39,961 bases of DNA from a virus: IMG/VR virus record IMGVR_UViG_3300010413_000083, positions 1-39,961 of that record; one strand, 5' to 3'. Position numbers and translations under genes: made by a program. The notes under the pieces are model-generated. The model did not search any database. It saw only the letters and a list, made by a program, of their open reading frames with translations, and had not been told where the DNA came from. Within the stretch, counting starts at the first letter, position 1. The number at the start of each line of letters is the position of its first letter. Positions 1 through 39,961 of this stretch are shown in pieces.

Positions 1-144
1 ATCAAAGACAATCAACATGATATTCTAATCCAAAAAGTTATTATCGAAGTTCCTCAAACTAAGTTCAACTGGCATAAGTCTCAGCATTCTACCACCTCGG
101 CAAATGTAGGCGGAATATATCGAGAGGCTAATTTATTGGCTGAT
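1..144. repeat. Terminal direct repeat (left copy)
   Basis: Bases 1-144 are identical to 39818-39961. The repeat lies inside a RuvC-like gene whose 5' part is at the right end and whose 3' part is at the left end, and the reading frame is kept across the join. This is what a circular or circularly permuted genome looks like when linearised by assembly. A packaged terminal redundancy of this exact position is less likely because it would split a gene. Confidence 0.95.
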
Positions 145-288
145 GGGATTGAAAAGCTTGGAATAAAAGTAACAAGACAACATCCACAAGGCAAGACTAC
201 CCATGACCAGATTAAAAGACTTACAGGATGGAATAAATCAACAAACGAGCATACCAGAGATGCAATAATGTTATGTTGGGGGTATTAA
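1..288 (+). CDS. RuvC-like Holliday junction resolvase, C-terminal part (continues from 39704)
   Basis: Codons begin at base 1 and end at TAA 286-288. Joined to 39704-39961 across the terminal repeat, the gene encodes about 133 residues. The catalytic acids of the RuvC/RNase H fold are visible: Asp in IGIDPG near the N-terminus, Glu in IIEVPQ in the middle, and Asp in TRDAIML near the C-terminus. RuvC-type enzymes cut branched DNA; in phages without their own polymerase they resolve recombination or replication intermediates before packaging. The Sak4-like ATPase and SSB elsewhere in this genome fit that role. The split is an artefact of linearisation. Confidence 0.85.
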   Translation: MKDNQHDILIQKVIIEVPQTKFNWHKSQHSTTSANVGGIYREANLLADGIEKLGIKVTRQHPQGKTTHDQIKRLTGWNKSTNEHTRDAIMLCWGY

Positions 289-289
289 T

Positions 290-454
290 ATGAATCACCA
301 TTACACAATACGGGCCAAGGATAACATAGATAAGCCTTTAAGACATCTTTTATACCTTGCCCTACTACTTGCATGGGAAATGTATCATAAGCCTTTATAT
401 GGGCTAATTTTGGCTTTTGTGATATTGAATATATTGTGGCCTGTGGAATTATGA
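290..454 (+). CDS. Small membrane protein (54 aa), unknown
   Basis: The ATG lies one base after the RuvC-like stop, so it is probably translated by coupling. After a charged N-terminal 18 residues there are two hydrophobic stretches (LLYLALLLAW and LYGLILAFVILNILW) separated by a short HKP-containing turn, giving a likely two-pass inner-membrane hairpin. The stop TGA overlaps the next ATG. I do not recognise the family; a holin-like or superinfection-related role is possible but nothing in the sequence shows it. Confidence 0.6.
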   Translation: MNHHYTIRAKDNIDKPLRHLLYLALLLAWEMYHKPLYGLILAFVILNILWPVEL

Positions 455-702
455 GCATTGAGCGATCTAAGGCGAAAGCTTTACGACAGATGCCAGCGCC
501 TGAAGAGGTGAAAAGAAGCAGGGGAAAAAAGAAAAAACCTTTTGTGGTAGAATATAGATATATTGGCGCTTGCGAATTCCTCAACAAAGAATGGAGAAAG
601 TATAAAGCATATACAAGTTTAGATGTCGCTGAAGCAGTTACAATAGAGCAGCAAAGGAAATTAGGACATTTGTGGGAATTCAGACTAAAGGAGGCATTAT
701 GA
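451..702 (+). CDS. Small basic protein (83 aa), unknown
   Basis: The start ATG at 451 overlaps the upstream stop (ATGA). An in-frame non-ATG start 15 bases upstream is possible but would overlap the membrane-protein gene more. The first half is very basic, with an RGKKKK patch; the second half (YRYIGACEFLNKEWRKY...) is mixed and may be helical. No recognisable domain. Both ends overlap neighbours by ATGA, so it belongs to a translationally coupled run of early small genes. Confidence 0.55.
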   Translation: MSIERSKAKALRQMPAPEEVKRSRGKKKKPFVVEYRYIGACEFLNKEWRKYKAYTSLDVAEAVTIEQQRKLGHLWEFRLKEAL

Positions 703-869
703 ACACCCCAGAAGATCTACGTATTAACGACTATGATAAACTAAAACGCATATATGACTATTGTTCCGAAGTTTACGCTGGAGGTCACTTGGTAGTCACT
801 AAAATTAACAAGGGGAATAGTTGCTTAGAATGCTTTGAACCTCTGGCAGCGTGTATATGTGAAAAATAA
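699..869 (+). CDS. Small Cys-containing protein (56 aa), unknown
   Basis: ATG 699 is chosen over a more upstream in-frame start because AAAGGAGG lies just before it. The C-terminus has a C-x2-C-x7-C-x-C pattern (CLECFEPLAACIC) typical of small metal-binding phage proteins. It overlaps the upstream stop by ATGA. Function unknown. Confidence 0.6.
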   Translation: MNTPEDLRINDYDKLKRIYDYCSEVYAGGHLVVTKINKGNSCLECFEPLAACICEK

Positions 870-899
870 TTGCCCAGGTCATGATGGAATTAATATGTG

Positions 900-924
900 A
901 GTTATTCTAATAATTGGAATAACT
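900..924. repeat. Hairpin upstream of the next gene
   Basis: Perfect 8-bp inverted repeat AGTTATTC / GAATAACT with a 9-base loop. There is no T-run after it, so it is not an intrinsic terminator. It sits immediately 5' of the ribosome binding site of the gene starting at 939 and could affect its translation or mRNA stability. Confidence 0.45.
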
Positions 925-938
925 GAAAGGGGAGAATG

Positions 939-1118
939 ATGGAGGAGAATTGTAGATTTCTAGGCGATTGCAGACTGCCGTATGATATGTGTAATGAAGA
1001 GTGTGACTTGTATCAGGAAAAGAAACATTCATATTCAAATTGTAAAGATCCAAAACATTGTAGCATTTGTGAAGATGAAGGATATGGAGATTTCCTGAAA
1101 GGGCAAGCAGAGGAATAA
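939..1118 (+). CDS. Cys-rich small protein (59 aa), unknown
   Basis: Two ATGs occur at 936 and 939; 939 is preferred because the AAGGGGAG Shine-Dalgarno leaves almost no spacer to 936. The product has seven cysteines (residues 5, 11, 18, 22, 35, 41, 44) in short C-x3-C, C-x5-C and C-x2-C pairs and an acidic tail, so a zinc-binding fold is likely. Similar Cys-rich small proteins recur at 36.6 kb. It is the last gene before the first strong promoter. Confidence 0.6.
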   Translation: MEENCRFLGDCRLPYDMCNEECDLYQEKKHSYSNCKDPKHCSICEDEGYGDFLKGQAEE

Positions 1119-1121
1119 ATC

Positions 1122-1150
1122 TTGACAACGGGTAATAATAAATATATACT
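1122..1150 (+). promoter_or_regulatory. Sigma70-type promoter P1
   Basis: TTGACA at 1122-1127, a spacer of exactly 17 bases, and TATACT at 1145-1150. This matches the bacterial vegetative consensus closely. It drives a leader and then the ParB-like gene at 1280. The same architecture recurs at 3508, 8018 and 35072. Confidence 0.85.
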
Positions 1151-1156
1151 TTAGGA

Positions 1157-1265
1157 ACATAATAATTCAACGGTCGTGCCGGACTGTGTAGGAATTGAGT
1201 TTGTCTTATTGACAAACATACCCTCTTTAATCGGAAACGGCACTTTCTGATTTTAGAGGGTTTTT
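1157..1265 (+). ncRNA. Structured leader RNA, copy 1 (three hairpins ending in a terminator-like stem)
   Basis: Between P1 and the ParB-like gene. Hairpin 1 is 1170-1175/1182-1187 (ACGGTC/GACTGT, loop GTGCCG). Hairpin 2 is 1199-1205/1211-1217 (GTTTGTC/GACAAAC). Hairpin 3 is 1220-1261 (see terminator). The order, loop bases and several flanking bases match the leader at 3543-3659, and base-pair-preserving differences (G-U for A-U, U-A for U-G) suggest selection on RNA structure. It could be an attenuated or antiterminated leader, or a free small RNA. The function is inference. Confidence 0.6.
1220..1265 (+). terminator. Terminator-like hairpin inside leader 1
   Basis: Stem ACCCTCT (1220-1226) with AGAGGGT (1255-1261), a small internal T/T loop, then a second 9-bp stem 1229-1237 with 1244-1252, followed by TTTTT at 1261-1265. 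It lies only about 15 bases before the start codon of the ParB-like gene, so transcription from P1 must read through it, which implies attenuation or antitermination. Confidence 0.7.
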
Positions 1266-1279
1266 ATTTGGAGGGAATA

Positions 1280-1945
1280 ATGGAAACATTGATTGAAGAT
1301 TTAAAAAAGTATTTATCTAATCTTGATATTGACGGAAAAATAGCAGCTATCAATCGGATAAAGATAGAGCTGCATAATGAAAGTCCGATGAAGAGTGAGC
1401 CTGTTGATTGCGTATTATGGGTTAAAAACGATTTAGTTGAAGCTAATGACTACAATCCTAATAGTGTAGCGCCTCCAGAGATGGAACTTTTGAGGCATTC
1501 AATTTGTGAAGATGGATATACCCAGCCAATAGTTGCATGGAGTAAAGAAGAGAGCTTTGAAGTTGTAGATGGATTTCATAGGAATAGAGTAGGCAAAGAA
1601 TATGACGACATAAAGCAGAGAATCCACGGCTATCTCCCGTTAGTTGTTATAAACTCTACCAGAGAAAATAAGAACGATAGAGTTGCTGCAACAATAAGGC
1701 ATAATAGGGCGAGAGGTAAGCACAAAATAGATGCAATGGCTGAAATAGTTTTAGATTTGAAGCGGAGAAATTGGTCGCCAAAGAAGATAGGTAAAGAGCT
1801 TGGTATGGATCAAGATGAAGTTTTAAGGTTAAGTCAAATTACTGGCCTTGCTGAAATGTTTGAAGATTCTGAATTTTCAGAAGCTTGGGAAGCCGAACAA
1901 CTAACAGATAAGGACTACATCGGAGACTATGAGCAACTTGATTGA
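1280..1945 (+). CDS. ParB-like nuclease-fold protein, IbrB-like
   Basis: 221 aa. The ATG at 1280 is preceded by GGAGGG; a TTG 12 bases upstream is in frame but lacks a ribosome binding site. The ParB-superfamily core is visible: a DGFHRNRV box at residues 97-104 and a HNRARGKH box at 141-148, followed by a helix-turn-helix-like segment around 165-186 (SPKKIGKELGMDQDEV). A ParB-like gene followed by a PP-loop PAPS-reductase-like gene of about 400 aa is the arrangement of E. coli IbrB/IbrA, regulators of eib genes. The biochemical activity of this pair is not established. It overlaps the next gene by 17 bases, so they probably act together. Confidence 0.75.
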   Translation: METLIEDLKKYLSNLDIDGKIAAINRIKIELHNESPMKSEPVDCVLWVKNDLVEANDYNPNSVAPPEMELLRHSICEDGYTQPIVAWSKEESFEVVDGFHRNRVGKEYDDIKQRIHGYLPLVVINSTRENKNDRVAATIRHNRARGKHKIDAMAEIVLDLKRRNWSPKKIGKELGMDQDEVLRLSQITGLAEMFEDSEFSEAWEAEQLTDKDYIGDYEQLD

Positions 1946-2315
1946 GAGAATATATCATCCTTACTGGAAGTGGGAAGAGGTTAAATATAATATGTGGGGA
2001 AAGGTAGACAATAGAGATTACTTCCTGCAAAAGGCCATTAAGTTTACTGGAGATCATAAGCTATATGGCGACTTCATGGTGCAAGTAGTCAATCGATGGA
2101 AATATTCATGTGAGCATAATTTATCTAATGTGACACAAAACAGAAGAGCGTGGATAGGGCATGCTGCTTGCGCATTAGCCTTTAGATGTCCTGAAGATAT
2201 AATAAGGGAAGCATGGGGCCACTTAACTGAAGAACAGCAAATATTAGCAAATAATGAGGCTGATAAGGCTATAGAATATTGGGAGAAAAAATATGCCAAA
2301 AAAGAGATTAAATAA
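1929..2315 (+). CDS. Conserved phage-type protein between IbrB-like and IbrA-like genes (128 aa)
   Basis: It overlaps the ParB-like gene by 17 bases and the PP-loop gene by 23 bases, so it is tightly coupled to both. It contains an aromatic N-terminus (HPYWKWEE), a central NRRAWIGHAACALA block and a C-terminal AWGHLTEEQQ...ANNEADKAIEYWE helix. I have the impression of similar proteins beside ParB-like genes in other phages but cannot name a family. The position suggests a third component of the IbrAB-like module. Confidence 0.65.
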   Translation: MSNLIERIYHPYWKWEEVKYNMWGKVDNRDYFLQKAIKFTGDHKLYGDFMVQVVNRWKYSCEHNLSNVTQNRRAWIGHAACALAFRCPEDIIREAWGHLTEEQQILANNEADKAIEYWEKKYAKKEIK

Positions 2316-3507
2316 ATCTGTTTATATTGCAGCGCAAGAGCGTATATCATGGACATTTGATAATTTTGAAAAAATATATTTGTCTTTCAGTGCTGGTAAA
2401 GATTCGACAGTTATGTTGCACTTGGTCGCTGAAGAGGCATTGAAGAGAAATAGGAAATTTGGATTATTATTAGTAGACTTAGAAGGGCAATATAAATTCA
2501 CAATAGAACATGCCTTAAATCAATATGACAAATATAAAGACATTGTAGAGCCTTATTGGATATGCTTACCTATATCTTTAAGAAATGCTGTTAGTGTTTA
2601 TGAGCCTAAATGGATATGCTGGGATAAGGAAAGAAAAGAAGACTGGATTAGATCTTTGCCAGATAATTGTATATCAGATGAAAACTATTTTGAGTTTTTC
2701 TATCACGGCATGGAGTTTGAAGAATTTGTTCCTTTGTTTGGGGAATGGTATTCTCAAGGCAAAAATTGCGCTTGTTTTGTAGGTATAAGGGCCGATGAAA
2801 GTCTGAACAGGTTTAGAACTATAGCAAGCAATAAAAAGACCACTCTTCATGGTAAGCAGTATACAACTAAAGTTACAGATAGCGTGTTTAATGTGTACCC
2901 AATATATGATTGGAAAACAGAAGATATATGGACATATCATGGCAAGTTCAAAGATAAAGAATATAACAAGCTTTATGACTATATGAATAAGGCTGGATTA
3001 TCTATTCATCAGGCTAGAATATGCCAACCCTACGGAGACGATCAGAGAAGGGGCTTATGGCTATTTCATTTGATAGAGCCTGAAACGTGGGCCAAGATAG
3101 TCGCAAGGGTTAATGGTGCTAATTCTGGAGCATTGTACATTCAAGAGAATGGCAATATAAACGGTTACAATAAAATAACAAAACCGGATAATCATACATG
3201 GCAGAGCTTTGCCAGAATGTTTTTAAATTCTCTCCCTCCAAAAACTAAAGAGCATTACGAAAATAAGATATTATTATTTTGTAAGTGGTGGGAGGAAAAA
3301 GGCTACCCTGAAGGGATACCAGACGCAGCGGATTACAACTTGGAGCAGAAGAGAGACGTTCCATCATGGAGGAGAGTATGTAAATCATTATTAAGGAATG
3401 ATTATTGGTGCAAGGGATTAGGATTTAGCCAACATAAAAGTGAGGCTTATACAAAGTATCTTGATTTGATGAGAAGAAGAAAGCTAGATTGGAATAGAAC
3501 TATTTAA
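2293..3507 (+). CDS. PAPS-reductase-like PP-loop ATPase, IbrA-like (DUF3440 type)
   Basis: 404 aa, close to the usual length of IbrA/DUF3440 proteins. The ATP-pyrophosphatase loop SFSAGKDS is at residues 31-38. The C-terminal half has the long Trp-rich region (FARMFLNSLPP, CKWWEEKGYPEGIPD, PSWRRVCKSLLRNDYWCKGL) that I associate with this family. PP-loop enzymes activate a substrate with ATP; PAPS-reductase relatives act on sulfur compounds, and a related enzyme, DndC, takes part in DNA phosphorothioation. Whether this protein modifies DNA, RNA or acts as a regulator cannot be told from sequence. It ends directly at promoter P2. Confidence 0.8.
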   Translation: MPKKRLNKSVYIAAQERISWTFDNFEKIYLSFSAGKDSTVMLHLVAEEALKRNRKFGLLLVDLEGQYKFTIEHALNQYDKYKDIVEPYWICLPISLRNAVSVYEPKWICWDKERKEDWIRSLPDNCISDENYFEFFYHGMEFEEFVPLFGEWYSQGKNCACFVGIRADESLNRFRTIASNKKTTLHGKQYTTKVTDSVFNVYPIYDWKTEDIWTYHGKFKDKEYNKLYDYMNKAGLSIHQARICQPYGDDQRRGLWLFHLIEPETWAKIVARVNGANSGALYIQENGNINGYNKITKPDNHTWQSFARMFLNSLPPKTKEHYENKILLFCKWWEEKGYPEGIPDAADYNLEQKRDVPSWRRVCKSLLRNDYWCKGLGFSQHKSEAYTKYLDLMRRRKLDWNRTI

Positions 3508-3536
3508 TTGACAAACAAACCTATACCCGATACAAT
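3508..3536 (+). promoter_or_regulatory. Sigma70-type promoter P2
   Basis: TTGACA 3508-3513, 17-base spacer, TACAAT 3531-3536, starting immediately after the stop of the IbrA-like gene. It drives leader copy 2 and the replication operon. Confidence 0.85.
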
Positions 3537-3542
3537 GTAGGA

Positions 3543-3659
3543 ACAATTTAATCATTTAACAGTCATGACGGGACTGGCAAGAAATAAAGTTTGTCTTTAC
3601 TGGCAAACATTGAAACCCCATGAAGGAGCCGTCATCTCCCGATTGGGGTTTCGTCTTTT
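3543..3659 (+). ncRNA. Structured leader RNA, copy 2
   Basis: Homologous in layout to 1157-1265. Hairpin 1 is 3560-3564/3572-3576 (CAGTC/GACTG) with loop ATGACGG, against GTGCCG in copy 1. Hairpin 2 is 3589-3595/3602-3608 (GTTTGTC/GGCAAAC). Hairpin 3 is the terminator-like stem at 3612-3652. Both copies begin with TAGGAACA just after the promoter. It lies between P2 and the DUF5131 gene. Function unknown; attenuation control is the simplest idea. Confidence 0.6.
3612..3659 (+). terminator. Terminator-like hairpin inside leader 2
   Basis: GAAACCCCA (3612-3620) pairs perfectly with TGGGGTTTC (3644-3652), with an inner GGAG/CTCC stem, followed by GTCTTTT. It ends about 12 bases before the start codon of the next gene, the same placement as in leader 1. 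Confidence 0.65.
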
Positions 3660-3671
3660 AAGGAGGTGATG

Positions 3672-4358
3672 ATGGCTTTAACAAAATCAAAAGGTAATAT
3701 GTATCCGTGGGTGACTCACACCCATACTCACATCGGCGGTGAATGTCCACATAAATGCTCATACTGTTATGTTCAGGCAATGGAGCGCCGATTTAATGGA
3801 GGTAAGTATCAAGGGCAATTAAAGCTACACGAAGAGGAATTTGAAGTTAATTACGGTAAAGGCCGGACTATATTTATTGAGCATTGCAACGATATGTGGG
3901 CTGATAAGGTGCCAGACCGATGGATTAGAAATATACTTAATCATTGCCAATCATACCCTGAAAATATATATGTATTTCAGACAAAAAACCCGAGACGATA
4001 CCACAATTGGATAAAGCACATACCAGCAAATAGTATTTTGGGGTGTACTATTGAATCTGACAATGTTAATACTAACGGGAGTGTACCAAGCCCACAAAAG
4101 AGAGTAAAGCCAATGTGGTTACTTCCTCCATTGTTCATTAAATTTATTACCATAGAGCCATTATTAAAAGGCAATATGAAAACACTTGCAGAGTGGATAA
4201 TTAAAATCAATCCTGATTTTGTTAATATAGGTGCAGATAGCAAAGGGGCAGGGCTTAAAGAGCCGACTTCCAAAGAGGTAATTTATCTTATTGAAAAAAT
4301 CAAAAAGGCTGGCATCGAAATAAAGCAAAAGAGAAATCTTGATAGATTGCTAAAATGA
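3672..4358 (+). CDS. Radical-SAM-like phage Gp37/Gp68 family protein (DUF5131)
   Basis: 228 aa. The start at 3672 is chosen because AGGAGG (3661-3666) is five bases away; ATG 3669 is also possible. A C-x3-C-x2-C cluster (C25, C29, C32 in CPHKCSYCY) is the iron-sulfur ligand motif of radical SAM enzymes and is followed by the family-like MERRFNGGKY. Later blocks (IFIEHCNDMWAD, YVFQTKNPRRY, GCTIESDN, FITIEPLL) resemble the DUF5131 proteins found in many phages. The reaction is unknown. It is the first gene of the P2 operon and overlaps the O-like gene by ATGA. Confidence 0.75.
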   Translation: MALTKSKGNMYPWVTHTHTHIGGECPHKCSYCYVQAMERRFNGGKYQGQLKLHEEEFEVNYGKGRTIFIEHCNDMWADKVPDRWIRNILNHCQSYPENIYVFQTKNPRRYHNWIKHIPANSILGCTIESDNVNTNGSVPSPQKRVKPMWLLPPLFIKFITIEPLLKGNMKTLAEWIIKINPDFVNIGADSKGAGLKEPTSKEVIYLIEKIKKAGIEIKQKRNLDRLLK

Positions 4359-5035
4359 AAGACGGAAACTGGATAGCCCTACATAAAGAGCTTAGATATT
4401 TCTTACCGCATGGGAGGCCATATACTTTGCTAGAAGCTGTGTTTAGTTACACCTTAGATGTAGACAATAAGAAGGCAGGGACTATCTCAGGCTATTCAAA
4501 ATTATGGGGATGGGATCGAAAGAAAGTAAGAAGATTTGTTCAAGAAATGGGGACACCTTCGGGACACTTCAGGGACAGGGATGGGACAGGTAAGGGACAC
4601 GACATATATATAAAAATCAATAACTTGCAAGATCAAAAGGACACCAACGGGACAGGGAAGGGACACCAACGGGACAGGGACGGGGACACTACTATAAATC
4701 CTAATCCTAAACCTAATCCTAAAAAGAATAAAAACATATATGTAAATTTTTCTGATCTTAATATTGAAGCTTGGCAAGAGTGGAGAGCTTACAAAAGAAA
4801 AATCAGGGATGATTATAAAACTGAAAAAGGTGAGAAAGCAAAGATCGAGAATTTAATTAAAATTTCAAAAGGTGATAAGGCATATCAGGCTGAACTAATT
4901 GAACATGCTATTACTGAAGAGTGGAAGGGTATCTATATACCAAAAGCAAATAGTAAAGGAGGTAAAAATGGAAAGCATACAGGGCTTGGTGAAAAAGACT
5001 ACAGAAAAGGTGTCGGAGAAGATGGAACCTTCTGA
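4355..5035 (+). CDS. O-like replication initiation protein with embedded iterons
   Basis: 226 aa. The N-terminal 70 residues (WIALHKELRYF...AVFSYTLDVDN...GYSKLWGWDRKKVRRFVQEM) look like the winged-helix DNA-binding domain of phage replication proteins. The middle is low complexity (GTGKGH, RDRDGD, NPNPKPNPKK) because the DNA there is an iteron array. The C-terminal domain (WQEWRAYKRK...) resembles the partner-interaction end of O-like proteins. It is followed at once by a DnaC-like loader gene, overlapping it by 68 bases. This matches the lambda O/P arrangement, where the initiator binds an origin located in its own gene. Confidence 0.7.
   Translation: MKDGNWIALHKELRYFLPHGRPYTLLEAVFSYTLDVDNKKAGTISGYSKLWGWDRKKVRRFVQEMGTPSGHFRDRDGTGKGHDIYIKINNLQDQKDTNGTGKGHQRDRDGDTTINPNPKPNPKKNKNIYVNFSDLNIEAWQEWRAYKRKIRDDYKTEKGEKAKIENLIKISKGDKAYQAELIEHAITEEWKGIYIPKANSKGGKNGKHTGLGEKDYRKGVGEDGTF
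4550..4764. other. Probable replication origin: GGGACA iterons plus AT-rich tract
   Basis: GGGACA (once AGGACA) begins at 4550, 4561, 4572, 4583, 4594, 4638, 4649, 4660, 4671 and 4683. Steps are exactly 11 bases within each block, the gap between blocks is 44 bases (4 x 11), and only the last step is 12. An 11-base period is not a codon multiple, so the DNA rather than the protein is being repeated. The array is followed at 4690-4764 by AT-rich sequence with CCTAAT/CCTAAA repeats, a plausible unwinding region. Location inside an O-like gene parallels ori lambda. Confidence 0.75.
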
Positions 5036-5753
5036 CAGGGAATTTTGTACTAAACATAATATGAAAAGAACTAAACATGAGATATTCGATCATGTTGTAT
5101 ATTCTTGCAGCGAGTGTAGCAAGGAAGAGGAAATAGCCGAGAAGGAGCGCAAAGAAGAAGAAAGAAAAGAGATGGAGCAAAGAGAGATTAATAAAAGGCT
5201 TCATAATTCCATGATTACGCCTAGATTCAGGGATAAGAACTTGGATAATTACATATCAGAAAACGAGGGGCAGAAAAAGGCCTTGAAGATAGCGAAATGG
5301 TTTATAGACAATATAGAAAGTGCTCCGAGTCTTATTTTCCTTGGCAAGCCTGGAACCGGCAAGAATCATTTAGCCTCTGGGATAGTCAAAGAGGTTATCA
5401 GAAACCATAACAAGACGGCCTTAGTCACGGAAGCTATTAAGATAATCCGCGACATTAAAGAATCATGGCAGGACAGGGAACTGAAAGAACATGAAGTGAT
5501 CAGAGAATACATAAGGCCGGATCTTCTGGTTATTGATGAAATAGGTGTCCAGTTTGGCAGCGATACCGAAAAGCTTTATTTGTCCGAGATAATTAATGAC
5601 AGGTATAATTATAAAAAGGCTACAATAATTCTTGGCAATCTCACTAAAGACGAACTGGCAGAGACAATAGGCGATAGAATACTTGATCGCTTCAGGGAGA
5701 ACGGCAAGATGTTTATATTTGATTGGGATAGTCATAGGTCGAAAGTAAATTAA
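4968..5753 (+). CDS. DnaC-like AAA+ helicase loader with zinc-binding N-terminus
   Basis: 261 aa. ATG 4968 is preceded by AAAGGAGG; an upstream in-frame start at 4899 would lie deeper in the O-like gene and lacks a good site. Possible zinc ligands C27, H30, C47, C50 are followed by a highly charged coiled-coil-like stretch (about 50-78). Walker A GKPGTGKN is at 126-133 and Walker B LLVIDE at 186-191, then the arginine-finger region GDRILDRF. The family loads the DnaB-type helicase onto initiator-bound DNA. No phage helicase or polymerase was found, so it presumably loads the host helicase. Confidence 0.85.
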   Translation: MESIQGLVKKTTEKVSEKMEPSDREFCTKHNMKRTKHEIFDHVVYSCSECSKEEEIAEKERKEEERKEMEQREINKRLHNSMITPRFRDKNLDNYISENEGQKKALKIAKWFIDNIESAPSLIFLGKPGTGKNHLASGIVKEVIRNHNKTALVTEAIKIIRDIKESWQDRELKEHEVIREYIRPDLLVIDEIGVQFGSDTEKLYLSEIINDRYNYKKATIILGNLTKDELAETIGDRILDRFRENGKMFIFDWDSHRSKVN

Positions 5754-5797
5754 TAATTATAAAGAAAATAGGTTATTGGGAAGAAAGGTTATAAATC

Positions 5798-5977
5798 ATG
5801 CAACCTTTAATGGAAAAATTAGAATCGGAAATACCGAGAGGCGTATATTGTAACCCAGACAATTCAATGCACCCTTCTTTAGAAAGGAATTGCCCGTATA
5901 ATCCGATTGCTATTTATTGCACCCTGCATGAAGAGATGAAAGATCGGAATAAGAAAATATGTGGGATTAACGAATGA
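5798..5977 (+). CDS. Small Cys-containing protein (59 aa), unknown
   Basis: The ATG follows an AAGAAAGG-type site. The four cysteines are spread (VYCN, RNCPYN, IYCT, KICGI), possibly a small metal-binding fold. No family recognised. It lies between the helicase loader and a larger unknown gene, in the same direction. Confidence 0.5.
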   Translation: MQPLMEKLESEIPRGVYCNPDNSMHPSLERNCPYNPIAIYCTLHEEMKDRNKKICGINE

Positions 5978-6021
5978 TGGAAGAAAGGTCAATATAACAA
6001 ATAAAATTAAGGAGCAAACGG

Positions 6022-6492
6022 ATGAACGCAGACATATCAGAGACAGTAAAATTATATCGCGAAAGAGAAGAAGCTGCCAAGAGGCAAAACGAAAATACTG
6101 TCCACTTGAGTGATGGGCTAGAAGGTTCTATCCGGAAGGCAATAAAAAAAGATGCTGTAGAATTTGGAAACGCCCTCAATGATGCTGGGTGGAAATTTAA
6201 TGAGGCTTATCAAAAAATAATGGGGGAATCACCTAGCGGGAAACTATTCAATAACTGCAAAGCTATTTTGAGAGAGTGCATCATTGAATACATTGAAAAA
6301 GTTAAAATAGCTGCTAGCCAGTCCGAGCTCGAGCAATGGGTTATCACAGAAGGCCCATTAGAGTCGGTATATGGAAGCTCATATTGCAAGTATAGCCTAT
6401 TGGAAAATAACCAAGCTAGATTATACCGTAACCAAGAAAAGATATATGGCAAATTAGAAGATATATTATCTCTAATTAAGAAAGAGTTATAA
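6022..6492 (+). CDS. Hypothetical protein (156 aa)
   Basis: ATG after AAGGAGC. It is predominantly helical and charged, with a segment (EFGNALNDAGWKFNEAYQKIMGE) and a C-terminal YRNQEKIYGKLEDILSLIKKEL helix. No motif I can name. Position in the replication/early region suggests an early accessory role. Confidence 0.6.
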   Translation: MNADISETVKLYREREEAAKRQNENTVHLSDGLEGSIRKAIKKDAVEFGNALNDAGWKFNEAYQKIMGESPSGKLFNNCKAILRECIIEYIEKVKIAASQSELEQWVITEGPLESVYGSSYCKYSLLENNQARLYRNQEKIYGKLEDILSLIKKEL

Positions 6493-6557
6493 CCCTGAGA
6501 TATGCCCAGCATATCGACTTGTTATATTGCCGGATAAATTAACCAATGGAGGGAGTC

Positions 6558-6941
6558 ATGAAAGATATATTATATAGGGCATGGAATGTAGAAAACAAGG
6601 AGTTGGTATATTTTAATCCTGAAAAAGTATTGAAAGATCAGTACCAAGCAGAGGCATTATTAAATCTCATGTTTAATCCTGAAATGTCTGGGCTACTGAT
6701 GCAATACACCGGCCTCAAAGATAGGAACGGAGTTGAGATATATGAGTCTGATGTGTTAAAGCATCCTAGTGGAGAGACATTTGTTGTCGAATGGAGAGAC
6801 AGCTACTGTGCGTTTAGAGCATGTTATATTGAGAATGATGGGGTCACTGATGACGATTCAAATCTTGCACTTCAGGTAGATGACATGGGGCAAGCTATTG
6901 TTATTGGGAACATCTACGAGCGTCCTGATTTAATGAAATAA
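6558..6941 (+). CDS. YopX family protein
   Basis: 127 aa. ATG 6558 is preceded by GGAGGGAG. It shows the classic YopX-family pattern: an N-terminal ILYRAWNVENKELVYF, central LMQYTGLKDRNGVEIYESD, and C-terminal VIGNIYERPDLM. Length matches the family. YopX-like proteins are common in phages of many hosts and their function is unknown. Confidence 0.9.
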   Translation: MKDILYRAWNVENKELVYFNPEKVLKDQYQAEALLNLMFNPEMSGLLMQYTGLKDRNGVEIYESDVLKHPSGETFVVEWRDSYCAFRACYIENDGVTDDDSNLALQVDDMGQAIVIGNIYERPDLMK

Positions 6942-7015
6942 CCCTAACAGAGTATTACAAGTCGTTGGATGATTTGGAGAGTAAGCAGGAGAGACTATTT
7001 AAGTAAGGGGGATTT

Positions 7016-7282
7016 ATGAGTGATTGTGATGAACAGAAAATTTACGAAAAATATAAAAGAGAGAAAAAGGTTGTTCAGATAGAAGTAGAAAAATTCTATA
7101 TTGATAGTGTTCAGGTGTGTTGCGCTTGGTGGGGAGATGGTTATCACGATAGAATGATGTGCAGATTTTATGGAGCAAGAAATTTAGGCGCTCAACCTGT
7201 TTGCTTGGCAATGGGAGAGGATTTACGAGAACGCCATGACAAAATAAATAAGGTGCCAGATTTTTGCATTTTGCACGACTAA
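7016..7282 (+). CDS. Hypothetical protein (88 aa)
   Basis: ATG after AAGGGGGA. A charged N-terminal helix (YEKYKREKKVVQIEVEKFY) is followed by a Cys/Trp-rich part (CCAWWGDGYHDRMMC and later two more Cys). Unknown family. The interval before it (6942-7015) holds no convincing gene. Confidence 0.5.
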   Translation: MSDCDEQKIYEKYKREKKVVQIEVEKFYIDSVQVCCAWWGDGYHDRMMCRFYGARNLGAQPVCLAMGEDLRERHDKINKVPDFCILHD

Positions 7283-7378
7283 CGGGATTGAGTAAGCAGG
7301 AAACATTGGAATTAAAACAACCTTTTTCCTGACATCGGGAATATGGTGGAAACACTGAAATTAAAATAGGAGGGGATG

Positions 7379-7570
7379 ATGAAACAAGCGCCTACAATAT
7401 GGAAATTAAAAGAACTTATTGAGCAAATGCAAAGCACCCAAGCGGAGATAAACGGGAAATGGGTACCAGCAAGACCTTTTGGCTCGTTTAGCTGGAGGAA
7501 TAGATTAAAGGCAGTATGGTCAGTATTTACAGGGAAAGCCGATGTAGTAATATGGCCTGAAGGTCAATAG
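7379..7570 (+). CDS. Small protein (63 aa), unknown
   Basis: ATG 7379 is preferred over 7376 because AGGAGG (7368-7373) would be only two bases from the earlier codon. The N-terminal half is an amphipathic helix (WKLKELIEQMQSTQAEING); the C-terminal half (FSWRNRLKAVWSVFTGKADVVIW) is hydrophobic with a basic start, possibly membrane-associated. No known family. Confidence 0.55.
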   Translation: MKQAPTIWKLKELIEQMQSTQAEINGKWVPARPFGSFSWRNRLKAVWSVFTGKADVVIWPEGQ

Positions 7571-7600
7571 TATTTAAGAAATTAAAATAGGAGGAATAAA

Positions 7601-7762
7601 ATGGAATTAATTGAATACATAAAGAAAGCAAAGCAAGAACTCGATGATTTCGCGCAAGAGTATTTGAAGGGGCATGAATCTGAGCCTGAACTATGGCCTC
7701 TTGATATGGATGAAGTAGATTGGGGGGATCAAGAATTGACATCTAGATTCGGGCAAGTGTGA
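7601..7762 (+). CDS. Small acidic protein (53 aa), unknown
   Basis: ATG after AGGAGGAATAAA. Residues 1-25 form a likely helix (LIEYIKKAKQELDDFAQEYL), followed by an acidic stretch rich in Glu/Asp/Trp (PELWPLDMDEVDWGD). Unknown. It is followed directly by the repeat copy and tRNA-Trp. Confidence 0.55.
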   Translation: MELIEYIKKAKQELDDFAQEYLKGHESEPELWPLDMDEVDWGDQELTSRFGQV

Positions 7763-7785
7763 ACATTGAAATTAAAATAAAATGC

Positions 7786-7861
7786 GAGTCGGTAGCTCAA
7801 CTGGTAGAGCAACGATCTCCAAAATCGTAGGTTGCAGGTTCGATTCCTGTCCGATTCGCCA
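7786..7861 (+). tRNA. tRNA-Trp (anticodon CCA)
   Basis: 76-base cloverleaf. Acceptor stem GAGTCGG/CCGATTC, D-stem GCTC/GAGC, anticodon stem ACGAT/ATCGT with loop CTCCAAA, T-stem GCAGG/CCTGT with TTCGATT loop, discriminator G, and an encoded CCA. G73 and CCA are the expected identity elements for tryptophan. It reads UGG, not UGA. Proteins in this window use TGA as stop throughout, so there is no sign of recoding. Confidence 0.95.
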
Positions 7862-7887
7862 TAAAACATTAATTAAGGGAGGGGATG

Positions 7888-8013
7888 ATGGGTAAGAATA
7901 ATAATAAAAAAGGGTATAAAATGCGTATAGATATATCAGACAATGCAGCAATAGTAATTTTATTTGCAATAATTACAATAGGTGCGAGTTTGATTGCAAT
8001 TTTCGGCAAATAA
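7888..8013 (+). CDS. Single-pass small membrane protein (41 aa)
   Basis: ATG 7888 is chosen over 7885 for spacing from AAGGGAGGGG. A polar, Asn/Lys-rich N-terminus (GKNNNKKGYKMRID) is followed by one clear transmembrane helix (AAIVILFAIITIGASLIAIF) ending in GK. Type II-like or tail-anchored topology is possible. Unknown function; it ends four bases before promoter P3. Confidence 0.55.
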   Translation: MGKNNNKKGYKMRIDISDNAAIVILFAIITIGASLIAIFGK

Positions 8014-8017
8014 ATCC

Positions 8018-8046
8018 TTGACAAATAAAAGCCAATAAGAGATAAT
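8018..8046 (+). promoter_or_regulatory. Sigma70-type promoter P3
   Basis: TTGACA 8018-8023, 17-base spacer, GATAAT 8041-8046. It precedes a long structured leader and the operon with the Sak4-like ATPase and SSB. Confidence 0.85.
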
Positions 8047-8063
8047 TACTTATCAATTAGCCT

Positions 8064-8163
8064 TTGGTAGGGCGAAAAGACAATGACAAATCAACTTAAA
8101 CATACATATACCCTCATAAGGTCGGATAATCCGAGCAGGTTCCTATTGTCGCCTGCCTACCAA
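8064..8163 (+). ncRNA. Structured leader RNA of the recombination operon
   Basis: A long-range stem TTGGTAGG (8064-8071) with CCTACCAA (8156-8163) encloses a second stem GACAAT (8079-8084) with ATTGTC (8145-8150). Inside is a hairpin TCGGA-TAA-TCCGA (8122-8134). ACCCTCA near 8110 can instead pair with TGGGGGT downstream, so a switch is conceivable. The sequence is unrelated to leaders 1 and 2. It could be a cis-regulatory RNA; no known riboswitch class is recognised. Confidence 0.5.
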
Positions 8164-8213
8164 TTTACGGAGTCTGGCTTTGTGGGGGTTTATGTGTCTT
8201 TAAGGAGGGAAGG

Positions 8214-8432
8214 ATGAAGAAGTCAGATAGTTTTTGGATGATAACTCTGTTTTGGGAAGCTCACACAGGGCAAGATGGGTGCAGGTATGAAGGTGGATAT
8301 GAAACATGTTGCATTAAGGAAAATGTAGTTGATTATATGATTGATTATACAAAGGAATACGGATCAATTGTAAAGCTGATTAATTCATTGCCTATAAATG
8401 AGGAGCAGTTCCGAAGATGGGTAGATAGATAG
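8214..8432 (+). CDS. Hypothetical protein (72 aa)
   Basis: First gene after P3, ATG following AAGGAGGGAAGG. Small mixed protein beginning FWMITLFWEAHTGQDGCRYEGGYE, with two adjacent cysteines in ETCCIKEN and a C-terminal helical EEQFRRWVDR. No family recognised. It precedes the Sak4-like gene by 50 bases. Confidence 0.55.
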   Translation: MKKSDSFWMITLFWEAHTGQDGCRYEGGYETCCIKENVVDYMIDYTKEYGSIVKLINSLPINEEQFRRWVDR

Positions 8433-8482
8433 TATTAACTACAAATACATTAAGCCTTTTATAATTAAATAGGGAGAGAGAA

Positions 8483-9541
8483 ATGGGAATGTTAAAGAAA
8501 GCCACAAATAAGATGGCATATGCAAAGGTAGGATTGTACGGTGATGCAGGAAGTGGAAAGACAAAGACCGCTGCAAAGATAGCAATAGGACTATATAAAC
8601 ACGCAAAGCTAACTAAGCCAGTAGGTATGTTTGATACTGAGCCTGCTGCCTCTTTTATCATACCTGATTTTGAGAAGGCTGGGATTCCGTTTCTTGTCTA
8701 TGATGAGTCAAGGGCTTTAAAGGATCTGATGACTTTCATGGATGAGGCAGAAAAGGAGTGCGATATAGTAATTATTGATTCCATCACTCATGTATGGAGA
8801 GATTGCCAGGATTCATATCTTAAGAAACTAAACGAGACACGGAAGAAGAACAACAAGAAGCCAATATTCCAGCTTGAGTTTCACCACTGGAAGCCTATCA
8901 AGGCAGCGTGGGCAGAATTTACAGACCGCTACTTGTCATCAAAGGTTCATGCGATAGTATGTGGTAGGGCCGGAAGTATCTATGAATATCAGAAAAACGA
9001 AGAGTCCGGCAAGATGGAACTCATAACAATGGGAACCAAGATGGCTACAGAGAAAGAGCTTGGCTATGAGCCTTCCCTGTTGATCGAGATGATTAAGCAC
9101 AGGGTAGATGGCAGGATAATAAACAGAGCCTTGGTAGAGAAAGATCGTGCCGATTTACTTAATGGTAAGGAGATAGACTTCCCAGACTTTGAAAAGCTTA
9201 GTCCTCATTTCAAGTTTCTCAATATAGGCGGTGAACACTTTACATCTATGAATCAAAAGGATTCAATGGATTTGTTCACAGAGGAAGGTGACGACAACTG
9301 GAGCCACGAAAAGAGGCAAAGAGAAATTCAGTGCGAAAGGATTAAGTCTGTATTGATAGAATATGATATGGATGGCTCTGGCAAAGAAGAAAAGAAGAAC
9401 AGGAATACTTTGTTAAATACAGTTTTTGGAACTGGAAGCTGGACAGAGATTGAAAACATGAAATCCGAGAAGATCAGAGAGGGTTGCAACACCATGAAGG
9501 AATTATTAAGCACCAAGAGGGCGGCTGAAGAGGGTGCATGA
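8483..9541 (+). CDS. Sak4-like RecA-fold ATPase (phage recombination)
   Basis: 352 aa. Walker A GDAGSGKT is at residues 20-27 and Walker B CDIVIIDS around 93-100, followed by THVWRD. The start MGMLKKATNKMAYAKVGLYG and the later HHWKPIKAAWAEF and ICGRAG-like blocks fit the phage AAA_24/Sak4 group, which promotes single-strand annealing with an SSB partner. An SSB gene lies two genes downstream in the same operon, and a RuvC-like nuclease is also present. The C-terminal 100 residues are charged and variable. It overlaps the next ATG by ATGA. Confidence 0.8.
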   Translation: MGMLKKATNKMAYAKVGLYGDAGSGKTKTAAKIAIGLYKHAKLTKPVGMFDTEPAASFIIPDFEKAGIPFLVYDESRALKDLMTFMDEAEKECDIVIIDSITHVWRDCQDSYLKKLNETRKKNNKKPIFQLEFHHWKPIKAAWAEFTDRYLSSKVHAIVCGRAGSIYEYQKNEESGKMELITMGTKMATEKELGYEPSLLIEMIKHRVDGRIINRALVEKDRADLLNGKEIDFPDFEKLSPHFKFLNIGGEHFTSMNQKDSMDLFTEEGDDNWSHEKRQREIQCERIKSVLIEYDMDGSGKEEKKNRNTLLNTVFGTGSWTEIENMKSEKIREGCNTMKELLSTKRAAEEGA

Positions 9542-9858
9542 CTAAAGAAGAAAGACAACGTACCTTACAACAAAACAAGGCTTTGTTCCTTTTTTGTACG
9601 CAATTATCTAAAAAGCTCAATGAGGCTGGTTTGGATATGAAAACTGTATTGAAGCCGGAGATAGATATTCCTTGGACTAAAGCCACTGTAAAAGATCATC
9701 TATGGGACCCGATACTAGAGGCAATGACCAAGAAAACATCAACTACTAAAATGAACACGGTTGATCCTGGCAATGTATACGAAGTATTAAACAGGCATTT
9801 ATCGGAAAAGTTTGGAATAAGTGTACCTTGGCCTGATAAGTTTGGGCCTAAAGTGTAG
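9538..9858 (+). CDS. Conserved phage protein of the recombination operon (106 aa)
   Basis: It overlaps the Sak4-like stop by ATGA and precedes SSB by 38 bases. Recognisable conserved blocks are RTLQQNKALFLFCTQLS, LNEAGLDMKTVLKP, IPWTKATVKDHLW and VYEVLNRHLSEKFG. I have seen this pattern beside phage ssb and recombinase genes, usually without an assigned function. The context implies a role in DNA recombination or single-strand handling, which is inference only. Confidence 0.65.
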   Translation: MTKEERQRTLQQNKALFLFCTQLSKKLNEAGLDMKTVLKPEIDIPWTKATVKDHLWDPILEAMTKKTSTTKMNTVDPGNVYEVLNRHLSEKFGISVPWPDKFGPKV

Positions 9859-9896
9859 TACAAAACATAATAGGATTTGATTGAGGAGGATATGAT

Positions 9897-10295
9897 ATGG
9901 CTGGAGTAAATAAAGCGATAATAGTTGGAAATTTGGGATCTGATCCAACTGTACGTCACACAAAGAGTGGGCAGGCTGTAGCATCATTCAATCTTGCAAC
10001 TTCTGAGAAGTGGACAGGCAAGGATGGCAATAAAGAGGAAAAAACAGAATGGCATCGAATAGTAGCATGGGGAAAACTTGCCGAAATAGCCGGAGAATAT
10101 CTTACAAAAGGTAAACAGGTATATATTGAGGGTAAACTGCAAACAAGAGATTGGGAAGACACAGACGGGAACAAACGACAAACAACTGAAATAGTCGCCA
10201 ATACTCTCACAATGCTAGGACAGGCTCAGGTAGGCACATCTTCAGATCAGGCAGGATATGGGAAGGATGAAGAGGATGACTTTCCGGATTTTTAA
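9897..10295 (+). CDS. ssb: Single-stranded DNA-binding protein
   Basis: 132 aa. The OB-fold pattern of bacterial SSB is clear: [76 protein letters not shown] short linker leads to an acidic C-terminal tip ending DDFPDF, a variant of the DDDIPF tail that recruits partner proteins. ATG 9897 follows GAGGAGGA. The length is shorter than host SSB (about 175 aa), as usual for phage SSBs. Confidence 0.95.
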
Positions 10296-10316
10296 TTACA
10301 TAGAGAGTTGAATAAG

Positions 10317-10364
10317 GGGTAACAGACAAGTTAAGCGGACGGCGGAACGCCGGTCCAAAATTAA
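10317..10364 (+). repeat. Half attC-like hairpin after ssb
   Basis: GGGTAAC (10317-10323) resembles a left R box. It is followed by TTAAGC and a strong stem GGAC-GGCG / CGCC-(G)-GTCC with one unpaired G on the right arm. No right GTT-type R box follows; the next gene's AAGGAGGA site begins instead. It could be a decayed attC or a simple hairpin. Confidence 0.35.
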
Positions 10365-10373
10365 GGAGGATTT

Positions 10374-10507
10374 ATGAAAGAGTTTAATATGTGGGTGGCG
10401 ATAACTCTTGTTGGGATTGCGGCGTTTATTGCTGCGGCCTCGTAGGGATCGAAAGAGAAAAAACGGCTCAGATGGCAATAGAACGCGGCTTGATACTCAA
10501 GCCTTAG
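10374..10507 (+). pseudogene. Small membrane-protein gene, apparently frameshifted
   Basis: After a perfect AAGGAGGA, ATG 10374 opens a 23-codon frame (MKEFNMWVAITLVGIAAF...) that is one transmembrane helix and stops at TAG 10443-10445. In the -1 frame the sequence continues as GIEREKTAQMAIERGLILKP and stops at TAG 10505-10507. That second piece looks like the cytoplasmic tail that small phage membrane proteins of this type often carry after the helix. So the gene may be interrupted by a single-base change near 10445, by a sequencing error, or be read by frameshifting. Alternatively the 23-aa protein is complete by itself. Its last stop lies inside a TTAGAAC box. Confidence 0.45.
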
Positions 10508-10553
10508 AACAACATTTTCAGGGGCTTGCGGATTGAAGTCTGAAACCTTATGA
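10504..10553 (+). repeat. Degenerate attC-like site
   Basis: TTAGAAC (10504-10510) holds the upstream stop TAG. A stem TTCAG-(GG)-GGCTT with AAGTC-TGAA follows, then CTTATGA (10547-10553), a poor match to a right R box. Weak by itself; listed because the same TTAGAAC box recurs at 11707. Confidence 0.3.
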
Positions 10554-10571
10554 CAAGAAGGGGATTATAAA

Positions 10572-10970
10572 ATGGGAAAAGAAAATTCAAACGGAGGGGC
10601 AGCAAGTCCCTTGCAAAAACTGGTTATGCCTTTACAGCCTATCGAAAATGGCAGATTTGTGGCAAACCGTATAGTAACCACATTGCTTGATAGTGGCAAG
10701 CTTAGCATGAATGACATCGCTTGTATGGAATTTACAGCGCAAGAGAGGATTCAATTTGCGCAGCTAATTGGATACTCCCTCTCTGGATTTTCTGAACTCA
10801 GCTATGTGGATGATGAAACCTACGTAGCCGCCGAGAAAGCAGCCGAAGGACAAACCGAAGAAGCGGCCAGAAATGAAACTTTGCGTGAACAGCTTGACGA
10901 AGCCAGAAAGGGTGTTAAGGCTGCGGCCAGTGTGCTATTTAGAATACACCCTGATGACTTGCAGGCATAA
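10572..10970 (+). CDS. Conserved phage protein (132 aa), unknown function
   Basis: The ATG follows an AGAAGGGGATT site. N-terminal VMPLQPIENGRFVANRIVTTLLD, central AQERIQFAQLIGYSLSGFSELSYVDDETY, and a C-terminal helix with Ala/Glu heptads (EEAARNETLREQLDEARKG). The FAQLIGYSLSGFSEL block is one I associate with small conserved phage or accessory proteins of unknown function. The stop TAA lies inside GCATAAC, the pattern seen at other attC-like boundaries here. Confidence 0.65.
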   Translation: MGKENSNGGAASPLQKLVMPLQPIENGRFVANRIVTTLLDSGKLSMNDIACMEFTAQERIQFAQLIGYSLSGFSELSYVDDETYVAAEKAAEGQTEEAARNETLREQLDEARKGVKAAASVLFRIHPDDLQA

Positions 10971-10993
10971 CAATTAAGCTCAACGGATTATGC
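10965..10993 (+). repeat. Shrunken attC-like site (GCATAAC...ATTATGC)
   Basis: GCATAAC at 10965-10971 contains the stop codon of the upstream gene and is almost perfectly complementary to ATTATGC at 10987-10993. Only 15 bases separate them, too few for paired L boxes, so this would be a deleted derivative or a simple terminator-like hairpin. Confidence 0.35.
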
Positions 10994-11012
10994 CGTGAAA
11001 GGAGGATAAAAA

Positions 11013-11162
11013 GTGAAGGATGAAAATTTAGATAAGATGGCAGAAGAGATCGAATCAATAATAAGAAAACATGCTGAAAAAAATGAAATCACTTTTGCAG
11101 GTATAATTGGAACCCTTGAGTTAATAAAGGATGATTTCAAAGAAGAGGCGAAGAAGGCATGA
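11013..11162 (+). CDS. Small helical protein (49 aa), GTG start
   Basis: GTG 11013 follows a perfect AAAGGAGGATAA. The product starts KDENLDKMAEEIESIIRKHA and is acidic and helical, with a central hydrophobic ITFAGIIGTLELI. No family known. It is too short for a confident call but the ribosome binding site is excellent. Confidence 0.55.
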   Translation: MKDENLDKMAEEIESIIRKHAEKNEITFAGIIGTLELIKDDFKEEAKKA

Positions 11163-11211
11163 TTCCGATTGCAGCATTTGGTTATAAAACTTAAACCTTA
11201 CAGAGGACAGA

Positions 11212-11406
11212 ATGATAATAAACTACGAATTGTATGGCCGAGCGTTCTTTCATTCGGACTGCTCGGTAAGTGAGTATGGCGGGGGGATAGTGAAGCCGAT
11301 TAAAAACGAAAAAGATGCAACTTTGTGTGAGTGTCTTCATTGCGGCAAAAAAGGATATTACCCTGTTGGCAAAAAGGGCTGCGTTAAAGTTGAGGAAGTT
11401 TTATAA
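11212..11406 (+). CDS. Small Cys-containing protein (64 aa)
   Basis: ATG 11212 after AGAGGACAG. Contains four cysteines: a C-x-C pair in LCECLHCGKKGYYP followed by C-x2-C spacing and KGCVKV near the end, plus one at residue 17. This suggests a small zinc ribbon. The stop TAA is embedded in the TTATAAC left box of an attC-like site, so gene and site form one cassette-like unit. Confidence 0.55.
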   Translation: MIINYELYGRAFFHSDCSVSEYGGGIVKPIKNEKDATLCECLHCGKKGYYPVGKKGCVKVEEVL

Positions 11407-11483
11407 CGGAGCATTCAGCGGCTTTGCTAAATGCTTAAAATTAAATACCGTGTTCCTTGGTCCGCTGGAATAAGTGGTTCTAA
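11401..11483 (+). repeat. attC-like site, type D (copy 1)
   Basis: Left R box TTATAAC (11401-11407) and right R box GTTCTAA (11477-11483) are complementary at six of seven positions. L boxes TTCAGCGG (11414-11421) and CCGCTG-G-AA (11462-11470) pair perfectly with one extrahelical G. The long central segment has its own hairpin GCATT-C-AGC...GCT-A-AATGC. The internal sequence is nearly identical to 37390-37473. The extrahelical G on the right arm is the reverse of a sense-oriented integron cassette. Confidence 0.65.
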
Positions 11484-11506
11484 GGCGCGGACAAAATGGA
11501 GGAATT

Positions 11507-11710
11507 ATGGGAGAAAATGAATCTGTTAGTATTAGACAAGTTCTGAGGTTGGCGAGTAATTCAAGGGGAGAAAAATTAACTATTGAGCAACTACAAGATG
11601 GAAGATATGAGCTTGAAATGATTGATGATGACAATTATCAGCAGAGAATGTTTCTCAGTGAAGCCGATGTTGATTTGTTTATCATGACGGTAGCAGGCAT
11701 AAAGCCTTAG
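11507..11710 (+). CDS. Hypothetical protein (67 aa)
   Basis: ATG 11507 follows GGAGGAATT. Compact alpha/beta-looking protein (VSIRQVLRLASNSRGEKLTIEQLQDGRYELEMIDDD...). No family recognised. It is bounded on both sides by attC-like sites, 11401-11483 before and 11707-11776 after, and its TAG stop lies inside the second site's TTAGAAC box, so it is the best single cassette candidate in this cluster. Confidence 0.6.
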   Translation: MGENESVSIRQVLRLASNSRGEKLTIEQLQDGRYELEMIDDDNYQQRMFLSEADVDLFIMTVAGIKP

Positions 11711-11776
11711 AACGCTTGAGCTAAGGGGCTGATCAAAACGAAGTTTTGACAGTCCCGCTTGAGCGAGTGGTTCTAA
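11707..11776 (+). repeat. attC-like site, type E
   Basis: R boxes TTAGAAC (11707-11713) and GTTCTAA (11770-11776) are perfectly complementary. The inner stem GGGGCTG-(A)-TCAAAAC pairs with GTTTTGA-CAGTCCC, and an L-box stem GCTAA pairs with TT-(G)-AGC, leaving extrahelical bases. The unpaired spacers between R and L boxes are as in integron attC sites. Total 70 bp, within the normal attC size range. Confidence 0.65.
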
Positions 11777-11788
11777 TTTTTTTCGCGC

Positions 11789-11804
11789 TGGCCCGACAGG
11801 GCCA
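11789..11804 (+). repeat. Hairpin before the PP-loop gene
   Basis: TGGCCC-GACA-GGGCCA, a perfect six-base-pair stem located just upstream of the GGGGGATAA ribosome binding site of the gene at 11818. No T-run follows it. Its G+C content contrasts with most intergenic sequence here. Confidence 0.5.
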
Positions 11805-11817
11805 TGAAGGGGGATAA

Positions 11818-12552
11818 ATGGAGACAAAGACGATAGCATGGTTTAGCGCAGGAGTGTCAAGCGCAGTGGCAACCAAGCTTGCCATAGACCAGATTGACCA
11901 GATTATTTACACGCATATTGACGACCAACATCTTGACACTTTGCGCTTTGTGCGGGAATGCGAAGAGTGGTTCGGGAAAAAGGTTGAAATTAAGCAGTCG
12001 CCTTATAAGAAAGTGTCTGATGTGCTTCGCGCAGTGAGGTTTCTGAATAGCCCTGGCGGGGCACCATGTACAAATATTTTAAAAAGGCGACTGCGGAAAG
12101 AGTGGGAAGCCGAGAACCAGTTTTTTAATTGGTTCAATTATGTATGGGGCATGGATTCCAATGAGGCCCACAGATGCGAAGAACTCCGAGAGTCCATGCC
12201 GCAAGTCGAACATATTTTCCCGTTGATTGAAAGAGGACTCACGAAGGAAGAAGCGCACAAGATTCTAAAGGCAAGTGGCATCAAACGGCCTGCAATGTAT
12301 AATTTGGGGTATCAAAATAACAACTGTATCGGATGCGTGAAGGGCGGCATGGGTTACTGGAACCATATTCGGGTTGATTTCCCAGAGGTATTTAAAGAGA
12401 GGGCCGAATTGGAACGTGAAATAGGGGCAACATTTATTCACACAGAGAAGGAAGGCCGCGTATATTTGGACGAGCTAGACCCGGAAAGAGGGAGGTTTGA
12501 TCCGCCAGTTGTAGAGGAATGCGGCATTATGTGTGAAATGCTGGCGATATGA
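11818..12552 (+). CDS. PAPS-reductase-like PP-loop protein (second PP-loop gene)
   Basis: 244 aa. The ATP-binding loop is SAGVSSAVA at residues 10-18, in place of the SGGKDS form. Conserved blocks of the phage PAPS-reductase-like group follow: IIYTHIDDQHLDT, GGAPCTNILKRRLRKEWE, WGMDSNEAHR, and a C-terminal NNCIGCVKGGMGYWNHIR with a C-x2-C pair. It probably activates a small substrate with ATP, but the substrate is unknown. The gene is visibly richer in G+C than the neighbouring AT-rich genes, and it follows attC-like sites, so recent acquisition is plausible. It is distinct from the IbrA-like protein at 2293. Confidence 0.8.
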   Translation: METKTIAWFSAGVSSAVATKLAIDQIDQIIYTHIDDQHLDTLRFVRECEEWFGKKVEIKQSPYKKVSDVLRAVRFLNSPGGAPCTNILKRRLRKEWEAENQFFNWFNYVWGMDSNEAHRCEELRESMPQVEHIFPLIERGLTKEEAHKILKASGIKRPAMYNLGYQNNNCIGCVKGGMGYWNHIRVDFPEVFKERAELEREIGATFIHTEKEGRVYLDELDPERGRFDPPVVEECGIMCEMLAI

Positions 12553-12576
12553 GAGGGTTTTGCGCGAAAAGAATTA

Positions 12577-12606
12577 TAACCATGTAATATGTGTATCACC
12601 GGTGAT
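12577..12606. repeat. 30-bp repeat with palindrome, copy 1
   Basis: Identical over 30 bases to 39169-39198. It starts TAACCATG and contains ATCACCGGTGAT, here extended to a 16-base perfect palindrome GTATCACCGGTGATAC (12593-12608). In both places it ends four or fewer bases before an ATGAAT start codon. It could be an operator-type protein binding site or a cassette 5' end. Confidence 0.8.
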
Positions 12607-12609
12607 ACA

Positions 12610-12906
12610 ATGAATAAGATACTAAAAGCATCAAAAGGAATGGATTGTATAAAATGCGGAAAGCCTGGGGCGTATGCCTGCCATCTAAATGGGCCTCGCC
12701 AGCACGCATATGGTAAAGGCAGGGGAATAAAATGCCACCCCCTTATGACGGCCGAATTCTGCTATGAGTGCGATCGGGAATTCACAGAAGGATCTATGTT
12801 GCCTAGATGGAATAATAACAAGTGGGAAAGATCAGAGGAGTTTCACTATTGGATTGCGCTTACTAACATACGGAGAGCAAAGGAGGGGATAATATGCTGT
12901 CGATAG
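12610..12906 (+). CDS. YbcO-like (DUF1364-type) zinc/HNH nuclease, tentative
   Basis: 98 aa. The ATG at 12610 sits right after the 30-bp repeat; no strong Shine-Dalgarno is visible, which is odd. The pattern is C-x2-C (CIKCGKPG), ACHLNG with a His, GKGRGIKCHPLMTAEFCYECDREF, then a C-terminal helix ending in AKEGII. This resembles YbcO/DUF1364 phage nucleases, where Cys/His residues bind zinc and His is catalytic. YbcO-like proteins sit in recombination regions of lambdoid phages. The assignment rests on motif spacing only. Confidence 0.5.
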   Translation: MNKILKASKGMDCIKCGKPGAYACHLNGPRQHAYGKGRGIKCHPLMTAEFCYECDREFTEGSMLPRWNNNKWERSEEFHYWIALTNIRRAKEGIICCR

Positions 12907-13352
12907 ACTTGATAAAAAAAGAGTATTTCAGAATTAAAAAGTTATGCGAAAAGCAATATGGTGAGAAGTTGGATTCTTTGACTCAATACGAATATAACAA
13001 GAATTGTCAAGAAGGATATACGCCTTATCAGATAAGAAAACAACTTGGGTTGACTTACAACAAATTCAAGACAGAAATAGGAGAAACACTTTCATCTACC
13101 CAAAGCAAACCGTTCAGAGAAAAAGTATCTTACAATAGAATTTACTGCAAAAGGGGAGAAGGAAGTATGATATTCGCTAGAGACTGTATTCCAGGTTGCA
13201 ATGATGCCTGTAATGATTGTGAGAATCCGCAGGAAGGCAATATTAAAGCATCGCCCAGCCTTACCCCTCAAGAAGATTGGGAGCAATGCACAGTAGGCAT
13301 TCATGGATCAAGTCATGGAAAGACTATCGAAGGTACAATTAATTTTGATTAA
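12894..13352 (+). CDS. Hypothetical protein (152 aa) with Cys cluster
   Basis: It overlaps the previous gene by 13 bases, with GGAGGGG before its ATG. The N-terminal two thirds are charged and helical with a possible helix-turn-helix (TPYQIRKQLGLTYNKFKTEIG). The C-terminal third has CIPGCNDACNDC, a tight Cys cluster. Being the last gene before the late virion block, it could be a regulator, but nothing proves this. Confidence 0.55.
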   Translation: MLSIDLIKKEYFRIKKLCEKQYGEKLDSLTQYEYNKNCQEGYTPYQIRKQLGLTYNKFKTEIGETLSSTQSKPFREKVSYNRIYCKRGEGSMIFARDCIPGCNDACNDCENPQEGNIKASPSLTPQEDWEQCTVGIHGSSHGKTIEGTINFD

Positions 13353-13359
13353 ATAAAAC

Positions 13360-13397
13360 TTGACTAAGGTTTACAAGATGTGTTATTCAAGATAACA
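13360..13397 (+). promoter_or_regulatory. Possible late promoter and inverted repeat at the first virion gene
   Basis: TTGACT at 13360-13365 is a good -35. No consensus -10 is present at the usual spacing (TTATTC is the best). TGTTAT-TCAAG-ATAACA (13381-13397) is a perfect 6-bp inverted repeat touching the start codon. An activator-dependent promoter or an operator is possible. Confidence 0.35.
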
Positions 13398-14755
13398 TGC
13401 AATTAATAAATAGAAAACTAAACGCTGATATATACGACACTGGCAATAAGGACGCTAAAAAACGTATTATTAAGCAGGCAGTCATTTCAAATGGCTTAAA
13501 CTCTCCAGACTTAATCACGGGAGAGATGTTGCCCACTGATAAGACAGCCAAAACTGAGATAAATGGCACATCTACTCATGCAGCTACACGATGTAGGGGA
13601 AAGTTTTATATAGGTGATAAGGTTGGAGCGGTAACTAGGCATCTATGTGAAGTAAGATACCCTAATGGTGATGGCATCGGAGTTAAGATTCAAGGGAATA
13701 ATAGCTTATCAGCAGTCAACGGGAATAAGGCTGCGTTTCTGGATGATTCAGGCACTTATGAGATAGACAGCGAAATATTGCATCATGGCGTTAGAAATAC
13801 AATCATGATCAGCGATCCTGTTAATGCTCCCAATGAATATATACTTACCCTTAAAGACAAAGGTAATGCTTCATATACATACGAAATAGTAAATAATGGA
13901 ATAGTAGCTACAGACCAAAATGGAGGCAAGCCGATATATTTTGGTACTCCATGGGCAGTAGATGCTAATGGAGAGTATGCCCAAGTTCAATATACGCTTG
14001 GCAGTAAAGTAGATAATATTCAGACAGTCTATAAGACTATAGACTTAGCATGGTTAAGATCACGAATCGGAGAAGTTAAATGCGACCCTACAGTTACTAT
14101 TCAAGATGGAGTAGGCGGCGGAGTTATAACTGACGTTATGTTAGTCCCTGGGGGTAATAATTGGGGTGCTACAAATAATGTTCAACATGAAGATGGTACT
14201 GGCAACTTAAAAACATTCCTAATTCAAGTAGATTTGTCAGCTTATGCAGGAATGACAGTAGTAAGTGGAAAATGGCAAATTTATAATTATGTCAATCAAG
14301 GCAATGATAATTATAATGTAGGAGTCTATCCAGTATTAAAACAGTGGGGAGAAGGTACAGGTAATAATACAGCCCCGAATGTAGGCGAAGCGACAAACCT
14401 TGCAGCACAACATACTTTAGTAAACTGGACAAGTGGAAGTTGTACGGGTTCAGGAACAGACCATAATGCTTCGGCATTTACTACATTTTTAGCATCTTCA
14501 ATAGTAATAAATCAATATAATGATATAGTCCTTGATCCTGCATTGATACAATCAGCATGGATTGATGGGACTAACTATGGGAGCGTATTTAGGGATGTTA
14601 GTCTGGCAACAGCTACACCAAGTTCTACATTGAGTTATTATTCATCAGAAGGAACATTTCCACCTAAATTTGTATTGGAATATACAGATGGGCTTATATC
14701 TAATCATAGGAATTTACTTTTATTACTTAATAGAAAGAAGAGGTTAAGAAAATGA
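13397..14755 (+). CDS. DNRLRE-like domain virion or adhesin protein
   Basis: 452 aa. The C-terminal half has the repeated pattern of DNRLRE-type beta-sandwich domains: LKTFLIQVDLSAYAGMTVVSG, VGVYPVLKQWGEGTG, NWTSGS, NQYNDIVLDP, then SSEGTFPPKFVLEYTDG at the end. Such domains occur on secreted or surface proteins and phage structural proteins, often with carbohydrate or adhesion roles. There is no signal peptide, as for virion proteins. The start codon lacks a clear ribosome binding site. Its place upstream of terminase, away from the tail genes, is unusual. It overlaps the next gene by ATGA. Confidence 0.6.
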   Translation: MQLINRKLNADIYDTGNKDAKKRIIKQAVISNGLNSPDLITGEMLPTDKTAKTEINGTSTHAATRCRGKFYIGDKVGAVTRHLCEVRYPNGDGIGVKIQGNNSLSAVNGNKAAFLDDSGTYEIDSEILHHGVRNTIMISDPVNAPNEYILTLKDKGNASYTYEIVNNGIVATDQNGGKPIYFGTPWAVDANGEYAQVQYTLGSKVDNIQTVYKTIDLAWLRSRIGEVKCDPTVTIQDGVGGGVITDVMLVPGGNNWGATNNVQHEDGTGNLKTFLIQVDLSAYAGMTVVSGKWQIYNYVNQGNDNYNVGVYPVLKQWGEGTGNNTAPNVGEATNLAAQHTLVNWTSGSCTGSGTDHNASAFTTFLASSIVINQYNDIVLDPALIQSAWIDGTNYGSVFRDVSLATATPSSTLSYYSSEGTFPPKFVLEYTDGLISNHRNLLLLLNRKKRLRK

Positions 14756-15078
14756 GCGATAATATAATTACAGTAACAATTGCAAACGGGACAGATACAT
14801 CAAATGTGGCAAACATAGCAGATGATGAAATAATGGGAATAATATTCCCCACGTTGACAGCGGCAGATATTACATTTTTAGTTGCAACAGATATTAATAA
14901 TACCTTCCAGACGGTACAAAAAGCAGATCTCTCAGGTGAATATATTATTTCAGCGACTACAGGAGATATTGCAGTATGGACTCCCGAGCTTGCACCTTTT
15001 AGATTGCTTAAGATAAAATCATCTGTCGATCAAGGAGCAGATAGAGTAATTGAGATACAAATAAGGAAAAATAGTTAA
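14752..15078 (+). CDS. Phage structural-type protein (108 aa)
   Basis: It overlaps the DNRLRE-like gene by ATGA. The pattern VTIANGTDTSNVANIADDEIMGIIFP, AADITFLVATDINNTFQTVQ and a C-terminal PFRLLKIKSS...VIEIQIRKNS matches a family of small beta-rich proteins found in tailed-phage structural regions. The role is not established; a fibre- or decoration-associated protein is the likely guess. Confidence 0.55.
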   Translation: MSDNIITVTIANGTDTSNVANIADDEIMGIIFPTLTAADITFLVATDINNTFQTVQKADLSGEYIISATTGDIAVWTPELAPFRLLKIKSSVDQGADRVIEIQIRKNS

Positions 15079-15079
15079 T

Positions 15080-15253
15080 ATGCCTGTTAAAGTTGCAAAA
15101 AAAGGCGATAAATTCAGAGTTATCGAAGCCAAAACAGGAAAGATAGCAAAGAATAAGGCCGGAACTGCAATAGATGGCGGTGGTCATGCTACAATGGCTC
15201 AGGCAGTTAAACAAGTAGGCGCTGTGAATACTCCACGAGGAAAGAAGAGATGA
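15080..15253 (+). CDS. Small basic protein (57 aa), MPVKVAKKG
   Basis: ATG 15080 starts one base after the upstream stop TAA (15076-15078). Lys/Arg-rich with VKVAKKGDKFRVIEAKTGKIAKN, and a GGGHATMAQAVKQVG segment that resembles short phage proteins found near terminase. Its stop overlaps the next ATG. Likely DNA-associated by charge, unproven. Confidence 0.55.
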   Translation: MPVKVAKKGDKFRVIEAKTGKIAKNKAGTAIDGGGHATMAQAVKQVGAVNTPRGKKR

Positions 15254-15405
15254 AAAAGTACGGAACAATTAAAAGAGGTAAAGTTAAGTTTGAATTAGGT
15301 TCTAAACAGCATAAACTTTTAGAAGCTCAAAATTTGCCATATAGCGTAGTGACAATAAAAGGTGAAAAGAAATCAATCAAGCGAATGAATACTGGAAAGA
15401 AATAG
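15250..15405 (+). CDS. Small basic protein (51 aa)
   Basis: Start overlaps the upstream stop (ATGA). Lys-rich with KKYGTIKRGKVKFELGSKQHKL and VVTIKGEKKSIKRMN, probably a small beta fold. One of three consecutive Lys-rich short genes before terminase. No family known. Confidence 0.5.
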   Translation: MKKYGTIKRGKVKFELGSKQHKLLEAQNLPYSVVTIKGEKKSIKRMNTGKK

Positions 15406-15414
15406 GAGGATCTA

Positions 15415-15588
15415 ATGGCTGGCAAAAAAGACATAATGAGAAATGGAAAGAAAAATGGCAGTACTGAAGTAATACACGGTAAAAAAGTATATGTAGGAAA
15501 AGGCACTGGAGAAAAAGTAGCGAAGAAAGCTACCGGAGCAATTAAGACAAGAAATCAAACACTTAAAGACCTCTTCCCAGATGATTAG
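15415..15588 (+). CDS. Small basic protein (57 aa)
   Basis: ATG after AGGAGGATCT. Gly/Lys-rich (GKKDIMRNGKKNGSTEV, GKKVYVGKGTGEKVAKKA), with an acidic end LFPDD. Third member of the Lys-rich trio. It overlaps the next gene by eight bases. Confidence 0.5.
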   Translation: MAGKKDIMRNGKKNGSTEVIHGKKVYVGKGTGEKVAKKATGAIKTRNQTLKDLFPDD

Positions 15589-15775
15589 TAATATTCAAGA
15601 AACAGGTATGTTCCCATGCAAGCAAAAGCCTTTAAGTGAAAAAGGCAAGCAAGAGTTTGATCGTATATTCGGGCATGGAGAATATGATAAATCAAAGCAT
15701 GGCGATACATGGAATGAAGCGTTGAAAGTATGCGTTGAGAAGGAAGTGGAAAATGGCAATAGGAAGACCTCCTAA
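15581..15775 (+). CDS. Hypothetical protein (64 aa)
   Basis: ATG 15581 overlaps the upstream gene's end. Pattern PLSEKGKQEFDRIFGHGEYDKSKHGDTWNEALKVCVEKE: a helical, charged protein. Its last 23 bases overlap the start of the terminase small subunit, a common arrangement in packaging operons. No named family. Confidence 0.5.
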   Translation: MISNIQETGMFPCKQKPLSEKGKQEFDRIFGHGEYDKSKHGDTWNEALKVCVEKEVENGNRKTS

Positions 15776-16202
15776 ATATAATACATCCGAAGAAATGCAA
15801 CGAGTAATAGACCTGTATTTTTTAGCATGTAAGGTGCATCAAGAGGATAATGATCAAAAGAGATTAGAAGATTTGTCAATTGAAGACCTTGATGTAGTAA
15901 ATAGTATTGAGGATGTAATACCAACAATCTCAGGGCTTGCTTATACTTTAGGGATGTCTACAGAAGCATTAAGAAACTATGAAGGGAAAGATGAATTTCT
16001 TGCGACTGTAAAAAGAGCAAAGCAAAGAGTAGAAATGTCATTGGAGCAAAGATTGGCAGGGAATAATGTTACAGGTTCAATATTTAGCCTAAAGAATAAT
16101 TTTGGATGGCACGATAAGCAACAACAAGAATTATCAGGAGAAGTCACATATACCAAAATAGAACGAGTAATTGTAGACCCCAGAGAAGATAATGGAAAAT
16201 AA
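15753..16202 (+). CDS. Terminase small subunit (P22 gp3-type DNA recognition)
   Basis: 149 aa. ATG 15753 (MAIGRPPKY) is preceded by AGGAAGTGG; a TTG further upstream is in frame but less likely. The GRPPKYNTSEEMQRVIDLYF start is the hallmark of this small-terminase type, followed by ISGLAYTLGMSTEALRNYE (helix-turn-helix) and SIFSLKNNFGWHDKQ. The protein recognises phage DNA and regulates the large subunit. It is adjacent to terL with one small gene between. Confidence 0.85.
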   Translation: MAIGRPPKYNTSEEMQRVIDLYFLACKVHQEDNDQKRLEDLSIEDLDVVNSIEDVIPTISGLAYTLGMSTEALRNYEGKDEFLATVKRAKQRVEMSLEQRLAGNNVTGSIFSLKNNFGWHDKQQQELSGEVTYTKIERVIVDPREDNGK

Positions 16203-16467
16203 TATAGACATGAAACCTTTTCCCCGCCCACATTTGCCAGTAGAGGCGGAATGGAGTGACTTAGGTGATATGTCAGAGATAATTCAATTCAGAACGGAGT
16301 ATGGCGGTTTTACGATACGATGGGATTGTATAGTTAATGGCAATCACAAAACTATAAACCCTAAAACTATTTTTAAAGATAAAGCCGATATTGAATTGGG
16401 AGACACAAGAAGTAAAGTAAGGGAAGCCTTCAAAAAAGAAGCCATTGACGCAAACATTACAGATTAA
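16192..16467 (+). CDS. Hypothetical protein between terminase subunits (91 aa)
   Basis: It overlaps the small terminase gene by 11 bases and the large subunit by 23. Beta-rich middle (FRTEYGGFTIRWDCIVNGNHKTINPKTIF) and a helical, basic C-terminus. No family I can name. Tight overlap on both sides implies co-translation with the packaging proteins. Confidence 0.6.
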   Translation: MENNIDMKPFPRPHLPVEAEWSDLGDMSEIIQFRTEYGGFTIRWDCIVNGNHKTINPKTIFKDKADIELGDTRSKVREAFKKEAIDANITD

Positions 16468-17668
16468 AACTCCACGCTGGTCAATTCCACTACTCCAGCC
16501 AAATAGATATAAAGGCGCTCATGGTGGGCGTGGTTCAGGTAAGTCTCACTTCTTTGCAGAAATGCTAATAGAAGAACACGTAGTGAATCCTAACCAAGAT
16601 TCAGTCTGCATACGAGAAGTTCAAAGGTCACTAAATCAATCAGTTAAGAAACTCCTTGAAGACAAAATAAAGTCTCTTGATGCCGGAAGATATTTCTATG
16701 TACAAGATGCTGTAATTAAATCAGTGCATGGGGATGGCAAGATAATCTTTCAAGGTATGCAGAATCATACAGCCGAATCAGTCAAATCACTTGAAGGATA
16801 TGATAGAGCACTAATAGAAGAAGCTCAGAGTTTAAGCCAAAAAAGTCTTGACCTATTGAGACCGACAATAAGAAAGCCAGGATCAGAATTGTGGTTCGCA
16901 TGGAATCCTTATAATGCAACAGATCCTATTGATGTATTGCTGAGAGGAGTAAATCCACCTAAAGATTCATGTGTAGTTGAAGTAAACTACCATGATAATC
17001 CTTTTTTTCCTGATGTGCTTAGGGATGAGATGGAATATGACAGAAGCAGAGACATTGATAAATATAATCACGTCTGGATGGGTGGATATGTAAAGAACAG
17101 TGAATCAAGAGTGTTCAAAAATTGGAGAGTTGAAGATTTCGACACTCCTGCTGATGCCGTACATAGATTCGGCGCGGATTGGGGCTTTGCTAATGATCCG
17201 ACAGTATTAATACGTTGTCATATAATAGGAAGAAAGCTTTACATAGACTATGAAGCATATCAAATAGGCTGTGAGATAATGGACACGCCTAGTTTATTTT
17301 TGACCGTTCCTGAAGCCGAGAAATGGCCTATAATAGCAGATTCAGCTAGACCTGAGACAATTAGCCATATGAGAAAGAACGGGTTTCCTAAAATGATGCC
17401 AGCCGTTAAAGGCCCTAATTCTATCAAGGAAGGTGTTGAATGGTTAAAGACATATGACATTGTAGTTCATCCAAGATGCGTCCATACAATCCAAGAATTG
17501 ACGGCCTATTCATACAAGATAGATGAGAAAACAGAAATCATATTACCTGAGTTAAAGGATAAAGATAATAATGTAATTGATTCATTGCGCTACGCTTGCG
17601 AAGGTGATAGACGTGTTCAAAAGAAAGCCGAAGTTAAACCAAATCAACCAGTAAAAAGTTTTTGGTGA
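16445..17668 (+). CDS. Terminase large subunit (PBSX-type)
   Basis: 407 aa. Start TTG 16445; there is no in-frame ATG before the ATPase motif. Walker A GGRGSGKS is at 27-34 and Walker B with the catalytic Glu RALIEEA at about 121-127. Nuclease acids are D245 (FGADWG), D299 (IIADS) and D379 (VIDSLRYA). It cuts and pumps DNA into the prohead with the small subunit and portal. Length matches the family. A P22-like headful mechanism would fit the circularly permuted molecule, but this is inferred. Confidence 0.95.
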   Translation: MTQTLQIKTPRWSIPLLQPNRYKGAHGGRGSGKSHFFAEMLIEEHVVNPNQDSVCIREVQRSLNQSVKKLLEDKIKSLDAGRYFYVQDAVIKSVHGDGKIIFQGMQNHTAESVKSLEGYDRALIEEAQSLSQKSLDLLRPTIRKPGSELWFAWNPYNATDPIDVLLRGVNPPKDSCVVEVNYHDNPFFPDVLRDEMEYDRSRDIDKYNHVWMGGYVKNSESRVFKNWRVEDFDTPADAVHRFGADWGFANDPTVLIRCHIIGRKLYIDYEAYQIGCEIMDTPSLFLTVPEAEKWPIIADSARPETISHMRKNGFPKMMPAVKGPNSIKEGVEWLKTYDIVVHPRCVHTIQELTAYSYKIDEKTEIILPELKDKDNNVIDSLRYACEGDRRVQKKAEVKPNQPVKSFW

Positions 17669-17676
17669 AAAAAAGC

Positions 17677-17712
17677 TTGCATTAATATAATGTAAGTAAT
17701 AAGATTACTTAC
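17677..17712 (+). promoter_or_regulatory. Palindrome and possible promoter before portal
   Basis: GTAAGTAAT-AAG-ATTACTTAC (17692-17712) is a perfect 9-bp inverted repeat. A weak promoter, TTGCAT (17677) plus TAAGAT (17700) with 17-base spacing, overlaps it, and TATAAT also occurs at 17686. A close relative of the palindrome is at 26991-27011. A shared regulator binding site is plausible. Confidence 0.5.
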
Positions 17713-17724
17713 GGAGACTTTTAT

Positions 17725-19761
17725 ATGACTGAGAAAGTAAACGACTTACTTACAAAACATTCCGAAGCTCTAGAAGAATTCGCCACAATAGAGAGTTCTC
17801 AGAGAGACGAAAGAGAACAAGCCCTTCAAGATAGGAGATTCTATTCTATTGCCGGTGCTCAATGGGAAGGTGATCTAGAAGATCAATTCCAGGGTAAACC
17901 AAAGTTTGAAGTAGATAAAATACATCTCTCCGTTATTCGTATAATCAATGACTATAGAAATAATCGAGTTTCAGTAGATTTTATAAGTAAAGACGGCAGT
18001 AACAATGAAGAGCTTGCCGATACTTGTAACGGCCTAATGAGATCGGATGAGCAGGATAGCAACGCTGATGAGGCTTATGATAATGCTTTTGAAGAGGCTG
18101 TAGGCGGCGGCTTTGGTGCTTGGCGGCTTAGAGCAGACTATGAAGATCATGAAGATGATGAGAACGAATATCAGCGGATTTATATAGAGCCTATTTATGA
18201 TGCGGATTCATGTGTGTTTTTCGATCTGGGAGCAAAGAGGCAAGACAAGAGCGATGCTAAACGATGTTATGTATTAACTCCTTATACTATAGAGGATTAC
18301 AAAGAAGAATGGGGAGACGACCCTGCAACGTGGCCTAAAATGATAGGCAGGGAAGAATTCGACTGGAATCCTGCCGATGTAGTTTATGTAGCAGAGTATT
18401 ATGAAGTTGAACAAGTCAAGGAAACAATCAATATATTCCAGGGGTTAGATGGAAGTGAGGAAAGATATTCAGATAAAGAACTTACTGAAGAATTAGAGGC
18501 TGAGTTACTCGCTACTGGCTTCACGAAGGTTAGAGAAAAGAAAGTCACTAAGCAAAAAGTACATAAGTACATAATGTCAGGTGGAAAGATACTGGAAGAT
18601 TGCGGATATATAGCAGGCAAATATATTCCTATTATTCCGAATTATGGCAAGCGTTGGTATGTAGATAATATTGAGCGTTTTATGGGGCATGTAAGGCTTG
18701 CCAAAGATGTAGCTCGTCTTAAGAATATGCAATACAGCAAATTGGCAGAGATAAGTGCCTTGAGTAGCGTTGAAAAACCTATCTTATATGCTGAAGAGGT
18801 TGCAGGCTTCCAGACTGAATGGTCAGAAGATAATATAAAGAACTATCCTTATCTTCGCAGAAATCCTATGACAGATGCAGGTGGCAATCTCGTAGGTACT
18901 GGAATCGAATATACACGCTCCCCACAAATCCCTCCGGCAATGGCGGCATTGTTACAGCTTACCGATGTTGACATGAAAGAGATACTTGGCAATCAGCAGG
19001 CTGGTGAAGAAATAGTATCTAACATAAGTGGTAAGGCAGTTGAGTTAATCCAGAATCGCTTGGATATGCAGTCATTTATTTATGTTAGTAACTTTGCTAA
19101 AGCTAAGAAGCGCTCAGGCGAAGTATGGCTAAGCATGGCTAAAGATTTATACGTTGAACAAGGCCGTAAGATGAAGACACTTGACGATCAAGATGAAACA
19201 AGTCAAGTAGAGCTTAACAAGCCTATTGTTACAGATGGTGGCGAAGTTACTTATCAATACGATTTAAGCAAGGCTGAGTTTGGTTTGGCTGTAGACATTG
19301 GGCCTACATCAAGTAGTAAGAAGGCTGCAACAGTGAGAGCATTAACAGGCATGATGCAGATATCTACTGATCCTGAGACTATGCAAGTATTAGGTGCAAT
19401 GGCAATGATGAATATGGAAGGCGAGGGTATCCATGAGGTTAGGGATTATTTCAGACAGAAACTAATTAGGATGGGAGTAGTTAAACCTACTAAAGAAGAG
19501 ATGGCAGAACTACAAGAAGAAATGGCTAGTCAGCCAGCAGATCCAAATAGTGTATATCTTGAAAAAGCTGCTCAAAATGAAGAAGCAAAGGCAAGAGAAG
19601 CAGAATCAAGCACTCTTTTAAATTTGGTCAAAGTAGAAGAAACAAAAGCTAAAACTATGAAAACAGAAGCTGAGGCCATCGAAACGCTATCCGGTGTAAG
19701 CCGAGAAGAAGCAAAAATGGCTATCGAGATGACTGAAGCTTTAAAAACGGAAACCGCCTAG
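17725..19761 (+). CDS. P22-like portal protein
   Basis: 678 aa, close to P22 portal (725). Conserved P22-portal blocks are visible: FEVDKIHLSVIRIINDYRNNRVSV, AVGGGFGAWRLRADY, IEPIYDADSCVFFD, CYVLTPYTIEDYKEEWGD, FMGHVRLAKDVARLKNMQYSK, and SGKAVELIQNRLDMQSF. The C-terminal 130 residues are a long charged helix like the P22 barrel/crown. It forms the dodecameric ring through which DNA is packaged and ejected. Translation starts after TACGGAGAC, beyond the palindrome. Confidence 0.95.
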   Translation: MTEKVNDLLTKHSEALEEFATIESSQRDEREQALQDRRFYSIAGAQWEGDLEDQFQGKPKFEVDKIHLSVIRIINDYRNNRVSVDFISKDGSNNEELADTCNGLMRSDEQDSNADEAYDNAFEEAVGGGFGAWRLRADYEDHEDDENEYQRIYIEPIYDADSCVFFDLGAKRQDKSDAKRCYVLTPYTIEDYKEEWGDDPATWPKMIGREEFDWNPADVVYVAEYYEVEQVKETINIFQGLDGSEERYSDKELTEELEAELLATGFTKVREKKVTKQKVHKYIMSGGKILEDCGYIAGKYIPIIPNYGKRWYVDNIERFMGHVRLAKDVARLKNMQYSKLAEISALSSVEKPILYAEEVAGFQTEWSEDNIKNYPYLRRNPMTDAGGNLVGTGIEYTRSPQIPPAMAALLQLTDVDMKEILGNQQAGEEIVSNISGKAVELIQNRLDMQSFIYVSNFAKAKKRSGEVWLSMAKDLYVEQGRKMKTLDDQDETSQVELNKPIVTDGGEVTYQYDLSKAEFGLAVDIGPTSSSKKAATVRALTGMMQISTDPETMQVLGAMAMMNMEGEGIHEVRDYFRQKLIRMGVVKPTKEEMAELQEEMASQPADPNSVYLEKAAQNEEAKAREAESSTLLNLVKVEETKAKTMKTEAEAIETLSGVSREEAKMAIEMTEALKTETA

Positions 19762-19795
19762 CCGAATATGGGCGAGTAAGAAAGGAGTCTCTAAG

Positions 19796-20653
19796 ATGGA
19801 AACAGAAACGGCAGAAATCGAAGCAAAAGAGAAAGCACAGGAAGAAATTATAGAAGAGGAAGTTGTAGAATCTGAGGAAATTGTAGAGTCTGAGGCTGCT
19901 GAGGCAGAGCCAGAAACTACAGAAGAAGAGGAAATGATTGTTTCGATTGGTGAGGAGTCGCCACCTCAAGAGGATAAGGCCCCTGAATGGGTGAGGGATT
20001 TAAGAAAAAATCATAGTGAAATAAAAAAGGAAAACAAACAACTTAAAGCTGAACTTGAGTCTTTTAAAGTCAAAAAGTCTGTTGAATTGGGTGCAAAGCC
20101 TACACTTGAAGGTTGTGATTACGATACTGAAGAGTACGATAAAAAATTATCTGCATGGTACGAAAAGAAGCGTGAGGCAGACGCACAACAGGCTAAAGTA
20201 GCAGAAGAGCAGGAGCGCCAGAATAAGGAATGGCAGGCCACTCTTTCTAGTTATGAGATTAAAAAGACAGAATTGAAGGCTAAAGTTAAAGACTATGATG
20301 AGGCTGAAGAATTCATCAAGGAAACTTTTTCTGAAATCCAGCAAGGAGTTATATTGCAAGGCGCTAAAAATCCAGCCCTGTTAATACTGGCACTTGGCAA
20401 GAATCCACAAAAGGCTAAAGAATTATCCTCAATTAAAGATCCTGCTAAATTTATTTGGGCAGCGGCAGAAATGGAGACTCAATTGAAAGTAACGAATAGA
20501 AAGGCGGCAACACCTCCAGAAAAGACTATAGCTGGCAAAGGTGGACAAGTTACATCATCTGAAGCAGCACTTGAGAAATTGAGAGCTGAAGCGGCTAAAA
20601 CAGGTGATTATACGAAAGTAAATGAATATAAGCGAAAATTAAAGGAGAAATAA
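19796..20653 (+). CDS. Scaffolding protein
   Basis: 285 aa, between portal and coat as in P22 (303 aa). The first 60 residues are extremely acidic (runs of Glu). A predicted coiled coil follows (LRKNHSEIKKENKQLKAELESFK), then a helical Lys/Glu-rich body and a C-terminal basic helix (TKVNEYKRKLKEK), the P22 scaffold type of end that contacts coat protein. It directs prohead assembly and is released before maturation. It follows AAAGGAG. Confidence 0.85.
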   Translation: METETAEIEAKEKAQEEIIEEEVVESEEIVESEAAEAEPETTEEEEMIVSIGEESPPQEDKAPEWVRDLRKNHSEIKKENKQLKAELESFKVKKSVELGAKPTLEGCDYDTEEYDKKLSAWYEKKREADAQQAKVAEEQERQNKEWQATLSSYEIKKTELKAKVKDYDEAEEFIKETFSEIQQGVILQGAKNPALLILALGKNPQKAKELSSIKDPAKFIWAAAEMETQLKVTNRKAATPPEKTIAGKGGQVTSSEAALEKLRAEAAKTGDYTKVNEYKRKLKEK

Positions 20654-20656
20654 ACC

Positions 20657-21931
20657 ATGTCAAATGAATTTTCAAAAGAAGAAAGGGTTGCATTTGAAGA
20701 AATGCTAGAAGGTTTTGAAGATAGCCTTGTTCTTTCTCGTAATGTTTCTAAGTACAGCACAGATCAGTCTACAATGGAAAGAACTAATGATGTTATATGG
20801 AGGCCACAGCCTTATGTAGCACTTTCCTATGATGGTCTGGATCAGACTGCTAACTTCGGAGATAAAACACAGTTATCAGTTCCGGCTACTATAGGATTCA
20901 AGAAATCTTCTCCTTGGCAGATGTCCCCAACTGAATTGAGGGATGCTATGCAGGAAGGCAGGCTAGGTAGTGCAGCAAAACAGAAACTCGCCTCTGATGT
21001 GAACGTGGCTATCATGAATGTAGCTGCTAATCAGGGAACTCTGGTAGTTAAAAGGACTGCTGCCGCTACAGGTTTTGCCGATGTTGCTGAATGTGAAGCT
21101 CTCATGAATGAGCAGGGCGTTCAGGGATTCGATAGATATCTTGCACTAAGTACCCGTGACTATAACGGTATGGCACAGAGTTTAGCGACAGGCAATGTAA
21201 TGGAGCGTAAAGCTATATCAGCGTATGAAAAGGCGTATGTAGGTGAAGTGGCATCATTTGAAACCTACAAGCTTGATTATGCTAATAGTTTGACTGCTGC
21301 CGCTGGTGGCGGTGCTCTTACTATAGATACTCAGGCTGCTGCAACAAATTATTACGCTCCTGCTGCTACCAGAACTGCCACAACAGGTGAAGTAAGCAAT
21401 GTTGATAACCGCTACCAGACTGTTACTATTCCCGCTACTACTAATGTAGCTGCTGGTGATTGTTTCACGATAGCTGGAGTCAATGCCTGCCATCATATCA
21501 CAAAAGGCGATACCGGCAGACTTAAAACTTTCAGAGTTATCTCTGTAGATTCCGGTACTACTATGACAATCAGCCCTCCTATTATATCTAATCAGGGTGG
21601 AACTGATGCCGAGGCACAATATCAGAATTGCATAGTTACAGAGTCTGCTACTGCTGCAATAGTGTTCTTGAATACCGTCACAGCTTCAGTAAATCCTTTC
21701 TGGCAGAAAGACGCTCTCGAGATTCTTCCAGGTAGGTATGCTGTGCCTTCTGATTCTGGCCTTGCAGTAATGAGGGCTTCTGTAGGTTCAGGAGCTGGAT
21801 CAGTTGAAGTCGTTTTTACTAAATCAACAGATATTAACACTCTTAAGACAAAATATCGTCTTGATACTCTGTTCGGTGTAGTAAATAAGCAGCCTGAAAT
21901 GTCAGGTATAATGCTTTTCAGCCAGACATAA
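20657..21931 (+). CDS. P22-type major coat protein
   Basis: 424 aa against 430 in P22. Strong local similarity in layout: the N-terminal RSNTIW-like segment appears as [30 protein letters not shown] as [20 protein letters not shown], and the insertion-domain strand [27 protein letters not shown] matches the P22 region with DNRFATVTL. HK97 fold with I-domain. It forms the capsid shell. A GC-rich UUCG hairpin follows the gene. Confidence 0.95.
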   Translation: [424 protein letters not shown]

Positions 21932-21938
21932 TCTAAAC

Positions 21939-21954
21939 GGGGGCTTCGGCCCCC
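21939..21954 (+). terminator. UUCG hairpin after coat
   Basis: GGGGGC-TTCG-GCCCCC perfect stem with a very stable tetraloop. No T-run follows, so it is at best a weak terminator. More likely it is a stabiliser of the coat mRNA 3' end or lowers expression of downstream genes. Confidence 0.7.
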
Positions 21955-21978
21955 AATATTAAACTAAGGAGAATAAAT

Positions 21979-22575
21979 ATGTCACAAATCATATACGCAA
22001 ATGGGAATGCGACTATAACAATCCCAGCAACAGAGAGTATTGCAGTATATACCAGGGGAGTTGCTAAAGTTTATAGGACTGTAGGCTATCCTAATCTTCC
22101 CAACACTGATGATCTACTTGGTTCAGTAGACAATACTGAGACAGTATTCGGAGCTTATGCGTCAGGAGCTACTATTTATATTGAGGCCGGAGCTTCACAG
22201 GTTGAATATGAAGTAGGTGTAGCGCCTAAAGTGCAGAGTCGTCTAGCCTCGCAGATTCAGGCAACTCCAGTAGCAGTTGATGTGACCGGTGCAGTATCGG
22301 CAACAGCTTTGCTTGGCGGTATAGTTACTTCAACTACTGCTGCTGCTGTAGCTGGAACAATCCCAACAGGTACAGTTATGGATGCAGCTTCGGAGTTTGC
22401 AATTAATGATTCATTTGATTGGTCAGTAATTGCAACGGGTGCAAATGCTTTCACTGTAACTGCTGCGGCTGGGCATACAATAGTAGGTAATGCAGTTGTA
22501 GCAACAGTGACTTCTGGCCTTTTCAGAACTCGCAAGACTGCTGTAAATACTTTTGTAACTTATCGTATAGGCTAA
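21979..22575 (+). CDS. Head-associated beta-rich protein (198 aa)
   Basis: ATG after TAAGGAGAATAA. The C-terminal half carries SATALLGGIVTSTTAAAVAGTIPTG, then FDWSVIATGANAFTVTAAAGHTIVG and RTRKTAVNTFVTYRIG, a repeat-like beta domain common downstream of coat genes in tailed phages. The N-terminal half (ATITIPATESIAVYTRG) is also beta. Probably a decoration or head-completion protein, exposed on the capsid. Confidence 0.65.
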   Translation: MSQIIYANGNATITIPATESIAVYTRGVAKVYRTVGYPNLPNTDDLLGSVDNTETVFGAYASGATIYIEAGASQVEYEVGVAPKVQSRLASQIQATPVAVDVTGAVSATALLGGIVTSTTAAAVAGTIPTGTVMDAASEFAINDSFDWSVIATGANAFTVTAAAGHTIVGNAVVATVTSGLFRTRKTAVNTFVTYRIG

Positions 22576-22582
22576 ACTTAAC

Positions 22583-22602
22583 GGAGGGGAGAAATCCCCT
22601 CC
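22583..22602 (+). terminator. GAAA hairpin after head-associated gene
   Basis: GGAGGGGA-GAAA-TCCCCTCC, a perfect 8-bp stem with GNRA tetraloop, followed by TATTTTAAGGAG. The weak T-run suggests partial termination. The stem also hides a GGAGG sequence. Confidence 0.6.
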
Positions 22603-22620
22603 TATTTTAAGGAGATAATA

Positions 22621-22929
22621 ATGGAAATAGTTTATAAAGTACCTGGAAAAAATCACGGGCCAGATGGCAAGACGTTTGACTGGAAGAAAGTTAAATCAAA
22701 AGATGACTTTGAAGCAAGTTTAAAAGATGGCTGGTTTGATACTCTTGAAGAAGCTCTTGCAGGTAAGCATAAAAAAGAAAGAAAAGAAGAAATAATAGAA
22801 GATATTTCCGATGATGCTCCTACAAGAGAAGAGATGGAGATTAAGGCTAAAGAACTTGGCTTGACTTATCATAAGAATATTTCAGATAAAAAACTACTTG
22901 CCTTGATAGAGAAAAATCTTAAGGATTAA
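22621..22929 (+). CDS. HeH/LEM-like small head protein (102 aa)
   Basis: ATG after AAGGAGATA. The first 45 residues (KVPGKNHGPDGKTFDWKKVKSKDDFEASLKDGWFDTLEEAL) resemble a small virion-associated domain. The C-terminus PTREEMEIKAKELGLTYHKNISDKKLLALIEK is a typical HeH/LEM helix-extended-helix motif found in phage head-neck genes. It precedes the gp4-like tail gene by two bases. Confidence 0.7.
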   Translation: MEIVYKVPGKNHGPDGKTFDWKKVKSKDDFEASLKDGWFDTLEEALAGKHKKERKEEIIEDISDDAPTREEMEIKAKELGLTYHKNISDKKLLALIEKNLKD

Positions 22930-22931
22930 TC

Positions 22932-23414
22932 ATGTCATGGACTAAACGACAATTCATTGAAGGTGCGTTTGAAGAGATAGGACTTGCTTCATATGTATAT
23001 GATTTACAGCCAGAGCAATTAGAATCGGCTTTGAGGCGCTTAGACTCAATGATGGCTACATGGAATACCAAAGGAATAAGATTAGGCTATCCTTTGCCCT
23101 CAAACCCTGAGAATTCAGATATTGATGATGAAACTAATGTTCCCGATGCAGCTAATCAAGCAATCATAATGAGTTTAGGCATCATATTGGCCCCTGGATT
23201 TGGCAAGACAGTTTCTCAAGATACTAAGGTTGCAGCAAAGCAAGGGTATTTAGGGTTATTGGCTAGAGCTACTAAGCCTGTAGAGAAGCAATTTCCTAAT
23301 ACATTACCAAAGGGAGCAGGGAATAAGCCATACCGGAATATTAACAATGAATACATGGACACGCCTACAGATCCGATATTAGCCGGACAAGATGGCCCCA
23401 TAGAATTTAATTGA
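22932..23414 (+). CDS. P22 gp4-like head-tail connector (tail accessory factor)
   Basis: 160 aa, against 166 for P22 gp4. N-terminal KRQFIEGAFEEIGLASYVYDLQPEQLESALRRLDSMMATWNTKGIRLGY is the gp4-type helix pair, followed by ANQAIIMSLGIILAPGFGKTVS. It binds the portal after packaging and closes the channel with the gp10-like protein. The genetic position agrees. Confidence 0.85.
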   Translation: MSWTKRQFIEGAFEEIGLASYVYDLQPEQLESALRRLDSMMATWNTKGIRLGYPLPSNPENSDIDDETNVPDAANQAIIMSLGIILAPGFGKTVSQDTKVAAKQGYLGLLARATKPVEKQFPNTLPKGAGNKPYRNINNEYMDTPTDPILAGQDGPIEFN

Positions 23415-23423
23415 GGTGGAAAA

Positions 23424-23882
23424 ATGCCAGAAATTAATCAATTATCAGCAGTAGATGCTTTAGCGGCAGGCGATCAAATTGCCGTTTATGATACAAGCAA
23501 TGGAGATGCCAGGAAAGCTTCATTATCAGTATTGTCAACATATATCCAGAGCACTCTCACAACTGGTATAAGCTACATAACACAATATGCAGCACCTTCA
23601 GCAACAGGTTTTAGTGTCCAAATAACGGATGGAAGCGCAAACATACATCTGATATTAACTCCGGTAGCTGGGTATGCAACTGGAACTATTGTACTGCCGA
23701 CAAATAGCCTCGTAGTCGATAAACAAGAAGTCTTGGTGAATTGTACTCAGGCGGTGACTACATTGACTATTGATGGCAATGGAGCAACAGCAATTACAGG
23801 AGAGCCATCAGCATTATCAGCTAATGACTTCTTCAGGTTGAAATATGACCTGGTAACCAAAACTTGGTATAGAGTGGGTTAA
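23424..23882 (+). CDS. Phage structural protein (152 aa)
   Basis: It lies between the gp4-like and gp10-like genes; the stop overlaps the next ATG by one base (TAATG). The N-terminal NQLSAVDALAAGDQIAVYDTSNGDARKASLSVLSTYIQS is a short trimeric-looking module seen at the start of many phage tail-fibre or head-fibre proteins. The rest (TLTIDGNGATAITGEPSALSANDFFRLKYD) is beta-rich. Probably a head or tail fibre. Confidence 0.6.
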   Translation: MPEINQLSAVDALAAGDQIAVYDTSNGDARKASLSVLSTYIQSTLTTGISYITQYAAPSATGFSVQITDGSANIHLILTPVAGYATGTIVLPTNSLVVDKQEVLVNCTQAVTTLTIDGNGATAITGEPSALSANDFFRLKYDLVTKTWYRVG

Positions 23883-25282
23883 TGCAAATCCCTGTCTTAA
23901 ACGGTATTTATACAGATGAAAACTCCGACTTCAGGACTTCATATCCTCGTAATTTTATGCCAGTTCCTAAGAGCCAAGGTATATCTCAAGGATATTTGCG
24001 TCCGGCAGATGGAATAGTATCATTTGGGACAGGCCCAGGAATTGACAGAGGGGCTATAAATTGGAATGGTATATGTTATCGAGTAATGGGAACTAAGCTT
24101 GTCAGTATAGATTCTTTGGGCGCTGTGACAGTAATTGGAGATGTAGGAGGAACTACACAAGTATCATTTGATTATTCATTTGATCGTTTAGCGATAGCTT
24201 CAAATAATAACTTATTTTATTACGATGGTGCTACCTTAACGCAAGTAGTTGATCCAGACTTAGGAACTGTTGTAGACATGTTATGGGTTGATGGTTACTT
24301 TATGACAACAGATGGAGAGTTTCTAATTGTTACTGATATTAATGATCCGCTCTCAGTTAATCCTTTAAAATACGGCTCTTCAGAGATAGATCCTGATCCC
24401 ATAGAAGCTTTAAGGAAAATTAGAAATGAAGTTCATGCTTTAAACAGATACACGATAGAAGTTTTTGACAATATTGGCGGCACAGGATTTCCTTTCCAAA
24501 GAATAGAGGGTGCTCAAATAATGAAAGGTTCAGTAGGAACACATTGCTGTATTGAATATCTAAATGGGATAGCCTTTTTGGGAGGCGGTAGAAATGAAGC
24601 AATATCAATATGGTTAGGCGGTGGCGGTATTGCTCAAAAGTTGGCAACTAGAGAAATAGACCAGATATTAAATGAATATACAGAAACAACATTATCATTA
24701 TCATTGATGGAAAAGAGAACAGATAATAATCATGAATTATTATATTTACATTTGCCGGATAAAACTATTGTATATGATGCTTCAGCTGCGCAAATAACTG
24801 GCCAGCCAGTATGGTTTATATTAACTTCGGGAACAAGCGACACAGGGCAATATTTAGCAAGGAATTTTATACGCTGTTATGATAAATGGCTATGTGGTCA
24901 TACCACATTAACCAATATAGGCTATTTAGATAATAGTATTGCTTCTCATTGGGGGAATATTAACACATGGGAGTTTAGTACACAAATAATATATAACGAA
25001 AGCAATGGAGCTATATTTCATGAATTAGAATTAGTTTGTTTAAGTGGAAGAGTCGCTCTAAATTCAGACCCTACTATAAGCACAGCATATTCGACAGATG
25101 GTGAAGTATGGAGCCAAGAAAGATATATTAAAGCTGGGAAGATAGGCGAAAGAAATAAAAGATTAGTATGGCTTCAACAGGGAAGTATGAGAAATTGGCG
25201 CATACAAAGATTTAAGGGAGATAGTGATTCGATGTTATCAGTTGCTAGATTAGAGGCTAGATTAGAACCGATGGTATTTTAA
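23882..25282 (+). CDS. P22 gp10-like packaged-DNA stabilisation protein (tail hub)
   Basis: 466 aa versus 472 in P22. A beta-propeller-like series is visible with the same landmarks: YLRPADGIVSFGTGPGIDRGAINW, NEVHALNRYTIEVFDNIGGTGFPF, KGSVGTHCCIEYLNGIAFLGGG, REIDQILNEYT, LHLPDKTIVYDASAAQ. P22 gp10 has equivalent IIRSYTAEE and LPRHVLVYDASSSQ segments. It forms the hexameric tail hub plugging the portal. Confidence 0.9.
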   Translation: MQIPVLNGIYTDENSDFRTSYPRNFMPVPKSQGISQGYLRPADGIVSFGTGPGIDRGAINWNGICYRVMGTKLVSIDSLGAVTVIGDVGGTTQVSFDYSFDRLAIASNNNLFYYDGATLTQVVDPDLGTVVDMLWVDGYFMTTDGEFLIVTDINDPLSVNPLKYGSSEIDPDPIEALRKIRNEVHALNRYTIEVFDNIGGTGFPFQRIEGAQIMKGSVGTHCCIEYLNGIAFLGGGRNEAISIWLGGGGIAQKLATREIDQILNEYTETTLSLSLMEKRTDNNHELLYLHLPDKTIVYDASAAQITGQPVWFILTSGTSDTGQYLARNFIRCYDKWLCGHTTLTNIGYLDNSIASHWGNINTWEFSTQIIYNESNGAIFHELELVCLSGRVALNSDPTISTAYSTDGEVWSQERYIKAGKIGERNKRLVWLQQGSMRNWRIQRFKGDSDSMLSVARLEARLEPMVF

Positions 25283-25506
25283 TGGCTGATCCAAGACCTT
25301 TAACAAGAGAAGAGTTAGCAATGTTCTTGCCTAATTTAAGGGCAATTAGAGCGTTTGAAAAACTATTTGATTTAATACCATCAGAGATAGAGACAGCACA
25401 AGAGAATTCAAGCGATTATAAGTCTGATTCATCATTAGGGATGACTATAAATAATGAAATTAAATCTAAATCAAATCAGGTGTTAATATGGCTTATGATA
25501 GAATAA
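25282..25506 (+). CDS. Hypothetical tail-region protein (74 aa)
   Basis: Starts by TAATG overlap with the gp10-like gene. Two helical segments (LTREELAMFLPNLRAIRAFEKLFDLIPSEIETAQENS) in a protein that looks like a small virion-assembly factor. I have the impression that similar short proteins lie after gp10-like genes in other podoviruses. Overlaps the next gene by 19 bases. Confidence 0.6.
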   Translation: MADPRPLTREELAMFLPNLRAIRAFEKLFDLIPSEIETAQENSSDYKSDSSLGMTINNEIKSKSNQVLIWLMIE

Positions 25507-25829
25507 CTCCAAAGAAGTTAGCACAGGCCGCAATGCCTGCTGATCCTACAATTAGTACAATCTACACTGTTCCAGCTAAAACAAGAACATTTGTCAAAGA
25601 TATAGATATTTGCAATACAACGGCAGCTACTTTAAATGCTTATGTATATCTAGTAGCGAGCGGGGGAAGTCCGACAACTTCTAATTTGTTAATTTCTGGT
25701 ATTGAAGTTCCGGCTAATGGGATGTTTCAATGGACAGGTACGCAAATACTTGAAATAGGTGATACTATCCGAGTCAAAGGGAGTGCTGTAGGTTTGACTA
25801 CAAATATAAGCGGTGCAGAAGCGTTATGA
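25488..25829 (+). CDS. Beta-rich virion protein (113 aa), paralogue of 26656 product
   Basis: Begins TPKKLAQAAMPADPTISTIYTVPAKTRTFVKDIDICN. Then NAYVYLVASGGSPTTSNLLISGIEVPANGMFQWTG and DTIRVKGSAVGLTTNISGAE. The layout resembles the protein at 26656-26991 (VASGG/IASGG plus SNLLI/SNLII, then a Pro-rich beta strand), so the two look like paralogues flanking a 277-aa gene. Likely fibre or tail-surface proteins. Confidence 0.6.
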   Translation: MAYDRITPKKLAQAAMPADPTISTIYTVPAKTRTFVKDIDICNTTAATLNAYVYLVASGGSPTTSNLLISGIEVPANGMFQWTGTQILEIGDTIRVKGSAVGLTTNISGAEAL

Positions 25830-26659
25830 TAAGGGTTTATCCAGATTCAACAAAAGCGAGAGATTCAGTAACAAATGCGATTAATGATATTCAATCGCAT
25901 CATAATTTTTTAATTAATGTTCCTTACCAAGTAGGCATTGGATTAGGAGTCGTTGCTGGACATAGCACATTTAGAGGATTTGGAAGACGCGAAGCTTTAT
26001 CAACAGCCACAAATGGTGATGATTTATGGGAAGGCACAGCTACAACACTAGATTATCCAGATCAATCAGTAGGTGAGCAATGCACTGTAGTCTCTACAAG
26101 TGTAAATGATACTTTAGCAGGCACAGGAGTACAAAAAGTAGATATTCATTATTTGGATGCTTCGGGAAATCCACAACATGAAACGATATCCATGAATGGA
26201 ACTACTCCAGTAAATACTGTAGCAACAAATATTAGATTTATTCAATACATGCACACATCTCAAGGAGCATTTGGAGTTTTGGCAGCTGGCGATATTAGAC
26301 TTTATAGGACAGGAGATGCAACTAGAGTTTATCAAATTATTAAGCAAGGTGGTAATATGACATTAAATACTGCTCGCATGGTTCCATTAGGTAAAAATTT
26401 CTATTTGCAAAATATTCAGGCTTCAGCTGCAAGTAATAAACCTATAAATATAAGATTTAGAGCTACTTGTGATCAGGATGGAACCTTAACACCCGGTATA
26501 TTTATATTCAATCAAATATATGAACTTCAGGATTCAGCTATTCCTGAAAATATCGTAACCCCTAGAAAATTCCCTGCATTATGTATAATTAAGGGAACGG
26601 CTTATTCATCTACTGCCGGTGGGCAAGCATCATTAAGCTGGGAAGGATTTATAGAATGA
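25826..26659 (+). CDS. Virion protein (277 aa), unknown
   Basis: It overlaps neighbours at both ends by ATGA. Beta-rich with FLINVPYQVGIGLGVVAGHSTFRGFGRREAL, VDIHYLDASGNPQHETISMNGTTPVNT, LYRTGDATRVYQIIKQGGNMTLNTARMVPLGKNFYLQNIQ, and a final TAYSSTAGGQASLSWEGFIE. The pattern is that of phage structural proteins found in metagenomic podoviruses; no specific role can be assigned. Confidence 0.55.
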   Translation: MIRVYPDSTKARDSVTNAINDIQSHHNFLINVPYQVGIGLGVVAGHSTFRGFGRREALSTATNGDDLWEGTATTLDYPDQSVGEQCTVVSTSVNDTLAGTGVQKVDIHYLDASGNPQHETISMNGTTPVNTVATNIRFIQYMHTSQGAFGVLAAGDIRLYRTGDATRVYQIIKQGGNMTLNTARMVPLGKNFYLQNIQASAASNKPINIRFRATCDQDGTLTPGIFIFNQIYELQDSAIPENIVTPRKFPALCIIKGTAYSSTAGGQASLSWEGFIE

Positions 26660-26991
26660 GTGCAACAGTTGTAAATATAATTCCCCGTAAGCATGTAGAG
26701 GCAGCTCAAACAACTCAATATACGGCTGTAGGGGTTAAAACAATTATAGATAAATTTACATTAACAAATACAGGCGCAAGCAATGTAGTATTTAGTTGTA
26801 ATTTAATAGCAAGTGGAGGCGCAGCAGCAGCATCAAATTTAATTATTGATGCTAGAGTAATAGTCCCTGAAGAAGTTTACTTATGCCCTGAATTAGTAGG
26901 CCAGACATTAGAGCCTGGAGGCATAATATCAACATTATGTGATACAGGATTGGCATTAACTATAAGTGCAAGCGGAAGAGAAATAACTTAG
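26656..26991 (+). CDS. Beta-rich virion protein (111 aa)
   Basis: Starts by ATGA overlap. IIPRKHVEAAQTTQYTAVGVKTIIDKFTLTNTG, SNVVFSCNLIASGGAAAASNLII and LCPELVGQTLEPGGIISTLCDTGLALTISASGREIT: a small virion protein type. Paralogous in plan to the 25488 product. Its stop lies at the edge of the palindrome at 26991. Confidence 0.6.
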   Translation: MSATVVNIIPRKHVEAAQTTQYTAVGVKTIIDKFTLTNTGASNVVFSCNLIASGGAAAASNLIIDARVIVPEEVYLCPELVGQTLEPGGIISTLCDTGLALTISASGREIT

Positions 26992-27011
26992 TAAGTAAGT
27001 TAATTACTTTT
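26991..27011. promoter_or_regulatory. Second GTAAGTAA...ATTACTT element
   Basis: GTAAGTAAGTTAATTACTT resembles 17692-17712: both have GTAAGTAA, four variable bases, then ATTACTT. Here AAGTAA pairs with TTACTT. It lies at the start of the only real gap in the tail operon (26992-27097), before the gene at 27098. The gap also has GAGC-GACCGGTG-GCTC, a near-palindrome around 27060-27077. Likely a shared regulatory site. Confidence 0.5.
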
Positions 27012-27097
27012 CTCTTGTAAAAATAGAAATATTAAGTAATAATAAATTAGCCGAGTTTTAGAGCGACCGGTGGCTCAATATCATAAAAGGTGAATTA

Positions 27098-27553
27098 ATG
27101 GTAAACGCCAACGATATTGAACAATTAAGAAAATCATTTCAAGCATTATCATTTCCTGAATCTGCTATATCATGGCTTTTAATGATGTATGAAGCTATAC
27201 AAGTTTTCGATGATTACGCAGATGGCGATAAAGTTGACCGTGAAGAGCTAAATTCTCTTATTTGGAATACATTAGTAGCGATTCCTCAAAACCCTTTCTA
27301 TTTAGCTAATTCTCAAGCATTATATCCGTTGATTGCTACTTCTATTTTGAAATGGCAAGCTTCTGATACAATTGAACGCAAGAAAAAGGCAGATGCTAAA
27401 TCATTTATATGGCGTGCTGGATATTATGATTTAGTTTTAATGGTAGGAACATTATGCCATGGATACGGATGGGGAAAAGATAATGCTCATATAATATTAA
27501 ATTTATATGGTGAAAAATTAGACGATTATTTAAAGGAGTTCAATCATGCCTGA
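27098..27553 (+). CDS. Conserved podovirus-type protein upstream of ejection genes (151 aa)
   Basis: ATG after AAAAGGTGAA. Helical: SFPESAISWLLMMYEAIQVFDDYADGDKVDREELNSLIWNTLVAIPQNPFY and KADAKSFIWRAGYYDLVLMVGTLCHG. I associate this type with a conserved family encoded just ahead of ejection proteins, function not assigned. It overlaps the gp7-like gene by eight bases. Confidence 0.6.
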   Translation: MVNANDIEQLRKSFQALSFPESAISWLLMMYEAIQVFDDYADGDKVDREELNSLIWNTLVAIPQNPFYLANSQALYPLIATSILKWQASDTIERKKKADAKSFIWRAGYYDLVLMVGTLCHGYGWGKDNAHIILNLYGEKLDDYLKEFNHA

Positions 27554-28232
27554 TCCAGTCACAGGAATAGCAATCGGAGCACCTATAGTAACAGGTTATT
27601 TATCTAGAGAAGCTCAAAAAGAAGCTGCTAGTACAGCAGCAGGAGCGCAAACAAAAGCAGCAAAATTAGGTATCGAAGAGCAGCGAAGACAATTTGATGA
27701 ATTAAGAGAATTATTGAGTCCATATGTGCAGGCAGGAACAGGGGCTTTAGGCGCTCAACAGGCTCTACTAGGACTAGGAGGCCCTGAAGCACAGCAACAA
27801 GCAATTAGTGGCATAGAAACTTCTCCATATTTTCAGGCTTTAACTAGACAGGGAGAAGAAGGAATATTGCAATCTGCATCGGCTACAGGTGGACTTAGAG
27901 GCGGTAATGTACAAGGGGCTTTAGCACAATATCGGCCTCAAGTATTACAGCAGCTTATTGAAAATCAATACAGCAAATTGGGCGGATTAACTCAATTAGG
28001 TCAAGCTTCAGCAGCCGGAGTAGGGGCAGCAGGCCAAAATACAGGATTGAATGTTGCAAATCTATTAGGTCAATCAGGACAAGCTCAGGCAGCACAGGCA
28101 CTAGCTCAAGGACAAGCCCAGGCCAATCTATATGGTGATGTGACTCAAGGAATTGGTGCTGGTATAGGCGCATATTTGAATAGACCTATTAACCCTGGCG
28201 ATTTCCCGACAAGCCAACATGGATCATTTTAA
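27546..28232 (+). CDS. P22 gp7-like DNA ejection protein
   Basis: 228 aa, near P22 gp7 (229). Ala/Gln/Gly-rich helical protein with the family-like ELLSPYVQAGTGALGAQQALLG, TSPYFQALTRQGEEGILQSASATGGLRGGNVQGALAQYRPQ and LGQASAAGVGAAGQNTG. The N-terminus AIGAPIVTGYLSREAQ is mildly hydrophobic. gp7-type proteins are ejected from the capsid with gp16 and gp20 to help DNA cross the envelope. Confidence 0.85.
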   Translation: MPDPVTGIAIGAPIVTGYLSREAQKEAASTAAGAQTKAAKLGIEEQRRQFDELRELLSPYVQAGTGALGAQQALLGLGGPEAQQQAISGIETSPYFQALTRQGEEGILQSASATGGLRGGNVQGALAQYRPQVLQQLIENQYSKLGGLTQLGQASAAGVGAAGQNTGLNVANLLGQSGQAQAAQALAQGQAQANLYGDVTQGIGAGIGAYLNRPINPGDFPTSQHGSF

Positions 28233-28244
28233 AGGAGATTTATA

Positions 28245-29468
28245 ATGCCAGATTATAGTTTAAATATTGCTAATCCAACTGAAAGATTATTAAGTGGTCT
28301 TAAGACAGGAATGGGCATACAAGATATAATGGCAAAACGACAGCAGGAAGCCGCAGCAATGCAAAGACAACAACAGATATCAAATGCAATGGCTGAATTA
28401 AGCGCAAATCCTAGTCCTACTGCCGCTGATTATTCACAGGTAGCCTCTATGTTACCTAAAGAACAGGCTGATAGTCTACGGTCAAATTGGGAGCTATTAT
28501 CTAAGGAAAAGCAGTCAAATCAATTAAGCTTTGCAGGACAAGTATTATCAGCATTTGAAGTTAATCCTGAAGTTGGTCAACGTCTTTTAGCTGAAAGGGC
28601 TGAAGCTGAAAGAAATGCAGGAAATGAGAGAGATGCCGCCGCTTATGAAAATTGGGCTGAAATTGCAAAGATTAGTCCCGATGCCGCCAAAAGATCAATA
28701 GGAGTTATGATCTCAGCACTTCCTGGTGGCAAAGAAGTAATAGAAGGAATTGAGAAAATTGGTACTGAAGAAAGAAAGATGCAACTACAGCCAGGAGAAT
28801 TAAAAAAACAAGCTGCTGATTTAGGATTGACAAGCGCTCAAACTAATAAAGTTCTAGCTGAAACTAAAAATCTAGGATTAGAAAGCAAAAAGGCAATACT
28901 TGAATTAGAAGCAACTAAAAAAGGTGAATTACCTCCTGAAAAGAGGTTTGATATGGAAAAGAAGTTAAGAGATGATTTTGTAAAAAGAACAAGTAATTTT
29001 ATCGAAGGCGAGAGAAATTATGAAGTGATTAGATCTTCAGCAGCCGATAATTCCGGTGCAGGTGATGTAGCTCTTGTAACTTCATTCATGAAAATGCTCG
29101 ATCCTGGTTCAGTAGTTAGAGAAACAGAATTTGCTAATGCAAGAGATACGGCAGGACTGTTGGAACAACTTAAGAATCAAGCACAGAAGGTTCAAACAGG
29201 TCAGTTCTTAGGAACAGAGCAGCGTGCAGCATTTTCACGACTAGCCAAACAATATCTTGATGCAGCAAAGAAACAACAAGACAATGTTAAAAAAGATTTA
29301 AGTGTGGTAGTTAAAGATTATAAACTTAGCAAAGATAATGTATTTGGAACCGAAGAAACTGAAGCACCTGAACAGCCTACAGGTGGGCCTCAAGTAGGAA
29401 TGGTAGAAGATGGCTATAGATTTAAAGGTGGTAATCCTTCAGATCCTAATAGTTGGGAGCCCATATAA
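28245..29468 (+). CDS. Second ejection protein (gp20-like by position)
   Basis: 407 aa, ATG after AAAGGAGA. Long, Gln/Glu/Ala-rich helical protein with a predicted coiled coil (residues about 150-330) and the ending GYRFKGGNPSDPNSWEPI, a C-terminal tag seen on phage ejection or internal virion proteins. It stands between the gp7-like and the large gp16-like genes, the place of gp20 in P22. The stop TAA overlaps the next ATG by one base. Confidence 0.7.
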   Translation: MPDYSLNIANPTERLLSGLKTGMGIQDIMAKRQQEAAAMQRQQQISNAMAELSANPSPTAADYSQVASMLPKEQADSLRSNWELLSKEKQSNQLSFAGQVLSAFEVNPEVGQRLLAERAEAERNAGNERDAAAYENWAEIAKISPDAAKRSIGVMISALPGGKEVIEGIEKIGTEERKMQLQPGELKKQAADLGLTSAQTNKVLAETKNLGLESKKAILELEATKKGELPPEKRFDMEKKLRDDFVKRTSNFIEGERNYEVIRSSAADNSGAGDVALVTSFMKMLDPGSVVRETEFANARDTAGLLEQLKNQAQKVQTGQFLGTEQRAAFSRLAKQYLDAAKKQQDNVKKDLSVVVKDYKLSKDNVFGTEETEAPEQPTGGPQVGMVEDGYRFKGGNPSDPNSWEPI

Positions 29469-31384
29469 TGGCTAAACCGTGGGAAAAATATCAAGCTACT
29501 TCACAGGCTGTTAAACCGTGGGAGAAATATCAAACTCCACAAGTAGAGCAGCCTTTAACAGAAGAGCCGAACACGACAGCAGAAGGATTGGCAGGAGCGG
29601 TTGTAAGAGGTGCAGGGCCATATGCAGCAGGGGCGGCTTTAGGTGCCGTAGCAGGTGCTCCTTTTGCTGGTGTCGGGGCAGTGCCAGGAGCGCTTGCAGG
29701 CACAGCAGCAGTAGGGCTTACTCAGCTAGTAGGAGACCCTATTGTAAGTACGATCAATAATCTATTCGGCACTCAATATGCACTACCTACAGATGCAATG
29801 GCAGATTTATTTACTCGATTGGGAGTTCCTGAAGCTCAGACAGAAGCCGAAAGAGTGGTGCAAGCCGCTGCGTCAGGTTTAGCAGGAGCAGGTGGAACGG
29901 CTGCATTAGGCAAGCAATTAATGACGGCAGCAGGGCCAGTAACTAGAGGCGTAGGGCAAACTTTGGCTGCACAGCCAGCAGCACAAATAGTAGGGGGTGC
30001 AGGGGCTGGTGCAGCAGGACAGACAGCAGCAGAATTAGGAGCAGGGCCGATAGGTCAAATTGCCGCAAGTCTTGTAGGTGGTCTTGCAGGCGCTAAAATA
30101 GCAGGATTAAAGACCATACCTCAAGCCAAGCAACTCCCTTCAGACTTGAGAGCAGCTAAAGAGGCTGGAATTGATATATTGACAACAGATGTGGTTCCTC
30201 CGAAAACTTTTGCAGGAAAATGGCTACAAGCTACCGGGGAACGCATACCCTTGATAGGTGCTGGAGAAGCTAGGAAGGGCCAGCAGAAGCAAAGAATTGA
30301 GGCTGTAAGAAGTCTTTTAAAGGACTTTGGAGCCGATGATGCTGCAAATGTTTCTGATGATGTAATGAAAGACTTAGCGACAAAGAGAGCCAATGAAGTC
30401 AGTAAATATTCAAAAATGAAATCTGATGTTATTAGCCAAATTGATGATAGTCAAACCATAACACCTGTACCTAAGACCTCCGAAGCTATAGATAATCAAA
30501 TATCAAAACTTCAGGCATTAAAGACTAAAGGAGTTAAGCCAGTTATTAATAGATTGGAAGATTGGAAAATATCTATTCAAGATCAGCCATTAGGTAATAT
30601 TGAAACGCTCAGGAAGCAGATAGGAGAGAGTTTCAAGGATCCAAAGTTGGTAGCGGTAAGGTCAACAGGTGAAAAGGCTTTAAATAGCATTTATGGCGCT
30701 TTAAGAGAGGATATGGGGGATTTCATTAAATCTCAAGGGCAGAGACGTGATTATGAAAAATGGCAAATAGCAAATAAAAGATTATCTAATCTTGCAGGAG
30801 AGATAAAAAGTGGTACATTGAAATCAGTGTTAAAAAGCGGTGATGCTACTCCTGAAGTAGTTGATAGATTGCTATTCAGCAAAAAACCTAGCGAAATTAG
30901 AACACTATATGCTAATCTAACTCCACAAGGGAGAGCACATGCCAGGACTGCTATTATTGCTAAAGCTGCTGATAAGGCTGGAGGAATAGAAAATATAAGC
31001 CCTAATAAATTTACTAATGAAGTTAAAAAATTAGGCCAGTCAATAGGTGTGTTTTTTAAAGGGGATGAATTAAAACGAATAGAAGGATTATCGAGAACAT
31101 TAGATATAACTAGACGTGCAGCAACAGCAGCAGAAATGCCTACAACTGGAGTACAAGTTGCTTTGCCAGTTGGCGCGGCAATATTAACTGATTTGCTTGG
31201 TGGTATGGGAGCAGCAACAGTGGCAGGTGTAACAGTAGGTGGAATGTCAAGGCTCTATGAATCGCCTGCCGTAAGGAATATTTTAATGAAGATGCCTAAA
31301 ACGATTAAAGGAAGTCCAGAAGAAGCTGCATTATTTAAGAGATTAATTTCCACAATCCAACAGCAAAAGGAGCCAACAGAATGA
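29468..31384 (+). CDS. Large ejection protein (gp16-like by position)
   Basis: 638 aa; ATG 29468 (MAKPWEKYQ) is chosen over a start 15 bases upstream. The N-terminus has two copies of a KPWEKYQ motif at residues 3-9 and 16-22, often found on phage internal proteins. Residues about 35-220 are very rich in Gly/Ala with hydrophobic stretches (likely membrane-active), and the remainder is helical and charged. Membrane-penetrating ejection proteins of this design form part of the trans-envelope channel. The assignment as gp16-like is by position and composition. Confidence 0.7.
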   Translation: MAKPWEKYQATSQAVKPWEKYQTPQVEQPLTEEPNTTAEGLAGAVVRGAGPYAAGAALGAVAGAPFAGVGAVPGALAGTAAVGLTQLVGDPIVSTINNLFGTQYALPTDAMADLFTRLGVPEAQTEAERVVQAAASGLAGAGGTAALGKQLMTAAGPVTRGVGQTLAAQPAAQIVGGAGAGAAGQTAAELGAGPIGQIAASLVGGLAGAKIAGLKTIPQAKQLPSDLRAAKEAGIDILTTDVVPPKTFAGKWLQATGERIPLIGAGEARKGQQKQRIEAVRSLLKDFGADDAANVSDDVMKDLATKRANEVSKYSKMKSDVISQIDDSQTITPVPKTSEAIDNQISKLQALKTKGVKPVINRLEDWKISIQDQPLGNIETLRKQIGESFKDPKLVAVRSTGEKALNSIYGALREDMGDFIKSQGQRRDYEKWQIANKRLSNLAGEIKSGTLKSVLKSGDATPEVVDRLLFSKKPSEIRTLYANLTPQGRAHARTAIIAKAADKAGGIENISPNKFTNEVKKLGQSIGVFFKGDELKRIEGLSRTLDITRRAATAAEMPTTGVQVALPVGAAILTDLLGGMGAATVAGVTVGGMSRLYESPAVRNILMKMPKTIKGSPEEAALFKRLISTIQQQKEPTE

Positions 31385-32802
31385 CAGGACAAGCAATAAG
31401 AACGCCATTTCCTACTTTTTTTGATTCAAATGGAGAAACATTAGAAAATGGCTATATATACATAGGAACAGCAGGATTAAATCCTGAAACAAATCCTATA
31501 GCTGTTTATTATGATAAAGCTTTAACTATACCAGCAGTTCAGCCAATAAGAACTCTTAACGGTTTTCCGGTTAATGGCAATACTCCAATAGGTTTATATA
31601 CGGCTGCAACTTCATATTCTATAAAAGTTAATAATAAAAATGGAGAATTAATATTTTCAGAATTGTCTGTAGATTTGTCTATTTCTTCATCTTTATTGTC
31701 GATAGTATCTACTGAAGTATTTTCATTTCCTAATACTGTAGTATTTAAAAAGGCTTCAGATGTAGCAAGTGCAGCAGCGTTGCCTATTGTAAATGATGGC
31801 AATTATGTCGATATAACTGGAACCAATGCAATAACTTCAATAAATACAATAGGTGCAGGTACTTGGATGTTATTGCAATTTGATGGGAGCTTGACATTAA
31901 CTCATCATGCAACAAACTTAATATTGCCAAGTGGAGAGAATATAGTTACAGAAGCTGGAGATCATGCCTTGATAGTAGAATATGCAACAGGGCAATGGCG
32001 CTGTGCGATGTATACTAAAGCTAATGGGCTTCCTGTAAATGTATTTAGAAAAGGTGCCGATGTTGTTAGTGAGGCTGCCTTGTTTACATCTGCCGGATTT
32101 CCTGGTGATGGAAATTATGTTGATGTTACAGGTGTAACAGCCATTACTTCTATAATTACAAGTGGACACATAGGCACAATAATAAAACTTCATTTTGATG
32201 GAGCATTAACTTTAACTCATCATGCTACAGATTTAATTCTTCCAGGTGCTACTGACATACCAACAGCAGCTGGAGATGAAGCTGAATTTATAGAATATGC
32301 TTCCGGTGATTGGAGGTGTACGAGCTATCAAAGAGCTTCTAAGCGACCTGATACAGGTAAAATAGTTCAAACTGTTAATACTCAAACAGGTGCAGTTGCA
32401 ACAGGAACTACAGTAGTTCCTAAAGATGATACAATCATGCAGAATACAGAGGGTGATGAATATATGACACTTGCAATTACGCCCACTAAATCTACTAACA
32501 AATTGCGGATAAGTGTCAACTTTTATGGTTCTAATAGCGCAAATGCGAGAGTGTACGTAGGCTTATTTCAAGATTCAACAGCGGATGCACTGGCAGTAGC
32601 TTCAAGTTATACCGCTCCTGGAGATGCTACAATGATTTCATTTGAATATGAAATGGTATCAGGAACTACAAGCGCGACAACATTTAAAGTCAGGGCCGGT
32701 GGCATTTTAGCAGGAACTACTACTTTTAATGGTGAGGCAGGAGCTAGACTCTTTGGTGGAGTTTTAGCATCAAGCATAATAATAACTGAAATCGAGGTGT
32801 AA
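31381..32802 (+). CDS. Tail spike/fibre protein with P22-like head-binding domain and tandem repeats
   Basis: 473 aa; start overlaps the upstream stop (ATGA). Residues 1-105 match the P22 tailspike head-binding domain pattern (PTFFDSNGETLENGYIYIGTAGLNPETNPI...GLYTAATSYSIKVN). Two tandem repeats follow, about 121-219 and 221-318, each with FxKxxDV, GNYVD, AITSI, TLTHHATDLILP and a final WRC. A C-terminal beta domain (about 330-473) is the likely receptor-binding part. It attaches to the gp10/gp4-type hub and binds the host surface. Confidence 0.8.
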   Translation: MTGQAIRTPFPTFFDSNGETLENGYIYIGTAGLNPETNPIAVYYDKALTIPAVQPIRTLNGFPVNGNTPIGLYTAATSYSIKVNNKNGELIFSELSVDLSISSSLLSIVSTEVFSFPNTVVFKKASDVASAAALPIVNDGNYVDITGTNAITSINTIGAGTWMLLQFDGSLTLTHHATNLILPSGENIVTEAGDHALIVEYATGQWRCAMYTKANGLPVNVFRKGADVVSEAALFTSAGFPGDGNYVDVTGVTAITSIITSGHIGTIIKLHFDGALTLTHHATDLILPGATDIPTAAGDEAEFIEYASGDWRCTSYQRASKRPDTGKIVQTVNTQTGAVATGTTVVPKDDTIMQNTEGDEYMTLAITPTKSTNKLRISVNFYGSNSANARVYVGLFQDSTADALAVASSYTAPGDATMISFEYEMVSGTTSATTFKVRAGGILAGTTTFNGEAGARLFGGVLASSIIITEIEV

Positions 32803-32803
32803 T

Positions 32804-33064
32804 ATGTTAGGAATGGCATTAGGTTGGAAATTTGCTCATCATCCAGGTATCAGAACAAAAGAAGATAAGATAGTAGCGTGGCCTTCAGCATTAGGAACTA
32901 AACCTACTGAAAGCCAAATAGAAGTAATAATAAATGATTATAAGACATTTCTATCAGAAAATCCTGTACTAACTAAAAAAGACAAGATACAATTAATTGA
33001 AAATGCAACATCTTTGCAAGCATTGAAAGCAGCATTAATCAAGATAATATCTCAAGGAGGATAA
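32804..33064 (+). CDS. Hypothetical protein (86 aa)
   Basis: ATG after GAGGTG. Begins ALGWKFAHHPGIRTKEDKIVAWPSALGTKPTESQIEVIINDYKTFL and ends LQALKAALIKIISQGG. I do not recognise a family; it may be a small virion or tail-assembly factor. It follows the tail spike gene by one base and is followed by a very small basic gene. Confidence 0.5.
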   Translation: MLGMALGWKFAHHPGIRTKEDKIVAWPSALGTKPTESQIEVIINDYKTFLSENPVLTKKDKIQLIENATSLQALKAALIKIISQGG

Positions 33065-33065
33065 T

Positions 33066-33125
33066 ATGGCCGGAGGGCATTCACCGAAACCGAAAAAGAA
33101 AAAAGGTAAAGGTAAGGGGAAATGA
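33066..33125 (+). CDS. Lys-rich microprotein (19 aa)
   Basis: ATG 33066 follows AAGGAGGATAAT, one of the best ribosome binding sites in the window. The product is MAGGHSPKP then KKKKGKGKGK: about half Lys. The stop TGA overlaps the next ATG (ATGA), so it is translationally coupled to the membrane protein. Possibly a functional microprotein or a leader peptide that controls the next gene. Confidence 0.5.
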   Translation: MAGGHSPKPKKKKGKGKGK

Positions 33126-33589
33126 TAGTTTCATTGATGATATTGTTCATTGCGTTTTTAGCTATATTTCAGGATGACAAGAGGCGCTTAGCCGCATTGA
33201 TATTTGCACTTCTTATGTTGGTTCATGAGGTCTTTTGCCAACAACTCCCAGGATATTTGTATTTCTTTACCGCAGCATTGATAGATATTAGTGCAATGGC
33301 GATAATTATTAATTTGAAATATACTACTAGATTAACTGAAAACCTTGTCCATATTTGTATGGGCTTTATTTTATTGAATACTTTAGGATGGATTAATTGG
33401 GAAATCGGCATAATTCCTGAAGCATATGTAGTCGGCGCTGCAATCTTGTATATGTGTGTGATAGTGAGCCTATTAAATTGGGATGGTATAGAGGATGGAA
33501 ACTATAAAATTAATAGGTGGCTTAATATCTTTCGGTTGTTTGATAATTCGTGCGCTCATCATATATCTGGATTATCGAAGGAGGGCTAA
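33122..33589 (+). CDS. Multi-pass membrane protein of the lysis cluster (155 aa)
   Basis: Four or five transmembrane helices are visible: VSLMILFIAFLAIF, LAALIFALLMLVHEV, YLYFFTAALIDISAMAIII, LVHICMGFILLNTLGWI, VVGAAILYMCVIVSLLNW. A charged C-terminus ends at SKEG. It overlaps the microprotein and lies at the start of the lysis cluster, so a holin-related or membrane-organising role is possible. No named family. Confidence 0.65.
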   Translation: MIVSLMILFIAFLAIFQDDKRRLAALIFALLMLVHEVFCQQLPGYLYFFTAALIDISAMAIIINLKYTTRLTENLVHICMGFILLNTLGWINWEIGIIPEAYVVGAAILYMCVIVSLLNWDGIEDGNYKINRWLNIFRLFDNSCAHHISGLSKEG

Positions 33590-33591
33590 GG

Positions 33592-33867
33592 ATGACGGAA
33601 GAATCGGCACAGATTGTTAAAGGTTTGGCAGTAGCCGCCCCGACAGTGGCAGGAGGCGCTTATCTTTTAATCGCTCAATCCATAATAGGTATGGTGGGAA
33701 TAGCAGCAGGAGCTATTTTGTCAATAGTGTTGACAGTCAAGGCGGTAGTAGATATTAAATACAAGAAGAAAATGGAGAAAGCTCAACTAGCCGATATAAA
33801 ATTTAGACAGGAACATGATCTGCCATGCCGAAGGTGCACAGACAAGGAGGAACATCATGAAAGTTGA
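33592..33867 (+). CDS. Holin-like small membrane protein (91 aa)
   Basis: ATG 33592 follows GAAGGAGGGCTAAGG. Two hydrophobic segments (VKGLAVAAPTVAGGAYLLIAQSIIGMVGIAAGAILSIVLTV) are followed by a basic, hydrophilic C-terminus (KYKKKMEKAQ...EHHES) with a C-x2-C pair near the end. This is the layout of class II-type holins. It overlaps the DUF5675 gene by 11 bases. Confidence 0.6.
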   Translation: MTEESAQIVKGLAVAAPTVAGGAYLLIAQSIIGMVGIAAGAILSIVLTVKAVVDIKYKKKMEKAQLADIKFRQEHDLPCRRCTDKEEHHES

Positions 33868-34261
33868 TATAGTAAGAGTTCATAGTTCTAAGAAAGGCAC
33901 ATTTGGAGTATTACTTGTCGAAGGGATGCCTATTGGAGTTACAGGCGAACAAGATTGGGAAGATAATCAAAGAAACGTATCCTGCATCCCTGTAGGCCAG
34001 TATTTATGCAAGAGGGTTACTACTCCTATTCATGGAAATACTTTTGAGGTTACGGGCGTTCCTGGGCGCTCTGCTATACTATTCCATAAGGGGAACTTAC
34101 CACTTGAACATTCTCAAGGGTGTATTCTGGTAGCAGAGAAGTTTGATCTACTAAGTGGTGAGCCTGCCGTATTGGAAAGCGCACAAGGTTATGGGGAGTT
34201 TATGAAAGCTATGGAGGGGATTAGTAGCTTTGTATTGAATATAATTGAAATAAAGGTATAA
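33857..34261 (+). CDS. DUF5675 family protein, possible cell-wall-acting enzyme
   Basis: 134 aa; ATG 33857 with AAGGAGG just upstream. Conserved features: EQDWEDNQRNVSCIPVGQYLC, then FEVTGVPGRSAILFHKGNLPLEHSQGCILV with H77, N80, S86, G88 and C89. The HxxN...SxGC arrangement resembles the His/Cys catalytic motif of L,D-transpeptidase-like enzymes, and DUF5675 proteins often lie in phage lysis clusters. No classical endolysin exists elsewhere in the genome, so this is the best candidate for a peptidoglycan-acting enzyme, which remains unproven. Confidence 0.65.
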   Translation: MKVDIVRVHSSKKGTFGVLLVEGMPIGVTGEQDWEDNQRNVSCIPVGQYLCKRVTTPIHGNTFEVTGVPGRSAILFHKGNLPLEHSQGCILVAEKFDLLSGEPAVLESAQGYGEFMKAMEGISSFVLNIIEIKV

Positions 34262-34284
34262 CTATGAAATGGAGCTAGCTTGAT

Positions 34285-34584
34285 ATGAAATTAAAAATAA
34301 TCATTAGCTTAGTTACAATATTGATGTTGCCTGGAACTGCCGGAGCTACTATATACAATACCTTTGCCAAGCAGAAAGCTCATGAAGATCTTGTAAGAAG
34401 GGTAGCCATGACTGAAGAGCGTTTTGAAAATAAACTTGTTTACGATAAGATACAGAGTTATTTGAATAGGATATGGGCTCTGGAAGATAGATTTAAAGAC
34501 AAGGAGATGTCACAGGAAGCAATTGAGGAAATAAGGCGCTTGAGAGAAGAGATTAAGCAACTTGAAAAAGAGATGAAGGAGTAG
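34285..34584 (+). CDS. Signal-anchor coiled-coil protein, i-spanin-like (99 aa)
   Basis: N-terminal KLKIIISLVTILMLPGTAGA is a signal peptide or anchor. The rest is a charged helix with heptads (EERFENKLVYDKIQSYLNRIWALEDRFKD and EAIEEIRRLREEIKQLEKEMKE), typical of the periplasmic part of an inner-membrane spanin. Position just before the 3TM holin supports this. No partner o-spanin (lipobox) gene was identified, so the role is tentative. Confidence 0.55.
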   Translation: MKLKIIISLVTILMLPGTAGATIYNTFAKQKAHEDLVRRVAMTEERFENKLVYDKIQSYLNRIWALEDRFKDKEMSQEAIEEIRRLREEIKQLEKEMKE

Positions 34585-34586
34585 AT

Positions 34587-34979
34587 ATGTGGGAAACAAT
34601 TAAAGGCTTTTTCGGAAGCGATACAACTTTAAACAAGGGTATGGATATGGTCGAATCAGGAATTGATATGACCTTCTATACTCCTGAAGAAAAATCAATA
34701 GCGCACCAAAAAATATTGGATTGGCGCTTAAAGATGGCGCAAGCTATAGGGCCTCAAAGTAAAGCTAGACGTTATTTAACATATGTCATCGGTGGTGTAT
34801 GGACACATAATGTACTATTGATGACATATTTCTATATCGGCGGTATTTTACTAAAAAGCGAAGCCATGACAAAGGTAGCTGATAAACTTTACAATGTAAC
34901 TAATGAACTTATATTGCCAACCTTTCTATTGGCGTGTGCATTTTATTACGCTGCAAATATAGTACGAGCACAGAAATAA
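34587..34979 (+). CDS. 3TM-type holin
   Basis: 130 aa. The N-terminal soluble part has GKGMDMVESGIDMTFYTPEEKSIAHQKILDWRLKMAQAIGPQSKARRY. Then TYVIGGVWTHNVLLMTYFYIGGILL and LILPTFLLACAFYYAANIV are hydrophobic, with a third weaker one. The sequence order TPEEKSIAHQKILDWRLKMAQA...SKARRYLTYVI is what I associate with phage 3TM holins. It is followed by an intrinsic terminator. Confidence 0.7.
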   Translation: MWETIKGFFGSDTTLNKGMDMVESGIDMTFYTPEEKSIAHQKILDWRLKMAQAIGPQSKARRYLTYVIGGVWTHNVLLMTYFYIGGILLKSEAMTKVADKLYNVTNELILPTFLLACAFYYAANIVRAQK

Positions 34980-35004
34980 TCTCTCCCTATGCCCTTCCCC
35001 TTAG

Positions 35005-35043
35005 CCTCGTTGTGGATAATACCATGACGGGGTTTCTTTTTTT
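35005..35043 (+). terminator. Intrinsic terminator of the late operon
   Basis: Stem 35005-35015 (CCTCGT.GTGG) with 35022-35032 (CCAT.ACGGGG), allowing wobble pairs and one mismatch, loop ATAATA, followed by TTTCTTTTTTT. It lies 25 bases after the holin stop and ends the long late transcript. Confidence 0.8.
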
Positions 35044-35071
35044 GTGGCTAAATATTTTTTTGTAATTTTAC

Positions 35072-35117
35072 TTGACACTTGATTATTAGGATGATAATAT
35101 AAGTTTAAATCAAACTT
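35072..35117 (+). promoter_or_regulatory. Sigma70-type promoter P4 with downstream inverted repeat
   Basis: TTGACA 35072-35077, 17-base spacer, TAATAT 35095-35100. Immediately after is AAGTTT-AAATC-AAACTT (35101-35117), a perfect 6-bp inverted repeat around the expected start of transcription. That is a classic operator position, or it may form a 5' hairpin. It drives the accessory block from 35131. Confidence 0.75.
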
Positions 35118-35130
35118 AAAGGAGGATAAA

Positions 35131-35469
35131 ATGGCTAAACCAGAAACAATCAAGATTGACGAAGTAGAATATGTAAGAAAGGATAGTATCAAAGCATCTA
35201 TAAAGACCAGCGGAGAGATAAGGATTGTAATCCTTCAAAGAGGTTGGGTAGCAGTTGGTAGGTATTCCAAAAAAGGAGAATATGGCAAGCTTGAAAATGC
35301 TAATATAATCCGAGTATGGGGAACAACTAAAGGGCTTGGAGAAATTGCTATTGATGGGCCTACTTCAAAAACGGTTTTAGATCGGTGTCCTAATATAGAA
35401 TTTCATGAACTCACTACAATAGCAATAATGGATTGTGTGGAGGAAAAATGGGAAAGCAAGCTTATATAG
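35131..35469 (+). CDS. DUF6948-like accessory protein (112 aa)
   Basis: ATG after AAAGGAGGATAAA, first gene after P4. The pattern ETIKIDEVEYVRKDSIKAS, then IVILQRGWVAVGRYSKKGEYGKLENANIIRVWGTTKGLGEIAIDGP and a C-terminal CPNIEFHELTTIAIMDC resembles a small phage family (DUF6948) that I have often seen just before Gly-X-rich proteins. Function unknown. It overlaps the repeat gene by 22 bases. Confidence 0.55.
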   Translation: MAKPETIKIDEVEYVRKDSIKASIKTSGEIRIVILQRGWVAVGRYSKKGEYGKLENANIIRVWGTTKGLGEIAIDGPTSKTVLDRCPNIEFHELTTIAIMDCVEEKWESKLI

Positions 35470-35744
35470 GTGAAGAAGGTCAAGGAGTCGGGTTAAACTC
35501 TGGCTATGGCTATGGCTCTGGCTCTGGCTATGGCTATGGCTATGGCTATGGCTCTGGCTATGGCTATGGCGATGGCTATGGCGATGGCGATGGCGATGGC
35601 TCTGGCTATGGCGATGGCGATGGCTATGGCTATGGCTCTGGCTCTGGCTATGGCGATGGCTATGGCTATGGCTATGGCGATGGCGATGGCTCTGGCTATG
35701 GCTATGGCGATGGCGATGGCGATGGCTCTGGCTATGGCGATTAA
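35448..35744 (+). CDS. Gly-X repeat protein (98 aa)
   Basis: ATG 35448 follows GTGGAGGAAAA. After a short start (GKQAYIGEEGQGVGLNS) the protein is 40 Gly-X pairs, where X is Tyr (19), Asp (13) or Ser (8). All Gly codons are GGC, all Tyr TAT, all Ser TCT, all Asp GAT. Such Tyr/Gly-rich sequences are flexible and can be adhesive or condensate-forming; function here is unknown. The six-base period means any whole-unit slip keeps the frame. Confidence 0.7.
   Translation: MGKQAYIGEEGQGVGLNSGYGYGSGSGYGYGYGYGSGYGYGDGYGDGDGDGSGYGDGDGYGYGSGSGYGDGYGYGYGDGDGSGYGYGDGDGDGSGYGD
35502..35741 (+). repeat. Hexamer array: 40 tandem GGC(TAT/GAT/TCT) units
   Basis: 240 bases, 40 consecutive units of six with no imperfect unit. 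GGCTAT occurs 19 times, GGCGAT 13 and GGCTCT 8. Only the fourth and fifth bases vary. It codes for the Gly-X protein at 35448 in one frame and is open in the other frames too. Confidence 0.95.
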
Positions 35745-35774
35745 CTAAGATAAACGAACCAGGAGGCAGATTAA

Positions 35775-35909
35775 ATGAAAGAACATAAATGCAAAAAGTG
35801 CAATCATACATGGAGGCCGAGAATAGAAAAGAAGCCTCTATGTTGTCCAGCCTGCAAATCCTATAATTGGGATAATGAATTGAAGGAGTCGAGCAATGAA
35901 AAGTCTTGA
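35775..35909 (+). CDS. Zinc-ribbon protein (44 aa)
   Basis: ATG after AGGAGGCAGATTAA. C-x2-C near the start (CKKC) and C-x2-C after KPLCCPAC, with NHTWRPRIEK between: a small zinc ribbon. Followed by a second gene that overlaps its 3' end. Unknown role; similar zinc ribbons are common in phage accessory regions. Confidence 0.6.
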   Translation: MKEHKCKKCNHTWRPRIEKKPLCCPACKSYNWDNELKESSNEKS

Positions 35910-36030
35910 ATGGATGAAGCAAGTTCCGGTAATGCTACTTGAACGATTCTATGCAAAGTGTGAATCACGAAAGATCAGTTATTGGCAAGGCATCATCGAA
36001 GCAGTAACCGATTGGCTTAATAAAGAATGA
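35896..36030 (+). CDS. Small helical protein (44 aa)
   Basis: ATG preceded by AAGGAGTCGAG. One amphipathic run KSLEWMKQVPVMLLERFYAKCESRKISYWQGIIEAVTDWLNKE. No family known. Overlap with the zinc-ribbon gene by 14 bases suggests co-translation. Confidence 0.55.
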   Translation: MKSLEWMKQVPVMLLERFYAKCESRKISYWQGIIEAVTDWLNKE

Positions 36031-36061
36031 AGCTTAGTAATGTTGATTAAGGGAGGGGAAG

Positions 36062-36211
36062 ATGAGCGAATATAAAGGATTTATTGTAGGAGGTTGTATA
36101 GCAATAGCTGGGATGTGTGTCTTTCCTGAAGGGATAATGAGTATTAAATATTGGCTATTTACGGCATCATTGTTTGGTGCGATAGCTGGTGCATCTTGGA
36201 TTAAAGATTAA
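36062..36211 (+). CDS. Two-pass membrane protein (49 aa)
   Basis: ATG after GGGAGGGGAAG. Two hydrophobic segments (FIVGGCIAIAGMCVF and YWLFTASLFGAIAGASW) joined by a short turn, ending in IKD. Part of a pair of small membrane proteins with the next gene. Function unknown. Confidence 0.55.
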   Translation: MSEYKGFIVGGCIAIAGMCVFPEGIMSIKYWLFTASLFGAIAGASWIKD

Positions 36212-36223
36212 CTACTAACCATC

Positions 36224-36246
36224 TACTAATTTATACAGAATTAGTA
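36224..36246. repeat. Inverted repeat between membrane-protein genes
   Basis: TACTAAT-TTATACAGA-ATTAGTA: a perfect 7-bp stem with a 9-base loop, 20 bases upstream of the next gene's start. No T-run, so not an obvious terminator; may be an operator or a translational hairpin. Confidence 0.4.
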
Positions 36247-36266
36247 ATTAACTAAGGGAGGCTATC

Positions 36267-36434
36267 ATGCTTAATATAATTTATATTTCTTTTATTATAT
36301 TTATAGCTTGTTTATGCTGGAATGGATACGCTGTAATCAATAACAAGATAGATCATTGGGGATATACGGCTGTCCTTGCGTTTCTCATAACTATATTGTG
36401 TGTGATAGAGATATTAAGGAAGGAGCTATCATGA
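36267..36434 (+). CDS. Two-pass membrane protein (55 aa)
   Basis: ATG after AAGGGAGGCT. N-terminal hydrophobic LNIIYISFIIFIACLCW and a second segment GYTAVLAFLITILCVIEIL, with a basic end RKELS. The stop overlaps the next ATG (ATGA). Function unknown. Confidence 0.55.
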   Translation: MLNIIYISFIIFIACLCWNGYAVINNKIDHWGYTAVLAFLITILCVIEILRKELS

Positions 36435-36625
36435 ATCAATCAGAAAAAGAACATATAGAGCAGGGCCATCAATTCAAGCCGAGTGCTACCTGTCCAGTAT
36501 GTATTCATGGTTCAAAGGTAACTAACTGCCATGTAGAGCCAGTAATGTCTTCTGTGCTAAACAAGTTCTGGGTAGATTCACAGAGAATATTCAACAACCT
36601 AGATCCGGAGAAGCACAATGCGTGA
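36431..36625 (+). CDS. Small Cys-containing protein (64 aa)
   Basis: ATG 36431 overlaps the upstream stop and has AAGGAAGGAG upstream; a longer in-frame form from 36356 would overlap the membrane gene. Contains TCPVCIHGSK (C-x2-C) and a further NCHVEP. Probably a small metal-binding protein. Overlaps the next gene by eight bases. Confidence 0.55.
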   Translation: MNQSEKEHIEQGHQFKPSATCPVCIHGSKVTNCHVEPVMSSVLNKFWVDSQRIFNNLDPEKHNA

Positions 36626-36875
36626 TCCTCAAGACGCTCCAGACTGCCCAGAAGACAAGTTTAAGGGATACGATAATCCTCTATGTAAATCTTGCCTATT
36701 TCTGAAAGACTGTGCTATAGAGGCACATGAAAAAGGGAAATGCTGGGATGATTGCATACACTGTAAGGCTGATCGAAGAGAGCATGATTCTCATCATTGT
36801 AGGGATGAAGGAATACAACATCAATGTAGATATTGCCAGGAAGATATGATAACTAGGGTGGATTGTGAGGGATAA
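36618..36875 (+). CDS. Cys-rich small protein (85 aa)
   Basis: About eleven Cys in C-x2-C and C-x3-C pairs (PLCKSC, KDCAIE, KCWDDCIHC, HHCRD, QCRYC, VDCEG) and several His; clearly a multi-zinc protein. It resembles the Cys-rich protein at 939 in style. The TAA stop is inside the GGATAAC left box of the attC-like site that follows. Confidence 0.6.
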   Translation: MRDPQDAPDCPEDKFKGYDNPLCKSCLFLKDCAIEAHEKGKCWDDCIHCKADRREHDSHHCRDEGIQHQCRYCQEDMITRVDCEG

Positions 36876-36935
36876 CGCACAAATTAACCGGCCCCGCAGG
36901 GGTCCAGCGCAGCGAGGTTGAATGCCTTGTTATTT
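36870..36935 (+). repeat. attC-like site, type G
   Basis: Left R box GGATAAC (36870-36876), right R box GTTATTT (36929-36935). L boxes ATTAACC and GGTT-(G)-AAT pair with one extrahelical G, the most classical feature of attC. The central part has CCCC-GCA-GGGG. Outer sequence TAACGCACAAATT and TTGAATGCCTTGTTAT resembles the published attC consensus, but in the orientation of its complementary strand. Confidence 0.65.
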
Positions 36936-36961
36936 GCGCTGTAACTTAGAAAGGATATAAT

Positions 36962-37168
36962 ATGAAATTAAGTGAGCAACTAAAACAAGACCATGAATGC
37001 TGGGACTTCGGCAAGGCGTTGGAAGGATATAGCGAAAGAGCCAAGGAGCTTGAAGATGAAATTGAAGCATTGAAGAGTGATTTGTTACAAGCACTAGAAT
37101 GGAACTGGCTTGATGATGATTACCCGAAAGAGTTATTTGATGCGCTTTATGAAAAAGGAAGCAAATAA
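36962..37168 (+). CDS. Coiled-coil protein (68 aa)
   Basis: ATG after AAAGGATATAAT. One helix with heptads: LKQDHECWDFGKALEGYSERAKELEDEIEALKSDLLQALEW, followed by NWLDDDYPKELFDALYEKG. No family known. The TAA stop is in AAATAAC, the same box type, followed by a truncated site. Confidence 0.55.
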   Translation: MKLSEQLKQDHECWDFGKALEGYSERAKELEDEIEALKSDLLQALEWNWLDDDYPKELFDALYEKGSK

Positions 37169-37202
37169 CTAATAATTAACTGGGGCCATTCAATGCCCCA
37201 AA
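37163..37202 (+). repeat. Truncated attC-like site or terminator hairpin
   Basis: AAATAAC (37163-37169) contains the upstream stop. ATTAAC-TGGGGC-CATTCAAT-GCCCCA follows, a perfect six-base-pair stem. There is no right GTT-type box, so it would be the left half of an attC-like site. A simple transcription terminator is possible, but no T-run follows. Confidence 0.4.
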
Positions 37203-37389
37203 CAGGGAGATGGCACTATGAAAAACAAAGACGGATCGGTTGAGCAGGATGGCAGTGACGCACCCAAAAGAATACAACGCTTGTATGGAGAAATACGGCA
37301 TGAGGCCAGTGCTTGAGCTTATCGAAGCTGGAAGCTCACCCGCATAAGCAACCATGCCTTTTAGATAGGATGTTTTGCGCGGGTTTGGA
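37203..37389 (+). other. Interval without a confident gene
   Basis: Two overlapping short frames exist: 37218-37316 (32 codons, begins KNKDGSVEQDGSD) and 37249-37347 (32 codons, MAVTHPKEYNACMEKYGMRPVLELIEAGS). The second looks more protein-like but has no ribosome binding site; the first has GGGAGATGG some 10 bases upstream. Neither is convincing. The interval also holds a GTTTTGCGCGGG segment like that near 12560. It is part of the 334-base gap to the next gene, with attC-like sites at both ends. Confidence 0.4.
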
Positions 37390-37473
37390 ACCTAACCATA
37401 GCATTCAGCGGCTTTGCTAAATGCTTCAAATTTAAACCGTGTGTCTTTAGTCCGCTGCAATAAGTGGTTGGCA
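37390..37473 (+). repeat. attC-like site, type D (copy 2)
   Basis: R boxes ACCTAAC (37390-37396) and GTTGGCA (37467-37473), L boxes TTCAGCGG (37404-37411) and CCGCTG-C-AA (37452-37460) with an extrahelical base. The core from AGCATTCAGCGG to TAAGTGGTT is nearly identical to 11411-11479, with a shared unbroken start AGCATTCAGCGGCTTTGCTA. Differences lie in the central part and the outer boxes, as in repeated integron sites. Confidence 0.65.
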
Positions 37474-37501
37474 AGACCGCAAATTAAAAAGGAGAAAAGA
37501 G

Positions 37502-37798
37502 ATGGAAATTAAAATTGACGCAGAGCAAGTAAACAAGGTAGTGGCAGATGCAATACTCCAGAGTGCCATTGGTGAAAGCCTGGAAAAAGTAATTAAGGAG
37601 CAAGTACAAAAGCTTTCCACAACGTACAACAACCCGATAGAACCGGTAATAAGAAACGAGATACACAAAATAATTCAACAGCTTGTAATGAAAAAATATG
37701 CTTCACAGATAGAAGAGTTTGTAAAAGAGAAAGTATCTGAGAAGTTTACAACAGAGCTTCTTGATAAGTTGTGGGAAGCTTTTGTAAACAAGCACTGA
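37502..37798 (+). CDS. Helical hypothetical protein (98 aa)
   Basis: ATG after AAAGGAGAAAAGAG. An almost fully helical, charged protein: IDAEQVNKVVADAILQSAIGESLEKVIKEQVQKLS, then RNEIHKIIQQLVMKKYASQIEEFVKEKVSEKF. No family recognised. It is flanked by attC-like sites on both sides (37390-37473 and 37806-37867), so it is the best single cassette candidate in the right cluster. Confidence 0.6.
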   Translation: MEIKIDAEQVNKVVADAILQSAIGESLEKVIKEQVQKLSTTYNNPIEPVIRNEIHKIIQQLVMKKYASQIEEFVKEKVSEKFTTELLDKLWEAFVNKH

Positions 37799-37805
37799 GG
37801 AGCCT

Positions 37806-37867
37806 TGCCAACAAAAAGCTAAATCGACACCCGTAAGGGTGGTCGAAATTTCAGCGCAGGGTTATCT
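37806..37867 (+). repeat. attC-like site, type I
   Basis: Left box TGCCAAC (37806-37812), right box GTTATCT (37861-37867). Stem AGC-T-AAA-TCGA-CACCC pairs with GGGTG-(G)-TCGA-(AA)-TTT-(C)-AGC, loop GTAA, with several extrahelical bases on the right arm. CAGCGCA (37852-37858) and TGCGCTG (37868-37874) can pair and would put the right box in their loop. Confidence 0.55.
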
Positions 37868-37893
37868 TGCGCTGTACAAACTAGGAGGAGTAA

Positions 37894-38082
37894 ATGACGA
37901 AGCCATTTGTTTTAAAAGAGGATGAAAAGTATGTTGAATACATTAAAAATACAGGAGGCAACCCAAAAATAGAATGGTTCGATGAAGATTGGGAGCCGAT
38001 AGGGAGTGAGATAAGAAAGCGACTGAAAAGGCAAAATATTATAGATGAACAGGAAGGGAAAATAATTCTTCTTGTTTCTTAA
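37894..38082 (+). CDS. Hypothetical protein (62 aa)
   Basis: ATG after AGGAGGAGTAA. Small charged protein (KPFVLKEDEKYVEYIKNTGGNPKIEWFDEDWEPIG), then SEIRKRLKRQNIIDEQEGKIILLVS. The end looks like a beta strand. No family known. Followed at 38094 by a half attC-like site. Confidence 0.55.
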   Translation: MTKPFVLKEDEKYVEYIKNTGGNPKIEWFDEDWEPIGSEIRKRLKRQNIIDEQEGKIILLVS

Positions 38083-38093
38083 AGAGGATAGCA

Positions 38094-38129
38094 AGATAAC
38101 GTGCTGGGTAACCGGCTGGACAAATAGAA
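38094..38129 (+). repeat. Half attC-like site, type K related
   Basis: AGATAAC (38094-38100) followed by GTGCTGGGTAACCGGCTGG, which resembles the left half of the site at 38472 (GGCTAACGCTTGAGTTCACCGGCTGG). The right half is missing. This looks like a deletion product of such a site. Confidence 0.45.
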
Positions 38130-38144
38130 ACCAAGGAGGATTAA

Positions 38145-38477
38145 ATGACCGAGACAACCGAGAAGGCAAAAGGACTGAAAGACAACGAAGTTGGCCAGTC
38201 CGCTGTTGACCCTAGGGTTAGCCATGAAGACATGGACAACCTGAGACATATGACAGGAGCACAACCTAGATATAAGAAAAGGCAGTGGGGGTTTAGGAAC
38301 CATTATTGTGCAAGCAAAAGTGGAAAAGACCAAGAATCAATGCAGAGGCTTCTTGCTGCCGGATATGTTGTGCAGGGCATTGAGCAGGAACATTCTATTT
38401 TTTTCCACGCGACGGAAACTGGTTGCAAGGCTATTGGAATGAAGCCAGCGCAGATTAGAAATGCACTGAATGGCTAA
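38145..38477 (+). CDS. Hypothetical protein (110 aa)
   Basis: ATG after AAGGAGGATTAA. The N-terminus is acidic; the middle has HMTGAQPRYKKRQWGFRNHYCAS and QRLLAAGYVVQGIEQEHSIFFHATETGCKAIGMKPAQIRN, a winged-helix-like pattern (helix, GYV beta, TETG turn) that I have seen in small phage proteins of unknown role. The stop TAA is inside the left R box of the next site. Confidence 0.6.
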   Translation: MTETTEKAKGLKDNEVGQSAVDPRVSHEDMDNLRHMTGAQPRYKKRQWGFRNHYCASKSGKDQESMQRLLAAGYVVQGIEQEHSIFFHATETGCKAIGMKPAQIRNALNG

Positions 38478-38536
38478 CGCTTGAGTTCACCGGCTGGCCG
38501 CAGTTTGGCCAGTCCGAGTGAAACGACTGGTTATGC
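38472..38536 (+). repeat. attC-like site, type K
   Basis: The best attC candidate in the window, 65 bp. R boxes GGCTAAC (38472-38478) and GTTATGC (38530-38536). Stem GTTCACCGG pairs with CCG-(A)-GTGAA-(A)-C, then CTGGCC pairs with GGCCAG, giving unpaired extrahelical bases on the right arm. The start TAACGCTTGAGTT is like the conserved end of many attC sites such as those of aadA cassettes, here as the complementary strand. Confidence 0.7.
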
Positions 38537-38564
38537 GGGTTTTAATTATTGGGGAGGCACGAAA

Positions 38565-38879
38565 ATGATGACCGACAATGAACAATGGAAGCAAGATTTT
38601 GAGAGGGCCAGGCATTACCGAACCGCGCTTGATGAGATAGCGGGAATGAAAATCCCGTACTGTGACGCTAATGATGTAGCAAATATGATGCGCGACACTG
38701 CAAAGGGGGCGATTGCCAACTTTATGCCGGAAGAATCTCACTTGTGGGCCAGGATAGCAGAGCTTGAAGTTTGTATAAGACAAATGTGTAACAACGCTCT
38801 CGACCTAGGTTATTGTGATATGCGCGACTGCAAAGACTGTAAAACTTTTAAATGCGTGGGGGTAGAAGAAAATGTATGA
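38565..38879 (+). CDS. Hypothetical protein (104 aa)
   Basis: ATG 38565 follows GGGGAGGCACGAAA; a start further upstream would lie in the attC-like site. Two helical segments (NEQWKQDFERARHYRTALDEIAG and SHLWARIAELEVCIRQMCNNAL), with Cys pairs CDMRDCKDCKTFKC at the C-terminus indicating a metal-binding end. More G+C-rich than the middle of the genome. Overlaps the next gene by eight bases. Confidence 0.6.
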   Translation: MMTDNEQWKQDFERARHYRTALDEIAGMKIPYCDANDVANMMRDTAKGAIANFMPEESHLWARIAELEVCIRQMCNNALDLGYCDMRDCKDCKTFKCVGVEENV

Positions 38880-39171
38880 CCGGCATTTAACGATGAGTGA
38901 CGCAAAAGATGAAATGCAAGAGCAACAGCGGCAAGAAAAAATACGCTGGTGGCGTGGCATTGCAGAAAAAACCAAATGGCCCAATTCCGGCGTGTATTTT
39001 GTTCTCCCGGACAACCACCCTGAGGCGACAGAGAATGAAATGATCTTGCTGCATGAAACCGGGCCGGAGATTCCTTTCCGGATTGATGAAGGTGAAAGCA
39101 TGGAAGACATAAAGGCATTTTTTGGAGAAGTGTTCCCGGATGCCGATGTGTTAATTCCTCTTTCCGGCTAA
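38872..39171 (+). CDS. Hypothetical protein (99 aa)
   Basis: Overlaps the previous stop; no strong ribosome binding site, so likely coupled. Helical N-terminus (SDAKDEMQEQQRQEKIRWWRGIAEKTKWPNSG), then beta-like VYFVLPDNHPEAT and PFRIDEGESMEDIKAFFGEVFPDADVLIPLSG. The stop TAA lies in GGCTAACC and begins the 30-bp palindromic repeat. Confidence 0.55.
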   Translation: MYDRHLTMSDAKDEMQEQQRQEKIRWWRGIAEKTKWPNSGVYFVLPDNHPEATENEMILLHETGPEIPFRIDEGESMEDIKAFFGEVFPDADVLIPLSG

Positions 39172-39198
39172 CCATGTAATATGTGTATCACCGGTGAT
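39169..39198. repeat. 30-bp repeat with palindrome, copy 2
   Basis: Identical over 30 bases to 12577-12606. The palindrome is ATCACCGGTGAT (39187-39198); the next two bases differ from copy 1. The following gene begins ATGAATG, just as copy 1 is followed by ATGAATA, so the element has a conserved spacing to the start codon. Confidence 0.8.
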
Positions 39199-39202
39199 GT
39201 AA

Positions 39203-39526
39203 ATGAATGAAAAGCATATAAAGCTACGAAAGAATCAGACCGCTAAGCGAAAAAGATTGATATTAGAGCGTCCTGCGCCTGATTATCCTGACAACATAAA
39301 TCCGCTTGATTTCTGGGATGAAATAATTGTAATTAGGCATACTCCCTATGGTGATAGACAAACTAATATTGCCTTATATATGTGTCCCGATAAAATAGAT
39401 TCTCATTATTATAGCCGAGATGGATATATGAGGTTATTAAATAAGCGCCCACAACGTATCGGATCATATAAAGTAGGTGAGTTGGTAGGCAAACTATTGG
39501 GAAGAAGAGGGCGGCATGATGAGTAG
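39203..39526 (+). CDS. Hypothetical protein (107 aa)
   Basis: ATG just after the 30-bp repeat, without a clear Shine-Dalgarno, as for the gene at 12610. Basic N-terminus (NEKHIKLRKNQTAKRKRLIL), then PDYPDNINPLDFWDEIIVIRHTPYGDRQTNIALYMCPDK and RIGSYKVGELVGKLLGRRGRHDE. It could bind nucleic acid by charge; no family known. Overlaps the next gene by 11 bases. Confidence 0.55.
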   Translation: MNEKHIKLRKNQTAKRKRLILERPAPDYPDNINPLDFWDEIIVIRHTPYGDRQTNIALYMCPDKIDSHYYSRDGYMRLLNKRPQRIGSYKVGELVGKLLGRRGRHDE

Positions 39527-39707
39527 TTTCATTTGCCATGAATGTGGCAAGGCGATAATTGACCGGGATGGATACGTAACAGGATGTGAGCATTACCCTG
39601 TTGAAGATTTTACCGAGTTATCCGGTAAGCATATGGATAGAATGAGCCAAGAAGATGCTGATTTGTTGGCATATAGGCAGATGAGAAAACAGGAGGAGTT
39701 ATTTTGA
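39516..39707 (+). CDS. Small zinc-finger protein (63 aa)
   Basis: Starts at ATG 39516 (or 39519). CHECGK and GCEHYP give a C-x2-C and C-x-H arrangement at the N-terminus; a helical C-terminus (SQEDADLLAYRQMRKQEELF). Its stop TGA overlaps the TTG start of the RuvC-like gene, so both are translated as a unit. Confidence 0.6.
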   Translation: MMSSFICHECGKAIIDRDGYVTGCEHYPVEDFTELSGKHMDRMSQEDADLLAYRQMRKQEELF

Positions 39708-39961
39708 AAATAATAGGCATTGATCCTGGAACTAAAACAGGTGTAGCGGTATATGATAAGACCCTAGGCAGACTAATTGATGTTTTTATGACTGATTTTT
39801 GGGGAGCATACGAATATATCAAAGACAATCAACATGATATTCTAATCCAAAAAGTTATTATCGAAGTTCCTCAAACTAAGTTCAACTGGCATAAGTCTCA
39901 GCATTCTACCACCTCGGCAAATGTAGGCGGAATATATCGAGAGGCTAATTTATTGGCTGAT
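39704..39961 (+). CDS. RuvC-like Holliday junction resolvase, N-terminal part (continues at 1)
   Basis: TTG start at 39704 overlaps the previous stop (TTGA), with AGGAGGAG about five bases before it. The reading frame runs off the right end and continues at base 145 in the unique sequence (base 39818 equals base 1). The N-terminal IGIDPGTKTGVAVYDK is the RuvC/RNase H first strand with the catalytic Asp. Total about 133 aa with the left part. Confidence 0.85.
   Translation, partial: MKIIGIDPGTKTGVAVYDKTLGRLIDVFMTDFWGAYEYIKDNQHDILIQKVIIEVPQTKFNWHKSQHSTTSANVGGIYREANLLAD
39818..39961. repeat. Terminal direct repeat (right copy)
   Basis: Exact copy of 1-144. With it the non-redundant length is 39817 bp. 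It shows circularity or circular permutation of the assembled molecule. Confidence 0.95.

Follow-up and report, generated by a model that had tools for sequence, protein, structure and literature searches.

Integron-type attC sites inverted relative to their genes in a P22-like phage: two blocks of probable integrase-less cassettes

Bacteria trade genes by means of integrons, which underlie much antibiotic resistance; to our knowledge, the copies in phages have so far been treated as strays. Normally, a cassette has its gene on the same strand as its attC site, and the next gene starts behind R′. The closest described systems are the phage CALINs, clusters of attC sites without an integrase, of TJE1, P12002L, PH101 and MW202573 (Qi et al. 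2023, PMC9892861); attC sites from this published set recombine with IntI1 (PMC9892861). The phage analysed here resembles them in carrying attC clusters and no integrase. However, the structure was termed typical in that study and the polarity of attC and gene was left unremarked, whereas in our analysis PH101 and MW202573 are inverted and TJE1 is canonical. In a literature search whose coverage excluded preprints and most subscription journals, we found no published report of systematic attC inversion or of a separate IntI clade in phages.

The window, that is, the whole stretch of 39,961 nucleotides that was analysed (IMG/VR record IMGVR_UViG_3300010413_000083), is a complete phage genome of a 39,817-bp unit plus an exact 144-bp direct terminal repeat (1-144 and 39818-39961). 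A completeness value is absent from the collection record, yet the terminal repeat marks the contig as a complete genome, which is circular or terminally redundant. The phage is a P22-like podovirus with P22-type portal, head, gp7 ejection and DNA-transfer proteins and a Terminase_3 terminase, whose relatives are numerous (best ∼74% identical). The plus strand carries all the phage genes. Also present are a tRNA-Trp gene (anticodon CCA, 7786-7858) and an ORF at 35433-35744 that consists nearly entirely of GYG/GSG/GDG repeats (12-bp tandem unit, 18 copies, several frames open). The integron integrase profile TIGR02249 had no match in the whole phage genome, and an Rfam scan of the window returned the tRNA and chance matches only, without reporting the attC family.

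We searched the window with attC covariance models trained on bacterial sites only: R1, built from 24 sites, and R2, built from 150 that R1 had picked up in bacterial loci. The full-model R2 search ranked the sites as follows: 11704-11777, 38469-38537, 38091-38224, 11398-11484, 36867-36936 and 37803-37868. Without exception, the sites recovered by R2 across the whole window were on the minus strand and confined to two blocks. The best site, 11704-11777, scored 50.4 bits (E 1.3e-11) with R2 and 52 bits (E 3.4e-12) with R1. Its R boxes are fully complementary (TTAGAAC/GTTCTAA), with unpaired bases on the right arm, and 11707-11776 folded as single-stranded DNA had a z of -5.3, none of 200 shuffles being equally good. 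The site at 38469-38537 was also strong (43 bits, E 1.6e-9 with R2; 30.9 bits with R1). In both, the R″/R′ boxes (AAC ... GTT), spacers, L″/L′ arms and hairpin loop are present (R1/R2), and in the R2 alignment their extrahelical bases, in minus-strand reading, coincide with those on the left arm of a canonical attC. These properties bear on the view that the sites resemble attC only by chance and are instead intergenic terminators, RNA hairpins or operators of the phage. Intergenic hairpins are common in phages, and an operator-like palindrome lies inside a 30-bp repeat described below; however, the E-values of 1e-11 and 1e-9 were obtained against a bacterial attC model that includes box sequence and unpaired bases, and homologous sites of other phages recombine at the expected base. 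Chance resemblance is strongly disfavoured, and we give it next to no probability.

The other sites are weaker. At 11398-11484 (R2 21.5 bits, E 0.0017; R1 E 0.09), minus is the canonical strand and the crossover (R′) box is at the left end, with its AAC at 11405-11407. The 70-nt core of this site (11410-11479) is 83% identical to 37400-37469, within the attC-like minus-strand site 37388-37473 of the other block (R2 9.9 bits, E 3.2). At this identity the two blocks share one attC lineage, so that copying of a site or cassette from one block to the other is probable. An exact search of viral contigs for the 26-bp arm common to the two sites found none. Two further minus-strand sites, 36867-36936 (R2 18.6 bits, E 0.011) and 37803-37868 (R2 18.5 bits, E 0.012; R1 E 0.023), are borderline, since the R2 maximum in a negative control of 66 loci from terminase relatives (∼0.66 Mb) was 18.6 bits. 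The match at 38091-38224 (minus strand, R2 25.3 bits, E 1.5e-4) has a very long loop and represents a partial attC; its left half (38091-38120) is convincing, and the right part, which overlaps the gene at 38145-38477, is doubtful. The genome thus has two model-supported attC in the 10-12 kb block, more in the other block and no IntI, as in a CALIN, which has two or more closely spaced attC and no integron integrase nearby.

A sequence-only reading had earlier proposed that a cassette-like block lies between the SSB and PP-loop genes, with strong attC-like sites at 11401 and 11707 and degenerate ones at 10317, 10504 and 10965. Both strong sites were recovered by the bacterial-only models; the outcome that this reading had set against itself, attC models failing to recover the sites, did not occur. 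The degenerate sites were not recovered by R2 at E <= 10. Among these, 10965 retains only a complementary R-box pair (7-bp hairpin), and 10317 resembles half an attC, possibly R′ and the L′ arm only (10317-10360, minus strand), judged from the sequence only. The idea of a cassette-like block is supported by the model recovery, the extrahelical bases and the arrangement of genes between sites as in cassettes. Its proposed end at the PP-loop gene did not hold, as the block extends through that gene to 12577. The 26 kb said to separate the two clusters is correct in the file; because the genome is circular or terminally redundant, they are also ∼12 kb apart across the join. The inversion of attC relative to the genes, the inclusion of the PP-loop gene and the boundary sequence common to both blocks were absent from that reading.

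As had been noticed, each of the four stops, at 10507, 10970, 11406 and 11710, falls inside a left box. The plus-strand gene at 11212-11406 (64 aa, CxxC motif) ends with TAA inside the left box of the 11398-11484 site, and that at 11507-11710 (67 aa, Shine-Dalgarno GGAGG) with TAG inside the left box of the 11704-11777 site. A 132-aa gene (10572-10970, plus strand) has its stop in a decayed box where the models give no support for an attC. For the ORF that ends at 10507, the start is a GTG with no clear ribosome site, so that its stop means little. Such stops are frequent, since the box itself reads YTAAC or TTAGAAC; among phage cassette ORFs that are led by a Shine-Dalgarno sequence and end near an attC, 69 of 136 have the stop in the left box. 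The 11212-11406 gene has no family and no relatives were found, including in 50,697 phage records, where the 11507-11710 gene also had none. The suggestion that these two genes might occur in other arrays was not borne out, neither the phage records nor a first set of fetched loci giving a match.

The last cassette of this block carries the PP-loop gene (11818-12552, plus strand; PAPS_reduct PF01507, phrog_424). The PF01507 family is also found in the end cassette beside intI in the phage integrons G030 and G032. We compared the PP-loop protein of the window with these two; the Pfam family is common to them but they are hardly alignable. A second PAPS-reductase-type gene (phrog_2302, 2293-3507) lies outside the attC blocks, and its family also occurs near the array of phage contig L089. 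In the second block, the plus-strand gene at 38145-38477 (110 aa, phrog_13561) has its stop in the left box of the 38469-38537 site and only distant relatives, without attC; the last cassette comprises small plus-strand genes at 38568-38879 and 38872-39171. In gene direction, each block ends at a 30-bp exact repeat, at 12577-12606, where it begins with an R-box-like TAAC, and at 39169-39198, where it contains the stop TAA of ORF 38872-39171. Within three mismatches, the genome has just these two copies (0 expected); their homology starts at the TAAC box, with divergence just upstream. This boundary suggests the PP-loop gene as an end cassette. We call the repeat attI-like by position only, because it is placed as expected of an insertion site beside the newest cassette, which it may be. 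The phage attI motif was absent from the window, and the repeat does not resemble the attI sequences of the IntI phages. As its palindrome TATCACCGGTGATA sits just before a start codon, a promoter or operator role is also possible.

The SSB gene (9897-10295) adjoins the first attC block. SSB is expected to influence attC folding; an SSB gene is present in 12 of 50 attC-bearing phage records, and one is also close to the TJE1 attC.

In the window, seven sites are inverted and none canonical: the cassette genes lie opposite to the attC strand, with the crossover box on the stop side, and no gene lies on the attC strand with attC 3′ of it and a start behind R′. We then compared phage and bacterial loci, fetched by similar sequence patterns and representing one broad attC class. 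At 304 phage attC in ∼68 contigs, a Shine-Dalgarno-led gene start was found on the inverted side only at 207 and on the canonical side only at seven. By the same ribosome-site test, bacterial attC gave 11 inverted and 63 canonical. Among 64 scorable phage contigs, 63 were inverted and one canonical, these counts not being independent (L217, L228 and L259 are close relatives, and L215 and L249 overlap). Random positions in the phage loci gave 87 inverted and 43 canonical, the coding-strand bias expected. A cassette content test gave the same phage-bacteria contrast (Fisher p 1e-9). The ribosome-site test was used in place of long-ORF flanking strand and longest-ORF tests, which antisense ORFs in GC-rich phages blurred. 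The class 1 control was read correctly, with attC, aadA2 and dfrA12 on minus and intI1 on plus. Annotated phages MW202573 and H101/PH101 are inverted, and canonical phage arrays exist (TJE1, Va p16, M16-3). The inversion is general in the sampled phage arrays, not universal. The densest phage array in this set comprises 12 attC within 5 kb of a phage fragment, L088 (IMGVR_UViG_3300025326_000605), which also has RecE and DnaB genes.

Of 50 phage records, six, all from IMG/VR, encode a full IntI above the TIGR02249 cut-off. As these contigs also encode tail, endolysin, RecE and primase proteins, the carriers of intI are phages. In all six, the attC lie opposite to the intI strand, as in bacteria, and the cassette genes are co-directional with intI and run into it; in class 1, class 3 and two host-derived prophage integrons, the genes are divergent from intI. 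In a tree with 27 other IntI, those of the six phages group with the IntI of Virus Rctr41k in a single clade (98/95); bacterial sampling in this tree was limited, and the Rctr41k branch is long. The integron-type integrase of this virus (L342, KX853513) is annotated xerD and co-directional with its neighbours, and the model finds no attC there. The conserved side adjoining intI in G024 and G045 begins AAC TTAAATTCAACGACACC, which also precedes intI in G030; we read this sequence as a phage attI. Of the six intI records, four have the candidate phage attI AACTTAAATTCnACGACACC; a AACTnnAATTnnACnnnCAC motif common to all phage attI was absent.

Exchange of whole cassettes is seen in other phages. 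G024 and G045 are ∼99% identical and have three whole-cassette differences, and every junction is within the left-box AAC, where the inverted polarity predicts the crossover. Single cassettes are also common to otherwise unlike phages, with edges at AAC (L221/G030, 98% identical; two other pairs, 87-89%). No cassette common to other phages, and no exchange or empty site, was found for the window's own sites. Cargo of the phage cassettes includes a Mom-like DNA modification protein, a C5 cytosine methylase and an Rv2179c-like exonuclease (L313 8121-8651, L316 8479-9231, L314 8664-9191); it is one of small accessory genes, some of DNA-modification or nucleotide-handling type. The intI genes aside, long DNA matches between phage and bacterial array loci were almost none. 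The main phage-bacteria exception is L115 (JAGVME010000133.1), from a gammaproteobacterial bin, with a phage-type cassette common to L218, L095 and L238; it may be a phage contig within a bacterial bin. The comparisons above also bear on the idea that a piece of a host integron was captured whole, as in Va p16 and M16-3, with nothing phage-specific about it. Such captures are known (PMC9892861), and the intI geometry of Va p16 and M16-3 is observed here. However, in those captures attC and genes share a strand and the genes diverge from intI, opposite to 63 of the 64 scorable phage contigs and to the window, and long phage-bacterial matches outside intI are scarce. We consider a host capture very improbable.

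We favour, as quite probable, the reading that the two blocks are integrase-less integron cassettes (CALIN) in a P22-like phage, drawn from a phage-wide pool of inverted-attC cassettes. The identity and polarity of the attC come from the window, and the unit boundaries and exchange from other phages. Its weak points are that no exchange or empty site was found for the window, whose Sak4 relatives lack attC, that several sites score 18.5-21.5 bits against the control maximum of 18.6, that intI and the phage attI motif are absent, that some phage arrays are canonical and that the cassette genes are without close relatives. The blocks are accessory and probably a recent gain, because they are GC-richer than the rest of the genome (0.439 versus 0.387, sd 0.019) and attC is absent from Sak4 relatives. 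Terminase relatives also lack attC, so that no empty site is available for comparison. It could be that cassettes entered an ancestor and their sites are now decaying relics, with nothing moving in this phage. The three degenerate and several weak sites, the half sites at 10317 and 38091, the missing integrase and the failure to find shared cassettes fit such decay; full arms, boxes and unpaired bases are nevertheless retained at 11704-11777 and 38469-38537, and the higher GC and missing attC in relatives indicate a fairly recent gain. We regard relics as unlikely.

With integrase-less cassettes as the preferred reading, a unit in gene direction runs from the last C of the crossover box through the attC hairpin, a ribosome site and the gene to the opening bases of the next box (YTAA or TTAGAA), from which the stop codon often comes. 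The integrase would recognise the folded plus (coding) strand of attC, with the crossover at AA|C in the left box, and units would therefore move whole. Since the window phage has no integrase, it would be provided in trans, either from an integron of the host or from another phage, co-infecting or resident, that encodes one, and the sites of the window would be active, their cassettes movable by such an enzyme. Inversion would allow one-way phage transcription to read the cassettes, co-directionally with intI where present. It would also make the G-rich coding strand, probably the template of the lagging strand, the recombinogenic one and so favour folding; a recombinogenic strand on the lagging template increases recombination (PMC5371416). 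The presumed recombined (coding) strand is G-rich in 43 of 57 phage loci (p 1.5e-4; window skew +0.20), consistent with this explanation. Expression may be a simpler reason, one-way phage operons needing cassettes and intI to be read together.

More broadly, and with somewhat less assurance, we lean towards phages having an integron system of their own, with an IntI clade, their own attI and an inverted-cassette pool traded between unrelated phages, often without intI; the window would be an integrase-less member with two attI-like ends. If so, inversion keeps the pool expressed in phage operons, and genes captured by a bacterial integron would be antisense to Pc, which would separate the phage and bacterial pools functionally. 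If the systematic flip, the phage IntI clade and the cassette trading hold, this is a working viral gene-exchange system with DNA-modification and nucleotide-handling cargo. It offers a direct test of what determines cassette polarity, promoter direction or strand exposure.

Among bacterial systems, the chromosomal integrons of Gallionellaceae, Methylobacter and relatives have the attC class (GCTCAAGCGGGACTG...CAGCCCCTTAGC) and intI-to-attC geometry of the phages, but they carry cassette genes and attC on one strand, with the genes diverging from intI. Compared with class 1 mobile integrons (IntI1, aadA2/dfrA12), the recombination chemistry is expected to be the same, the IntI of phage G032 being 54% identical to IntI1; class 1 integrons differ from the phage arrays in their canonical polarity, Pc promoter and resistance cargo. 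In the reversed integrons of Treponema (PMC3607928), intI and the cassette genes are co-directional, as in phages. However, intI is there transcribed toward attI and the cassettes follow, whereas phage cassettes are transcribed toward attI and intI, each gene being turned relative to its own attC.

Follow-up and report, generated by a model that had tools for sequence, protein, structure and literature searches.

The window, by which we mean the whole stretch of DNA analysed here, is a 39961-base IMG/VR virus record. It carries a 144-bp direct terminal repeat (1-144 and 39818-39961), and the assembly is therefore probably complete and circularised; a RuvC-like ORF bridges the terminal-repeat junction. 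A P22-like portal (phrog_156), coat, terminase and DNA-transfer proteins are encoded, and nearly all genes lie on the plus strand. The closest portal matches are ~65% identical to that of the phage. Nucleotide relatives of the window were not found in phages and plasmids, and searches of the viral contigs with the RuvC, flank-ORF and portal sequences returned no near relative for a gain/loss comparison. The phage also carries a phosphoadenosine phosphosulfate reductase-like auxiliary metabolic gene (phrog_2302, 2293-3507) and a tRNA-Trp gene with a CCA anticodon (7786-7861). A low-complexity ORF with Met-Ala/Leu-Ala codon repeats (MAMALAMAMA..., 35506-35748), possibly a simple repeat and not a gene, separates the structural genes from the small-gene region.

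Small genes alternate with integron attC sites at two places in this genome, with two sites within 375 bp (array A, 11401-11775) and four to five sites within 1.7 kb (array B, 36870-38535). The features are listed below, where R1 denotes the covariance model described in the following paragraph.

11401..11482, minus strand: attC A1; R' box GTTATAA (11407-11401); R1 15.7 bits, E 0.024; structural scan 24.6
11474..11710, plus strand: cassette ORF A in the A1-A2 interval, 67-78 aa; own Shine-Dalgarno; stop codon TAG in the R' box of A2; no PHROG match
11707..11775, minus strand: attC A2; R' box GTTCTAA (11713-11707); R1 38.3 bits, E 7e-9; fold z -5
36618..36875, plus strand: ORF left of array B; stop codon TAA in the R' box of the first site (B1)
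36870..36934, minus strand: attC B1; R' box GTTATCC (36876-36870); R1 26.8 bits, E 1.5e-5
36962..37168, plus strand: cassette ORF, 68 aa; no Pfam match
37390..37472, minus strand: attC B2; R' box GTTAGGT (37396-37390); R1 23.0 bits, E 1.9e-4; weight matrix 37.1
37502..37798, plus strand: cassette ORF, 98 aa; own Shine-Dalgarno
37806..37866, minus strand: possible, degenerate attC B3; hairpin; R1 6.7 bits, E 9.3, non-significant alone
37894..38082, plus strand: cassette ORF, 62 aa; own Shine-Dalgarno
38094..38222, minus strand: long attC B4, 129 nt; R' box GTTATCT (38100-38094); R1 18.7 bits, E 0.003; weight matrix 24.7
38145..38477, plus strand: cassette ORF, phrog_13561-like; stop codon TAA in the R' box of B5
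38472..38535, minus strand: attC B5; R' box GTTAGCC (38478-38472); two extrahelical bases; R1 36.5 bits, E 2.5e-8; fold z -3.2
38565..39171, plus strand: two overlapping ORFs right of array B (38565-38879 and 38872-39171)

As annotated, the ORF at 38145 has its Shine-Dalgarno and ~26 first codons inside attC B4; homologues of this ORF set in at its residue 28-29, close to the end of B4. Pfam and PHROG searches gave no informative matches for the window's own cassette ORFs.

The sites were scored with a covariance model (R1) that we built from 30 attC found next to bacterial intI genes (80 genome loci collected), and the window was searched with filters off. This search, which a preliminary description of the sequence had proposed as a check, returned four sites at 23-38 bits, two at 16-19 bits and one that was not significant. 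The attC-like row seen earlier at 36870, 37390 and 38472 was thereby confirmed (E 1.9e-4 to 2.5e-8), and the site claimed at 37806 proved weak. Two half sites had also been described. The one at 38094 belongs to the long attC B4, whose R' end it forms, and no support was obtained for that at 37163. A structural scan recovered the sites reported earlier plus two more, at 11401-11482 and 11707-11775, the latter being the best-scoring attC of the genome. The initial description of a single cluster was thus incomplete, as the pair flanking one ORF in array A had been overlooked.

For reference, R1 gives 67.9 bits to the aadA1 site of plasmid R100, and 27.0 and 24.2 bits to experimentally active attC of phage TJE1. 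Across 953 kb of related-phage DNA (80 loci, both strands) no score exceeded 14.5 bits. A two-part attC weight matrix found five sites in the window versus none in dinucleotide shuffles of it, with one match in the 953 kb. The window sites have complementary R'' and R' boxes ending in AAC and starting with GTT, respectively, and, on the minus strand only, L boxes with extrahelical bases, canonical 5/6-nt spacers and a single recombinogenic strand. Sites 11401-11482 and 37390-37472 are alike in pairwise alignment within the attC only, their genes being different, as expected for cassettes; an exact scan for the 21-nt core of the 37390 site hit zero viral contigs. We conclude that the sites are genuine attC.

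One could read them instead as chance hairpins, or hairpins with another function such as terminators or processing signals, that resemble attC: they are intergenic, some score low, phage genomes are hairpin-rich, and the folding check gave a mixed outcome, A2 and B5 folding clearly better than shuffles and two of the four stronger sites no better; but the related phages and the shuffles hold no equivalent, R boxes, spacer lengths and extrahelical bases fit an external model, and the scores reach or exceed those of experimentally active phage attC, which leaves this explanation close to refuted.

With at least two clustered attC and no integron integrase in the record, both arrays qualify as CALINs. 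Indeed, no match to the tyrosine recombinase family Phage_integrase (PF00589) was found across the whole record, in agreement with the earlier claim of integrase-less arrays around single small genes. They are not conventional cassette arrays, as the intI gene is absent and the ORFs run opposite to the attC.

This last feature was unexpected from the preliminary description, which had assumed the other orientation. In the window, all significant attC matches fall on the minus strand and all cassette ORFs on the plus strand; every site is canonical only when read against the genes. In bacterial intI loci, 124/124 R1 matches fell on the strand predicted from intI, so the model resolves polarity. 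At 38472-38535 the attC bottom strand, here the plus strand, forms a hairpin with extrahelical bases of textbook structure. In gene direction the order of a cassette is a backward attC, a ribosome binding site and the ORF, and in three cases (11708, 36873 and 38475) the stop codon lies inside the next R' box. Thus, a cassette of the window is a small gene plus an attC facing against it, and the gene stops at or within the R' box that follows.

The same arrangement was looked for in other viral arrays. IMG/VR was scanned with two unrelated attC patterns, and the main ORF between adjacent attC was scored for strand. Opposite and same orientations stood at 97:22 in the first viral sample; weight-matrix calls gave 79:15 in that sample and 76:25 in the second, which was collected with the second attC pattern. 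Pooled non-redundant viral arrays gave 190 opposite versus 57 same. In the pooled sample, where a Shine-Dalgarno was present on one strand only, it was on the opposite strand in 136 cases and on the attC strand in 4, and a stop codon lay between -9 and +3 from the attC edge in 75/104 cases. Counted per locus, 51 viral loci were mostly opposite and 2 mostly same, with 12 ties. ORF homology offers an unbiased test of the gene strand. Opposite-strand ORFs of sample 1 matched 15 Pfam and 78 PHROG families, and attC-strand ORFs 0 and 1; for Pfam families in sample 2 the numbers were 13 and 1. Simple ORF calls were too noisy to orient the flanking phage genes, and these genes are left out of the evidence.

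Bacterial arrays showed the reverse. Same and opposite orientations were 68:7 in bacterial intI loci, 45:1 in other bacterial arrays and 33:3 in a Pseudomonadota sample. The idea that CALINs are inverted in general was rejected on the 45:1 result. One convincing inverted cassette exists in the bacterial set, the phage-shared cassette of locus L140 discussed below. The seven other opposite-strand ORFs of bacterial integrons look mostly spurious, and the one with a Shine-Dalgarno has only 35 aa. Published phages were re-examined as well. MW202573 has five attC, all on the minus strand, in a region whose GenBank genes run on the plus strand. TJE1 departs from the pattern, its attC and genes sharing one strand. 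The phages PH101 and P12002L gave zero matches with R1, which is of beta/gamma type, and our conclusions are therefore confined to attC of this type. Within this scope, an attC against the gene holds generally in the attC-bearing viral contigs examined and is the reverse of the bacterial norm.

The phrog_2 terminase, a single family, was found in 16/36 and 10/44 of the attC-bearing viral contigs of the two samples, many contigs being fragments. Portals related to that of the window occur in 11/62 contigs, three of them at 58-61% identity. An integron integrase above the cut-off was present in 1/36 and 0/44 contigs; the one attC-bearing viral contig with a complete integron integrase gene is L237 (G033:C1:5369-6295). 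Cassettes of the viral sample encode DNA methylases, Lar restriction-alleviation proteins, Acb2/Tad1-type domains, Mom, RNA ligase, NinX and many unknowns, and the identifiable cassette genes are largely counter-defence.

Could the viral polarity be an artefact of sampling, of ORF calling or of bacterial contigs misassigned as viral? The IMG/VR contigs are metagenomic, they were picked with attC patterns of beta/gammaproteobacterial type, ORFs were called simply, and one terminase family was matched in only 26/80 contigs. Against this, ORF length, Shine-Dalgarno, Pfam and PHROG homology, the GenBank annotation of MW202573, stop codons in R' and the ends of shared segments (see below) all concur, and bacterial arrays give the reverse result. 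In addition, the array of L261 sits between terminase and head-tail/portal genes, all on the plus strand, with its attC on the minus strand. We find an artefact hardly credible.

We compared the phage arrays with each other to look at cassette exchange. Among homologous segments, 60/192 ends lie at most 12 bp from an R' crossover, as against 4.7% of random points; the segment pairs are partly redundant and correspond to 39 distinct positions. In the R'' control 17/192 ends were counted and no peak was seen. That segments end at R' and not at R'' supports both mobility and the assigned polarity. In one case, L181 and L195 have a 394-bp stretch in common at 99.5% identity, which is a single cassette bordered by R' on both sides, and the neighbours differ. 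In another, L195 and L235 are phages that are 99.6-99.9% identical and one cassette-sized unit apart (L195 4714-5181, L235 4780-4960). Here the junction is inside the 8-bp R'' box CCTAACCC and not at R'; some of the changes may thus stem from microhomology, not IntI.

These segment ends also bear on the possibility that the window is an ordinary phage CALIN with genes and attC in one direction, as in TJE1, where the attC are on the gene strand. The plus-strand reading does place stop codons in or beside the AAC boxes. However, all significant R1 matches are on the minus strand, and in the other phages the segments end at R' of the inverted reading and not at R''. A codirectional arrangement is already contradicted by these observations, and we rate it as very improbable.

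Only 4/291 phage cassette bodies match bacterial integron loci at all. Positions 3781-4106 of L261 are 91% identical to the integrase-proximal cassette in an integron of a Dechloromonas MAG (L140 1657-1982). The common cassette stops at a G|TTATC core, and it is inverted in the Dechloromonas MAG too. The wider cassette regions are L140 1591-2115, beside intI, and L261 3732-4157. The match represents a real cassette exchange between phage and bacterium. Together with the R'-bounded segment ends it indicates that phage cassettes of the inverted type do move, and the mover is presumably host IntI acting in trans. The earlier suggestion that a host integrase could move the cassettes is thereby backed by exchange in other phages of the same type.

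A conserved segment of ~185 bp that begins exactly at an attC R' was seen among many phage arrays, for instance at L186 10015-10202, L212 2110-2290, L245 11602-11787, L324 6549-6730 and L361 4272-4456; in L361 no attC was recognised near it. It may represent a common cassette or else an edge of the array that has been conserved.

The arrays of the window itself may have been captured once, their sites decaying since then as fossils without recombination. The sites at 11401, 37806 and 38094 are weak or long, the integrase is absent, and our search for the window's cassettes in other arrays found none in common with other phages. Four sites are nevertheless well kept (23-38 bits) despite fast phage evolution, and other inverted phage arrays have undergone recent exchange, as seen from the 99.5% identical cassette in different neighbourhoods. 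We therefore regard the fossil origin as unlikely, although it deserves serious consideration.

Taken together, we are confident, with some reserve, that the window contains two integrase-less inverted cassette arrays (11401-11775 and 36870-38535) that are most likely recombined at R' by host IntI in trans; the weakness of two or three of the seven sites counts against this reading. A host with an integron integrase would provide IntI in trans. The phage plus strand, being the attC bottom strand and at the same time the coding strand, would fold into attC hairpins when single-stranded, and IntI would recombine these hairpins at the R' box (G|TT). Single genes could in this way be excised, captured or swapped among phages, and occasionally with a host integron. 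That IntI is the agent and that the sites of the window are active is what we infer here. The inversion may have been kept since it exposes the recombinogenic strand and bars cassettes of bacterial polarity, which would be antisense in the phage, from the working set. If phage genes run with the replication fork, inversion would make the bottom strand coincide with the lagging-strand template and with the non-template strand of transcription.

A physical reason for strand placement to matter comes from the sedentary chromosomal integron (SCI) of Vibrio cholerae, where a bottom strand of attC on the lagging-strand template leads to more cassette excision (PMC11023631). In that work an entire array was experimentally reversed with respect to the fork, whereas in the phages it is the attC that is reversed with respect to its gene. 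As bacterial-type cassettes would be antisense in a phage, and phage cassettes antisense in a host integron, the two pools would be separated. In general terms, environmental phages might keep their own pool of inverted cassettes, mostly counter-defence and small unknown genes, which host integron integrases shuffle in trans among phages and occasionally into host integrons, the inversion both raising exchange and separating the pools. We consider this wider proposal about evenly balanced between acceptance and doubt.

CALINs without an integrase have been described in the phages TJE1, PH101, P12002L and MW202573, and five of six tested phage attC recombine with IntI1 (Qi et al., 2023, PMC9892861). 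Since phage CALINs were published earlier, the headline finding of the preliminary description, a row of attC-like sites in a phage, is not new. Like these virulent or uncharacterised phages, whose cassettes include DNA methyltransferase genes, the window has attC arrays with small genes and no integrase. The cassettes of TJE1 and PH101 were described as same-direction and inversion was not mentioned (PMC9892861). Unlike TJE1 and PH101 as described, the window has all attC facing against the genes, and so does MW202573 on re-examination. With bacterial sedentary chromosomal integrons and CALINs the window shares the attC structure, R'-bounded cassettes and one small ORF in each. In bacterial cassettes, however, gene and attC are codirectional, and integrons proper have an integrase and attI, whereas the window arrays are inverted and integrase-less. 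A search confined to open-access journal articles found no reports of inverted phage cassettes. The new element is thus the polarity pattern.

Integrons usually count as devices of bacteria, and CALINs in phages as something picked up now and then. The consistent inversion, the counter-defence content and the termination of segments at the integrase crossover suggest that the host integron machinery is put to a phage-adapted use, and what phages gain from integrons becomes directly testable. Polarity also offers a simple molecular mark by which phage cassettes can be told from bacterial ones in metagenomes, and the L261/Dechloromonas cassette provides a traceable path linking phages and bacterial integrons.

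At the right-hand side of array B, the overlapping ORF pair at 38565..39171 is possibly the body of a last cassette or else phage flank. A lone GTTAGCC core, spotted by eye, lies on the minus strand (39173-39167) at the stop of ORF 38872-39171. As a non-attC target, it could mark the array's upstream edge.
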